From assembly GCF_037975245.1 (NCBI RefSeq), contig NC_092561.1:970501-1034500 (forward strand): a stretch of 64,000 bases of DNA. Reading direction: 5' to 3'. This document shows, one piece after another, positions 1-64,000 of the stretch. Each line of letters opens with the position of its first letter. The first letter of the stretch is position 1. Origin of the DNA: Apostichopus japonicus (taxonomy: Eukaryota > Echinodermata > Holothuroidea > Aspidochirotida > Stichopodidae). Both the position numbers and the translations under genes were made by a program. Under the pieces are notes generated by a model. It had not been told where the DNA came from. It did not search any database and saw only the letters and a program-made list of their open reading frames with translations.

Positions 1-570
1 TCATTTCTGGACTTTTTCTGATATATCGATAGTGGCCGTCGCAGATTGTATAACAAACAAATGTTATTATTATGATAGGTCAGCACTGTACAGGGCTTGA
101 AAATGGGACACAAACCCAACCATCATCTTGGGCTTATCTGACAAAGATCCTCGTGAAGAGCAACCTCCCCCTTCTGAAATACCTTGTTCCGTTTGGGGAG
201 ATATCCTCGTTTATAAGTCTTGCCCGGAAGCTGTCATTTTGTGTTAATCTGTGATGTCATCATAAATGATACTTGGATCTGAAATCTCTTACTTTGTCTT
301 TGGTTTTTCTTTTTCATATTTTCAAAGGTAGAATGTAAATAGTATTGACCCTGAAACCAACACCATTGTTTCACTTTAAGAGGTTCAATACCTTTAGATT
401 CTGCATAAGCAATACCCATCTCCATAGTTACAGAAAATAAACAAAAATAAGTGAAGCACATGTGGCTCGATGATGTCATATTTAGACTTGATCAAGTCTT
501 CTGCCTTGTCTGTGGAGGAACAAGGAACCTGTGATATCTCCTGAATGGAGTATGATCTTCCTTAGCTCTT

Positions 571-1000
571 TTGGGAAGTTGTTCATGGTTGACATGACTG
601 ATCTTTATCACATAGACCAATAGTGAGGGTAAGGGTTGTGACTCCTGGCTTTAGAGGGTGAGGTGAGGTTGGGAGGGGGGTGTGGGGGTGTTATTCATGA
701 CAGTTACTGTACTTCTTCCATGTGAATCAATGATGGTGGTTTGGTTTGTGTCTCTTGGCTGTCAAGGCTGGGATTAGGCAGAAGAATGAGGGGAGGTGGG
801 GGGGGGGAAGTTGTTCACATGCCAGTTACTTCTTCCATATAAATCAATGATGGTGGGTTGGTTTGTGTCTCCTGGCTGTCAAGGCTGGGATTAGGCAGAA
901 GAATGGGGGGGGAGGGGGAAGTTGTTCACATGACCGTTATTTTTATCATTTAAATCAATGATGATGGTTTGGCTTGTATCTATTGTAAGGATGAGAGGTC
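571..1000. repeat. tandem repeat, about 115-bp unit, about 4 copies
   Basis: Intronic. The units share AATCAATGATGGTGG, GTGTCTCCTGGCTGTCAAGG and GGGATTAGGCAGAAGAATG, then a G run. A diverged further piece (CCAATGATGATGGTTGG) occurs near 2836. Confidence 0.75.
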
Positions 1001-1127
1001 TGTTGGGAGGAAATTTAATTATTTCTCGTGAAACCTCTAATATTGTTTCGTCTACCTTTAATGACAACTCCGTATAAAGTTTAACGGCACTACCCAATGT
1101 TCATTTCCTTCCTATTTTCTGTGCCAG

Positions 1128-1244
1128 TTAAAAGATTTGAGAAACCGCGGTGACGAGGCCGGCAGGATCATTCTAGCTCACGAAAGGGAGGGTCTTGAAC
1201 CGCCAGAAAACCTACCACGTTACTTTGAAGATCTCTTGAAGTTG
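1128..1244 (+). CDS. NUP205: NUP205 exon 1 of window
   Basis: Acceptor gtgccag before 1128 and donor gtaggt at 1245. It encodes window residues 1-39 (LKDLRNRGDE to FEDLLKL), phase 0 at both ends. It aligns with the vertebrate segment starting VKQLRNRADE, so earlier exons are missing from the window. Confidence 0.88.
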
Positions 1245-4200
1245 GTAGGTTTTCTTTATTCTCTCTTCAAGGGAAGTTTATCTGTGGCTGAAGTTGAACA
1301 CGTGACAAAATTATTGCAAAACCTCATCCTCACTGCATTTTCTTGTTGAAATTTGGTGATTTAAAGTGAATGTCTCTGACCACAAAAAGTGGAAGCTGCC
1401 ATTGTGGCAGTTGAGCTGAAAAGGTTTAATTTTCTTTATAATATTCAAAATCATTTATTCATGGATGAAAGTAGGACTTCTTCCAAAAGACTGCATTTTT
1501 ATGAAATAATAAAGATATCATTGACAGCAACATAAGCAAAAATTTAAAATTGATCACATTTGGAGGATAAATTGACAAGAATATTATAGTAGGAAATTAA
1601 AGGTCTGCCTACATGATATGAACAACAGTGTCTTAATCACTCTAATAGGCACTAGAAATCATGAAAATAGCTGCAACTCCCATCAAAGATTGACCACTTT
1701 ACAAGTCATTTCGAAGTTCTAGTTCTAGTTATATATGTGAGATGAAAAATATCAGATATGTTAGCTTCCCATAAAATTCATAAATTGTCTCCAGTTTCTC
1801 AACTCATAACATGTTGTGATCAAAGGAATGATTCAAATATTTGAGATACTCTAAGAAACAAAATCAACTACAACTGCCTACCATGAGTGCTTTTTGTCAT
1901 ACAGTATACAGTATGTATCAGCAACAGCTAACGTTATATTTGTGTGCACACATATGATAGCCTATAGTACAAACTTCGCTATCTCTACACAGGGGCCAGT
2001 AACGTTACAAGTAGTTGCATTTAAACAACATACTTTGTGCTCATTGAGCACTATAGCTGCAAGAATGTTTGCAGACAATGGTAAGAGACTATTAGCCAAT
2101 CAAATCACAGGAAATTTGGAAACGCATCATTGACTACTTTCAGCATGAAAACCTTTGTAATGGGAGTGTTTTTAACTCTGTACTTTGCTGTTGATTGTTA
2201 TGATTTATTTGTTTTCAAACAAATTCAATTATCTCTACAAAGGATTGGAAGAAATGTTGGTGCTTTTGAAGTTGTGGTTTCTTGAAAAGAAAGAAAGAAA
2301 GATATTCATTCCAAAAAGTGTTTGTCATGCTTTGCATAAGCCAAGTTGTGAGTGTGTTTCCTGGGGTTTGTTCCCCCCGACCCCCAAAAAATGTGTGCTA
2401 CCACAGGGCGCAAGCAATTTAAAGGTTTTGCATCCCTGGCTAAAGGTTGCGTCCCGGACGCAGAATCCTGCGTTCATAACAATGCTGTAGTACTACGCTG
2501 ACTACTTACAATAATCTGCACAAAGTGCGTTTATGACGTCAGATCCTTGTTGGTACTTTTCAAAAAATAAGAGATTATTTGATGTAAGATTTTTCTCGAC
2601 ATGGTAATGCAATTGATCTGAGACTTGGCGTATTGTGGGTATATTGATATCCTCTTCCTCTCTAGAATTAAGTTTGATGGCCATGGATTATTAGTTTCAA
2701 GGGAAGGGTTTAGCCAGTGAAAGTAGGTGCGTCAACCAATCGTGTCCCAGTGAAGGGATCAGATATTGGGATGGGCGTTCCAGTGTGGATTACTTTTCTC
2801 TTTAAGATCATCACAGTTCACCTGTACATTATTACTCCAATGATGATGGTTGGGTTTGGCTTTTCTTGACAGAGATAAGTCCTGACCTTTTTCATGCTTT
2901 CATCTCCTTTTTCCAGCTCGGTACGTTGTATGGCAGGGATGATATCGGCTTAGAACTCTCTAATGACTATTGGAACGCTCCAGATAGGGCAGGGAGCCCT
3001 CAGGGAGGGGGTAGTTATCTGTCACTATATGCACAGAAAATGTCCCCTAAGCAGGTTAGTATTCAATCTCTTGCAGAATGCACAAGAAATATGTGCGGTG
3101 GTGTATGTATGTGCGTGTATGCATGTGTGTATGCGAGTATGTATGTGTAAACATGACTCAAAGAGTACATCATGTTTGAAGGTCATGTGAAACCCAGTAA
3201 ACATGATTACTCAAAAGTGCAGCTTGGTCGATCTTTATATCTAGTATATAAATCTCCCGCTTGGTGAGTATAAGAACCATATCAAAATTTGTGGAGGTTA
3301 AAAGGCCATTTGAGGTCCATAGAGGTCAAAATCTGTTAACCTTGCAAATGTGTCTCTCTAATGGTGCAGCTTAGTTGAACTTTTATACTTGTGATGTACA
3401 TCCTGCTTGGTGAATACAAGCAAACCTGTAGAAACTAATGGAAGTCAAAGGTCATTTGGAGGTCAAAGTCAAAGGTCAACATATTTCTTCTATTATGTAA
3501 AAAGCCAAGGGTCAGTCTGTATCTCCTGTGTCTTGATACCAGGTACTGCGGCGTAAGTTTCATTTGGGAAGAACCTCTGATGAGTTGTCAACTTTACTAA
3601 GAGGAGGAAGTTAATGGGAAGTTTGGGAGCTATAAGTAGCGGACACTCTGATATATTCACCTTTCTTTATTCACCTGTATCCCACACCTCATCACTAGAC
3701 ATGTACTGTGGGATGAAGAAGGGAGAGAGAGCTCAGCTCTTGTAACTCCCCTACATTGCAGATGTCTGTCCAAAAGTCCCTTGAACTGATTTATACTGGT
3801 AGCATCAATTGCAGACTGTGGAAGGGCATTCCATTCAGAAACAACCCTGACCGGTAAAAAATGTCTGCGTACATTCAATTTTGAATATTTTGCGCACAGT
3901 TTCATCGAATGGCCTCTAGTAAAAGAGATGTCGCTAAATTCAAATTCAATTCATAATTTTAAAAGCTTCAATTAAATCTCCTCTTAGTCTTCTGGTGGAT
4001 AATGTGGTGAGATTTAGAGCAGAAAGTCTTTCATTGTGTGGCAAATGCCGCAAAAATGCCGCAAAAAAATATCTGTATGGAAGTAGAAGAACGTCCTAGA
4101 ATGTTAGTGGAAAGCCCCATCTGATTGCCTTGTTCCTAACCGTAGATATGGTTAATTGAATGTGAAATATTTTTAGCAGATAAAAACGTTCCTTACCTCA

Positions 4201-7200
4201 GAAGTGGATTATATTCGATGGCAGATGTTATTTTTGGAAAGCTTTACTTTTCATTTTATGATATTGTCGTTTCATCCTTGAGTTGTGGTACATTTAGAAA
4301 TGCAGTAGCCAAGGTGCTCTCTCTCTCCATTTAGAATTTTTTCGATATTGAGTAACTTAAACGTGCCGCTCGCGCTCTGCGTCGAGCACGTGTTGAAATC
4401 ATTTCAAACATGTCGTTTAAACCTGTCGGGGCATTTGCAGATGGCGTTGTTCAAGTTCGTGCGCATGGCGGGAGATCTGCTGCCACCATCTCTGTATGTA
4501 CCGTATCTGGAGATGCTCAGAGGGTTGTCCAATGGCAAGCAGAGTGCAAGCTGTTGCTTTAACTTACTGAAGATGAATGGAACCGGAGGAGGAGGAGGAG
4601 GTAAACATTATCAAAATTGTATTAAAAAGGATCATTCTGGTCGTATTCAATGTGAGAATTATACGGAAGAGAAAAATATCAGGCACTGCCAGTTGCATAT
4701 TTATCCCTAACTCTAGATATAGTAGTTCAAGTGTGGACTATTTTCAAGAGGATGAAATCCTGCCTTGACCCAGTAAGTGGATTATCATGGTTCCTTATAT
4801 AGCGCAAATAACATAAAATATATTTAATTCATATGCGCTTTAAATGATGAAGAATAAAACAATAATAAGAAAGAATATAAAAGAATAATATAAAACCATC
4901 GACAAACCACAGAAATAATAGTACATAAAAAAGAATTCAGATATTATAAGCTTTGCAGTATAAATGAGTCTTAAGTTTGGATTTAAAAAGGGTAAAACTT
5001 TTAATTTTCCTTAAAACCTCAGATCACAGCCAGTGGTCGATGATGTCATCATAGTAGACGTTCTCTGAAAGCTTTTTATTCTCCATTTTTTGTAATATGG
5101 TTGCCGACCTAATCCTTGGAATATAATGCATTAGGAATGTATTATTTTAGTTTTGTCACAGTTGTTGTCTATGTACTTAGGATTTTAATGTAATTGCAAC
5201 TTATTTTTGTGACAATATTCTTTATCCATCAGTGGATTAATGATTTACACATTACAAAGAAGTACCGAAGACCTTTGTCAGGTCAATTGCCAAGATATCT
5301 TCACAGACTCAGCTGTTGCCAGGTGCTGTCAATAAAATATCAATAAATATTATTGCAACCTTCACAATACAAAAATCTGCCTCAGGAATAACTATTAATA
5401 TAACTTGATGATTGAAATTTCAGCGTAAAGCCCTTCACTCGAAGACTTCAATCATAGTAGCAAATGTAGGTGGCTAGTACAGGGAATACACTATTCATCA
5501 TTACTTTTAAATCGGCCTGACTTTAAAAGTAAGATACAGCAAATCAAGCCAGCCGTCTTAGAGTCACAATTCATGGCTTATTCCTCTTCTCAGGTGGAAG
5601 CGTACGCTCGGTCTCCTGGGACCATTTCTTCGGTTCCTTCAACCGTTACTTCTCATCCTTGAGGCAGGACATGAGGCCGGAATCACCATTCCAAGACCCT
5701 AACAGGACTCCTACTGGTTACAACAAAGGAATCACTCCACAGGAACTAGATGGTCTCATCGCTGTCCTTAAACTCACTCAGACTGTTGCATCATGGGTAC
5801 TTTTCGTTTATTTTGTATATTTTTTGTCTTCTTATCTTCTTAATTTTCCAAATGATTCTACCGTAATGATTATATATATGTATACATAATGAAGAAAAGC
5901 TTTCTAAGTAGTTAACAGGGTGCAATGAGTTCATTAGATTTGCTGGCATTTGTATGTTAGCATTACGTTAAAAGATGAAATTTCAATCATTTTGATGGTA
6001 CCAATAAGCATTCCCCCCCCCAAAAAAAAAAAATCTTACAGAAATCCTGAGGACATAATGCTTTTGCTTTCATTATATTGGTCTAGACTACTAATTTAGA
6101 ATTGGTTTTCATCTCTTTTCTTGTTGTTGTTTTTTTATGGGGGGGGGGGTGGAGAAGGGTTTGGTTTTTCTTAACCATTATATTGGTCTAAACTACTCAT
6201 TCAGAACTTTGGTTATCTCTCTTTTCTTGTTTTCTTTTGGGGGTGGGGGAGGGGGGTTGGTTTTTCTCAACCGTTATATTGGTTTAAACTACTCATTCAG
6301 AACTTTGGTTATCTCTCTTTTGTTTTGTTTTTTGTCTTTTGTAGGTGGGGGGGGTTGGTTTTACTTAACCATTATATTGGTCTAAACTACTCATTCAGAA
6401 CTTTTCTCTTTTCTTGTTCTTGTTGTTGGTTTTGGTCCCCATTGTTATCAGATAGCTTCTGTTAGGGTAGGGGTGGATGGAGGGAGGGTGGAGGGAGGGG
6501 TGGAGGGAGGGGTGGAGGGAGATGTGGAGAGAGGGAGGTGGACTTCATAAAAGGTGAAAAAAGGAAACTGCTATGACTAAAGAGACATATCACATTTCTT
6601 TTCCCACAGAGCGAAGAAGCACGGATCCAGTTGTATGAGAACCAGTCCTGGTTGCCAACAATTCTGTTGTTTGGCCTGCTGACATGCAGTGTACCTTTAC
6701 AGCTCAAAGCAGAGTGCCTCAAGACTCTGGCCGTCTTTGCAAAATCTCCGGAGGTTGTGATGTCCCTGTGGCAGGCCTTGGAAACATCTCAGGTACGTCA
6801 CGATTTTTGGAGCTGGCATTTGGGTGGCAAACTGTGAAGGTCGGCCTCAAGTCAGAAAAGTCAAATCACATCAAGAAAATCTGTAGAAAGAAACACAGTC
6901 GGTCCGGCCCTCTAATCATCGTATTTTGTCTCTGTTACTTCAAAACCTTGTCGGTTTTATCTTCTCTCTTTGATCTGAATACGGTGCCGTGGCCGAGTGG
7001 ATAAAAGGGGGTGGCATTTGAAGCAAAAAGTCTTAGCAATCGGGAGGTTTTGGGGTTCGATACCCGGCCTGGTCATAGTAAGGTGGGTTTTCCACCCAAG
7101 TGCAATCTATGGTTTTCCATCTGAAATGACTTCCTAAATTGGAAAGATTCCAAATTTGAGTAAAAATTTTGAATTGGAAGCCACCTGATGTGAAAGTTGT

Positions 7201-10200
7201 AATCTATAAGCCCTTCCTCCAAATTGGTGGTTGCTTAAGCGTTGTTTAATCAGCTGCCTAACTTTTATGATTATTAATTGAGAAAGTGAATACAATTTGG
7301 GTATAGTCCATACACTCTGTACTGATGAACTATACAATGCTAACATTAGATCTCCCAGGAACCTTAAGTGGTATTTGAAGTATTATAGTTCTTAGTGATA
7401 GCATGTTAGTTCTCAAATTTTACAGTAACTATGACATCGATTCTACATCTTCATCTCACTTTGAGAATCACATGCATACTGCTTTCTTGCTAGTTCCCAC
7501 ATACCATGTCAAATTGTTATCACAGATACAAAATGAGAAATTTAAGACATTAAAATGTAGGTCCTTGTGTAGAAGGAAACAGTTTGTAAGGTAATTTAAA
7601 TTGTTGTTCTTAGTTTTTGTGGAGCCCTTTTTCTTGTGAGACATTTATTATGGGTGATCATATCCTTCAATAATTGACCCTATTTATGTCGTATGGAAGC
7701 ATCTGTATTATTTTATCTGTTTGCAACTTCAATTCAAGGTCTGGCTGCTCTAATAACCTGACTTTTGAAAAATGTTTGAAAAAACAATAGTTGCAACATG
7801 AACCTTGAGGACATCCAATGTAGTGGACTCTCCAGTCGTCCAGTGCTATTTCACACCTCATACATATTTATTTTATTGTTTAAAAAATAATAAATGAGAC
7901 TAATTATTATTAAGCATGATTTAGCAATGCATTTAATTAAATCTTTGAATTTTTATTTATGTTTAAAGCAGCGCTTTGCATGGCTTCCCCCCCCCCCAAA
8001 AACAATTCTGATATTTTGGGATGAAAAAAGGGTCCCAGAATAACAAATTTTCCTTTATTGGACTGTTAGCCAAATAAGAAAGGGGGCGGGGGGTTGGTGA
8101 TATTTCCAAATTTTCAAACTGCTTCTTGCATGTGAATATTGAAACTAATATATATGATGGAATTATGTGGGAGCTGGAAGATTTAGGGGAAGGAGTTATT
8201 GAGATAGTGTTTATATAGCGGTCTTGAGGAAGCTTTTGTCCATTTCAATACAAGTCAGGGCAAAACTACCTCTTGCTTCCACTGTTTTGGTTTATCTCAC
8301 TGCATTTGTTTTACTGTTCGTTCGTTATTAAATGGAATACTTTGCAGATAATCCCCACCGTGGCCCACCACGGTGCAGCACAAGCCGGTATCCCGGTGGA
8401 ACTGGAAGAAATTGAATCCCGTAATGAGCAGTACCCGATGACCTTGGGGTTCCTCAGGCTGATGAGTGCCCTCACCAAGGTTCCGGTACCTCCAGGACTG
8501 GGGGCCGGTTACAGAGCTCCCGGTTTCGACCCATATCTGGAGTTTCTGAGAGACAACGTACTTCTTTGTTTCCAGGCAAGGTCTTACAAAGATAAAGCTG
8601 ACAAGGTGAGTTCAAAAACTTAAGACTGAGACTTGAGTCCTGGAAGAACCACTCAATGTTGTTTTTCAAAGAAGCCTTAACCGTTTGGGCATTTTTTTTT
8701 TTAACCACTCGATACGTCAAATTCATTCCGAATTGATCAAACTTGGACACCCTCGTTGATATTTTCAGGGAATGAAGTTCAGTAATCAATGAATGTTGAT
8801 TTTGACGCTCAGTAATTTCATTGCCTAGAACACATACATGTAGATAGCGAGTTGCAAGCTAAACTACTCAAATCTCTTGACTTTTACTAAATTAGAAGAG
8901 AAACTAGACACAGGAAAGATAATGATTACACTATATGATGATGGGATTCTAGTACGGAAGCATCGAATAAAAATCATGATCATATCAACTGCAAAATATT
9001 TGCTCTTTATTCTTTCTCTCTCCAGTGGGAAGTGGCCTGTCTGGTCACCGAGGTATTCTATCAACTGCTCCGAGACCACCAGCCTCAGGCGAGTGATTTT
9101 ATGGACCAGCCAGTAGAGTTGCAGGGAGGAGGTACCACGGTAGCCAATAAACCAGCCGGCCACCATCTCTTAGTTCATCTCTTAAATGACGGAGATCTGC
9201 TACGATTGGTAAGGAGCAGAATTTAACCTCTCCTCTGGTGGTATTTCCAATTACTGCAATGTTGATCGATCGATCGATTAATGCAGTCCCTCCGTCTCAA
9301 TTTTTTTTCATTTGTGTTGTGATGTGTGATGTATCAGCTAGACTTTCAATGTAACTCGGTTTTACCCGATCTTCAGGCCTAGAAATTAACAAGTGTAGCC
9401 ACTAGCTCAAGAAATGCTAGTGTTTACAGAAAGATTTTTTTTCTTCTTTTTCATTTCCTCTTTACTCACTCCTTTTTTCCTTTTCTGTCACTTGTATTTG
9501 TGGGTGGGTTTTTTTTTGCTTCTCAATTTTTATTTATATGAGAATTTCAGTGTTTATCACTTATTTCATTTGCATATTTTTTCCAGATCCTTTGTTGGGT
9601 TTTTTGTTACTATACATTGCTTTTGTTCATCTGTAATATAGCTTTCAAGCAATCTCAGACCGTGGTCAGGTTTTCCCTCGTAATCTGATTCACTGATTAA
9701 GTGAGAATGCAAGATTCAAACTGAGGGCTTCCAATGTACTGGATCATCATCCCATCCTGTGCTATTTCACACCTCATACATATTCATATGCTGTTGTCCA
9801 TTTCATGAAATTCTAATGATGTTTACAATGGTCCACTCTTAATTTTAAATCCAAAGAAATGTTGCATAATTGATCAATTGAATGTTTGATTGATATTGAT
9901 AGATTGCAGTTGTTTAACTGAAATTTTAAAATGTCATGTCAAGTTTCTGTATTTGTAAGGACTAGTGTATCGTTCGAGAATCAGGGATGCTGGGAGCTCT
10001 GTCATGCTCCAGGGGTTCAATTGCATCACTGTGACCCCTTTCTTCTTTCAGTATATATTGAAATACCATATTTACCAAAAGCCCCCCCCCCCCTCATTGA
10101 CTTCAGGCTTGCTAAATGACTCGTGTTTCTAGCCCTGTAATCTCTCCACCCCTCGACTTCCTCCGGGGTTGACAACGTTTCAACACAGATATTTCATGCA

Positions 10201-13200
10201 AGAAAACCTAGGAAGTAAACCTACTTTCTTATTGTTTTTCGTAAGCAACAAAGAACTTAACTGTATAGTGGGTAAGGGACATTTATGTAACGACTGATTG
10301 ACTGATGGTTTGATTGATTTATGTCTTTTCAGTTGTTGTCCATCTTGGATGAAGCAGCCATCCTTCTGAACAGATATACACCTTTCGCTGGTAAAGAGTA
10401 CTTACAAGAGAGCGCCCTCAACTGTTTGAAACTGTTAGACCTAGTTTTAGACAAGCAGGACCTATTCATAGATCTCTTACGGAATCAAGGAATGGCCACG
10501 GCGATCCTTGCCACTCCGCTGGATCAGTTATTAATGAGCATCAACACACGATCCAGGAAAGCGGATCACCTTGTCAATATTACACAGTGAGTTTATAATA
10601 ATACATTTAAACCATGTTGATCGTTATCTGTCATTCAGGTTAATGTAGAAGGGTTGATGTCTCCCATCCTTTAGGCAAGCAAACAACCTCCCTCTTCATT
10701 ATAAGAATAGTACAGATCAAAATTTCTTTTCTATTTGTTAAAGAGGAACATAATCTAAGCATTCTGGTGAAATTTGAATTCAATTCCTGTGTACCCATTT
10801 TGAGATATTGACAGTTGAAATTGCCACCTTGCTCGCTTACATTATGCTCCTCTTAAACATATCAAAGAGAAATTTTGACCTGGACTATCCTTTTAAGGTC
10901 ATTATTTGTGTGTATGTGCATGTGTGTGTGTGTCATGCCTTAGCTTCTAAACACTAAGTCAACAAGGATATGATGACTGAACCTTCAGATTAGGTATATG
11001 TGGATCTACCTTCTTGATTACACGAATCTTATTCTTTCCTGTAAAGGTTAAAGGTCATTTGAGGATTGACCAACAGAAAGTCAATTTCTTAAAATCTTGT
11101 AAATGTGCTAAAACTCAAAAAGCACATCCTTGGTTGGAGTTCACACATAGTATTTAGATCTGGTGGTGAGTTCAAGAACCCTATTGATATTGGTGGAGGT
11201 CAAAGGTCAACAGAGTGTGAAGTCTTGTAAACGGGTATTTTTAAGTCTAAAAACTTCTCATAAGTTCTTCACCGGTGCATTAATGAATTGGTTTGCTTGT
11301 TCAGTTTGAATCGCTTTGTCAGATTCATTAAAGTTTTGGCATCCCTCTCATCCTTTTTTCCCTCTCCTTCTCCCTGTCTGTTTTGTTTGTTTAGGCTTGT
11401 AGTCTTCGGCTCATTGCTGCCAGAGCACGCCCTCTATGCACTGCGAGTCCTTTACAAAGTAGTGAGGTCATCCAATATACAGCCCGAAATCGTTAATATG
11501 TTTTCAACGGACAAGGTGAGTTTGTGCAATCGTAAAGGTTAAAATATGTTTGTAATGTATATGTGTGTGTATGATGGAATATATGTTTGTATTATATATG
11601 TGTGTATGCTGGAATATTAGTTTGTAATATATATGTGTGTATGATGGAATATATGTTTGTAATATATATATGTGTGTATGATGGAATATATGTTTGTATT
11701 ATATATGTGTGTATGATGGAATATATGTTTGTAATATATATATGTGTGTATGATGGAATATATGTTTGTATTATATATGTGTGTATGATGGAATATATGT
11801 TTGTAATATATATATGTGTGTATGATGGAATATATGTTTGTAATATATATATGTGTGTATGATGGAATATATGTTTGTATTATATATGTGTGTATGATGG
11901 AATATATGTTTGTATTATATATGTGTGTATGATGGAATATATGTTTGTAATATATATATGTGTGTATGATGGAATATATGTTTGTATTATATATGTGTGT
12001 ATGATGGAATATATGTTTGTAATATATATATGTGTGTATGATGGAATATATGTTTGTAATATATATATATGTGTGTATGATGAAATATATGTTTGTATTA
12101 TATATGTGTGTATGATGGTACCTTGATAACCTTGATAGCTTCACAAACCAAAAGAGCCAAAAAGTCTTCTAAATAATAACAGAAATGACTTCTACTTTTC
12201 CGGTTTTTTGCTCTGCAGTAAACTTAAATCCATCACTTTGTGATTTCATTTGAAGATATGGTCAGATTTCACCGAAATGATACAGATTTGTTAAATATTT
12301 TGTTATGGGATATTTCGTTATGGGATGGGATGTTATGTTTTGTTAAGGTCTGTAACATCCCCCAAACTGAAGTGTTTTGTATGTGTATTATACATCTGTT
12401 AAAGGCATGTCGGAAAATGTTTAGAATACAAAAATCGACGTTCGCTTGTTATACTGTTTCGTTTTCAGTTGTTTTTGGTTAAAAGACCAAAAATGTTAGT
12501 ACCAATGTCAATCGAAGACAAACTTGTGAGAAATATAAAAAAAACAAATTAGGAATATCTCTGACTTTTGGTAGGGCAACTCAAAATTGAGAAATTAATA
12601 AATTTGATAAACTGTCTCATGAAAAGTCACACATTTCTTTGCACTTGAAAGTCTGACCATCGATCTTAATTAAGCTGCTAGAGAAGAGACACCCAGACAT
12701 TTTTTTCTTTGTATTATTATTATTTTTTTACAGGGCTTGTTCAAGAAACTATTGCACGGGTTTGTTGAGTGTTTGGATGCAGATGAATCAGAGAAAGAAG
12801 AGACGGATGACGAGGAGTTATCTCATGAAGGTAAGGAAAACAAAATATATGTGAGAATGTAATCCAACTAAGGCCTGATTCGGGTAGAATAAATTCAGAA
12901 CCGGGTACCCGTTATCATTACCTGGTCAGGTAAGGGGGTCCCCGAAACTCATTTGAAATTCTGACTCTCCCTCTCTATTTCAGGGGAAATCAGTTTGGAG
13001 GAATTACAAAGCAGGCACATCTGCGAGGCTCGTATTACCATCCTGAAACTGCTCATCCATTCTCTCAGTCAGCCTGGACCGAATCTAGCTCACCTCTTCC
13101 TCGGCTACAATCTGAGGAAACCCGTCAGCAAAACGGAAATCCAGGATCCTGGTTAGTTAAGTCTACTGTAGACCTTACCATGTATTACATACACTTTGTG

Positions 13201-16200
13201 TCCTCAACATGTCATCACTGTCTTTACAATCGTTGATTAAATCCTTACCTTTTTTAGGGGAACCAGCGGGACGATGGGGTTGAGGCGTCATGAGAGGGTG
13301 TTTGTGGGAGAATGGGATTCATTTTTGTCCTTAGATTCATAAATATGCAGTAATCAGTCTGTAACACATACTGGCAAACTCATGTATGTGCCAATGATAT
13401 TCGTCTTTCCATGCGCCTTCTGATGTCAGATGGCTGAATATTTCAAACTGATTCAAAACGTGACCAAATTGGTCAAAGATATGACTCCTTTTTATCTTTT
13501 AAAATTGAATTTTTTGAAACTTAACTAGTAAACCTTATTACCTGCATTTATTATGATATGGAAACATAATATTCAGTCATCCAAAAAAAAAAAAACACCT
13601 TTAAAAGTGAGAATATTTCCACATACTATTTTTTTCCCCCGTCTCCTCTTTCATTTTCTCTCTCTCATATCTGTCATGAATTTTTTTTTACATTTCTTTC
13701 TCATAATTTGATAGGTATTTGGGGTTCACCGAGAACCTGCTTGCATGCTATTCTGGGTATTCTGAGCCGTGATCTGTCACCTCACCGTGGTCCATCGACC
13801 ATCGTCACGTCTCCTCAGCTAGCCGAGTTGGCTTACGAGTTGGTCTACATGCTTACAGCCGATAGGGATACTTCTGGTCCTACGATGAGGTACCTCAGGG
13901 GGACCAGGGATTACTTCTACCGACATCTGAGACACGTACCCTTCAACAAACATTCAGAGAGTAAGTTTATCTACCTAGCCTATAATTAAGAGAAAACACA
14001 GAAGGATTTTCAAGAATCTTTCTGTAAATGGAAGCACTAAGACAAGGTTTCATTTCAAAGAATGAAACCTGCGAAATTGCAATCCACAGGGTTGATAATT
14101 TTTTTTTTTTTATTCTGTTTCGCCGAACAGTCGACGTTACTAATCGATAATGCTACATTTAAAATCAGCTTAATTAAAGTAGCAGGTCATGGTTTCAAGC
14201 TTTCAATGACATGTGCTTCTTAATTTGCTTTTTAAAGCTAAGTCAAAACTTTAATTCTTGTCTTACAAAACCAAAAAACACTATAGGTTGACTAGCATAT
14301 TAAAGGTATAATGGAAACCCTTTTCTGTCTATCTTCAGATGAGAGAGAAGATCGCCTGAGGCTAAACCAGCAGGCGTGGTTGCTGAAAGCGGTGGCAGTC
14401 GAGCTGAGGATGACGGCCATTAACAGACAACGTTCACATGTGCAGAGGCTGATCAAGTTGCTCCTGGAGAACACTCCATCACATTTCATTGAAGAAGGTG
14501 AGTGAGCTGGCTCTAAGACTAAAAATATTTTTTAAAAAATCAAAAAAGAAGGAAAAAATAAAAAATATTACTGTTGCTATGTATGGGTCAGAAAATTTTG
14601 TTTGACTTCAAAAAATATTGCCAGATTTTTCTACTAAACTATATTATAAATCAAGGAATTTTCCAGCTGGTGACTAGCTTTAGTCGCTAAATATCCCTTT
14701 GGATGTAATAAATGTTAAAGTCTGAATTTGTTAGGAAGATGTGCATCATGATTATCAGCTACCAGACAGGTAGTTACGATTTAATCTATGTTCGTATCGG
14801 CAGATGACAAGTCCACTCCTAGCCAGTTGCATCATAGCTTGGCCTTGGCTGAACAGAGTGCAATTGGCTTTGATCCCGGACAGGATCAGGATGTGGTTGT
14901 ACAAGGTAAGTGATTTCAACCTCGGTACCAGACGAGGATCAAAAAGGTAATTGGTCTTCAGCTTGATCAGATCAGGTTGTAGTTGTTCGTGGTAAGTTGT
15001 TTTAGATTTGATCCCAGACAAAATATCAAATTTTAGTTGTGCACACATTTACATGATGTCAACTACTTTGATACCAGGATAGGATCAGGTTGCATTTGTT
15101 CAAGATGAGTGGGGTCAGCTTTGATCCCAGAGAGGATCAGTATAATATAAGTGGTTACTTTTGGATATCAGGATGGGATCAGGATAAGTGGTTTTATCCT
15201 TGAACTTATACAACTAGGAGCAGTCAATTGTTATAACCTCATTGAGATCTCTCAGTCAGATTGAGGAATATCTCATTTTTTAGTGAATACCGAATGATCG
15301 GAATTTCAAGAAGCAAAGCCCCCTTACAAACTGCAGCTTTAGTATGCATGGGTAGCATTTATGTTCATGTTGTGTCCTGTTCGCCAGGTCTCCAAATAAG
15401 ACGAAAGATCCTCAGTATCTTGGACTCGATAGACTTAAGCTTAGATGTTCCTGGGAAGTTAGATCTGGAGGTGATCGACAACGCCATGGCGGAGCAGGTG
15501 ATTGCGGGATGCGAAACAAGGAACGAGCAGGGAGTCGTACTCTGTAACTTGAAACTCCTCCACAGAATCCTGACCGCTGAACTGAATAACTTACAAGGGT
15601 CATCAGCTCTAGGTCAAAGGTCAAGACTGGAAGAGGTCAGTTCCTTGAGTTATTTCAGTATTTGTCGTGTTTGGTGTCTGGGTTGTAACTTTAAAGGATT
15701 AGTTGTGGTGATATCGAAGGTGGTGTAACTATGTCCGATAGCCTTGATGGTGTGATGTACTTAGCATCATCACTGGCTTGTTAGCTTCTTAAGGTACCAT
15801 GTCCAAAGTAGAATGTTGAGTGTGCTGCAGCATCATGCAGCCAGGATACAGCATCATGCAGTCAGACTGCATCATCATGTAGCCAGGATGCAGCATCATG
15901 CAGTCAGGCGCACAATCATGCAGCCAGGATGCAGCATCATGCAGTCAGACTGCATCATCATGCAGCCAGGATGCAGCATCATGCAGTCAGACTGCAGCAT
16001 CATGCAGCCAGGATGCAGCATCATGCAGTCAGGCGCACAATCATGCAGCCAGGATGCAGCATCATGCAGTCAGACTGCAGTCAGGCTGCACAAACATGTA
16101 GCCAGGGTACAGCATCATACAGTCAGACTACAGCCAGGATGCAGCCAAGATGCAGCATCATGCAGTCAGACTGCACAATCATGCAGCCAGGGTGTCATGC

Positions 16201-19200
16201 AGTCAGGCTGCACAATCATTTAGCCAGGATGCAGCATCATGCAGTCAGATTGCAGCCAGGATGCAGCATCATGTAGTCAGGCTGCACAATCATGCAGCCA
16301 GGGTGCAGCTTCATGCAGTCAGGCTGCACAATCATGCAGCCAGGGTGCTGCATCATGCAGCCATGCACATTATCTATTGTTTCACGGTTTCATAAACTAT
16401 GTACTTACAGCTCTATGGTGATAATCTCTGTTGTTTGATATATTGATCCATCCTTAGCTGATCAGGATTTTACAGCTGCTGCAGCTTTCACTCTTGACTC
16501 CGTGCCTCTAAGGAGTTCCTGAGAACATTTAATAATCTTAGCCAATCCTAGCCAAACAGGATTGTATTTGTACTACCTTATCACCCATTATAACACTTCC
16601 CACAAAACCCCTTCTGCAGTAGTACTCATTTACCTTCTGAAACCCATCATGTATCTCCCCTTTAGTACCTAACACCATTCAGTAATTCTCACATAACCCC
16701 CTAGGTCACCTCACCTACCCTCTGGGACCTTTAATTTCAGAACAGAGAACACCAGTAATGAATACTAGTAATGAAATGCAGTATATCTATGTAATGTTGG
16801 TGTTTTTTAATTTTTTAGGAAGTGGGCATCATCTTGAGGGCTGCAGTCGAGAGGAACGTAGCCCGCCTCACCCTGAAATCCCGACGTCATGCATTTGATG
16901 CTTGGAGGCAGGTCGTTGAGGTCCTCCTTACTTCCTGCTCAGAGGAAATACTTCCCAATGATGTGAGACAAATGGTGACGATAGAACTACTGCAGGAGTT
17001 ACTGGCAAAGGTAGGAATGTGATGGGTACATCACATGCATCTCATATGCACATATCCTTTTACAGACCAGTACGTTGCCTCAGTATATTAGCGAGCGAAG
17101 ATGCAGACAATTGGGTGGATAATAATTGTTCACTGTCATGAATATTCATGTATTTTGTCACGAATATTATTAATGTATTTTATTTATTTGATAGGTTCTT
17201 GATGAGGATGCCTCTTCAGAGCTGACCTCTCCCGTGGCTGGTAATCTGCTCTCACTTACCACAACATTGAGGCAGTGTGTAGCATATGACCAATCACAGA
17301 TAGTAGCCAAGATGACATCACCTAATTATGCAAGAGTTTCAGACCAGTCCATTCTCTCAGGAAGGGGATCTTTCTCTCAAAAGAATGAAGGCAGTTTAGA
17401 CATACCTATTGTATCCCTTACAGGGATTTTGAGAGATCTACTTAGATTCCTGCTTTTGTCTGGTACGGTTGTTTGCAAATTTCTTTCAAAAACAAAATAT
17501 CTTAACCACATTCCACTTTGCTAGCAGATTGAACGTTTATTATTGATATATTTTGTCATAGGAATGGTTTGATGTATTACTCTCTCTCTCAAATGTGCTG
17601 AGATTAGCCCCACTCCACTCTACTCCTCTCTTATCTGTCCCTTCTCAATATCATTTACCTAACCTGCCAATATTTGTAGCAATTTAGCACCCCTACGGGT
17701 GTAGTTATCCAGTGGTGGGGGAGGGGGGGGGGCATGGTGGTCCTTCTAATTCTGTTGTGTGAAGCTAGTCACTCAAAGTAACTTAAAAAGTAAATCTCTC
17801 TTCGCCGATTTTCGCAGGTGGTTCACATCAGCTGGTCCGTGCAAACTTGTATGGCGCCCTCTTGAATTACCTTCAGATACCTTACCGGCCGCCCAACGCA
17901 TCCAACGTAAGGCGATCTACTATGTTTTTCCAACCTCCTGTGAGCGAAGAGTTTGAGAAAATCATGGCAGCCAGTCTAGCAGTGATTGAAGAGTTTGGGG
18001 AACCCCTCTGTAGCCTCATCTGTCGAGACGCTTGCGAAGGACAAGAAGTCGGAAGGGTAATATTACAAAAATAATTTTTTGTGTGTTTTTGATTTGTTTG
18101 TGTTTCTTTTCTGATCCATTTTTGTTTTTATATTTTTGTTTCGATAAATGTGGTATACTGTTTTGGATTCTAAATTAACATAACAATAGACCTAATTGAC
18201 TTGGCTAGTCAACTTTCATTTCAGTTAATGAAGCAACAAAGTTGGAAAATTTTGAATAGCAGACAAAAATAAATCCATGAAACATGCCACTTTGGTCACC
18301 ATATTTCCTCCTTTGACAGGCGTAAAGTGTGTGTGTTTTATCCCTTAATGCCTTTCCATAAAGTACATGTCAAAACATTGAGAAAATCATCCAACCATGA
18401 GATATATCTAAATTATGACTGTAAGACAATGGTTTGGCTGACGGTCTACATGGGCCTGGAAAGTTTTCAACCCAGATAGCAATGAAACAATGGCTAACAC
18501 ACTAGCACTAGTTGGGCATGCATTCCAGTAGGGCCTTGGACCTGAACACCCTACGGACTTACCATAGGTCCAAGTGACAGCTTGGTACTCTCTGGCCTTT
18601 TGCTCCAACTAATCATTTTCTCTGTCTCTCATAAATTGACAACCCCAGCTGTAAGGCTTATCCCGCCACTGTACTTTAATGCTTATGTCAGTGCTTCACA
18701 GGACAAGGATCACATCCAGTCTGCCCTGTTTTGTTTCAGACACCGTCTCTGTTCAGACTGGTAATATTTTTGGTCTCATTTTGTTTCTAGACGCTGGCAT
18801 TATCTGTGCTCAGCGCCGTGCTATCCAGCGACAAGCGTGGTGGCTGGCTGTCGTTTTTCACATCTCGAGGGTACCTTCGGCATTTCGTGGAGAGCGTTGC
18901 TCAGGCAGACAACGAATTGCAGGAGGCCCTGCAACTGTCACCAGAGCCACTGAGGGCGGTATACATCTATGAATCGACAATGGTGAGATTCCCGTTGCGA
19001 CTCTTTGCCCGGGATACGAATTGTATACTGCAAGTATCCTCCATGGGCATCCATAGAAAGATGAATCTGCCTCTGTTATGTTTTGTTTTTGTTTCAATAA
19101 TGATATAAGTAAAACAGTGCATCCACTGGAGGAGGGGGAGGCGGGGGGCAGAGATTGGAGGTCGTCGGAGGGGTGGTTGTAAGAGAGCACCCTTGTAAGG

Positions 19201-22200
19201 ACATGCTATTAAATCTTCATGTTTGATCAATTGTCTTATATAAGTGCACAGACTTGGTCATTTATCTCGATAAGGATTTTTGTTCGAAGGCACACCAAAG
19301 GTACATGTTAGGTGTCAGAAGATAATTCCTTCCTGGGTAATCCCAAGGTAATCCTTCTTGGTAATCCTTCTTGGGTAATCCCAGTCAGAGCTTAACTTCA
19401 GTTAAGGTCGTCCAGCCTGGTCTCTTAATTGTCATATCACCTAGTTATATACTTGGTAGTGTAGAGCATGCACCCATCCCATCTGTTCTCAAACCAGCGC
19501 ATTTATTTTTCCGTTTTATAGTCCTTTCTCACGGTGGTTGCAGAAGATCCAGTCGGTGCCAAAGCACTATTAGAAGTTGACATCATGAATAAATTATCTC
19601 AAGTTCAGTTCTTGGATCTGAGGCCTGATCGTGAAATACAGCTGTAAGTGTCCCCTCCCCCACCCCTCCCCCAACCCCCTCCACCTTTTCAAAGCTCTAA
19701 AACTGTCGGCATGGAGTGAAGGAGTGGTGCAGCGGTTGGAGTCGTCAGCTCGTCTCCTAGGTAACCAGGAAACAGTTTTTCCTGATCTCCTACAGCAGTT
19801 CTAAGGCAGTCATGTTTCAAAGATCTGTATTATTAGCTCCAATGATAGCTAGGAAAGTTTTGTGATTACGTAATCAAACCTGCCACGGTCGTAAATCGAC
19901 CTCAGGCCCTACAATTAGCCCGCATAGCTTCTTTAATATGACAGAGGTCTTTGCAGAGCACGACTCCCCCCAAACAATCAAGAAAAATCTCGCTTAATTG
20001 GGCGGACTCCTAAAGTAGCTAAAAAGTCTTCAGATTTCCAAGGTAAATTGTTAATAATGTTGTCACTGAAAGTTGCAGTGCCATCATGTTCATATAGCTT
20101 CAATAACAGATGCAGCATAATTTACAAAACCCAACCACAGCCTGCTATAGTTAGGGTCTAAACAGCAGACCTTTAAGGTTACCGGGTTGTTCGTAGAACT
20201 TGAGTTACTTTACTTTTTATGGGGGGAGGTAGGAACATTAGATGGAAAGAAACAAAAATTAGATGACAGTTTAAAATGCAAAATGATATAGAAATGTAGA
20301 TGTTTTTAAACCTTGATAACATTATGCATTCAATACTTATGTAAATTTTTTGAGGTCTAGAAATTGAAAGTGAATTGACGGCCTATTATTTGCTTCCAGA
20401 TACCCAGCTCCTGGTTCATCGTCTTGGGACCAGTACGAACAAGAAGAATCGTTCGTTCCCACGGTGATGAGTAGGTATCGCCAGCTCTTTTTCCCGGTAT
20501 TGCGACTCTGCCAAGCTATGTTGACGTCTCTTGGTAGTCACCACAATGCCGCTGTACATCAGGTAAAGTCTATAGTCATCACGCCACGGAATTTATCGTC
20601 GCTCTCGTACGCCATAGTTTTCAGTTCCCACTGATGTTATCCTAATAACTATTACAAACTCTGAGAATGATCCCTTTTGCCCCAGATTTAAGAATGTCAA
20701 ATTTATCAAAGGCTTTTCTGTTGGTAGGTTTCTTAATCTGATTCCCTTTCTACGAAGCCTGGCTTTTGACAGGCGTAGTGTAGAGCAGCAGATGTTTGCC
20801 ATATCTGTTTAATGTAGGTGGTAGTCTCCTCACAAAGAATCCTCTGACCACAGCTGCGTTCCTATGTGACAGCTGTGACTACTGGACATATCTCATTTGT
20901 GATTCTTCTCCTCTCTCTCCTGGTTCCAACAATGATATTGTAGTACTTAGTTATTGAATTGCCTGTTGACTTTATAGTCTCATTGTGTGTTAGCCAAATT
21001 TAACTTAAGATTATGAAAGAAAGGGTTCTTAAATTGATTTTTCTTTAAATACAAACCTTACTTTTGACAGGTTCTTAACCTGGTTGTTTCTCATGCTGAT
21101 GTCTTCACTGCCATACTAAGAGAACCAGTCCTGAGTTTCAAGGCTGAAACACTGCAGGAACTTTCCCTGGTTACATGTGTTTTAGGATCAGTTGTTGGGG
21201 GAGGTAAGTTTAACAGTTCACTTAATTTCTAGTTAGTTTATTCAGCTTGACTTAATTTAAAACAGAATCTTATGTCAAAGATGGTATGAGGGTGAAGGAA
21301 GGTTTCAAACATGAAATCCTTAAAACTATTTCAATTTTTAAATGAATTTAACCAGTTATGGGTTAATCTAGATGACTTGTCCCCACCATTACCTCATCCC
21401 CATCGCCACCTTGTTCAAAACGCCATCTCATCCCCATCGCCACCCCATCCAAATCGCCACCTCCCCATCGCCATCCACTTCCCATCGCCACCTCCTCCCC
21501 ATTGTCACCGGGTCCCCATCGCCACCTCAATCCTATCGCCACCCCCTCCAAATCGCCATCTCGTCCCCAACGCCACCCTGTCCGAATCGCCATGTTCAAA
21601 ATGCCACCTTGTCCCCATTGCCATCCAGTCACATTGTCACCTCGTCCCCATTGTCACCTCGTCCTCATCGCCACCTCATCCCCATCGCCACCCTGTCCGA
21701 ATCGCCACCTTCAAAACGCCACCTCCTCCCCTTGCCATCCAGTCCCCATTGTCACCTCGTCCCCATTGTCACCTCGTCCCTATCGCCACCTCATCCCCAT
21801 AGCCACCTCATCCCCACCACCATCTCCCCATTGCCACTCTGTCCCAATCGTGTCCCCATCCTCACCTCTTCCAAATCCCCCCCTCGTCCATATCGCCACC
21901 TCGTCCAAGACTACCGGTTCCTATGTAAAGAAAAACTGCTATACATCTTTGGACTTGTACAGCAATTTGACCATATGACACAGCATTTTGCTGTGCAATA
22001 CCACTGGATAAATGGTTAACTGAAAACGTTTGTCTACTATGTAGAATATTCTTAGTTGCAGTGCTAACATGCTTATAAACAACATTAAATCTCCATGTTT
22101 CCCCACTTCTGCATAAATTGCTTTCTATTGCCATATGTTTGAAAGCTATTGGCCTCTGAGGTATTTACATCTGTGCTAAGAGATTTTTATTCTCCCTTCA

Positions 22201-25200
22201 CAGTGGATTACTTTGATCCCTCGCTATCGGAGACGTCGGGCCCAAACCAGATTCCACTACAGACACATGTGACCCGTCTCCATCGAGAGTTGCTGGCGCT
22301 GGTTCCAAGATACTGCGCCATTGAAAGCTGGTCAAAGGAACTCAAACTGAGAGACTCTAAGCGGAACCAGGACCATCCTAGTAACAAGGAGGAACTGAGA
22401 CGCTTTCTTCTTGAAATCACAGCAAACCTTGTCGGTTACTGTCGGACGGTCATCGTCAGATCAGGTGAGATATCATGTTTCCTTTCGAATGAGGCTGATT
22501 TCTCCAGTGGTTGCTATGGGCTAAATTTACAATGTTATACACTTTCTTAGCGTAGCATAACAAAACTGTTTCTCAACCGTTGGTTTATTTTCAAACAAGC
22601 CTTCTGAAACCTGTAGCAGTAGAGTAGCGAAAATGTGTTTTGATATTTGTGAGTGTTTCCGTTATATTTCACCATGAGAGAGAGCTGATGGGAGGTCTGA
22701 TATATATGTAACTTAAATCTCTAGGTTTACCCTGTCTGGGATTGTAAGTTATGTTTGGAGAGATCAAATAATGATTTTTTCTTACTTTCTATGGTATCTA
22801 ATTGTTTCTTTGTGCAGTCCCTACTTCTTACATTCTTATTGTGCATATTTCTGTATTTTCTTGTTTCTGAACGCAGCTGTCTATCTCTCTGTTTATATAT
22901 CCATTCACAGGAACCACTGCTGCGGATTGTCAGATTTTATTCACGCCAAGCATGGTAGAGGCAACAGGGAGGGATAACTCAAGAACTGTTGGTATGTAGA
23001 CCTAAAGAGCAAGTCATTAGAGGGTGACTTTAAGTAGAGTAGATAGTCCAAGAAAAAAGAACCTTTGGTTTATACCAAGTTTATTTGTCAGCAAGGATCA
23101 TGTTTATTCATTAGATTCAACCTTTATTTTATACAGAGAATATTTGTCAGTGGGGATCATGTTTATTCATTAGATTCAAACTTTGGTTTATACCAAGTTT
23201 ATTTGTCAGTAAGGATCATGTTTATTCATTAGATTCAACCTTTGTTTTATACATAGAATATTTGTCAGTGGGGATCATGTTTATTCATTAGATTCAACCA
23301 CTGGTTTATACCAAGTTTATTTTTTAGTGGGGATCATGTTTATTTATTAGATTCGACATTTGGTTTATACAGAGTTTATTTTTCAGTGGGGATCATGTTT
23401 ATTCATCAGATTAAAACTTTGGATTATACCAAGTTTATTTTTCAGTGGGGATCATGTTTATTCATCATCCTTTTATCCGACAACTCTTCCTGTCTTGCCA
23501 TGTTTGTTTTGCTTCACTGATTCTGTTGTTAATCTCTTTCATGTTTATTCATCACACTTTCTCTTATATCATGATTATTCATAAGGTTGAGCCTTTCTGA
23601 TCTTATTTGTTTTCTTTCCCAGATTTATCCTTTGCTAACCTTGACGTGTCCAAACCACCGAGTCTTGGAATCATCGTCCGTTACCTTCGTCAGACATCCC
23701 ACGAGTTCCTGATCTGTTTGGAGAAGTTACAGCAGCTCCAAAATAAAATGGAAAACATCAGCAACTTACCTACAGAGGAAGTCAAAGAGGTACGTAACCA
23801 AAGCGACCAAGACGTTTCAAATTCCCTTACATTCAGAGGAATAACATAAACGAAAGGAAAGTGTGAGCAGTCAGTCACATATATGCAGGATTATCCCTAC
23901 TCTTGAAGTTCTGTGCAATATCGAATATGTTGTATGCTTAAACCTACTTTGTAAATCACATGTCCTACAGAAGTTGATGTTGCCATTATGTGGTGCGATG
24001 CCATCTATTTATGAAGAGAGACAAAAGGCTGAATTGTTTTCTCAAATGAAAAGCTCTGATTTCTATTTGTTTTGTTTTTTCAACTTTTTTTAACAGCTTG
24101 CACTACAAAGTACAGTGATTGGTAAAGAGACTATCAACACAAAACAGAGACTGCAACTAGCTACAAAGACCATTGGAAAAATGGTCAGGGAAACGTCTCT
24201 GCATCTAGCATTGCTCTACTGTATCCTTTTCGAAATGTCAGTAGTTTTGTCAAATTATTTTTCTGCAAAATTATCTTTTCCCCAAAGAAAAATTTCTCTC
24301 TATTTCTCAGTATTTTAGTCTCCTTGTAACATTTTTGATTGTCATCAATTAATGTCACTAGCCCTGCCTTTCAAAAGTTTTGTTTTTCTTTTTTTATTCA
24401 AGCCATCAGTTATTTTCCAGAAGTCATCCTAAAGCTTCCCCATGTCTGCATTTAGTGCTGTTGTGAATGTAGCTGCCATATATTGGCTCATTCAAACAGG
24501 AGGAAACACATTCCAATAATAAGTCGGGTGGAAAATTGACCTATTTTCACTTTACATGAAATCAATTCACTTTTTATGTGGAATAACGGCAGAAAGTTGT
24601 TAATGTGCATTGTTCATTTGTTATGTTGAAATATCCTATCATAATTAGGTCCCACTGTATACAAATTCCCAAAACTTACAAATTGCTTTCGTTTTGGTCA
24701 TTAAAAATTCATGATTTTACTTGATTTACGGTTGGATGTGAACACTGCTTCGAATATTTTAAGTTTTATACAGGTAATATTTATACGATTGGGAAAGCCA
24801 GGCAAGTTCGCAGAATGCTTGCTCGCAGGCCTCGTATTGCCCACCATTGATATAAGATAGTGTCAGTGTAGAGGCAAGGCGTGGTCCAGTCCTTAAATGA
24901 AAGGCGAGGTACAACAGGTCTGTTTCATTAGTATGCAACCTGTAGATCCAAAAAGCTCTTTAAAAGAATAGTCCAGGTCAAAATTTCTCTTTGATACATT
25001 AAAAAGGAACATAATCTAAGCATAAATTTTAAAGAAATACAAAACATTATTTATCAATGTGCAACAATGACGTCACACCTGTTTGCTCCAAGTTCACGTT
25101 TGGTACAAAAAGTGGCAACTACAACTGTAAATATCACAAAAACGGTAAATAGGAATTGAATGGAAATTTCACCAGAATGCTTAGATTATGTTCCTCTTTA

Positions 25201-26749
25201 ACATTTCAAATAGAAATTTTAGGCTGGACTATTCGTTCATAGCTAACAGCTCCCTAATTGAATCCCTCAGATAAGAAAAAAACCTTGCATGAAAAGTAAA
25301 CGCAGGATTTGATAATAATTATAATAATAAAGAGCCAACCACACCCGTGGCATAGAACTCTGAGTACATTTTAAGAACTAAATAAATTAATTACGCTATG
25401 AAAATTAACACGATTCTTGTCAGCCTGGTTAAAGTTTTTTTGATCAATCAAGAAATTAGAAAGAGGGACGAACAAAAATCGTTATCTGATACTTGATCTT
25501 GTTACCTCTGTGGAGCACCCTGGAGTGTCTGTTTGTGATGATATTTTCTTAACTTAAGTTATAAATTAGATGGCTTAGAGAGTTCTCTCTTCCTAGTCTG
25601 GCGCCATCTTGAATACTACTTCCTGCACTGTCATCCTTCGTTAGTCGGTAACAACGCCTTCCCCCTCCTCGTGAACCGACGACCACCTCGAGACTTAGTC
25701 GGTGAGTAACACTCCAGTCACCGCTTTTAAAAAGGGGGGGGGGGCATTTCAGGAATGGGCGGGGGGGAGGGTAGGTGAAGGACCTTCTACTGCACATTGA
25801 AATGGGATTCTGACGACAAGTTTGAGTAAAGGGGACATTCCCATTATATTCCAATGAATGCCAAAAGGGTGTCTTTGCTTCTCCCAGTATAAAATGGGTA
25901 CAGCTTTGTCCAAATGGACAAATGGACAGAAGATAGTAGTGGTCCTGAAAGTTGGAAGAGAATCAGCAAACAGAATTTTTAAGTTTGCAGATGATCATAT
26001 CCTGACTTGTTTACTTTGTTGTTGTTGTTGTTTTTGTTGTTGTGGTTGTTAAATAGAAAAGTAAAATTGTATTGGTTTGTCTTGGTAGTGAAGTGTCAAA
26101 TGACAGGGTTGGTGTAAGTTTGTGTCTCTTGCTTAGCTGTGATTGGTTCATTCACTGAATAGCGATCCTTCATTATTACTCTTAGCTTTTCCCTCCAGAT
26201 CAATTATTTCACACGACCAACCTCTAAAAACCTTTTGTTCTGTTTAGATCCTCTCAGCTCTCTGTTAGATGACACGACGGCTCCAGCAGTGAATGATACC
26301 ACCACTCTTAATCCAGAGCTTCTTGGAATTACCAAAGAAGACCTACAACAGGTTAGTCATCCTCTGTGTAACCCCCCCACACCCCCTCCCCTTTCTCTAA
26401 CCCACTCATTTTCCTTGTGTTCTTGAAGCAGAGTTAACATTTCTTGATTTTAAGCTCTGAACTCAAGTTCTGTATAACCTTGTCATTTGTTTGCATTTGA
26501 TTTATTAAATTATTCAACAACTTTCCATTCAGAGGGATTTGCATGACTAACATTTCTTGCATTCTATCTTGCTTTCTTTGTTGTCAATGACAGTTGAAAA
26601 TCGATTCCGTGGCATGTCTGAAGGAGAGTTTTCTCAAACGGGTCCTGGACGTTGAGACCAAGTACAGTCCGATGAGGAGATTCCGTTACGCCTTTGTATC
26701 GGCGATGGTCCGAAGAATCCGTAGGCTTCTCATCGTCGACTTGAAATAA
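1128..26749 (+). CDS. NUP205: NUP205 nuclear pore inner-ring protein, 29 exons, 5' partial
   Basis: NUP205 is a large alpha-helical solenoid of the nuclear pore inner ring that bridges NUP93 and NUP35 (Nup192/Nup205 family). I joined 29 exons, all with AG acceptors and GT donors and compatible phases, into 1647 codons plus TAA at 26747-26749. The frame follows vertebrate NUP205 almost end to end: LRNRGDEAGR near the start, DLLPPSLYVPYLEML, GFDPYLEFLRD, SPRTCLHAIL, DTSGPTMRYLR, INRQRSHVQRL, RRKILSILDSID, CRDACEG, SLSET, LGIIVRYLRQ, WRHLEYYFLHC, and a basic C-terminus VRRIRRLLIVDLK. Vertebrate NUP205 is about 2000 aa, so roughly 400 N-terminal residues and the promoter lie upstream of the window. 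No FG repeats are present, as expected for a scaffold nucleoporin. Introns are mostly 0.2-1.8 kb. The family call is firm; individual junctions are my reading and lack transcript support. Confidence 0.95.
2917..3054 (+). CDS. NUP205: NUP205 exon 2 of window
   Basis: Acceptor ttccag, donor gttagt. Residues 40-85 (LGTLYGRDDI to KMSPKQ), phase 0 in and out. It contains the LELxxDYW segment shared with vertebrate NUP205. Confidence 0.9.
3090..3150. repeat. TG/TATG microsatellite
   Basis: A GTATGTATGTGCGTGTATGC-like run just downstream of exon 2. It leads into the dispersed repeat at 3160-3540; the same arrangement is seen at 10905-11260. Confidence 0.7.
3160..3540 (+). repeat. dispersed repeat with AGGTCA motifs, copy 1
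   Basis: Intron 2 of the window. It contains imperfect tandem pieces (TGGTGAGTATAAGAACC, TTTGTGGAGGTTAAAAGG, AAAGGTCATTTGGAGGTC) that recur at 10920-11265. Several AGGTCA half-sites are spaced one base apart. No coding potential or terminal repeats were seen. Confidence 0.6.
3657..4040 (-). mobile_element. CR1/L2-like LINE, 3' end of reverse transcriptase ORF, decayed
   Basis: On the minus strand the sequence reads RLSALNLTTLSTRRLRGDLI then EAFKIMN and a stop, and after a frameshift near 3950 it reads SFTRGHSMKLCAKYSKLNVR then VVSEWNALPQSAIDATSINQF and KGLLDRHLQ. RRLRGDLIEAFKI and WNALP..FK..LD are typical of the C-terminal end of reverse transcriptases in the CR1/L2/Jockey-type non-LTR lineage. 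Only the tail remains and the frame is broken, so it cannot be autonomous. Confidence 0.8.
4441..4600 (+). CDS. NUP205: NUP205 exon 3 of window
   Basis: Acceptor tttgcag, donor gtaaac. Residues 86-138 (MALFKFVRMAGDLL to MNGTGGGGG), ending in phase 1. The exon ends in a GGA run coding for glycines, a microsatellite inside coding sequence that may vary between individuals. Confidence 0.9.
5594..5796 (+). CDS. NUP205: NUP205 exon 4 of window
   Basis: Acceptor cttctcag, donor gtactt. Residues 139-206 (GGSVRSVSWDHFF to TVASW), phase 1 in and 0 out. SWDHFF and QELDGLIAVLKLT match vertebrate SWEHFF and QEQDGLIAFLQLT. Confidence 0.9.
6058..6440. repeat. tandem repeat, about 105-bp unit, about 4 copies
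   Basis: Intronic. Each unit has CATTATATTGGTCTAAACTA, CTCATTCAGAACTTTGG and TATCTCTCTTTTCTTG, separated by G-rich spacers. The apparent ORF at 6137-6385 is only this repeat. Confidence 0.8.
6610..6792 (+). CDS. NUP205: NUP205 exon 5 of window
   Basis: Acceptor cccacag, donor gtacgt. Residues 207-267 (SEEARIQLYENQSW to ALETSQ), phase 0 both ends. It includes CLKTLAVFAKSPEVVMSLWQ, close to vertebrate LLKTLAAFGKSPEIAASLWQ. Confidence 0.92.
6984..7275 (+). mobile_element. tRNA-derived SINE, copy 1
   Basis: The head contains a box A-like TGGCCGAGTGG and a box B-like GGGGTTCGATACC, as in class II (Leu/Ser-type) tRNA. The shared body includes CTTAGCAATCGGGAGG, CATCTGAAATGACT and TTCCAAATTTGAGT. 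Two other copies are at 45700 and 53266. It lies in a NUP205 intron in the sense direction. Confidence 0.85.
7770..7872. repeat. short dispersed repeat, copy A
   Basis: It shares CCAATGTA..GGA, then GTGCTATTTCACACCTCATA, then CATATT with 9725-9790. The homologous part is about 85 bases; its class is unknown. Confidence 0.55.
8348..8605 (+). CDS. NUP205: NUP205 exon 6 of window
   Basis: Acceptor tttgcag, donor gtgagt. Residues 268-353 (IIPTVAHHGAAQ to YKDKADK), phase 0 both ends. VELEEIESR and PGFDPYLEFLRD are family landmarks. Confidence 0.93.
9026..9208 (+). CDS. NUP205: NUP205 exon 7 of window
   Basis: Acceptor ctccag, donor gtaagg. Residues 354-414 (WEVACLVTEVFYQLL to GDLLRL), phase 0 both ends. 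VELQGGG and NKPAGHHLLVHLLND follow the vertebrate order. Confidence 0.93.
9715..9792. repeat. short dispersed repeat, copy B
   Basis: The partner of 7770-7872 in a neighbouring NUP205 intron, in the same orientation, with the 20-base block GTGCTATTTCACACCTCATA intact. Confidence 0.55.
10333..10586 (+). CDS. NUP205: NUP205 exon 8 of window
   Basis: Acceptor ttttcag, donor gtgagt. Residues 415-498 (LLSILDEAAILLNRY to HLVNIT) plus two bases of a split codon. DLFIDLLRNQGMA matches vertebrate LFMDLLRES. Confidence 0.92.
10703..10897. mobile_element. long-TIR MITE, copy A
   Basis: Terminal inverted repeats of about 60 bases: the left end has GAGGAACATAATCTAAGCAT, and the right end reversed has GAGGAGCATAATGTAAGC. 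Both ends read GAATAGT(A/C)C / GGATAGTCC at the extremity. A second copy is at 24963-25236. No ORF; target duplication not clear. Confidence 0.75.
10905..11265 (+). repeat. dispersed repeat with AGGTCA motifs, copy 2
   Basis: Same family and same microsatellite lead-in as 3160-3540. A perfect direct repeat AGGTCA-A-AGGTCA (DR1) lies at 11197-11209. Confidence 0.6.
11395..11515 (+). CDS. NUP205: NUP205 exon 9 of window
   Basis: Acceptor tgtttag, donor gtgagt. Residues 499-539 (QLVVFGSLLPEHALYA to MFSTDK), entering on the split codon CA-G. The donor is followed almost at once by a long 35/37-bp repeat array in the intron. Confidence 0.88.
11540..12118. repeat. AT-rich minisatellite, 35/37-bp unit, about 16 copies
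   Basis: It starts about 25 bases after the exon 9 donor. The units alternate between ATATGTTTGTATTATATATG and ATATGTTTGTAATATATATA versions followed by TGTGTGTATGATGGA. Open reading frames here (on both strands) are by-products of the repeat. Confidence 0.95.
12734..12830 (+). CDS. NUP205: NUP205 exon 10 of window
   Basis: Acceptor tttacag, donor gtaagg. Residues 540-571 (GLFKKLLHGFVECLD to ELSHE), ending in phase 1. GFVECLD is a conserved landmark and is followed by an acidic stretch. Confidence 0.92.
12984..13151 (+). CDS. NUP205: NUP205 exon 11 of window
   Basis: Acceptor atttcag, donor gttagt. Residues 572-627 (GEISLEELQSRHICEAR to EIQDP), phase 1 both ends. NLRKPVSKTEIQDPG corresponds to vertebrate LKKPVSTTNLQDPG. 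Confidence 0.92.
13715..13960 (+). CDS. NUP205: NUP205 exon 12 of window
   Basis: Acceptor tgatag, donor gtaagt. Residues 628-709 (GIWGSPRTCLHAIL to FNKHSE), phase 1 both ends. SPRTCLHAIL, SPQLAEL and DTSGPTMRYLR are among the most conserved segments of the gene. Confidence 0.95.
14339..14497 (+). CDS. NUP205: NUP205 exon 13 of window
   Basis: Acceptor cttcag, donor gtgagt. Residues 710-762 (NEREDRLRLNQQAW to HFIEE), phase 1 both ends. INRQRSHVQRL matches vertebrate LNRQRSHTQRL. Confidence 0.93.
14804..14905 (+). CDS. NUP205: NUP205 exon 14 of window
   Basis: Acceptor atcggcag, donor gtaagt. Residues 763-796 (DDKSTPSQLHHSL to GQDQDVVVQ), phase 1 both ends. It is a poorly conserved acidic linker. 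Its last 37 bases plus donor are repeated in the following intron (14914-15196). Read-through past the normal donor meets TGA at 14911-14913. Confidence 0.85.
14869..15196 (+). repeat. tandem array made from NUP205 exon 14 end plus splice donor
   Basis: The exon end TTTGATCCCGGACAGGATCA, then GGTTGTACAAG/GTAAGTG, recurs in degraded form. Copies: about 14920 (GACGAGGATC, GGTAATTGG), 14965 (GATCAGGTTGTAGTTGTTCG, GGTAAGTTG), 15007 (TTTGATCCCAGACAAAATAT), 15066 (TTTGATACCAGGATAGGATC, CAAGATGAGTGG), 15119 (TTTGATCCCAGAGAGGATCA, ATAAGTGG) and 15161 (TGGATATCAGGATGGGATCA, GGATAAGTGG). The unit is about 40-55 bp, all in the same orientation. Confidence 0.75.
15388..15635 (+). CDS. NUP205: NUP205 exon 15 of window
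   Basis: Acceptor tcgccag, donor gtcagt. Residues 797-879 (GLQIRRKILSILDSID to RSRLEE), phase 1 in and 0 out. RRKILSILDSID and CNLKLLHRILTAELNNLQG match vertebrate NUP205. Confidence 0.94.
15795..16490 (+). mobile_element. GCAGCC-rich dispersed element, copy 1, with expanded 21-bp minisatellite
   Basis: Its edges match the copies at 27225 and 60365: left TCCAAAGTAGAATGTTGAG..GCTGCAG, right ATAATCTC..TTGATATATTGAT then TTTACAGCTGCTGCAG. The centre (about 15825-16372) is an array of 21-bp units alternating CATCATGCAGCCAGGATGCA and CATCATGCAGTCAGACTGCA. The unit length is a multiple of three, so several frames stay open without coding for anything recognisable. Confidence 0.7.
16819..17010 (+). 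CDS. NUP205: NUP205 exon 16 of window
   Basis: Acceptor tttttag, donor gtagga. Residues 880-943 (EVGIILRAAVERN to LLQELLAK), phase 0 both ends. SRRHAFDAWRQVVEVLLTSC parallels vertebrate AKRHALESWRQLVEIILTAC. Confidence 0.93.
17195..17462 (+). CDS. NUP205: NUP205 exon 17 of window
   Basis: Acceptor ttgatag, donor gtacgg. Residues 944-1032 (VLDEDASSELTSPVAG to LRFLLLS), ending in phase 1. The middle (about residues 980-1010) is a divergent serine-rich loop. Confidence 0.88.
17818..18056 (+). CDS. NUP205: NUP205 exon 18 of window
   Basis: Acceptor ttcgcag, donor gtaata. Residues 1033-1112 (GGSHQLVRANLYGALL to GQEVGR), phase 1 in and 0 out. LYGALLNYLQI and CRDACEGQEVGR match vertebrate LYGSLLYYLQI and CRDACDGHDIGR. 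Confidence 0.94.
18791..18982 (+). CDS. NUP205: NUP205 exon 19 of window
   Basis: Acceptor tttctag, donor gtgaga. Residues 1113-1176 (TLALSVLSAVLSSDK to YIYESTM), phase 0 both ends. It ends at the conserved YTYESKM-type motif. Confidence 0.92.
19522..19643 (+). CDS. NUP205: NUP205 exon 20 of window
   Basis: Acceptor tttatag, donor gtaagt. Residues 1177-1216 (SFLTVVAEDPVGAKA to PDREIQ) plus two bases. QFLDLRPD matches vertebrate QVYDMRPE. Confidence 0.9.
20400..20562 (+). CDS. NUP205: NUP205 exon 21 of window
   Basis: Acceptor cttccag, donor gtaaag. Residues 1217-1271 (LYPAPGSSSWDQYEQE to NAAVHQ), phase 2 in and 0 out. FVPTVMSRYRQLFFPVLRLCQ parallels the vertebrate FIPTPVDRYRQILLPALQLCQ region. 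Confidence 0.92.
21071..21203 (+). CDS. NUP205: NUP205 exon 22 of window
   Basis: Acceptor tgacag, donor gtaagt. Residues 1272-1315 (VLNLVVSHADVFTAIL to GSVVGG), ending in phase 1. VLNLVVSHADVF matches vertebrate VLQFLISHSDTI. Confidence 0.9.
21372..21912. repeat. C-rich minisatellite, about 17-bp unit
   Basis: Variants of CTCATCCCCATCGCCAC and CTCGTCCCCATTGTCAC fill the intron between exons 22 and 23. It is strongly strand-asymmetric (C-rich on +). The long overlapping ORFs are artefacts. Confidence 0.93.
22204..22464 (+). CDS. NUP205: NUP205 exon 23 of window
   Basis: Acceptor ttcacag, donor gtgaga. Residues 1316-1402 (VDYFDPSLSETSGP to TVIVRS), phase 1 both ends. It corresponds to the vertebrate region with a SLMELQGHIGRFQRQ-type stretch followed by EIELAMQQICANVMEYCQ. 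Confidence 0.88.
22911..22991 (+). CDS. NUP205: NUP205 exon 24 of window
   Basis: The shortest exon: acceptor ttcacag, donor gtatgt. Residues 1403-1429 (GTTAADCQILFTPS to DNSRTV), phase 1 both ends. LFTPSM matches vertebrate LFTPSL. Confidence 0.87.
23040..23470. repeat. tandem repeat, about 60-bp unit, about 7 copies
   Basis: Units carry GGTTTATACCAAGTTTATTT, GTCAGTGGGGATCATGTTTA and TTCATTAGATTCAACC. Alternate units share variants (ACAGAGAATATT versus ACCAAGTTTATT), indicating a higher-order unit of about 120 bp. Intron between exons 24 and 25. Confidence 0.9.
23623..23789 (+). CDS. NUP205: NUP205 exon 25 of window
   Basis: Acceptor ttcccag, donor gtacgt. Residues 1430-1485 (DLSFANLDVSKPP to TEEVKE), phase 1 in and 0 out. 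PSLGIIVRYLRQTSHEF and LPTEEVKE match the vertebrate LGIIIYLLKQSANDFF and LPPDEIKE. Confidence 0.93.
24097..24220 (+). CDS. NUP205: NUP205 exon 26 of window
   Basis: Acceptor tttaacag, donor gtatcc. Residues 1486-1526 (LALQSTVIGKETI to LHLALLY), ending in phase 1. I chose the donor at 24221 because it restores the frame to the WRHLEYY exon. Confidence 0.82.
24963..25236. mobile_element. long-TIR MITE, copy B
   Basis: The left end GAATAGTCCAGGTCAAAATT..AGGAACATAATCTAAGCAT and the right end ATGCTTAGATTATGTTCCTC..GGCTGGACTATTC are inverted repeats of about 60 bases. It is the same family as 10703-10897, with a longer centre. No ORF. Confidence 0.85.
25597..25701 (+). CDS. NUP205: NUP205 exon 27 of window
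   Basis: Acceptor ttcctag, donor gtgagt. Residues 1527-1561 (FWRHLEYYFLHCHP to PPRDLV), phase 1 both ends. WRHLEYYFLHC is a hallmark shared with vertebrate WRHLEYYLLHC. Confidence 0.93.
26248..26351 (+). CDS. NUP205: NUP205 exon 28 of window
   Basis: Acceptor tgtttag, donor gttagt. Residues 1562-1596 (DPLSSLLDDTTAPAV to KEDLQQ), phase 1 in and 0 out. ITKEDLQQ matches vertebrate VSQHDLDQL. Confidence 0.88.
26594..26749 (+). CDS. NUP205: NUP205 last coding exon
   Basis: Acceptor atgacag; stop TAA at 26747-26749. Residues 1597-1647 (LKIDSVACLKESF to LLIVDLK). KYSPMRRFRYAFVSAMVRRIR matches vertebrate LYSKVRSRYSFIQALVRRIR, fixing the C-terminus. Confidence 0.95.
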   Translation: MKIDSVACLKESFLKRVLDVETKYSPMRRFRYAFVSAMVRRIRRLLIVDLK

Positions 26750-27224
26750 CTGCCTCCTTGTGGTGTAACTGAATTGTGAATTCTCCGGAAATGGCCATCG
26801 GGTGAAAGCCGAGGAGAAACGATCATGAAATTCTGTAATCGATTGGCGGGAGAGAGACAGAGATAGAAGAATGAGGAGCATAACAAAGAAAATTGATACA
26901 TAGTTGTTAGAGATGTTATCAGAAGATGTTTATTTCGGAATGCTTACAGTTTGTGGGTGATACCCTGTTTGCTGGATGTACTAATATCCCTAAAGAACAT
27001 TCTTCTTGTTTAGATAAAATTTTAAAAAATGCTGATTCAGACAAGCTCTGGACTGCTGTGGTGACCTAGGACCAAAGGGAAGTAGTTGATCTTCCTGTAA
27101 GATTTGAATAATGCTATGTAAAATTATTTATTTATGGTGTCACGATGTTGTAATACACATATTTGCCAGGGTATCGTTATGCAGATAAAATTGCATCATG
27201 TAAGTGTGCGTTCCATCTGACGCA
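26750..27224 (+). other. NUP205 3' UTR and downstream
   Basis: Non-coding sequence after the stop, presumably 3' UTR. No repeat or second gene is visible in it. Confidence 0.6.
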
Positions 27225-27385
27225 GTGTCAAAAGTAGCATGCTGAGAGGGCTGCAGCCAGACTGCAGCCGGGCTGTGTAGTGCAGTTTAACACAGTATCC
27301 ACTGCTGGTCTTCAGAAATAATCTCTACAATATGATATTGATTTAGCCTTGCTGCAGGGGGAAATTTACAGCTGTCTTCTCTGAC
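27225..27385 (+). mobile_element. GCAGCC-rich dispersed element, copy 2
   Basis: Compact copy: AAAAGTAGCATGCTGAG, GGGCTGCAGCCAGACTGCAG, CACTGCTGGTCTTCAG, ATAATCTCTACAATATGATA, CCTTGCTGCAGG, TTTACAGCTG. It has only two or three CTGCAGCC units where copy 1 has a long array. Confidence 0.65.
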
Positions 27386-28684
27386 ACTATGCCGAAATTA
27401 GGTGTCCAGCTTTGGAAATGATTGGTGTCTTCATTCAGACTTACTTAGTCGTACATTTTTCCGAGTAATTAAAATTTACCCGTCATTATGAAGTAACTAA
27501 GCAAAGAATAAATTGTTAACGAGGGACTACTTTCTTATTCAGTGGGCAGTAGACTTTCTAAAATTACTGAATATTACAAATAGATGGTAAAAAGATGGTT
27601 GATTCTTTCTTTATGTTACAAAAACATCAAGAATGCCACAAAAGTTTGATTCCCTATTATGACTCATTAATTCTAATTAGATGCTTAGACCATGTAAGAC
27701 TAATTAGATGTACGACTAATTAGATGTAAGACTCTTCTCTGATGTGACACAATACTACGAGGAAGTTTGTGATAATGAAAAAATATTGTAAGAAAATAGT
27801 TGGCAGTGAATCAAATTAAAATTTGTTGACTTGTTGTATACAAGGAATCTTGGGAATTTATAAAAGGTTTATAGAATCATTTTTATTGTCGCATTGAAAC
27901 CATAAATCAAGTATCTTTGTGACTGCCAGCCTGTTCTTTTTCAAGTCTTTTGACGAAGAAGAAGATGAGCAAACCATTTGAAGAACTATCATGAATTATG
28001 AGGGATTGTCCATGAATAGAACTGAATCTATTATACATTAGTACAAAACTCTGCTGTAAGCTGTCAACATTAAAACCAACAGCTCGATATTTGATCCTGA
28101 TGCTTAGGAATTTAAGTTATGATTTTAGGAAAGACTTGCGCAAAAACAGATCAAGTGACATCTTCCCTTGCTTATTTTACGATATACAAATTAAGTGCTT
28201 CTAGGGTATCACAAATCTATCGCTAGATAAATTTCCATATTTTGCTGTGAAAGCCTTGAACTCCAATCTCAGAAGCTCTCAAGGCCAATGATAACAGGAA
28301 ACATCAGTTATTCAGATAATATCTCCATGACGATGCTGTTATCACAAACAAACAACACATTTTTTTTTTTTCTGGAGTAGCTGTAGGCTTTTCTGACAAG
28401 ATTTGTTAGCTTCTGAGAATCAGTGAGAAAGGTAAGAACCACGGTTGCAGTTATTGTTGTGTGAAATGTTGGATAACTTTCCTTGAAAGGATGAATTTAT
28501 AATGATTTTGTAGTCTGGAAGGATAATATGCTGTAATATTGGGGAAGACAATGTTTTGCTGAGATTGAAATGAATGGCGATAGAAATCCATTCAGAACAT
28601 TTGAACCTGCGAACACAGAGATGATACTGAAGCAGAACGTTGCACGAAAACGTTGGATACACTCCTGTCATGGACTGTGGTCGT
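27386..28684. other. non-coding, nothing recognised
   Basis: AT-rich sequence with a short TAGATGTAAGACTAATTAGA duplication near 27690-27730. The reading frame at 28570-28926 is mainly the following minisatellite. Confidence 0.5.
27507..27512 (+). promoter_or_regulatory. candidate poly(A) signal for NUP205
   Basis: AATAAA about 760 bases after the NUP205 stop is the first canonical signal I found on this strand. Further AATAAA copies at 29746 and 29874 are alternatives; if they are used, the CArG-rich minisatellite at 28685-29425 would lie in the 3' UTR. Confidence 0.3.
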
Positions 28685-29425
28685 ACAGTACACCATATAT
28701 GGTCTTATTGTGCACCATATATGGTCTTATTGTGCACCATATATGGTCTTATTGTGCACCATGTATGGTCTTATTGTGCACCATATATGGTCTTTTTGTG
28801 CACCATACTGATCTTATTGTGCACCATATATGGTCTTATTGTGCAACATATATGGTCTTATTGTGCACCATATATGGTCTTATTGTGCACCATATATGGT
28901 CTTATTGTGCACCGTATATGGTCTAATAGTGCACCATATATGGTCTAATTGTGCACCATATATGGTCTAATAGTGCACCATATATGGTCTTATTGTGCAC
29001 TGATATGGTCTTATTGTGCACCATACATGGTCTTATTGTGCACCATATATGGTCTTATTGTGCACCATATATGGTCTTATGTGCACTGATATGGTCTTAT
29101 TGTACACCATATATGGTCTTATGTGCACCATATATGATCTTATTGTGCACCGTATATGGTCTTATTGTGTGTCATATTTGGTCTCACAGTGCACCTTATG
29201 TAGTCTTGCAGTACACCATTTATGGTTCTTAATCTGTTACATTTTATAAATTACAGTATAACTTGTTCTTAAAGTACACCTTATTATGCGGTCGTATAGT
29301 GCACCGTATATGGTGTTAAAGTCTGTAGTCAAACAGTGCACCATGCATGGTTGCACAGTACACCATATATGGTCTCTGATTGCACCATGTGTGGTCTTAC
29401 AGTGCACCATGTATGGTCTCACATT
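28685..29425. repeat. 22-bp minisatellite carrying CArG-box cores
   Basis: The unit has the palindromic core ACCATATATGGT followed by CTTATTGTGC, so each intact unit contains CCATATATGG, a perfect match to the SRF/MADS consensus CC(A/T)6GG. I count about 14 exact cores plus one CCATTTATGG; others are mutated (CCATGTATGG, CCGTATATGG). The distal part from about 29160 is more degraded. Confidence 0.93.
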
Positions 29426-32243
29426 GCACCATTACTTGACCTGTAACTATTAACATTGTTAATATGAAAGAAAGTTCTAAAAACACAGCTCTAGTTTACT
29501 CTGCTGTAGGTGTACCGTGACATTTAAACCTGTTTTTTGGGGGAAGTTGGGGGGAGTTGGGGGGGGTGGGGTGGGACTGCCTTTGGTTTGAATGATCACT
29601 ATTAATCAGAAGAAGAATTACAAGTGTATATTGTTATTGATTATTCCTCGAGATGCTCTCACATTCATGCCCTTGCCATGGTAGGGAATATTGTATATAC
29701 TTTATGTCAGGTATTAAATACTGTCAGTGACATTCACACACTGACAATAAATTTTGCACTGATTTGTAAGAATCCTGTCATTGTTTTGTTAATTTGAATA
29801 GTTTAACGTCAACTATGTCAGATCTTTTGGTAACCCGAGCCACCGCAGGAATGACGTTCTGTGTTGAGATTTGAATAAACCGAAGATATGTTTGTTTTTA
29901 AATAACAAGGCCAGCACAGTTATTGTAGGAGTGAAGACCATAGAAAAAAAACAAAATGGTAAACTGCCCATCTACTGCAAAAATTGCTTTTGTAATTAAA
30001 TATAAAAAACTTGGAAGGACCTCATGTTTCAATCCTAGCACAATCTTTAAACATGATCTGATCTGAACACCGACTTATGGACACGCTATGACTCCCCACC
30101 AATCCTTCCATCTCGTGTTTTCATATCGCCCCCCTTAATTTTCTGATTTTACTCTTTTCGTTGATCAACAGACCATATAAAGTGGCCTCTCCATCTATTT
30201 ATATTAAACGTGTCCACTTGTTTTGGTTTCTGTCCCCCTCCCTCTCCCCCTTCCCCCCCCCCGATTTATGAAGGTCCTGCTAAGATGGAAACCTCATGCC
30301 ATCTAGCTTTTATACAAATTTTATCATGGTTGAATTATGCTTCTACTTGCTCTAAAGTTGTACTGGTTTGCTAAGGGAGGGGGAGAGGTGGAAATGGGTT
30401 GGGGGGTGGGGAGAGAAGGTTAACCATTCTTTTGGTTGCATCTGATGGATAAGACCAGATGTGAATGTCAAATTATTTCAAAGTACCAACCAAATTTAGA
30501 GAACTGTTTTAGAAATATCTTGTAGAAATTGTAATCCTGCAAGGAAACAGAATTTCTTCGAGGATATTTAGCGCTTGATTTTGCAGGTATGAACTCCACA
30601 AAGACTGCCTTTCAATACCTGCATGACACAATGTGGTGGATTTTAGACACAGGTCTTACCCATGGGGATTAAAAAAAATTGCAGAAATTGTAGGGTTGCA
30701 ATTATTCCAATTTTTTGTTATTAAAAGTTTCCTTTATATTAATGGCCTCTAGCATGGAATATTTAACATGGTTGACAAATGGGGCATGAAACCCTGATAC
30801 CTTATCTGCAAAATCATCATAACACCCAAGGGAAACACACCAAGAATTCACCAGTACTTTCCAGAAACGGGCACATCATGAAAATCACTTACGAGAAAAT
30901 AATGTACGTCCAACGGAAACGAAATAATTGGTGGGAAGTGGCGTGGAAAATTAGGAAGCATTTCCTCGAATATGGGACTCGGCTGTTGACTGACATACTG
31001 TAGCTCTCCCTTTTGAGCAGGAGCAAGATTTAGTTTGATGATGACTGTGGCATTAGAAAACCTTGGCGAGCTATTAGTCCATCCCGGCTATAGTATAACA
31101 GAAGATCTGGAAATACAGTGTGAAAGTTTGATTATTGAAATTGTTTGCTGGAATAACCTCTATATTCATCTTGATTCAAAAGTGTGTGAAATTTAAAACT
31201 TGTCTTGTTATAAAATGTGATTAAAACCCACTGAATTATCCCCCTTCGTGGTCGGACCTCGGAAGAAATTGCAGATAGTCAAAAGGTAAATGAAATGTTC
31301 AGATTGAGTCAGATCATCTTAGAGTGGGAGATATTAATTGAGGTGTAAAAAACAAAGGGATATTCCAGTGGCTGAAGTTGATTGCTTATTAAAAGTACCG
31401 GAAGTTTTTTGCCATCGTGGGTCAAGCTTTATACCCCTAAATTCTAGCGTGATGGAACTAATGATCTAACCAAAAGTTTGAGTCTCTCCCATATGGTTTT
31501 CATGAATTGAGAGTCATTAAGTGAATGCTAATTAGCCTACAAAAAATGTTGCAGTGTGGGAAAAGGCTTTGATAATAGCAGTTAAATGCTCTTTTTTTTT
31601 TGGGGGGGGGGATCACCTTCAACTGAGCACCAGTAACCCAATCAGGACTAAAATTAAGTTTTGTTGGGGGGGAAGTGGAGAGGGAGGAAAATAATTGGGG
31701 GGTGGCTAATTTATGGGAACAGAATTATGCAGGAGTTTTTTAAGTATCTTCTTAGTTTATTGATGGGAAGGGTGAATCGGGTTGCGGTTACTCTTAAAAT
31801 AACCTTTATTTCCTTTTTTTCTGGGACACGTGAAGAGAAAACGTAAGGAAAACAAAGAGACGACACATATTAAGCATATCTTTCAGGTAGATTTTTTGAA
31901 AGTGAATATCAAAAGGTCAGGCGAAGAAACATTGATTCAAGGTTGATACATTGTACACAAACATACAAGGTAGAGAGAAGTAGCTTTACATAATTCTTCA
32001 TAAAGAGAAATATCTTTTTTTATATAATATACAATTATTATTATTATTATCTCTTTCACACACACACAAAATATCGAACTCAATTTTCTTAAAAATCTCG
32101 ACATGCTCTCATCTGTGAGTCCATACAGAACTGCGGTTGACAATAAGGTTGCAACGTGTAGCATATATCTAGATTTGCATCTTAACCTTGAGTCTCTTAC
32201 TAAAGGAATAGAAGAATTCCCTATATCTGCACCCTAAAACCTA
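29426..32243. other. intergenic, no gene recognised
   Basis: Convergent intergenic DNA with several G-rich patches (29550, 30375, 31600, 31670) and candidate poly(A) signals for the + strand at 29746 and 29874. The 74-codon frame at 30779 has no recognisable motif. Confidence 0.5.
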
Positions 32244-32522
32244 CAGGCGCGTAGCCAAGGGGGGAGGCGAAGGGGGCAGCCGCCCCCCCGAGCATTTTTT
32301 TTTCTTCATGCTTTTATGACATCGCTAGTATTTTCAAAAGAAAATGCTAAGATGCAACTAACAAGGCCTGGGAAGTGCCATTTCCAGCAATCTGGGAGGT
32401 ATTTTCAGTCAAAATTTTCTTGTACGCTTCGCGCCAACCATGGTGGCGCTATGCTTAGATAGTTTGCAATGCCGAATCTACAGTTTCGCCCCTCCCTTGG
32501 CAAATTCCTGGCTCCGCGCCTG
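32244..32522. mobile_element. 279-bp hAT-like MITE
   Basis: Inverted ends CAGGCGCGTAGCCAAGG and, on the other strand, CAGGCGCGGAGCCAGGA. It is flanked by AAAACCTA on the left and AACACCTA on the right, an 8-base target duplication with one mismatch. CAG-type ends and 8-bp duplications are characteristic of hAT elements. No ORF. Confidence 0.75.
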
Positions 32523-33305
32523 AACACCTAACCCTGCACCCTAACCCATCTTGAATGGAGAGCCAAAGAAAGGTTTCTTTGACATCCTAAAGACGATAGA
32601 ATTATTGAATCGGCAAGATTCAGTTTGCCATTAGACAAAAGAAAACTTTGATATATATCGCAAGGAACTTGTGATGACAAGCTCCAATGTTTCAACATAA
32701 TAATATACCTACCACTTCCCTCCAATCCAACCCACCCCCACCTACGATTGTTTCAATTTAACTTTTCTTTCAAATCCATGTAAGGGAGTAAATTTTGGAA
32801 AGCCATGATAACAAACAGTTTAATAAATGATATTTGCTGCATAAAGCTATACGACATCATTCACACATGAGGAAAGAATATCAACGATTTTTTTTTTCTT
32901 TTTCCCCATCGAGAAAGTAAGCATTAATTTGATATCAATATCTAAACTTCAAAAAGACATACTGACAAAGTGTTGAATACATGAATATTCCTGGCAGGCT
33001 ATGTAAGTCAAAACGAGAGGCAAACGGGGGGTGCAGCGGAAGAAGTTGGTGTGCTGTCTAAACCTTTTGAGGTATATTTATCATTTGTATGAGCATAATG
33101 GGGGATGGGTGGGTGTTGACGGGGGATGGGTGGGTGTTGACGGGGGTGTGAAAACGAATATTACATTTTCACATCAATAAGTTCAGCAATGCTATGGATA
33201 CAGTTTTGTTAACTTCAAAGTATCAATGGTGCATGACACACATAAAAGACATGTATACATATATGCAAATATACTATATGGGTGTGTGAATACATATTCA
33301 TACAT
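32523..33305. other. intergenic, no gene recognised
   Basis: AT-rich; contains two copies of GGGGGATGGGTGGGTGTTGA at 33101-33141. Otherwise nothing seen. Confidence 0.5.
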
Positions 33306-33310
33306 GAGTG

Positions 33311-33388
<78 letters not shown>
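33311..33388. repeat. (AT)n microsatellite
   Basis: About 78 bases of AT dinucleotides with a single G interruption at 33357. Likely polymorphic and able to form cruciforms. Confidence 0.97.
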
Positions 33389-33393
<5 letters not shown>

Positions 33394-33744
33394 CGTGTCC
33401 CTGTTACATCGTCATCACTTCAGCATAACTTACTCCTATTCATGTATAACCTTGCAACGGTTTTCCAGAACTCTTTATTCTTTTTTACATCACACTGACA
33501 ACTAAGGTTAACATATATCCCACAATACAGGCATTGTAAATTACTACAAAAGGGACCTGCCCCAAACTAGTCTTAAAAACATTATATACAAATTAAAAGA
33601 ACACAACTCTGCATTCTGTTCTTGTTCAACGGTGCTTCTAAGCCAGACTGGGCTAGCAGCCAGGAATTCTGCATTGCAGGGACACCGACAACTTAAGGAG
33701 TAACATAATACCCATGTGTCCTGTACTTTTTGTACATTTGATTG

Positions 33745-34212
33745 GGGTACACCACCCCCTCCCTTTCCACAACCACTCCGTCCTCCCCACAACCACTCCC
33801 CACAACCACTCCCTCCTCCCCACAACCACTCCCTCCTCCCCATAGCCACTCCCTCCTCCCCATAGCCACTCCCTCCTCCCCACAACCACTCCCTCCTCCC
33901 CATAACCACTCCCTCCTCTCCATAACCACTCCCTCCTCCCCATAACCACTCCCTCCTCTCCATAACCACTCCCTCCTCCCGATAACCACTCCCTCCTCCC
34001 CACAACCACTCCCTCCCCACAACCACTCCCTCCTCTCATAACCACTCCCTCCTCCCCACAACCACTCCCTCCTTCCCACAACCACTCCCTCCTCCCCATA
34101 ACCACTCTCTCCTCCCCATAACCACTCCCTCCTCCGCACAACCACTCCCTCCTCCCCATAACCACTCCCTCCTCCCCATAACCACTCCCTCCTCCCCACA
34201 ACCACTCTCTCA
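33745..34212. repeat. 20-bp C-rich minisatellite, about 23 copies
   Basis: Unit CCCTCCTCCCCATAACCACT with CATAGCC and CACAACC variants. Because 20 is not a multiple of three, the same GGGSGYGEE-like peptide appears in all minus frames, a sign that these ORFs are artefacts. Confidence 0.97.
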
Positions 34213-35934
34213 TCTTGCAACATACTGATATTTCATATTCCAGACAATGTACACATGTAAAGTAAGCCTAATTGCACTCTTACTTGTCCTTGAAGAAAGC
34301 AATGTGGGTAGTGTTAACAACGTGTTCTCCTTGTCTCCTGTTAGTGCTACAATGCCCACATTCCTTGAGACAATGAATTGTGCCTGAGTCAATATGTTGC
34401 AAGTACATAAATATTTTACATAAGTCTTAATAGAGCTTAAAGTAACATCAGTGGTGCACCCAACAACCACCCCCACCCCCACTCCACCTGCCCCCCCCCC
34501 TGCTCCACCTGCCTGCCTTCCTCTCACTGTTGCAAATAATTCAGATGTTCTAGTAAAGATGCTCTCAAAATGATAAGGAAAGGAATTGTTAAGATTCAGT
34601 AATAATGATTGACAACTGTTTACTGTTGTTATTTGTAGCATTTTATCGAGAAGTAACATAAGAAACTTACTAAATTCAAATGCCTAATTCCATTAAACCC
34701 GCAGTTTAGACTCCTTAAACCTTTAATGACAGAGTATTAGGCAAGAAGTCATCAACCCTTAGCAATCATTTTAATTCTTTAGTTCATTCTCTTATTTTTG
34801 TTGTTGTTATTGATATATATATATAATTTGATATGTAAAGTGTGTAGACTTGTTCTCATCGAAAGTAAGGAATCCCTTATGCACCAGCGACAGAATAGGA
34901 CTGCATAGAAGATTAGCAAAGGGGAAAACATTAAACCTTTCACCAACGCATTCGGTAATGCTATGCATAATTATCTAAGCCCTACAAAACGCTCAAAGCT
35001 ACATAGGGCAGCACGCAAACTAGTCGATTTTCATTGGCCATCCTATTGTCAATTTTTTCTTCCTCTTCTTCGTTTTTCTTCTTCGAGTTTGAGGCCCCCG
35101 AGAGAGGGCTGTCTCTTGAGACGGCAAAGTTCAACACCTTTCAATAGAGGCCTTGCCCCAAGATACATGTGCGGGAGATATTTAAATACCATCTAAATAT
35201 CATCTCTGTCTCCATGGCTACAGGACGGCTTTGAATAGAAATAGCAAAGTTCTCGAAATTTGATAGAAACCATTACATTTTTTAAATATTAATTTTGCAA
35301 AACTCTTGCTGCCACAATTTTAATGATTATTTTTTTGCTCATAATTGCTGGAGAAAGTGTGTGGTAAATAGTGTTAACGTCATATAAATTTCATAATCTA
35401 AATGGCAGTGACTGTATACTCTTATGTACAATATAATGAAGGAACATTTAAATTTGAACAATTTCTTCTCTCATTCCTTTGGACTTAAATTGACTTCAGT
35501 ACATACTTGCATACAAACTATCATTAATTTATCCTCAGGAAATGGACCATTACTGACTCTGAAATGAGTCCCCCTCATTAATTTCTTCATGGTTGTATGA
35601 GTTTCTGCTTAGCTTAGCTCCCACAGGGAATTAAGATCATACCGGTAATCGAAGAAGAAAACTTGAAAGATTAAATAAATGATGGCTGGTCTCCCTTTAA
35701 AATTTCTTTTAAAGTTGATACTACTCTCTGTATTGCATTGTACAGTAAGTGTGTGTTTTTACCATTAGTTGATGCACAGTTACTATTACTTGCATGAAAG
35801 ACTATAAAAAAAAAACGAGTAAAAGATTGGTTTATGCAAGGAATATTCAAGGAGACAGTTCGTCATAGCTTAAAACTGTTATGGTTGCTACAGATCTAAG
35901 ATAATAAAAATACAAATGTAAAGAGGATGTACAC
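34213..35934. other. intergenic, no gene recognised
   Basis: No exon of either flanking gene was found. Short C-rich run near 34470-34505. Confidence 0.45.
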
Positions 35935-36150
35935 CCCCAGCACTGCCAGGTGTACATGCCTACCATATTTGAAGTGGGTACTGTCAACAGAGTACCCTGC
36001 AATTCCTTGGACACAACAGCAGAGCAATATTATGAGTACCATATGAAATGGGTACCATCAAACAAGTAAACCCTGCAATTGTCTAGTTACCAGCAAAGCA
36101 ACAATTGAGATGAAGGTGAGTACGGTACCACCATCTGAGTCACCTCAGCA
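35935..36150. repeat. imperfect tandem repeat, about 80-bp unit, 3 copies
   Basis: Shared elements are GGGTAC(T/C)(G/A)TCAA, CCCTGCAATT, and ACA..AGCAAAGCAA-like blocks, ending with GGTACCACCATCTGAGTCAC, CTCAGCAATTTCCTAGACAT. It lies in the presumed downstream region of FRS2. Confidence 0.6.
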
Positions 36151-36507
36151 ATTTCCTAGACATCACTTAAGCAACATACCAAACTGTTGAAAGGGTGAAA
36201 TAATAACTGAAATACTCAAAATAGCAATATTCCATTTCAAAACATGACAATTCAATACATATCTGTGGGGTAAGTACTTTTCTGCCCAGATGATCAGAAT
36301 GTAACTACCATGTGGTACCAATATCACCATCAATGCTGATAACAACCAACACTCATTACATGTTATATATTATACCTTGGAGCCCAGTCAAGCATTCTGG
36401 AAACAAGCTCTCTGCTTCCGTATGGTACTACTATAAATTATATTAACTGCGAAAATCCTGATTGTTTCATTCACACATCGTTATTCTGGTACGGATATTA
36501 CCAGGAC

Positions 36508-36575
36508 TGATTATAATTAAACACTCTAGTTTGTAGTTAGACTGATTATAATTAAACACTCTAGTTTGTTGTTAG
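36508..36575. repeat. 35-bp direct duplication
   Basis: GACTGATTATAATTAAACAC then TCTAGTTTGT(A/T)GTTAG occurs twice in tandem with almost no divergence, so it is recent. Confidence 0.9.
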
Positions 36576-37252
36576 CCTGACTGCTCAGTGCTCTGCCTAT
36601 GAAGCATCTGGCATAAAAGCAATGCCATCGAATGGTGACAATAATTAGACATACTCTCTGCGTTTCTCACCACATAACATCATGTCGGTCTGTCCATCTT
36701 CTAGCATTGTTACCTTCGCTGGTTACACGTCCTATCTGCAGTCACCTTAGTTTGCGGCACCGGTCCATCTCCACTTTCCATATGAACGTAACCAACAGCA
36801 ATGCAGATATTAGTAACTGAGTTGTGTTACTAGTTGTACTACTAGCTGTAGTGATCTGTTCTGTCTCGACCGTCGGGTACTGATAAGTGGCATCCTATAA
36901 CGATGATTGTTACACATAACATAACATATCATGAACCTACAGCTATATTTCCATACCTGATGTAGAAACACATGCAGTTCCCAGGACTAAACAAGTCCGT
37001 CCGGATAGGAAACTTGCATTGTGATGACGAGCTATACCTGCATACGCACGTTATCTTCCGTTACCATGGCTTCCACCCATCCATTCTCGACAGTTAAATT
37101 GCAATCCGATAATGATGATGACAATAAAAACCTAGACACATTGTTATCTTCAGGACCATCCAGCCTCTGCCTGGTTTATAATGTCTTGTCCATTAGGAAG
37201 AAAGCAATAGAATGGGAATGATGGCAATAACGATACAAGTTAAAATCTCCGG
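36576..37252 (-). other. probable FRS2 3' UTR region
   Basis: Directly downstream of the FRS2 stop. No canonical minus-strand AATAAA was found close by, so the transcript end is unknown. Confidence 0.4.
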
Positions 37253-38248
37253 CTATCTCGGCTGAACCGGTCCATCGTGTCTCGTCCGCCTGGAACTGAC
37301 GTCCCCGTCGTTTATCTGTCTTTGGGAATTTGCTAAAGCCACAGTCTTGTTAGTGTCTATTACAGCGTAGACGTCCGACCCTTTGGCGGGAGACTCTGTT
37401 TCGGCCAGTGGTGAGTTTGGGGTGTTGGGAGGTGTGCTACCAGAACTGGAACAGGTGGAACGCTGAGGGGCAGAACTGACCGTTCCATCCTCAAACGCCA
37501 CCTGGATGTAATTCAGTTTTCCTTTAGGCGGAGACTGTATTATCATGTTGCTAACGCCTTGGTCATGACTGACTTGTTCTTTACCTTCCACGTCGACAAC
37601 GTTTGCAAAGAATTTTTCACCCTGTGGATTAACGCCGGCATCAAAGTTGAATTCTGAATCACTCTTGCCGTTGTTGAATCTAGCGCCGCCCATGGGCCCT
37701 CTCTGGTCTGGTATAGTGGAACGATGGGGTAATTCACCTTTCGTATCTAAGTTTGTGTAGTAAGAGGAAGGCGATGAGGGAGAGTAGGCAACGGTCTTTG
37801 CCAAGTTTGGGCTATGAACCATGGGAGGCCGGTCTAAATTCACATAGGATATGTTACTTACACCCTGTCCGGGCTCGGATAAACGGTTTACTTCGGATCC
37901 TATCTCGACCAGCAGACCGGTCTTAACCTTCCTCGAATTTGGTTCTTGGGATACTGTTTTGTTATCGTTCTCGTCGATTAAGCTCACTGGCTCCGGTGGA
38001 CTTGAGGGCGCTACAGTTTCCACAACGCTGGCAGCTGCTTCCTCTGAATCGGTGACCTCGTACTCATTTTCCACTCTATCTACGTCCGTGGCCGCAACTT
38101 GAAGGCTTCCGTCTTCAATCACTGCATCGTCTTCATCCTGGCCGAGTTTAAGGTGGACGTAATTAAGAGACACCTTCTTGGTGGGATCCTTGGTGGTTGT
38201 GCCATTGGTGACTGCCCCCACAGGTCTAAACGGTGAATGGGTGGGTAC
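37253..38248 (-). CDS. FRS2: FRS2 last coding exon
   Basis: Acceptor cttctag; residues 208-538 and TAG at 37255-37253. It carries the C-terminal docking tail with Y237, Y270, Y342, Y371, Y454 and Y501. As in vertebrates, most of the docking tail is in one large exon. Confidence 0.94.
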   Translation of the reverse strand, partial: VPTHSPFRPVGAVTNGTTTKDPTKKVSLNYVHLKLGQDEDDAVIEDGSLQVAATDVDRVENEYEVTDSEEAAASVVETVAPSSPPEPVSLIDENDNKTVSQEPNSRKVKTGLLVEIGSEVNRLSEPGQGVSNISYVNLDRPPMVHSPNLAKTVAYSPSSPSSYYTNLDTKGELPHRSTIPDQRGPMGGARFNNGKSDSEFNFDAGVNPQGEKFFANVVDVEGKEQVSHDQGVSNMIIQSPPKGKLNYIQVAFEDGTVSSAPQRSTCSSSGSTPPNTPNSPLAETESPAKGSDVYAVIDTNKTVALANSQRQINDGDVSSRRTRHDGPVQPR

Positions 38249-40252
38249 CTAGAAGAAACAGAAAAACAGTTAGCAGAACTGATACTTTTAAACTTAAGGC
38301 CAACTGCCAGGCAAATTTTGATTCCAAAAGATGTAATCAGTTTCATAAGATCTTACAGTAACTTTTAACACCAAATTATTTCGGTCCATTTTCTATGAAA
38401 AATGTCACGCATCAACAAAATAGGCATACATCGATTTCATATTGATAAACAAAAGGGAATAACCGCAAAGATAAAAAGGATTTTTAATACATTAGCAGAC
38501 ATTGAGAAGACAATCGCTATAATAAATTCTTCTTTTAAGGGGTTTTTATCCTTTGTAGAATCATACCGTGGTGCGTGGAGGACCGGTCTCCCTTATATCT
38601 TCCGAATTAATGTATTCAATAGTAGGAGATTCGCTGCGTTCCATTATCGGAGTTGAGGCGTTTGCTCTGCTGGTCGGAGACACCGGGCTTGTCGGTGCCA
38701 CGGACGTCGAAGAGGACGAGTTACGGCCGGCGATTCTTCCGTTGGTGGAGATTAAATGCGTCATAGACGTTGAATGGTTGTGAGGCAGCTGTGTCTGCAG
38801 TGTGTGATTCTGCTGTTGCTGCTGTGAAGGTCCAGCATTGCTAGTGCTAGGAGTGTCGCCTTCGTTTGTGTTCAACTTGACCAGATCAAAAAGTTGTTTT
38901 GCATTCTTGCACTTGAAAGCGTATATCCCTGCAATTTGAGAAGATAATATTGAAGATTATGTATCTATCAATAGTATAGACCCAACGTGACGTACTCCAC
39001 ACATCATAGGTAATGGTTGGAACTGAAGGAGGGAGTGAGGAGGGGGTGGGGGGAAGGGGAGGGTTGTGGTCAATGAGAGCATAAATGTCTGTAGTCTATG
39101 TCAAATCGTGTAGCAGACAGGCAAGCTGGGGAATATTGCCAACATAATCAACACCCTCAACTTCACTTTAGCTATTTACCCTATTTCTTACCTCAACCAG
39201 TGTATGGCAACTTGAATAAACAATGTTTATACCTTAACTGGTGGTGGCACCTTGCAATGGCTCCTTATGTCCTCAACTACAATGTTGGCAAATTTATCAC
39301 AGCTCTTACGTGTAATTCCTATCAACCTAGGAAGTTAGCACTGTAGTAAGGTCCTTACAATCTTACATGGGCTTTACATGGACTATCAGTGGCACCTTGA
39401 TTACAACAGTAAGATTCAAACCGATGAAACCCAAGTGCGAAACAAATGTCCTAGACACTTTGTGTGGTAGATTGAGAAAGGAAGGTCATTGATTGGAGGG
39501 GTCTGGTCATAGAAGGCTGTGTAATAATACCAGTTCATTCTAGACATGGTGAGCGCATGCTGAGGTTGTGAAGAGACAGGTAAGCGAGGTGCAGGTTAAT
39601 AAATTTCTTACTGGTGTTGGCTTGTCTTTAGCTATTCATATTACAATTCTGCATGGGTAGTTATCTTTGTTCTTTACCTGGACTGGTAACTATTGGCATT
39701 AGGCTGAGTTATGTTCAAACCTGGTCTGTCGGTACCCTTGCATGGAAGGACATTTTTACCTGAAGTGGAAGCACCTTTCTTTAGATTCATTGTACCCAAA
39801 CCTGGACTGATGACAGCCTTTACATTAGTTCTTCATACTTGTCTTACTTGGACCAGTGACACTGTACTTCTCACAATCTATTTTCAAACCTTTACACGCG
39901 GCACCCTGCATCGAACAATTTAGATTATTACCTGCATCTGTGGTATGTACCTTGTATTGAGTACATTTACTACAGTACTATATGTGCACTTACCTGGACC
40001 AGTGGCACAACTTCTGCCGCTCTCAAATGAAAACAAGCCTGTGTCGAAACCATAGCGACGGAGGGACTTGAGTGGCCAACGGATGGGGTTGCCGTTCTTC
40101 TGATGGAGGACCAACTCCGTCCTGTTCACCTCTATCAGTCCTCTCCAGATGATCTCTCCCTGTTCGTTAATGTTCTTCACTTTAAACATATTTGTCGCCA
40201 GTTTGGACTTGACCCTTCCCGGGAGAGGACTGCACTGTATCTGATTGCCCAT
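37253..40252 (-). CDS. FRS2: FRS2-type FGF receptor substrate docking protein, 3 coding exons
   Basis: FRS2 is a membrane-anchored adaptor that links FGF and Trk receptors to GRB2/SOS and SHP2. Joining 40252-39994, 38928-38567 and 38248-37253 gives 538 residues; vertebrate FRS2 is about 500. The start MGNQIQC has Gly2 for N-myristoylation and a nearby Cys7 for possible palmitoylation. The PTB domain spans about residues 22-105 (RRYGFDTGLFSFESGRSC, GIYAFKCKNAKQLFDL). The rest is disordered and Ser/Pro-rich with SP/TP sites. YxN motifs (GRB2 SH2 type) are Y192 (YINS), Y342 (YVNL) and Y371 (YTNL). LNY motifs at Y237 (LNYVHL) and Y454 (LNYIQV) resemble the vertebrate SHP2 site, and Y501 is in VYAVID. 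The C-terminus SSRRTRHD parallels vertebrate TSRKTRHN. FRS2 and FRS3 arose in vertebrates, so this is probably the single pro-ortholog. Confidence 0.93.
38567..38928 (-). CDS. FRS2: FRS2 second coding exon
   Basis: Acceptor attgcag, donor GTATGA. Residues 87-207, entering in phase 1 and leaving in phase 0. It completes the PTB domain (GIYAFKCKNAKQLFDLVKL), then becomes Gln/Ser/Thr-rich with a Q5 run, SPVSP and the YINS motif at Y192. Confidence 0.92.
39187..40008 (-). repeat. array of copies of FRS2 exon end plus splice donor
   Basis: The true junction on the minus strand, GTGCCACTGGTCCAG/GTAAGT (40008-39988), recurs downstream in the same orientation: GTGTCACTGGTCCAAGTAAG (39862-39843), GTGCTTCCACTTCAGGTAAA (39774-39755), GTTACCAGTCCAGGTAAA (39690-39673), GGTGCCACTGATAGTCCATG (39396-39377), GTGCCACCACCAGTTAAGGT (near 39250-39231) and GCCATACACTGGTTGAGGTA (39208-39189). 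A different dispersed repeat (39435-39600) interrupts it. Confidence 0.65.
39435..39600 (+). repeat. dispersed repeat family X, copy 1
   Basis: Shares TCCTAGACACTTTGTGTGGT, GGTCATTGATTGGAGGGGTC, CAGTTCATTCTAGACATGGT and AGACAGGTAAG with 49090-49240. Its sequence after TCTAGACAT also resembles the tandem units at 49620-49840. Confidence 0.65.
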
Positions 40253-40308
40253 GTCCGCGGTAACTTTGGAGATGTAAGTCAAACAGAATCTAGTCTGTAT
40301 CTTCACAT
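39994..40308 (-). CDS. FRS2: FRS2 first coding exon with short 5' UTR
   Basis: The minus-strand acceptor (ttgaacag) ends at 40309, so the exon begins at 40308. ATG is at 40252-40250, preceded by 56 bases of 5' UTR that contain a minimal ATG-TGA upstream ORF at its very start. It encodes residues 1-86 plus one base; donor GTAAGT at 39993-39988. The acceptor implies at least one non-coding exon further upstream (above 40309). The CDS part is 39994-40252. Confidence 0.9.
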
Positions 40309-40311
40309 CTG

Positions 40312-42379
40312 TTCAAATAACAACAACAAAAAACAAACAATCATTCAAAATGCAAAGAAATAAAAAACGTTTTAACAATCACTGTTGTTCGGATAACTAT
40401 GCCACACAGATATAATTGTTTAATAACCATTCTCTGTTTTAACAGCTGGTGAAGATGCAGGAACAATTAGTTTGTATTGTTTATTAGTGCTCAACAAAGA
40501 GACCTGTTAAGAGAATTAGATGGCCCACATTTAATCTTTGATATTATTAAAGACTTTCCACAAATTCGTATGACAATGCAGACATAATCCCAGCTTCTTG
40601 CCAAGGATGACTGTATAGGCACAAAAGTTAAGTTTCATATGTTTTAATGTCCTCAACTAATACAATTATTAATTTATTAATTAACTCTTTATTGATAAGT
40701 TTGTTAATTATGAAAAATGGTGTGGAATGTGGTATGATATGACCATTTTACTTGATCAAGCATTTTTACTGCACAAGATCTAAATGATGTGGTATAAATA
40801 CAGCTGAAAACAGTTGAACAAGTGGGATTCTTAAAAGATGGAGATCTCCCATTAGAATTAGGCTTCATTCCTTCACGAATGGTAATTTCGGGAGGAAGAG
40901 GTGATGGACGTTGACCCAGAGGAGGGTTATCAATTTTGGGGGGGAGGGCACAGTGTGCAATGTTACCAGTAAATATACCCTAGGTAGATGGGATATGCAA
41001 AGGTACATGTAGAGTGTAAAAGAGCTGATAACAGTTCACTTCCTGATGATGCAGTATAAATTATGCAGATTTCAAAGAGTAAACATATCACAGATTGACC
41101 ATAATTACGGGAGAGCATATGTAATATTTGCATTCATTCCAAACTATAGTCCAATATAAATTACAGTGATAGTTGACTCTCCCCCCCAACCCCGCCCCCT
41201 CATCCACAGCTTAAAAATTACTGTACATCTTACTTAGTCATGTCCTCCCATACTCGCAATGTGTGTAAGTTGGTACTATACTGTACACAACAAAATATCT
41301 GCACATCTAATTTTCCTAATCTCCAAAATGGATCTGATACAACGACAACAACGATGATGCAGACACCACCTCATGCGTACTAACCGGATCTCCGCAAAGC
41401 TGCGATTTCATTAATTCGGTTTTCTGGATGTGCCCAGAGAATGGAAATTTGCTAAGGGCAAGCGATGCCTGAAAAAGCTATTACCTTATTCATGACTTTG
41501 ACTGATGTGTTCTTGCTAACAAATGGAGTTTACAAGATTTTTCTCTTTTTTTTTCAAAACAGAAGAATCCCAGCGAAACTATATTCTTGGGCAGCTAGGA
41601 CAGTATTGAGTCATGAATCCAGTTCATGCTTCATATAAGTCGGCATTACTGAGTATTAGCGTCAGATCTGTTTAGTTATCCAATTTAAAAATTGTTGCAG
41701 TAAAAGTATTGTAGTTTTATGCTACCTAATTGATGCAGCTAGACTAATTGGGTTCATTTAGTGACTCCTATTTTGACAGTAATAAAACTTTTCCATTAAA
41801 ATGTAAAGGCTACCTACGCCTTTTTTTGTTACACGCAAAATATCATGAAGGTGCATGTTTGACCACCAACATTACCTAACACACCCGCTCCCCACCCCCT
41901 CCCCTTTCCCCAGCCCCTTATGGAACACCCAGTAAGTAGGCAGGAAGGTCTGGAGAGCAAATTCAGACGGACAGGTGCGTGTTTGGAGAGGAGTCATGTA
42001 TTAAGAGAGAGACCGGTGTAAAGTAGTAAATTTTGTACATTTACACAAACAGATGCAATTCTTTTTCGAAATGACTTTCATGATTTATTAATTTATTAAT
42101 TAATTTACTATAATATTTAGCTCATTAAAAATGATAAATCTACACACTCAAGATCTATCAACTGTTGAAAAAGTGCAGGGAATTCTCCATGGAATAAATC
42201 AGCGTGCCTAATCACTAGAGGAGGTATAAGCCTACATAATGAATGACATTTAACAGTCCATATGATCAGCGTCTCCGTGCATACGTGCATGCTAGAATGA
42301 ACCTTACAGTGAATGCCAGCAGCCAATACACTAGCACTGCTGTACAGTGTGTATTACCTACTGTACGTATATGAGGGGG
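40312..42379. other. FRS2 upstream intron or intergenic, nothing coding seen
   Basis: Because the exon at 40308 has a splice acceptor, this is probably FRS2 intron. Contains a G-rich patch near 40940 and C-rich patches near 41180 and 41885. No exon recognised. Confidence 0.45.
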
Positions 42380-42770
42380 TTACCAGCATGGAATTAATAT
42401 TATTTAAGTACTTAATGGTATTGGCCGGGATATGGGTCAGACTTCAACAGTATGGGATGGGGGAGGGGGGCTGGGAGGGGGGAGAGGAGGTGGAAAGACT
42501 AGGATACCCTTCCATAGAGGTGCATGACCATACCTAAATTAGTCAGCATTTTATCATGTATTTGAAGTATTATTACTTAGCTGTTACAATTGAACCTCAG
42601 TCCAAGACCAATAATGATCAACATTGCACAGTTAGGTTATAAGTCCAGCTTCAGTGGCGAGGCCAAACATGGGCAGCTGGGGGATATGGTCCAGGAAGCC
42701 CTTCCATATAGGTTCATGCTCCTGCCTAAATCAGTCTGTGGAATGACAATTTACCCCCTTCCCCCCCCCC
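42380..42770. repeat. imperfect duplication, about 225-bp spacing
   Basis: CCCTTCCATAGAGGTGCATGACC..CCTAAATTAGTC at about 42508-42545 recurs as CCCTTCCATATAGGTTCATGCTC..CCTAAATCAGTC at about 42699-42736, each preceded by GGGATATGG. Confidence 0.6.
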
Positions 42771-42914
42771 TTCCGGCCCCGGCCCCAACTCAAGATTGGC
42801 ATTCTATGCATGTCATTGTCAGGCTTCATGTAATTGTTATGTCATTATTACCTCATACAGAGCATAAATTTAACTGAGCCATTTAACTGCCTAATACACT
42901 GAATTACAACATCA

Positions 42915-42980
42915 GAGACTAATTTGAAGTAGGGGGAGGGGGAGGGAGAGGGGGAGGGAAAGAGTGGGGAGAGGGATGGG
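42915..42980 (+). repeat. purine-rich GGGGAGGG tract
   Basis: A simple G/A tract (GGGGGAGGGGGAGGGAGAGG) with potential for four-stranded structure. Confidence 0.85.
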
Positions 42981-43282
42981 CTACAAGTTCCTGTAAAATC
43001 AATTTAATTACTGCTCGTAACTTTGGGATGATACTTGCTTGATGTGGGCAATACTTTCTAATTTTATCCCATGATACATATATTAGTCTAGACAATGCAG
43101 GGCAATCAAACTGAATTTCTCCAAACTGTGTGTTTGCTTATAAATACATATCAGAGGCCTTATACAGTGACACAATCCATGACTCACGTCATTGCCGTTA
43201 GCAACCAATCCAGGAGAAGTGCCAAGAAAATGTCTACCCTGCAGACTGTAGAATCTAAGCACTATAATCCACATACAAGCAG

Positions 43283-43425
43283 TGTTATTGTATTATTGAA
43301 GGACATGCTGATACATGAAATATCAAAGGACATACTGATACATGAAATATTAAAGGACATGCTGTTACATGAAATATTAAAGGACATGCTGAACATGAAA
43401 TATTAAAGGACATGCACATGACATG
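43283..43425. repeat. 27-bp tandem repeat, about 5 copies
   Basis: The unit is AAGGACATGCTGATACATGA then AATATTA; the last copies are shortened. Confidence 0.92.
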
Positions 43426-44356
43426 AAAAATCCAAAGTCATGACACACATGAATGTTGCTTGTCAGGTCATCAGGTTTGCTCCCAAGTATGCTAGAAGGT
43501 CAATAATGGTCACCATTAATGCTCAAATTTGTAACAAGCTTTTCACTGCCAAACTAAAACCTAGCTTTATAGTATCCACATTGAAATATTGAATTGCCTA
43601 TCTTAACATATCCCTCATCATCTGGGAATTTAACTCTTGAGTATCAGACCCTCTTGGAAATTACTTCTTTGAATTGCATAGCCAAACTACAAATCAGTTC
43701 AGCCTTGTATGTATTTGCAATTTGGTATGGCATATGATTTGCAAAACATAATATAAATTCCATTTGGTTGTTGGTCTTTTAATAGCAAGTGTGAAGAGAC
43801 TTGCACACATATATAAATTGAAAACCTGAGTGTATTTTAGGGGTTGTAATAAAAGAAAACAAACTAAGGTGTGTTCAGCATTCTTTCTTGCAGCTTGGCA
43901 TTGCACTAAGCATGTACCATGCAGTGCTAAGCCGTCCCACAGAGAGTCTATAGATCGAACCAAGGGTATATTTACACAGGGATGTACCAAAGTTAAGCAG
44001 GTGTTACCTGTTTCCGCATAGCGATGGTGAACATGTTTACCTACTAGTGCTGTTTAAATAGATGGACAATAATTGTGCTCACCATTGCAGACTTCAGTAC
44101 GTATGTGAGAAGGTACGCGGAGGGGGGAGGCAGGGGGTCAACCATAGCAACGTTGGGCACATAGCATGCTAATGCTTGTAAAGCTCATGTTATGTAACAC
44201 ACATTCGATGAAATGTACAGAGCCAGATGATCATTTACCTGAAGTCTCAGAATATTTTAGGCCAAGCCTATTTCAGTTTGTGACACACATGTGGACAGGG
44301 TCTATAGAGACTGAGGGTGTAAAATGCTAAAATGATTTATTCTGGGGAGGGAAAAG

Positions 44357-45126
44357 CAGTGGCGTCGCCAGACATTTGAATCTTGGGGAGCACAGGGGGG
44401 TGGGTCGCAGTACTTAATTAGGGGGTACAATGTTTATTTGTGAATGCCATCCTGGGGGAGGGGGGTGTCCCCCTCCCCTTTGATTTTTTTTTTGATTACT
44501 AAAGGGTCCTTAGATGCAATCTTGTGCTATATTTTGCAATTTGACATAACTTTATGTTCAAGAATTTTCGGGCTTAGTCTGTCCTTTATTTATGTTTTTA
44601 ATTGAGGTGGATCAGAAAAAGTTATACATAAAAAATGATAAATAACCATTTTGCTTTGATAATGTATTTTAATAATTAAGGGTCATAAGATGCAATTTGG
44701 TGCTATCTGGTGATTATCCACAGATGAGAGAATAAAAAGATGTTTCCCCTTGAATAGTTGGGGCGGGAGGATACTTCAGCCCCTCCATCTCAAGAGGGTT
44801 TGGGGAAGTTTACAACATGAAGAAGAGTGTTGAAAATGGAAAAATTTTAATTTTAAATTCCTGCAGGGTAATAGTGAAGTTTAAGCACTAGCGGTTCACA
44901 CCGGGGCCTTTGTGACCTTGTTAGTGAGAAAACAACTGGATATTGTGATGGTCGGTGGAAAGAAGTTTAACTAATGAACATAATACATATCATCCTTTGT
45001 AAAAATAGCTTTTTTTAAAGTTTTTTTTAACACTACAACTCGCATTTGGGGGGGGGAACCTGGGGGGCATGATTTTTTGGGCGGAGGGCACAAGCCAGCC
45101 CACGCCCCCCCTTGGCGATGCCACTG
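44357..45126. mobile_element. 770-bp non-autonomous hAT transposon
   Basis: Left end CAGTGGCGTCGCCAGACA; right end on the other strand CAGTGGCATCGCCAAGG. Both sides are flanked by the identical octamer GGGAAAAG (44349-44356 and 45127-45134), a perfect 8-bp target duplication. The interior has no transposase frame (longest about 68 codons), so it would need a hAT transposase supplied elsewhere. Confidence 0.9.
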
Positions 45127-45699
45127 GGGAAAAGGGGGGTATATGGGAGTGTATAAAGAAGCACAGGGAAAGAGCAAAGGGATTAGATGAAGGGGGAAAA
45201 GTGGTTGGAAAAATGGCAGGGAAAGTTGAAAGGGGAATGGATTAGGAATGGGGATGAGAAAAGATCAGGGATTGATAGAGTAACTAGCAGCATTGTTACC
45301 CATATAGTACCCATGAATATAATGTACATAATGCCACATCCTCTAATATTCCCTACAGAGCAATCTACATTCTGTTGGCAACAGAAAAAGGATTTAAAAA
45401 AAATACACCTTGACATAAGATTTATAACCCTGCATAGACAATAACATATCGTCAACCATATCACTAAGGTCAGACTTCGGTCAAATACTATATTTCTTTC
45501 AAAACAATATTAGTCATCAGAGACTGGAATTTTAGGAATATTTCTGGTTAAAGTTGTGTATATATAGCATCCTAGTAGGCAAGGTATGTTAAAGTTCACT
45601 TCACACCTCAAAGGAGACATCCTGAATGCACTCCAGTTACAAGTGTAGGACTGAGCAGCTTATAGATGCAGTAAGAAATAATGATTTGTTATATCCTAT

Positions 45700-46000
45700 G
45701 CTGTGGCCGAGTGGATAGAGGCGGTGGCATTTCAAGCAATTTGAGGCTTAGCAATCGGGAGGTTTGGGGTTCGATCCCTGACCGGGTCATATTAAGGTGG
45801 ATTTTTCATCCAAGAGAAATATAAGGTTTTTCCCATCTGAAATGACTAATTGGAAAAGGTTTCCAATTTGAGTTAAAACGTTGAATTGTAAGGGACCCGA
45901 TGGAGGACATGAAGGTTGTATTCCATAAGAGGGCTTCTTCCACTTTTGTGGTCGATTAAAGAGTCGTAAAAATAACTGCCCAATTGTTGTTGTTGTTATA
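45700..46000 (+). mobile_element. tRNA-derived SINE, copy 2
   Basis: The best-preserved head: TGTGGCCGAGTGGATAGAGG (box A) and GGTTCGATCCC (box B, canonical). The body matches copies 1 and 3. The tail is CGTAAAAATAACTGCC followed by a (TTG)n run, which may have been the priming tail shared with a LINE partner. Confidence 0.9.
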
Positions 46001-46069
46001 ACTACAACACATATTCAGGGGAAGATGAATGTAGCGTGATCTAGTTATAATATGGACGAGGGCAGTAGA

Positions 46070-46382
46070 CCAGGAGAGCACGAAGGGAGGGTCCTTAAAG
46101 AGAGAGAGACAGAAATAGGAAGCTGTTTCTGAGGAGAGAAGACAAGAGTAGGAGGTTAGAGGAGAGTTTTAAAAGAGGAGAGCCCTTGAGGAGGACAACA
46201 TTAGATGAGGAGTGTATTATTGAGGAGAGAAAGAGAAGAGTATGAGGATAGAGGAGAATTTGAAAAGATAAGAGTCTTTGAGAACAATATTAGATGAGGA
46301 AAACATTAGTTGGGGAGTGGTTGCATTGAGGAGAGAAAGACAAGAATATAGGAAGCTGTAGAGCAGAGAAGAATCTTAAAGC
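46070..46382. repeat. purine-rich tandem repeat, about 110-bp unit, 3 copies
   Basis: Units share GAGGAGAGAAAGACAAGA, GGAGAGTTTTAAAAGA/GGAGAATTTGAAAAGA, and ACATTAGATGAGGA. Almost no C on the + strand. Confidence 0.75.
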
Positions 46383-49080
46383 CACCTTTATAACAAGACA
46401 CCAAATTCTTGGTTGTAAGGACAATTTTGTTCTTCCCTGTTTCCAACCTTAAATGTACACACATCTCTCATATATACATGTACATAAAGCATAAAGTAAG
46501 CAGCTAGCCAGGCATACCTACAAAATGGAATTCAAACTCACAATCTGCCAAAGATCAGTTTGCAAAGTAGAGGGAGAATCTGTACTATTGTAGCCTCTCT
46601 GTATAATTACATACCTGTCTGTCTGTCCATCTGTATGTTTATTTGTTTCTAGCTATCTATAGCACTGACCATTCATACCCTGGATGGGGGTCCCAATAAA
46701 GATCAATTTACAACCTGCGCTCTCTCTCTCGCTCCTCATGAATCTAAATAGCAAGACACTGCCAGATAATCCACTAATAAAAGCAGCCATCACTTTCATG
46801 ATAACTTCAGGCCCCATTGAGAGGAAACCTAAGAGTGCAATTCAGAAATAAACAGACATTTACTACAGTAGGCTTCTCCTTTCTCTTCCATCCCAAAACA
46901 ACTGACCTGGAAGTCCTCCTTTTGTGACCAGGCAGAAATTTTGCTTTTATTTGATTCAGGGCCACTAATATAGTCTTTGCCAATATTTGTACATACTGAA
47001 ATTATCAAAAGTATTTATGTAGAGTATGCAACTATATACTGTACAGTATGCAAACAGTGCTAGCTGATAAGAGCAGACACCTTGCTTTCCCAATGAATAA
47101 ATCTAAAATAAAAATTTATGTATACTCTAAAGGAGTTAGAAAGCAATGTGGGATATGGGGATACCCCTGTAAGTCAGACTAGAAGGACACTAGTTTGGAC
47201 ATCAGGTACTGGCACTGGGAGGTTTTTGTACATGGGAAGGGTGAAATCTGAGAAGGGTTTTTAGTACTAGGGTAGGAGGAGAACCTGGGTAAAAGAAAGG
47301 TAACAATAATGGGAAGTAAATGTGGATAGGGAAGGTTTGAAAAGATGTAACTGTAAGAAGAGTTTGTAGGAAAACCTTGGTAAGAAGGGTACAAGATTGG
47401 TTGGTACTTTGGGTAAGAGAAAGAGATACAGGGTGTATGGTAGGTACAGTAGATACATATATGGGAAAGAGCAAGTTGATGTAAGAAGGATTGTTGTACT
47501 GTAAGAAGGTTAAACGACTGCCTATAAGGAGACTTGTCACAGTTGAGGCACCTGTATGGCTGCACAGAAAACACAACCGACCGATACAATTAGTTCTTCC
47601 ATGGTGACACAAACGACTAAGAAAATACAGAACCCTTTAAGATTAATCCTTTGATGGGTCAGGGCCCTCAGGGACAGATATTTCAGACTATTTCCATGTG
47701 TCTCTGATCAGGTAGTCACCTAATTGTGATGCAATATTTTACTAAGTAATGTAAGGGGCTCTTCCAATTAAAGATTTAAGTCTTCTTGAAAAGAATCAGT
47801 CAGTGATTTCATCAAAAGGAACCCCATTAAGAGTACAAATAAAATTGAGATTGAGATATAAGATTGATAGTGTGTGGACTACTTAAGTGCTACTAGCTGC
47901 GAAACCAGTCCTGTATGAGGTTATTAGAAAATCTTTAAAAAAAAAAATAATAATATTGCATAATTGCTGAGAGGGCGGGTACGTTGGTCAGATGAGCACT
48001 TGACTTCAAGTACCATGCATCCAACTTTACAAAATAAAAATTTTATAAGACATGACTAATAAAGAAGCTGATTCAAACAAAATCAAAAAATCAAAATCAA
48101 TTGTAATAACCTTATATTAAAACAAAAAACAAAAAAAATTATGTAGTTAACAGGTATCAAAACATTTCTTTTGTGGGACGTACAGCAACGGAAACTTCAT
48201 AAAAATAGACTTGAACGCCGCTTAAAAGCTTTGACATTTAACTAGATTAAAAAGTATATTCCATACTCAAAATATTTTGTGGGGGTGGAGGGGGGGGGGG
48301 CTAGTAGCATGTTCTCCTTCTTTCCATGAATAGTATCAATATACTTAAATGAATCTACTCCTCATAAAGTGCTTTCTTATTTAGCACAAAACAACAAAAT
48401 TGAACCTTTATGAAAAATTACTTTAGAAAATTCCAACTTGTACCCAGCGGCAATGATAATTTTTGGCGTCAGATGACTTAAACAGCTCCACTCCTGCACG
48501 GTTCATGGAAAGAGAGCATAAGTGATCATTATACACAATCAAATCTGTTTACAGAGACAAGTTTACAAAAATTGAGATGCTTTTATGTTATGAAAAGTAA
48601 TGTTATTCGTGGATTTGGTAAGAAAAAAAATTTAGACGTGTGGGTGTATATCATACTGGTAGATTTAATGAAAAATTAACTGGATCAATTTAAACGACAA
48701 AATGTATAAATTCAATTAATTTTATGATTTGACAGATACGCAGAGCTACTTTTTTGCATGGCCATAACGTTTCATATATGTGCTATAATTGGCACATGTA
48801 TGGGACTTTAACTAGATATTATGCAATTTCTGTTTCCTTAAATACAGTTCTATTTATTCAAGTTAAATATATTGACCGGGATTATCCTGATGCTCCAGTA
48901 CTGATTATCCGGGTTATGACAAAAATTGGAATTTTTTACATAGCTTGCTATATAGAGTACAGTTCATATTGTCATGTGGACAGATCGATACACATGAGGT
49001 AGAAATCCCCAAGATAAATAACAGGTACTGTATTTAACAGGTATTTAAGGGTGACAAGCTTACCTGTCTCCTCCTCACAA
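46383..49080. other. non-coding, probable FRS2 intron or intergenic
   Basis: Diffuse 25-40 base repetition with GGTAAGA/GGGTAA motifs at about 47210-47500 explains the overlapping minus frames there. A G run lies near 48285. No gene recognised. Confidence 0.45.
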
Positions 49081-49084
49081 AACA

Positions 49085-49245
49085 CACAAAAAAAATGTTC
49101 TAAGCACTTTGGGTGGTAGAATGAGAAGGAGGGTCATTGACCAGGAGGGTCCAGTCATAGAGGGCGTACAGTGCTAAAAAGACTGCCGGTTCACTCTAGG
49201 CATGGTATAGCAAGAGTGTACGGTTGTTAGGAGATAGGTAAGGGA
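49085..49245 (+). repeat. dispersed repeat family X, copy 2
   Basis: TTCTAAGCACTTTGGGTGGT, GGAGGGTCATTGACCAGGAG and GGTTCACTCTAGGCATGGTA match 39435-39600. Confidence 0.65.
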
Positions 49246-49619
49246 TGAACGAAGAAAACAACTGTCAAAAGTGACCTGAATATATAAATTATAGTACTGC
49301 ATAATGTTTCCACAGTACTAGATCATCTGCTGAAAATGTAAATAATACACATCTTTGACACTTAGACAAAGAGCTGTTTAGCAAACTGTTTTACTGTATC
49401 AATTTAACTTCAATGCCTCTGTATTATGTGTGTATTGGTGAATGTGTAACAACTAGAAAGCCTGATATATTGATCCATAGCTGTGTCTTACTGAACTGGT
49501 ATGAAAACAAACTAAGAACACGTACAATATAGATTTGATTGGTGAGAAACTGATGATAGTGAGAATCTAGCAATGAAATGTACAGTAATAATCCTAAATA
49601 TTGAACTGAGGTCTCCACT

Positions 49620-49845
49620 AAGGGTGTACAGTAGTGAGAGAGTAACCAGCTCACTCTAGACATATCACTAGAGCGACAGTGCTAAGGTTGTGACGAGACT
49701 TGTATTAAAGCCCCACTCTAGACAATTCACTAGAGCGGGAGTGCTAAGGTTGTGATGAGACATGCATTTAAAGCCCCACTCTAGATAAATCACTAGAGGG
49801 AGAGTGCCAAGGTTGCGATGAGAAGTATGTATTAAAGCGAGGAAG
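49620..49845 (+). repeat. family X related tandem repeat, about 67-bp unit, 3 copies
   Basis: Units contain CACTCTAGACAATTCACTAG, AGCG, GAGTGCTAAGGTTGTGATGA and TTAAAGCCC. The CTCTAGACAT..GGTTGTGA..GAGAC order is that of the right half of family X, so the array looks like an internal expansion of that element. Confidence 0.75.
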
Positions 49846-50309
49846 CAAACTAAATTTGCTACAACAGAACAATGATGAGCCCCATATACAGTATGCTACG
49901 TATTAGAATTATTGTACAGCTAGTTACCACAGCATACTAATGTACAATATGCCTAGATACTGTATGGTTTCATTGAATAAATTACCCCTAACACAATATT
50001 GCAGTTTACTGACAATTTGCAAAGTTCATCTGTCACAAGATGGATTTTCCGCATCGGTGATCAACCATGCAAACTTGTCTGTCGACAAAGGTTCTTAAAA
50101 ATTTAAATTTCCTTGTGGAGCTAAATTGTTGGGCTATTTCAAAAACTGGGGAAGAAATATATAAGTCTGGTAAAACTGAGTTTTAATGTTTATCTCCATG
50201 GTGACAAGCACTCTAAACAAGTTAACACAACCTGAACTATAATTAATTATTGAGGCCGCATTCATTGTGAATGACACTTATAATAGAAAAGAAGCTTTAT
50301 GAGAAATAA

Positions 50310-50397
50310 ACTGTGGGGTGGGAGGGGAGGGGGAGGGGATGGGGAGGGGGAGGGGAGGGGGAGGGGATGAGGAGGGGGAGGAGCAGCGTGAGGGGGT
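50310..50397 (+). repeat. G-rich tract with many G4 motifs
   Basis: A near-continuous series of GGGG runs separated by A, AT or TG. Four or more G4-forming groups can be drawn on the + strand. Confidence 0.92.
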
Positions 50398-51499
50398 GGA
50401 AATATATCTTTGATCATGATTGTGTGATTATAAGTACAAACGGTATTTAGTTTAAAAAATGATGTTTTGAGACAATTGTGGGTCCACAGCTCCAAAAGTG
50501 AGTCGCAAAATGATGCTATACCCACTGATTTTTCCAGACTTGGATAAATCTATTTCAGAGCTTGCCAACAGAGATAAATTAATCTATATTTTCCCTTCTT
50601 TTTTTTTGAGTGGGGGGGGGGAGAGGGGGAGGGTTCTTAACATTAAGTAAATAATCAAATCCATATAGTCCAAGATACTTATCATACATTTAAGAGCGTC
50701 GATTCTGAGGGGTAAGGGGGTCTGGTGGGCCGTGGCTCAGTGGCCTCAGTCCTCGTAGAAGATGGTGTCGGTGGTGACCCGTCAAGTTTGCCGACCCACA
50801 ATCATTTCTAACATTTCAGCAATACACCGTCACTGACCAAAATTACTTTTACAGTAGTTGCGAAATTTCTGTATACAAAGTCGTTAAAATTGATTTATAC
50901 GGATAGTTGACGGACACTGTTAATAAAATTTACAGTTGGATTGAATCCCAATTTATAGGTCAACTAAACTTATACAAAAGAGCCAGATAGGCATGCAGTC
51001 CGTTATATATCAATTGTGTACCTACTGTACTATGTACACAAGGCAAGTACTCCAGTCACTGTACACTATATATACAGTACACAGTACACATACAGTATTC
51101 AATACCTCAATATACTGTAGCTAGGTATTCAATACCTCCCCATTGAAAAACGTCATATCTATGATTTGTAAATATCAGTCGATGATCCAACCAGACATTT
51201 TAATAATTCTATAAAAAAAAATCCTTAAAAATCCCAGATTGTATCAAACTGATTCATTTTGGACAATGAAAAGCAATTATTTTACAACCGGTAACTTTTT
51301 AAATTTAGAATAGAGAAAGGACATTTTAGATGTAGCATTTAATTTCTCAATTGATAAAAAGTATATCAATATAATGAAACATATATGTTGTTCAAGCGTG
51401 TCGCAGTGTTCCACACAAACAACAAATTCTTATAGCTAAAAGGTAGCATCTAGGTAGTCATTCTCAAAGAAGGAAATTATCACAAAATTATGACTTTAA

Positions 51500-52340
51500 T
51501 GTTCATCTTATATTTGTACTTTTAAGTATTCTTTATTTCTATCTAGTCCCTTTCAAAGGTGGTTTGAGATATTCTCTTATATGTAAAGCTCTAGATATAA
51601 ATAAATATCATAATTAACAAACAATATCAGATCAACTAAGTTCAACTGATACTGTACTGTACTTCATTTCCAATGAATTAATACTACTGTAAATATAGCA
51701 AAATATTAATATATGCCAATTTACTATACACTATATATGATCAGGTACAGCCATTTTGCTTTGTTTTTCCTATTTTGCTTGAAGTTTAAATATGTAAAAA
51801 CTAGAGCCTTTCTTAACAACTAAAGTAATTATAACGTATACTTGCAATAGCCCATTGAATACAGTAACTATATCACATAGCAATATATACCATGTACTAG
51901 TAACAAATTACTACACATTAATTAGCAATAGTACCGAAATTTGTTCTTTGCTTCCCTTGTTTGGTTCGGTTGTTTGATATATATGTAAAGGCTAGAGCCT
52001 TTCTTAATAATTGCAGTAGTTATAAAGTATACTTGCAGTATGAATAACTGAAATAATGAATAACTCAATATCCTCTTTACATTGTAGCAAAATATACCAT
52101 ACTTTAGTACATGCCAAATTGTTACACTATAAAGATACCATTGGGTACAGCAATTGTTTTCCTTCCCTCCCCAGGTTCCTCACCCCCTTTTTTTGTGTGT
52201 AAAAGTATAAAAACCAGCTCTTTCCTTAAAGAAACTCTATTGTGATACAACAATAAATCATATGTAACTAAGTAAACAATAAAATATTGCATTATACTCG
52301 CTGTACATTAACCACACACACACACACAATGGCATAGATC
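51500..52340. repeat. long imperfect tandem repeat, about 210-bp unit, 3-4 copies
   Basis: Recurring blocks: TATGTAAAAACTAGAGCCTT/TATGTAAAGGCTAGAGCCTT, TAACGTATACTTGCAATA/TAAAGTATACTTGCAGTA, and TAGCAAAATAT..CATGCCAA..ACACTATA. Very AT-rich. Confidence 0.7.
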
Positions 52341-52619
52341 ATAAAGACAATTCCTACACATGTACAGTACATGTGAAGTAATAGTACATGTGAAGTGCAT
52401 TATATCAACTTACCTATACTGTACAACAGCCTGCTATGTACAGTAAATGTCCAGTCTTATATGTATGTATATATCCACAAGAGATGAACAATAACGTACA
52501 ATATTATGTCCACTAGCTGGGACAATACTATCACAGTATATACAGGTCTATTGAAACAACAGCTATGCTGAGTTTTAATGGCAACTGTGGTTATCATGTA
52601 ATTGTCTCCTTTGTCAGTT

Positions 52620-52990
52620 TAATCTCACAGGCTGCTCTTGCTCTGCGGGCATTTCAATGAATGCAACAAGAAACCTCCAGACTTGTTCATTTAGAGAGCA
52701 TATATATATATATATTAGATCTCTCCCAGCCATACACAGAAGCCAGCATCCGGCTTAAAATTGCGCTGACAAATTTGCTTGACCGAAATCTAATAAATCA
52801 CCGAGACGGAGTCTTTTCTGCACGGTGGTTTTCCACGACAGATGAGTCAGTCGTTACGCTGCTCTGTCGCATTTAATATTACGTTTGCTTCCTTCTTTAT
52901 AATCTCTCTCTCTGGCAATGGCCTCCTCATCCTCACTTGCAGCGGAGAATTGCGTACGTAAATGGTTTTGCTTCTTTTAATGAGGGATTC
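52620..52990. promoter_or_regulatory. CpG-richer patch with AP-1 motif
   Basis: Against a CpG-poor surrounding this patch has many CG dinucleotides and TGAGTCA at 52843-52849. It could be an enhancer, promoter or non-coding exon; strand and target are unknown. Confidence 0.2.
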
Positions 52991-53265
52991 AGAAGTAAAC
53001 TGCCCAGCATGGGCTGTAGTAAATCTGAGTATAACAAATATGCACTAATTTACAGTGAAAGTGTACATGATGTCTTCACTGACATGCTATGGGCCAGTAT
53101 GCAGACTTAGCTATGGTACAGCTTGCGGAGTCTCCTGCTATTATCAACTTTTGAAGATTTGAGTAAATGGTATTTATTTTACGGAAGCCTTTTCTACAAA
53201 ACTCAAGTGTTCGATGTGTAGGACAAGTACAGTAATTATTCTACAGTAGTTAAAAACGGTCGTCC

Positions 53266-53570
53266 GGTGTGGTGGCCAAGTGGATAGAGGCAGTGGCATT
53301 TGAAGCAATGAGGCTTAGCAATCGGGAGGTTCCGGGTTCGATAAACAGCCGGGTCGTAGTAAGGTGGGCTTTTCATCCAAGAGCAATTGATGATTTTCCC
53401 ATCTGAAATGACTTTCGAAATTGATGAAAGATTCCAAATTTGAGTTAAAATGTTGAATTTTGGAAGCCACACGATGTGTAAGTTGTAATCCATAAGCCCC
53501 TGCAGGTTTCTACCACATTTGTGGTCGCTTATAAGCGTCGTAAAAATAACTTACAACTGTTATATTATTA
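53266..53570 (+). mobile_element. tRNA-derived SINE, copy 3
   Basis: GGTGGCCAAGTGGATAGAGG head, GGTTCGATAAAC box B-like, and the full body including GTGGTCGCTTATAAGCGTCG then TAAAAATAAC. Same strand as the other two copies. Confidence 0.88.
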
Positions 53571-54794
53571 TTTCTGATTCCAAAATTGTTTACAAAGTCA
53601 TTTTCCACACAAGTTAATAAACCTGCTGTGTAACAGTGTGTGTACTGTAGCTGTAGTTAAGTACTTCTGTCTTGAAGAATGCTTTTATTATTTTATGAAT
53701 AAAGGATGTTTACAACTGACAGTTAAGTAAATATCAGAAGCATATTTCTGCTGAAACAGGAAAGGAATGTACATGTTACGCCACTCTCATTATATCTCTC
53801 TGACACAAAATCCATACTGTAACCAAAGACACGGTTATCTAGTGTTGAGCCAACGAGTAATGCGTTGCATATCAAAGGTCAACATATCTATTTCTTCAAC
53901 TTAACTCTTATAACTTTCAACAGAGCAAAGATAGCTTCCAATTTCATGTTCCTTGATTAGTGACGTAAGTATGCTAACATAGAACAATATGTATGATATA
54001 TGCAATACCAACATGTTGCATTTTGATTGGGTCAACATTTCAAGTTATTGAAATTTATATTTAAATGAAACTTTTTTCAAATTTTATGACTTACCAAAAT
54101 AAGGAGAAAAATACTACAGTACACAGTTGTTTCAGACAGACCTGTTTCAAAGTGACATTAATTTAAATGTTAGAAAACTGTCTCTATGACAACAGTTCAC
54201 AAATAACATATCTTCCAAATGTCAAACATTATGAAGACATGATCTAAATTTGGACAATATCTTGTTTAGGAATAAGTTTGGCAATGAGCCAAATACATGA
54301 ATAACGCCAGATATATCCACTGGCATCATTGTTAAAATCATAAATCTTGCTGAATAGAATGAATTATGAATCCCATTGTCCTTCTCACTTTTGGTAGGAG
54401 GTAATTACACTTAATCACTCCAAAGTGACTTTGATCATCGGAAGAAAATATTAACATATAGTATGAATGGACAGATTACCATGAATACAGGTACAGGGAA
54501 TGACAGAAGGACTGGAATAGTGCACCAAACTTTAAGTCATTCCTGAGGGAATATTTATCTCCCTTAGATTTGGCATGTTCAAAGAAGCAACAGTGAAAAT
54601 AATGTTCCTGGAGATGCCTAGCCTTCATCTTCACTTTTTCTCAAATAATGATGAGTAAGAAATTTTGTAGTTGTAATATAAGATGTATCAGAGAGGAAAA
54701 AAGCTTATAGAATGTCAATAAAAAATGCCTGTAGAAGTCGGAGTGACCATTACCAAACTTTCTATTCTCGCATATTTGGGGCAAATAAAATTTA
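53571..54794. other. non-coding, nothing recognised
   Basis: AT-rich sequence without repeats, exons or motifs that I could support. Confidence 0.45.
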
Positions 54795-54829
54795 GTCAGA
54801 CCATGGAGCTAATAGCTCCATGGTCTGAC
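54795..54829. other. perfect inverted repeat, 16-bp stem and 3-base loop
   Basis: GTCAGACCATGGAGCT, AAT, AGCTCCATGGTCTGAC: an exact hairpin in either strand, much longer than expected by chance. Confidence 0.95.
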
Positions 54830-55494
54830 CTTTTCAATTATTAAGGGCTGAAGCAAAATATTGAGCTATAAACTTTTAAGCCTTATCTATAAGAAAAATT
54901 TGTCCATGTCTATAATTGTAGCTTTTCATCACTTGGAACAAAATCACCAAACTACACACTACTGTGTACAGTATACAGTGTACACAGTCACCAAGTGTTG
55001 TTATTTCCTGAACATTGACCATGCACAAGAATACTGATATTTTAACATTAGAACTCTAGAACACTTCAAAAAGGGGAAAAACTGAAAGATATCTAGGCTC
55101 TATGAACAGCAGGGTGCTGAGATGGATGATTTCCATGGATACCACTAGCATTATATATGTAATATTAGTCCTGAAGGTATTTTGATGACTTTGACCTCAC
55201 AGTGGCAGATAACTTTACCAATTTGATTGAAAATGATAGGAAATATTGCAAATCGGAATATTTCCACATTCCTGTATTTAGGCCCACAAACTAAATTTAT
55301 AGTATATTTTAGGATAGAACTGCATGGTGGCAAGTTTCTATTTTATATGCATACACGTGTCAAACTGGCACTGTAAATGTTCTCTCCTCCATGTACAATC
55401 AATTTGTACACAATTTTATGTATATACATTCGGAGGCAATTTTAAGAATTGTTTGGACAATTAAGACAGCTGGTGTCGAAGCCTCTACGGGGGA

Positions 55495-55765
55495 CAGGAA
55501 AGAGGACAGGGTGACGGGGACGGGAAATGGTGATGGGGACGGGGGCAGGGTGACTGGCATCGGAGAGGGTGACAGTAACAGGACAGGGTGACTGGGACAG
55601 GGTGCTGGGGACAGGGTGCTGGGGACAGGGTGCTGGGGACAGGGTGCTGGGGACAGTGTGCTGGGGACAGGGTGCTGGGGACAGGGTGCTAGGGACAGGG
55701 TGCTAGGGACAGGGTGATGGGGACAGGAAAGAGGACAGGGTAATGGGGACGGGAAGGAACATCTC
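55495..55765. repeat. 14-bp G-rich minisatellite
   Basis: Unit GGGGACAGGGTGCT, about ten good copies at 55575-55720, flanked by GACGGGG/GACAGGGTGA variants. Confidence 0.95.
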
Positions 55766-56559
55766 TACAGTAACTGCCTTTAATTGTAACAACAAAAAAA
55801 GGATTTTGCATAATTGCTAATTATATATCTTCCAAAATTGCTGAATATTCTAATTATGAGAAAATCCCTAAAACTGAAGTGGTTTCGGTATTTACAAACG
55901 ACGATACTTACTTACCAAACTTACAAACATTCCAATGGATGTAAATTACAGTGCAATTTATAGTTGTAAAGCCTACAGAAAATGGCAGATCTGGAAGGGA
56001 GATAAAGTGGATATGTCCCTGAAGACATACTGTAGGTCAGTTTGTGGGAGGGGGGAGGGAGGGGAGGGAGGAGTGCTAAAATGTCACCAACTTTTGTAGG
56101 CTACGTATATTTGAGTGCAAATGTAGAATGAAGACAGGTAGGAGAGGAGTGAACTTAGTGAAGGTAACTTAACTGTCACAATTTTGAAGACAGTTAAAAG
56201 CAAATGGGCTTTGCAAGCATAAAGGATACAAAACTCACCTTAAAATGAGCAAATACAACAACAATACTGCCCTCTATGTGGCAACAATCCTTCCATCATT
56301 GAATGAGGCCAACTGCACAAAGAATTAAGTTTTCTCCCGATCTGAATAAGTCTGTTAATTTCCTCCTTTCGTCTGACTTGCAGGTTGAAAGAAACAAATA
56401 TAACCTGAACAATTGGTGGAAGAGTTTATCTCCAAACTGTATCCTGCAAAATTTGGGTAAACAGAAGGGAAGAAAAATGATTTTAAATGGTTAACTATAT
56501 CGTCATCCAGATGAACAAATATATATATTTCAGATTGCAAATCCTACAGTACATATAAC

Positions 56560-57060
56560 CGCTGAACGTTACTACAAAATATTGCAGTCACGCTTGTCTT
56601 TAGCTCTTCCCTACGATGTTGACGATAAATTACCTCAACCACGTAATGCGCCGCTTTCCAAAGAAAAAAGCCGATAATCTCACCTTTCGGAATTCACTTC
56701 TGAAGTAGTTCATGCCCAGAATTCTAATGAGTCTATTAGCTAACAAGATATATATACATACATGTGTCTGTGAATGATAAGACTCTGGTCACCATAGTAA
56801 CTCATATTTTGGCTTTTGCAACTGCGTCACAGACTATATAGTCTTTCCCTTTTACTCTCTTTCTTTTTGACTTTTGACGTCCAAGAAACGGCTGACGTCA
56901 AGAGAATCCCTCCGTGTATCTATAAATATTAGGCATTTAATAAGTCATGACAATGCTTTGCCTCGTAAATTGCTGTGATCGACGTGGAAGGTGGAGAACT
57001 GTATTTTAGATCTTTGCGTCGTCCGAAAGCGAGAATGCTCTTCGGGCCAACAAAAGAGCA
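56560..57060. promoter_or_regulatory. CpG-richer patch with a consensus CRE
   Basis: Many CG dinucleotides compared with the flanks, TGACGTCA at 56893-56900, and GCGCC/CGCC blocks near 56650. A candidate promoter, perhaps of the FRS2 5' exon, since FRS2 needs an upstream non-coding exon. No start site can be proven. Confidence 0.25.
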
Positions 57061-60000
57061 GAATTCTTTCCTTTTTTTGTCCTTCCTTTTAATTTTAGAA
57101 AGGTGTTCGACAGACAGAAAGTATCATTTTCCAATCATTGAAATAACCGCTGTCAAGAGATGTTTTTTGATGTATTCAAGTGGATATAGATTTCTACTGA
57201 ATTACATAATTAGTCCAGACACAAAAGAAAATCCACCCACTCAAAATTTTATGGCAAGTCTTTCCCTACACATGTCAGAGAGCTGTCTATTGTCCATTGT
57301 TGTGGAATGCAAACTGTTAATTTAATTTGATGTATGATGATTTAATGGTGCTTAAAAAAACTTGGATGACCGATAGAATACAGTACTTTCTTTATAAGAA
57401 TGAAGTACTTGAGGTACATCAAGTTAATTTTACATACAAGTTACCGTGGCGATCATAACATGGATACGTTTCAAATGAACTTCCTTGGGAAGTACTCAAC
57501 TAATACTACTGCCATATTTATATACAGTATCATTGTACTGTGTGCTTGTTTTTGTCCAGTGTAAACATTGATCTGCGACCGGATTAAAAAATGATTGATT
57601 TGTGATTCAGAGTCGGGGAACCAGGGGATTACCGAATATTGACATCTTAAAAAGGAGGATTAAATCCTCCAGGATCTTACCTTGACCGGTCTTTTGTTCT
57701 TTAAATACTCAGATTAATCACTAATACTGATTTAGGTATAGCATAGTTGCACTCTCCAATAAATAAACGATCGGTTAGTAAAGTTAACCCTATCTGAATT
57801 ATGACTTAAAAAAAAATCTTTGTAAAGGTGACAGAGAATCAGTTTGTGCCTGATGACAGAAAATCCGGAAAAATATGATCACCAGATAGTTAGAGAGTGA
57901 TAATGAATGAAAATCACATGGTTTCATTTCTGAATGGGAGATTCTGAAGTAGGCGAAGGGGGGTGGGGCCCCGGAAGTATGAATAGAGGGCGCAATGCTA
58001 AAATGTTTCTAGTCACATAGCTTTAAGTTAGATGGGAAAGTGCAGATGACGTTTGGAGATAGGTGTAAGGAGAGGAGAGCAAAGTCAAATTGTAATGATA
58101 AATACAAGTAAATTCCTTTCTTGAGTTGAGGTTAGTTTTGCTTCCATTTAAAATAAAAGCCATGTAATTTTAATTAAAACTTGATGCTCTTCAATCCATG
58201 ACCCAGTGATGTATTTTGTCCCCATCTGGAGTCTGATATGGCTTTTGATGAGACTGTTGGTGAGAGTTTGTGGGACATTATATATTCTGAGGGGACAAGA
58301 GCATATCTTCTTCTTTTCATGTGCATGGACTGATCCTTAATAACCGATTCTTATTTGAACAGTTGATACAGTATATAATTTGAGTCCACCTCGAAACAAG
58401 GAAATTGGGAATATAACCAAACTGAACTACATTATAAAGTTCTCTCACGGGAGTGTTCAACACATTGCTCTCCATGCATTGAAGCAAAGAATAAGCAGGG
58501 GAGGGGGGAGAATCAAGTTATTGGACAAAAATAACCAAAGTGCATGTGTACAATGGACGATCCAGAACTGTATAGACTTGTGAAGCCACTAAACTTTGTA
58601 CAGTTACAGTTCAAGTAGCTGTTCCCTTGTTACTTAAACCCATTTCTTAATAAATTAACCCTTCCCCCAGTACCCCCCCTCTCTCTATATCCCCTCTCCA
58701 TTCACTAGTAGCGCTGATATAGCGGAGAAACTATTTACTGTACTATTGTACTGTACATTTACTGTACTATTTACTGTACATTTCAGGGGGGAAAAATGAA
58801 AATGTTGACTAGAAAACAACATTTATGATAAAAAAGTGATGACATTACCATCTGGAGCATAATTTATGCTACGTCCACAGTGAACCATATTTACTGAGGG
58901 GGTTCAATAAGGGTTTATCTGGAGACAAATACAAAGTATTAACAAAACATTCAAACAAAATCAAGAGTCAAAAATCGAAATTGTTCAGACCTAAATGCCT
59001 ACGGTGCTTATTTTTGTTTCTCTGTCAAATTTAACATCACATTGTTCGTCACAGGGATGAAGTGCTGAGAGTCGACTCTTTCCTTTCTAGTCGATTAATG
59101 GCATAGCTCTTCTCGCGATTACTGCGATTACTCGGTTGCAGTTATGACGTCATCACTGTCATTTTTACATTGCAGAAATACAGTCAAAACATTCTTTATT
59201 ATGTTCTTTTGTGTCACAACATGTTGTGTCACAACATGTTGTGTCTAAATCATCTTAAAACATCTACCAAACAAAAACTTTGAAAAAGTTTCAATCTAAA
59301 TACCACTGCATAAGACTCAGCTTCTTGTTCAACCCAACTGGTTTGATTGCAAAGAACAAGTGGTAATTTACTCTGCCAATCGAACTGGATACAGTGGGAG
59401 TTTGAAACTTTCAAAGGCATTTACAGTGCCTTTAAGACAAGTTTGCTCAAATAAATTTCTTACACGTCTTAAGAAATAGGACTTGTACAGAAGAAGAATT
59501 TTACACTGATTATGATAGAAGAGGTATTTAATGTTAATAACTTCTACAATATTTATATATATGACTCAATTTTTTATTGTTTTTTTAAATCCTACCAACA
59601 CTGTCAACAAATGTCCTACCTTATAGCTTGAACAGTAACAGCAAAATGAGCCCAAAAAGCAAAACAATACTATTTGAGATGATGAAAATCGGTTTGAAAA
59701 TAGCAGGTGTTGGTTGTTATCTACGGTAGAAACTAGATTAAGAAGGAAGGAGAAGGTGGGATTTTTCACAAACTAGGTTATATGGGTGGGTGGATGGGTG
59801 GGTGGGATGGGATTATGAAGGAAGGAGACGATGGGATTTATCTCAATCTAGGTTAAATGGGAGGATGGGAAGGGATGAGGGGAGGGATGTGGGTATATCA
59901 GCATTATGCACAAAACATGTTGATTGATTAAACTTATGGCCAAAAAGGATATTACATGTATCATTGCATGAATACAAAGTACATGCAGTGCATCGTCCAA

Positions 60001-60364
60001 TTACAGCAAAACTCTGTATGAACGTACATCGCCCACCTGGAACCATTCCTGGGTGCCACAGAACTCCAATCTGAGTAATGTTTACATGGTTAAGTAAATT
60101 GACTGTAAGTTAACATTTCGTTCTATTTTTAATCCGCTATTGTTGATCGGTATGGCAGACTACAGCTGAAACAACTGTGGTCTGTTTACATTGTTGATGC
60201 ATGATCCAGTGGGTCAGCACCATCGATATTTATTTCATAAAGAATGTATGTATGTACATATTCATCTTAACCATGCTTAACCATGCATAAATGTGGAACA
60301 GAGAACAGGGCCGACATTACAATAATTAACAAAAAACTGTAAGTAACAGAAGCAAGTCAGTGAG
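57061..60364. other. non-coding, no gene recognised
   Basis: Contains a duplicated TTGTGTCACAACATG palindrome at 59213-59244, a second consensus CRE TGACGTCA at 59145-59152, and a GGATGGGTGGGT run near 59790. Open frames here have no recognisable motifs. Confidence 0.45.
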
Positions 60365-60545
60365 ACTCAGTGTCTACGGTGGTATGCTGAGGGGGGTTGC
60401 AGCACCCTGCAGCCAAGCTGCGTAGGATGTAATCTATGTACACAATGCATGCTGCAGTTTCACACCACTGGTCTGACAACATAATCTCCATTGGTTGATA
60501 CTGATTCAGCCTTGCTGCAGGTATTTTTGCAGCCGCTACAACTTT
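60365..60545 (+). mobile_element. GCAGCC-rich dispersed element, copy 3
   Basis: GTATGCTGAGGGGGGTTGCA, CCCTGCAGCC, CACTGGTCTGACAACATAAT, TTGATACTGATTCAGCCTTG and CTGCAGG match copies at 15795 and 27225 in the same order. Confidence 0.7.
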
Positions 60546-61764
60546 TTTTTTAAATTGCCTAAAAGATTCCCATTGATACAACATCCAGCAACAGCCATAT
60601 TTGTTTTCTTTTTTCCTGTTTAAATACGGGAGCCGAGCTCAGGATCTAAGACAGAGCTCACGGTTTAATGTTAATTCCCAGAGTTTCAACATCAGTTAAG
60701 TTACCTAATTACTTTGTCCTACTGGTAAACTACACAAGTGGGATATTACATAGCTGATCAATAAATGTTAACCTGATAACCTCATAAATGTTAACCTGCA
60801 TCTGCTACACCCCCACAGGAAACCAAAGCATACAGTGTAACCTACAGTACTTAGATCTGATTTCATATTCCTGTGTAAATAAAATGAAAAACACAGAAAC
60901 CATAGCTTAACAAGTAAATTAACACCTAATTGATATATAGATCTGATATAATACAGGATGAACCATTGACCGCGAGGTTTCATAACAAACCTATCATGTT
61001 CATATCATATTCAAAAACAAACCATTACCCTGACAGGGTACAGTTTTAGTTACAGTTTATAACTGTCAACAATGTAAAAATTCAGTTTCAAATTGCAATT
61101 CCTACATCCCACTTTCTAACCATATCAAATTTGGTTTAACCTAGGATAATTTGTTGGAAAGAAAAGACACTTTTGAAAAACAGGAAATCATAGATAATTA
61201 CCCGAAGATTAACTCATCAGCTATCAGCAATTATTGATGCTATAAACCAACCATTTCCTAAGAAAGGCTAACAACGCAGTACTACCAAGCTTGGTTGTAC
61301 TATTTAATACTTTAATAAGTACAAATAAAATTTCCCCATATACCTGCTTGATTGTTTGTACAGCATTGAAACCATTATCAGTAACTATGATAAAATGATT
61401 AAGCACCAACACGTATTAACAGTACACTATATATATAGCTAAATATTTAACCATGAAAGATATATTTGGCTTTTGTTCCAAAATATGGCATATCTAATAA
61501 TTTCATATCAAAGCTAACCACCTTCAAAAGTTAAGAGCACATAAATAAAAATTAGTTACATCAAGAAGGTCGAGGTTATAATATAACAGGGAAGTACTAG
61601 CAAGTACTGTAATTAGCAACTGCATCAAGAAAATTTGTAAGAGAATAAATGGTAAAACATTAACCTGTCATTTTGTCAATCAAACCGGACCAAATAAAGA
61701 ATAAATTAAAATCCCTCATACTGTGAAGATCTGTATTTTAATTCTCAGTAATTACACTCCCACT
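60546..61764. other. non-coding, nothing recognised
   Basis: AT-rich; a 20-base duplication CATAAATGTTAACCTG/AATAAATGTTAACCTG near 60760-60800 is the only structure noted. Confidence 0.45.
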
Positions 61765-62490
61765 TCGTTCTAGCATCCCTCCTCACAGACTTATCCCTCC
61801 TCACGAGCATATCCCTCCTCACAGACAAAGCTTTCCTTATAAGCATATCCCTCATCATGGACATATCCCTCCTCATAGGCATATCCCTCCTCATGGACAT
61901 ATCCCTCCTCATAGGCATATCCCTCCTCACAAACAAAGCTTTTCTTATAAGCAAATCCCTCCTCACGGACATACCCCTCCTCATAGGGATATCCCTTCTC
62001 ACGGACATATCCCTCCTCATAGGCATATCCCTCCTCACGGACAGATCCCTTGTCACTGATATATCACTCGTCACGGACATAGCCCTCCTTATAAGCATTT
62101 CTCTCCTCACAGATATCTATCCCTCCTCATAGGCATATCCCTCCTCACGGACATATCCCCCCTCACAGACATATCCCTCCTCATAGACATAGCCTTCCTT
62201 ATAAGCATATCTCTCCTCACGGATATCCTTCCTCACTGACATATCCCTCCTCACTGGCATATCCCTCCTCACGGATATATCCCTCCTCACTGGCATATCC
62301 CTCCTCACTGGCATATCCCACCTCGCGGACATATCCCTCCTCGCGGACATATCCCTCCTCACTGACATATCCCTCATTATGGACATATCCCTCCTTATAG
62401 ACATCCTTCCTAAGGCACATATCCTACTTACGAACATATTCCTTCTTATGGACATGTCCCTCCTTACAGGCATATCCCTCAGAGACATCC
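61765..62490. repeat. 18-bp minisatellite, about 40 copies
   Basis: Unit CATATCCCTCCTCACGGA with ATAGG, CTGG and CAGA variants. Because 18 is a multiple of three, hexapeptide frames stay open on both strands (for example RRDMSV and LLTDIS). Higher-order patterns alternate CTCATAGG and CTCACGGA units. Confidence 0.95.
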
Positions 62491-64000
62491 CACTCTGGAA
62501 ATATCAACAAGAGGATGCTGTGTTTGTGAGGAGACAGATGCAGAAAGCAAAGATACATTGCAAACATCTGTAGTCTTAAGAACAAAAATGTTGCATACTG
62601 TACACATCCTATGACATACAGGCTATGTACACATACCCTGTGACAGCTTGCATTCTGCACCTTTTGGCCATCATCTTACGGGTTAAATTGTATTAAAGGT
62701 CCAGGGAATAAATTATCTGGTATTGCATCTTGAAAAATGCTATAAATTGCTACACAGATTTATGCAAAAGCATACATATTTTGTAGACTTTGAACCATAA
62801 CATGCTTCAGTTAGTGTGTGTCCCAAATTTCTTGACCTTTCAAATTGCTGTACATACACAAAATGTGGCCACAAGTTTATTTTTTCCCTGTGGTACAGAG
62901 TGAACTTGAAATCTGTGTAATCATGAGAAACAATGACCTCAGCATATACAACATGTACAATTAATGTTCAGTTGGTTGACCTTTTTTCAAAACCCAAATG
63001 GTGGAAGATCAGTCCAAACCATTTTAAAACCACATGATACCCCCAAGGCAGTTTACACAAGCAACTTATCATCAATGTTCTAACCGCCAGCATCCACGTC
63101 ATACAGAACATTTATCATGAAACCGTCTGTTTCAAACCTCAAATTTCAGTGTGAAGTCATCTTGACAGTTACTGTGTGTGGGAAATCATTTTATTAATGG
63201 TTTTTGTACTCTGAAGAGCATGCATGTATCACGTTGAACCTTTGCAGACTTTACTGAAGGAAGTGGGCAGCAGTACAGTACTTAGAGAAGGCCATGACCT
63301 GGAAGTACTGTGTGCCAACAAGAGGGATTTGATTACAGTCACTGACATCAAATCTGTAGATAAGCTATTATATAATTTAAGCAAAAGGGAAAACTGCAAA
63401 AATGGAGAAAGGTGAGGAGAGTTCTAATAAATCACAACATTTTAAAGGTTGAGTTGAGTCACTGCCAGTCATTTTTTTCCAGACTGGAGCTATGGTCATG
63501 GAATTTGAGTCATCATCCATGGGAGAAAGTTTAACTTACAAGTCTAAGTTGAAAATTTAGTCACTCGAGTCAAAGAGTCATTTAAATTCCACATGATGCC
63601 AGGAAAGAGAGGGCTGCGGTATTTTTGTGTGAACATGTCAGAATTAGGGCAAGTACTGTACAGTAATGTACACGACGTAGCATCAATTAAAGTCCATCAA
63701 ATAACCCATCGTCCATCACAAACTTGCTATATATACTGTGGCAATCAGACCACTAATTATCTACTGGAAGGGAGGGACCCTGCGTCTGCCCCAGAACACC
63801 ATCCAGCACTCAGCCTTTGAATCCCCAATGTACAGTACAGTGTGATGTATCAAGCCTCTCAATTGACATAACTCATACCTCCAGATTCAAAACTCCACTT
63901 TTCTGCTTTGGGCAATTTGAGAATGATTGTACAGTTTACCTATTTCAATGCACAGAATGCACTGACTACAATGATCTACCTTAGCTGGCCCTACATTGGT
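62491..64000. other. non-coding, no gene recognised
   Basis: AT-rich sequence with several TACAGTAC-type palindromes (63657, 63832). The frames at 63224 and 63593 lack recognisable motifs or splice context. Confidence 0.4.

Follow-up and report, generated by a model that had tools for sequence, protein, structure and literature searches.

Degenerate tandem copies of an exon-intron boundary in an FRS2-like gene of Apostichopus japonicus, and arrays at other splice donors of the genome

Results

The window, by which we mean the whole 64,000-nucleotide stretch of Apostichopus japonicus DNA that was analysed (assembly GCF_037975245.1, contig NC_092561.1, positions 970,501 to 1,034,500; positions below count from its first letter), contains an FRS2-like gene on the minus strand and its neighbour NUP205, whose identity agreed with solved structures. 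It is also rich in minisatellites, with long tandem arrays, their units roughly 18 to 36 nt in length, at 11544-12118, 28691-29231, 33751-34211 and 61775-62480. The features of the FRS2-like gene are the following.

39994..40252, minus: FRS2/FRS3-like first coding exon (Pfam IRS-type PTB; PDB FRS3/FRS2 matches; alignment of exons 1 and 2 to FRS3)
39988..39993, minus: authentic splice donor GTAAGT, donor score 12.6
38929..39993, minus: intron with degenerate copies (from sequence and a junction check)
39650..39954, minus: core array, seven donor-like GTs at a spacing of 39-46
39800..39871, minus: best copy, about 22 exon-side and 45 intron-side bases aligned over about 72 nt, score 48
39871-39843, 39398-39374, 39213-39187 and 39777-39756, minus: probe matches with donor, by gapped alignment
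39943-39928 (16 nt), 39683-39674 (10 nt only) and 39253-39233 (GTTAAG), minus: further probe matches, by gapped alignment
39356..39398, minus: outlying copy with GTGCCACTGATAGTCCATGTAA, scores 27.5 and 35.5 in two alignments
39167..39256, minus: two outlying copies at about 39253-39233 and 39213-39167, scores 19, 25 and 19, 28

The first coding exon would, by our own reading, start at an ATG. When exons 1 and 2 are translated and joined at 39994/38928, the product shows an ungapped alignment to FRS3 that crosses the junction (E 2.7e-25), so that the exon end is conserved coding sequence; its protein reads SGRSCATGPGIYAFKC against SGRRCQTGQGIFAFKC in FRS3. The junction itself, GTGCCACTGGTCCAG/GTAAGT, lies at 40008-39988 on the minus strand. 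Donors and their scores throughout are predictions from general consensus frequencies, applied to DNA and not to RNA, and the intron was computed as 38930-39993, one base short of 38929-39993.

How often does this junction return in its own intron? An earlier note on this DNA had counted about six recurrences in the 800 bases downstream on the same strand, and the number stands for degenerate copies, six of which carry a GT donor, but not for the junction as written: the exact 21-mer occurs once, and with up to three mismatches it matches two places in the window, itself and 39862-39842 (three mismatches). Two such matches were reached by 0 of 100 shuffles. A gapped probe of 30 exon and 10 intron bases gave eight listed matches in the intron, seven of them extending to the donor, and a second probe mapped copies that include a GT donor to six places in the intron (+62, +146, +234, +316, +616 and +802); position 39187, where the note had set a boundary, is the end of one degenerate copy (39213-39187).

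These copies might be put down to chance, with consensus donors and low-level similarity over-read by eye. The scarcity of near-exact matches would fit that account, as would the silence of TRF, which did not call the array at score 30 (a blunt threshold for an array so decayed), and ungapped exon-only scans of the intron, which gave no significance with blunt probes placed two bases too far upstream. Yet each of the best six gapped matches exceeded 200/200 shuffles at its own rank, the intron is periodic (see below), and the exon end matched its own intron better than 13/13 other introns, with 0/60 others equalling it in a larger run; we regard chance as highly improbable. The best copy scored 36.5 with a shorter probe against a shuffle mean of 19.8. 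The note had also allowed that the copies might fail to align beyond the generic donor consensus, but the longer ones align into exon bases. With the exon part alone (AG omitted) the summed score again exceeded 200/200 shuffles, with just ranks 1, 2, 5 and 6 singly at P<0.05 and ranks 3 and 4 at 0.33 and 0.125. Three interior-exon control probes gave summed P values of 0.15, 0.505 and 0.195 in the same intron, and a shifted interior-exon control reached z 3.7, and 2.1 in a second run, mostly through a single match at 39751-39716. The intron thus holds degenerate, spaced copies of the boundary, and the original observation is partly confirmed: it is real, but looser than first stated.

The copies form a degenerate head-to-tail tandem repeat with a unit of about 42 nt that spans the exon-intron boundary. 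The donor-like GTs of the core array lie at 39931, 39889, 39847, 39801, 39759, 39720 and 39677, and within the opening 340 nt of the intron the self-match score at lags 36-50 was 47, where 100 shuffles rose no higher than 34, and at lags 78-96 it was 49 against 34, with no excess at lags 20-34 or 52-70 and a borderline one at 100-120 (P 0.08). The last third of the intron showed the shorter lag as well (37 against a maximum of 28 in 100 shuffles at lags 36-50), together with lags 100-120, and in the middle third lag self-matching gave no clear period near 42 nt; two of the six spacings between mapped copies (62 and 186) are incompatible with 42. A profile built from the seven regular copies, some of which were chosen by similarity so that it is not wholly independent, placed the exon end of FRS2 at the top of the 127 when 16 or 20 nt were compared, with or without the last 3 bases, and in second or third place at 24 nt. 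The top places indicate that the unit takes in some 16-20 exon bases, and its exonic part would be about the last 16-20 nt of exon 1.

All six mapped FRS2 copies have a GT donor and all six keep GTAA, so that splice signals lie within the units; 0/6 are predicted to be as strong as the authentic donor. Read-through from the exon meets its first in-frame stop at intron +71, and use of the +62 donor would, by simple arithmetic, shift the frame. Splicing most likely proceeds from the donor that is both first and strongest; a copy used in its place would shift the frame or run into a stop. The retained GTAA could be taken as a sign of selection for a regulatory role of the array, its decoy donors binding U1 or tuning FRS2 splicing, but every mapped copy is the weaker predicted donor, our detection favours copies with a kept donor, and the share of copies at authentic strength in other arrays ranges from 0/14 to 14/14 (up to 14 listed for each); such a role seems to us quite improbable.

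The neighbouring gene does not share the phenomenon. Among 22 window donors FRS2 reached z 6.9, and the 21 NUP205 donors, chosen by consensus inside homologous frames, reached at most 2.1 (at most 2.3 in a second run), so that none stands out and the proposal that both neighbours carry donor-spanning copies is not confirmed. When 27 NUP205 exons were scanned with ends set approximately, the one form of scan applied to exons lacking a clear donor, and on both sides where the flank was at least 80 nt, no donor was flagged; the scan flagged one acceptor, at 18791, with a three-hit z of 3.1 in a T-rich alignment. One NUP205 intron holds a degenerate repeat:

about 14856-15143: three units with GGTAAGT or GATGAGT

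We weighed this repeat, near 14.9 kb, as the case in the other gene and rejected it, since its units are no closer to their own exon end, which ranked 35 to 92 of 127 by profile, than to other exons.

Beyond the window, we assembled a sample of 127 donors: FRS2, the 21 NUP205 donors and 105 CCT and myosin donors in 24 gene clusters, located with PF00118 and PF00063 in the 671.6-Mb assembly of 35 contigs. The matches listed were 57 for PF00118 and at least 70 for PF00063 (65 of 186 candidates scored); 12 and 7 rows judged to be single-exon, terminal, weak or long-frame were set aside, leaving 108 donor slices, of which three (L045, L083, L086) were discarded because the donor call was weak. The same assembly contains COX1-like pieces with in-frame TGA (G000 C29:14745-31219), perhaps nuclear mitochondrial copies or a misplaced mitochondrial stretch. 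In mitochondrial COX1, AAA stands where Asn is conserved and ATA where Ile is, AGA reads as Ser and TGA as Trp, which gives NCBI table 9 (echinoderm/flatworm). The mitochondrial order, with genes named by eye, is cox1-nad4L-cox2-atp6-cox3-nad3-nad4-nad5-nad6(-)-cob; nad1 and nad2 are plus-strand genes, and the arrangement fits that of echinoids and holothuroids, not of asteroids.

The earlier note had proposed comparing the end of each exon and the start of its intron with the downstream intron, in real and in shuffled pairs, and in this small version of that scan the real pairs exceeded the re-paired ones: 10/127 passed z>5 (z being here the sum of the three best matches) against 1.04%, a control inflated by overlapping slices (L075 contains the L099 array). 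Interior-exon controls passed in 3/127. The ten junctions are FRS2, six clear arrays, and L072, L021 and L071, which we rejected as donor arrays (diverged exon copies; a copy that ends before the donor; a single duplication), leaving 7/127; L018 was weak at z 3.4. At L072 (G000 C10:9069310-9070510), the end of the myosin exon is followed downstream by two diverged copies, which may be alternative exons.

Arrays of at least four copies, built on the same plan as at FRS2 but better preserved, occur at 6/105 sampled donors, with these unit lengths.

L006: 46 nt
L010: 31 nt
L032: 69/73 nt, only 2 exon bases
L050: 53 nt
L099: 163 nt
L108: 62/28 nt

At L099 about 89 exon bases and the donor are repeated four times almost unaltered, and the four clear copies share a base that is absent from the exon. 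Counting up to 14 listed copies per array, weak ones included, those predicted to reach authentic donor strength number 10/13 at L006, 14/14 at L050, 12/13 at L032 and 0/14 at L010. The FRS2 and L006 stretches each have one matching place in the genome, in a search that skips simple and very common words, and so are not dispersed satellites. L010 and L032 are distinct donor-spanning arrays in two introns of one TCP1-like gene (G000 C17, about 160-162 kb), and a single myosin gene (G000 C4, about 23.98-23.997 Mb), sampled at six donors, holds the three arrays L050, L108 and L099. Donor arrays may be clustered by gene.

Does duplication seek out donors? A donor-directed process, linked for instance to transcription at 5' splice sites, would repeatedly copy junctions and lengthen introns, and it would account for the excess of real over re-paired pairs and for the clustering (3/6 myosin and 2/6 TCP1-like donors; same-gene pairs P 0.003 in a test chosen post hoc). 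It would also suit the acceptors, of which 40 slices were drawn at random and 35 kept after 5 without an open-frame acceptor were dropped: 0/35 passed a single-hit z>5, and of intron probes lying 60 nt away from an acceptor 0/35 were repeated, against 14/127 of those at +30 from a donor (P 0.04). Judged by the single best match within 500 nt at z>5, however, donors were repeated in 7/127 cases (L006, L010, L021, L071, L099, L108, FRS2) and intronic probes in 128/1016, with 14 to 18 repeated per 127 at every one of the eight offsets between +30 and +380, a rate that stays flat and does not climb towards the donor; 35/127 introns had at least one strongly repeated intronic probe. Because intronic probes are repeated more often than donors, we see no sign of donor targeting, and the donor-specific duplication process that the note had envisaged is not borne out. 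Donors and acceptors, moreover, did not differ significantly (P 0.35), and one acceptor, L122 (G000 C13:10611038-10612237), has several partial upstream copies (single-hit z 4.8, three-hit z 6.9). A donor-directed process is in our view improbable. Exon probes were repeated in 3/127 cases, so that the donor rate lies between the exon and intron rates, as expected from generic tandem duplication with selection on coding sequence, neither step being significant alone (P 0.17 for donors at 7/127 versus the nearest intron probe at 14/127; P 0.33 for donors versus exons).

Discussion

We consider it likely that the FRS2 array is an eroded minisatellite, with a unit of about 42 nt spanning the end of exon 1 and the start of the intron, that arose by ordinary tandem duplication. 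Local duplication through slippage, unequal exchange or repair would have copied the boundary into the intron, where the copies would then have drifted while selection held the exon and its donor. Since the exon end encodes conserved protein, copying from exon to intron is the likelier direction. Donor arrays in general probably arise incidentally, because the introns of this genome are dense with minisatellites, rather than through any mechanism that targets donors.

The earlier note regarded such donor arrays as an undescribed class, but 'mirages' of this kind have been described or cited for the Adh3, globin, troponin C and PGBD5 genes of lancelets (PMC3087553 and PMC3902484). The amphioxus mirages (Adh3; globins BflGb6 and BflGb9; PGBD5) and the FRS2 array both have boundary-spanning tandem units, and the FRS2 unit of about 42 nt, like the 31 to 163 nt of the other arrays, falls within the mirage range as given there, 10-72 bp in Adh3 and 150-160 bp in globins. 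The shared base in the L099 copies, absent from the exon, likewise resembles the within-cluster homogenisation of amphioxus mirages. Mirages are also marked by mRNA splicing that stays normal despite the array and by length instability between alleles or cells, and the FRS2 array is known from the sequence of one assembly; it differs from the amphioxus cases in its echinoderm host and in being far more eroded. It differs from ordinary intronic minisatellites in including coding bases and a donor.

Related ideas tie such repeats to splicing and to new introns. An intronic minisatellite has been tied to alternative splicing in C. elegans, in a part of PMC4039745 that does not mention boundary copies. 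Mirages have been proposed as a route to intron gain (PMC3087553), and the Rogers model, as cited there, derives introns from tandem duplication of AGGT-containing sequence. That model shares local duplication and the AG/GT with the FRS2 array, whose copies, in contrast, lie within an intron. A limited literature search found no report of echinoderm boundary-spanning minisatellites among the matches listed, judged by titles and the openings of abstracts within a scope that left out most subscription journals; as far as that search reaches, the FRS2 array is of a described kind in a new host.

Taken alone, FRS2 is a modest, eroded case. Lancelet-type junction copying nevertheless occurs in an echinoderm too, where it is countable, with six clear arrays among 105 sampled donors; this small sample suggests that such arrays are fairly common in the genome, a frequency that warrants a genome-wide count. 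Tentatively, and with more doubt than confidence, we raise the possibility that boundary-spanning minisatellites are no peculiarity of lancelets but widespread among deuterostomes whose introns are rich in minisatellites: in this echinoderm several per cent of donors would then face many copies of themselves, some equal in predicted strength, cells would require a positional rule to pick the first donor, and the copies might give rise to alternative 5' splice sites and to new introns. With at least 10 copies of equal predicted donor strength each, L006, L050 and L032 offer natural tests of how the spliceosome chooses its site.
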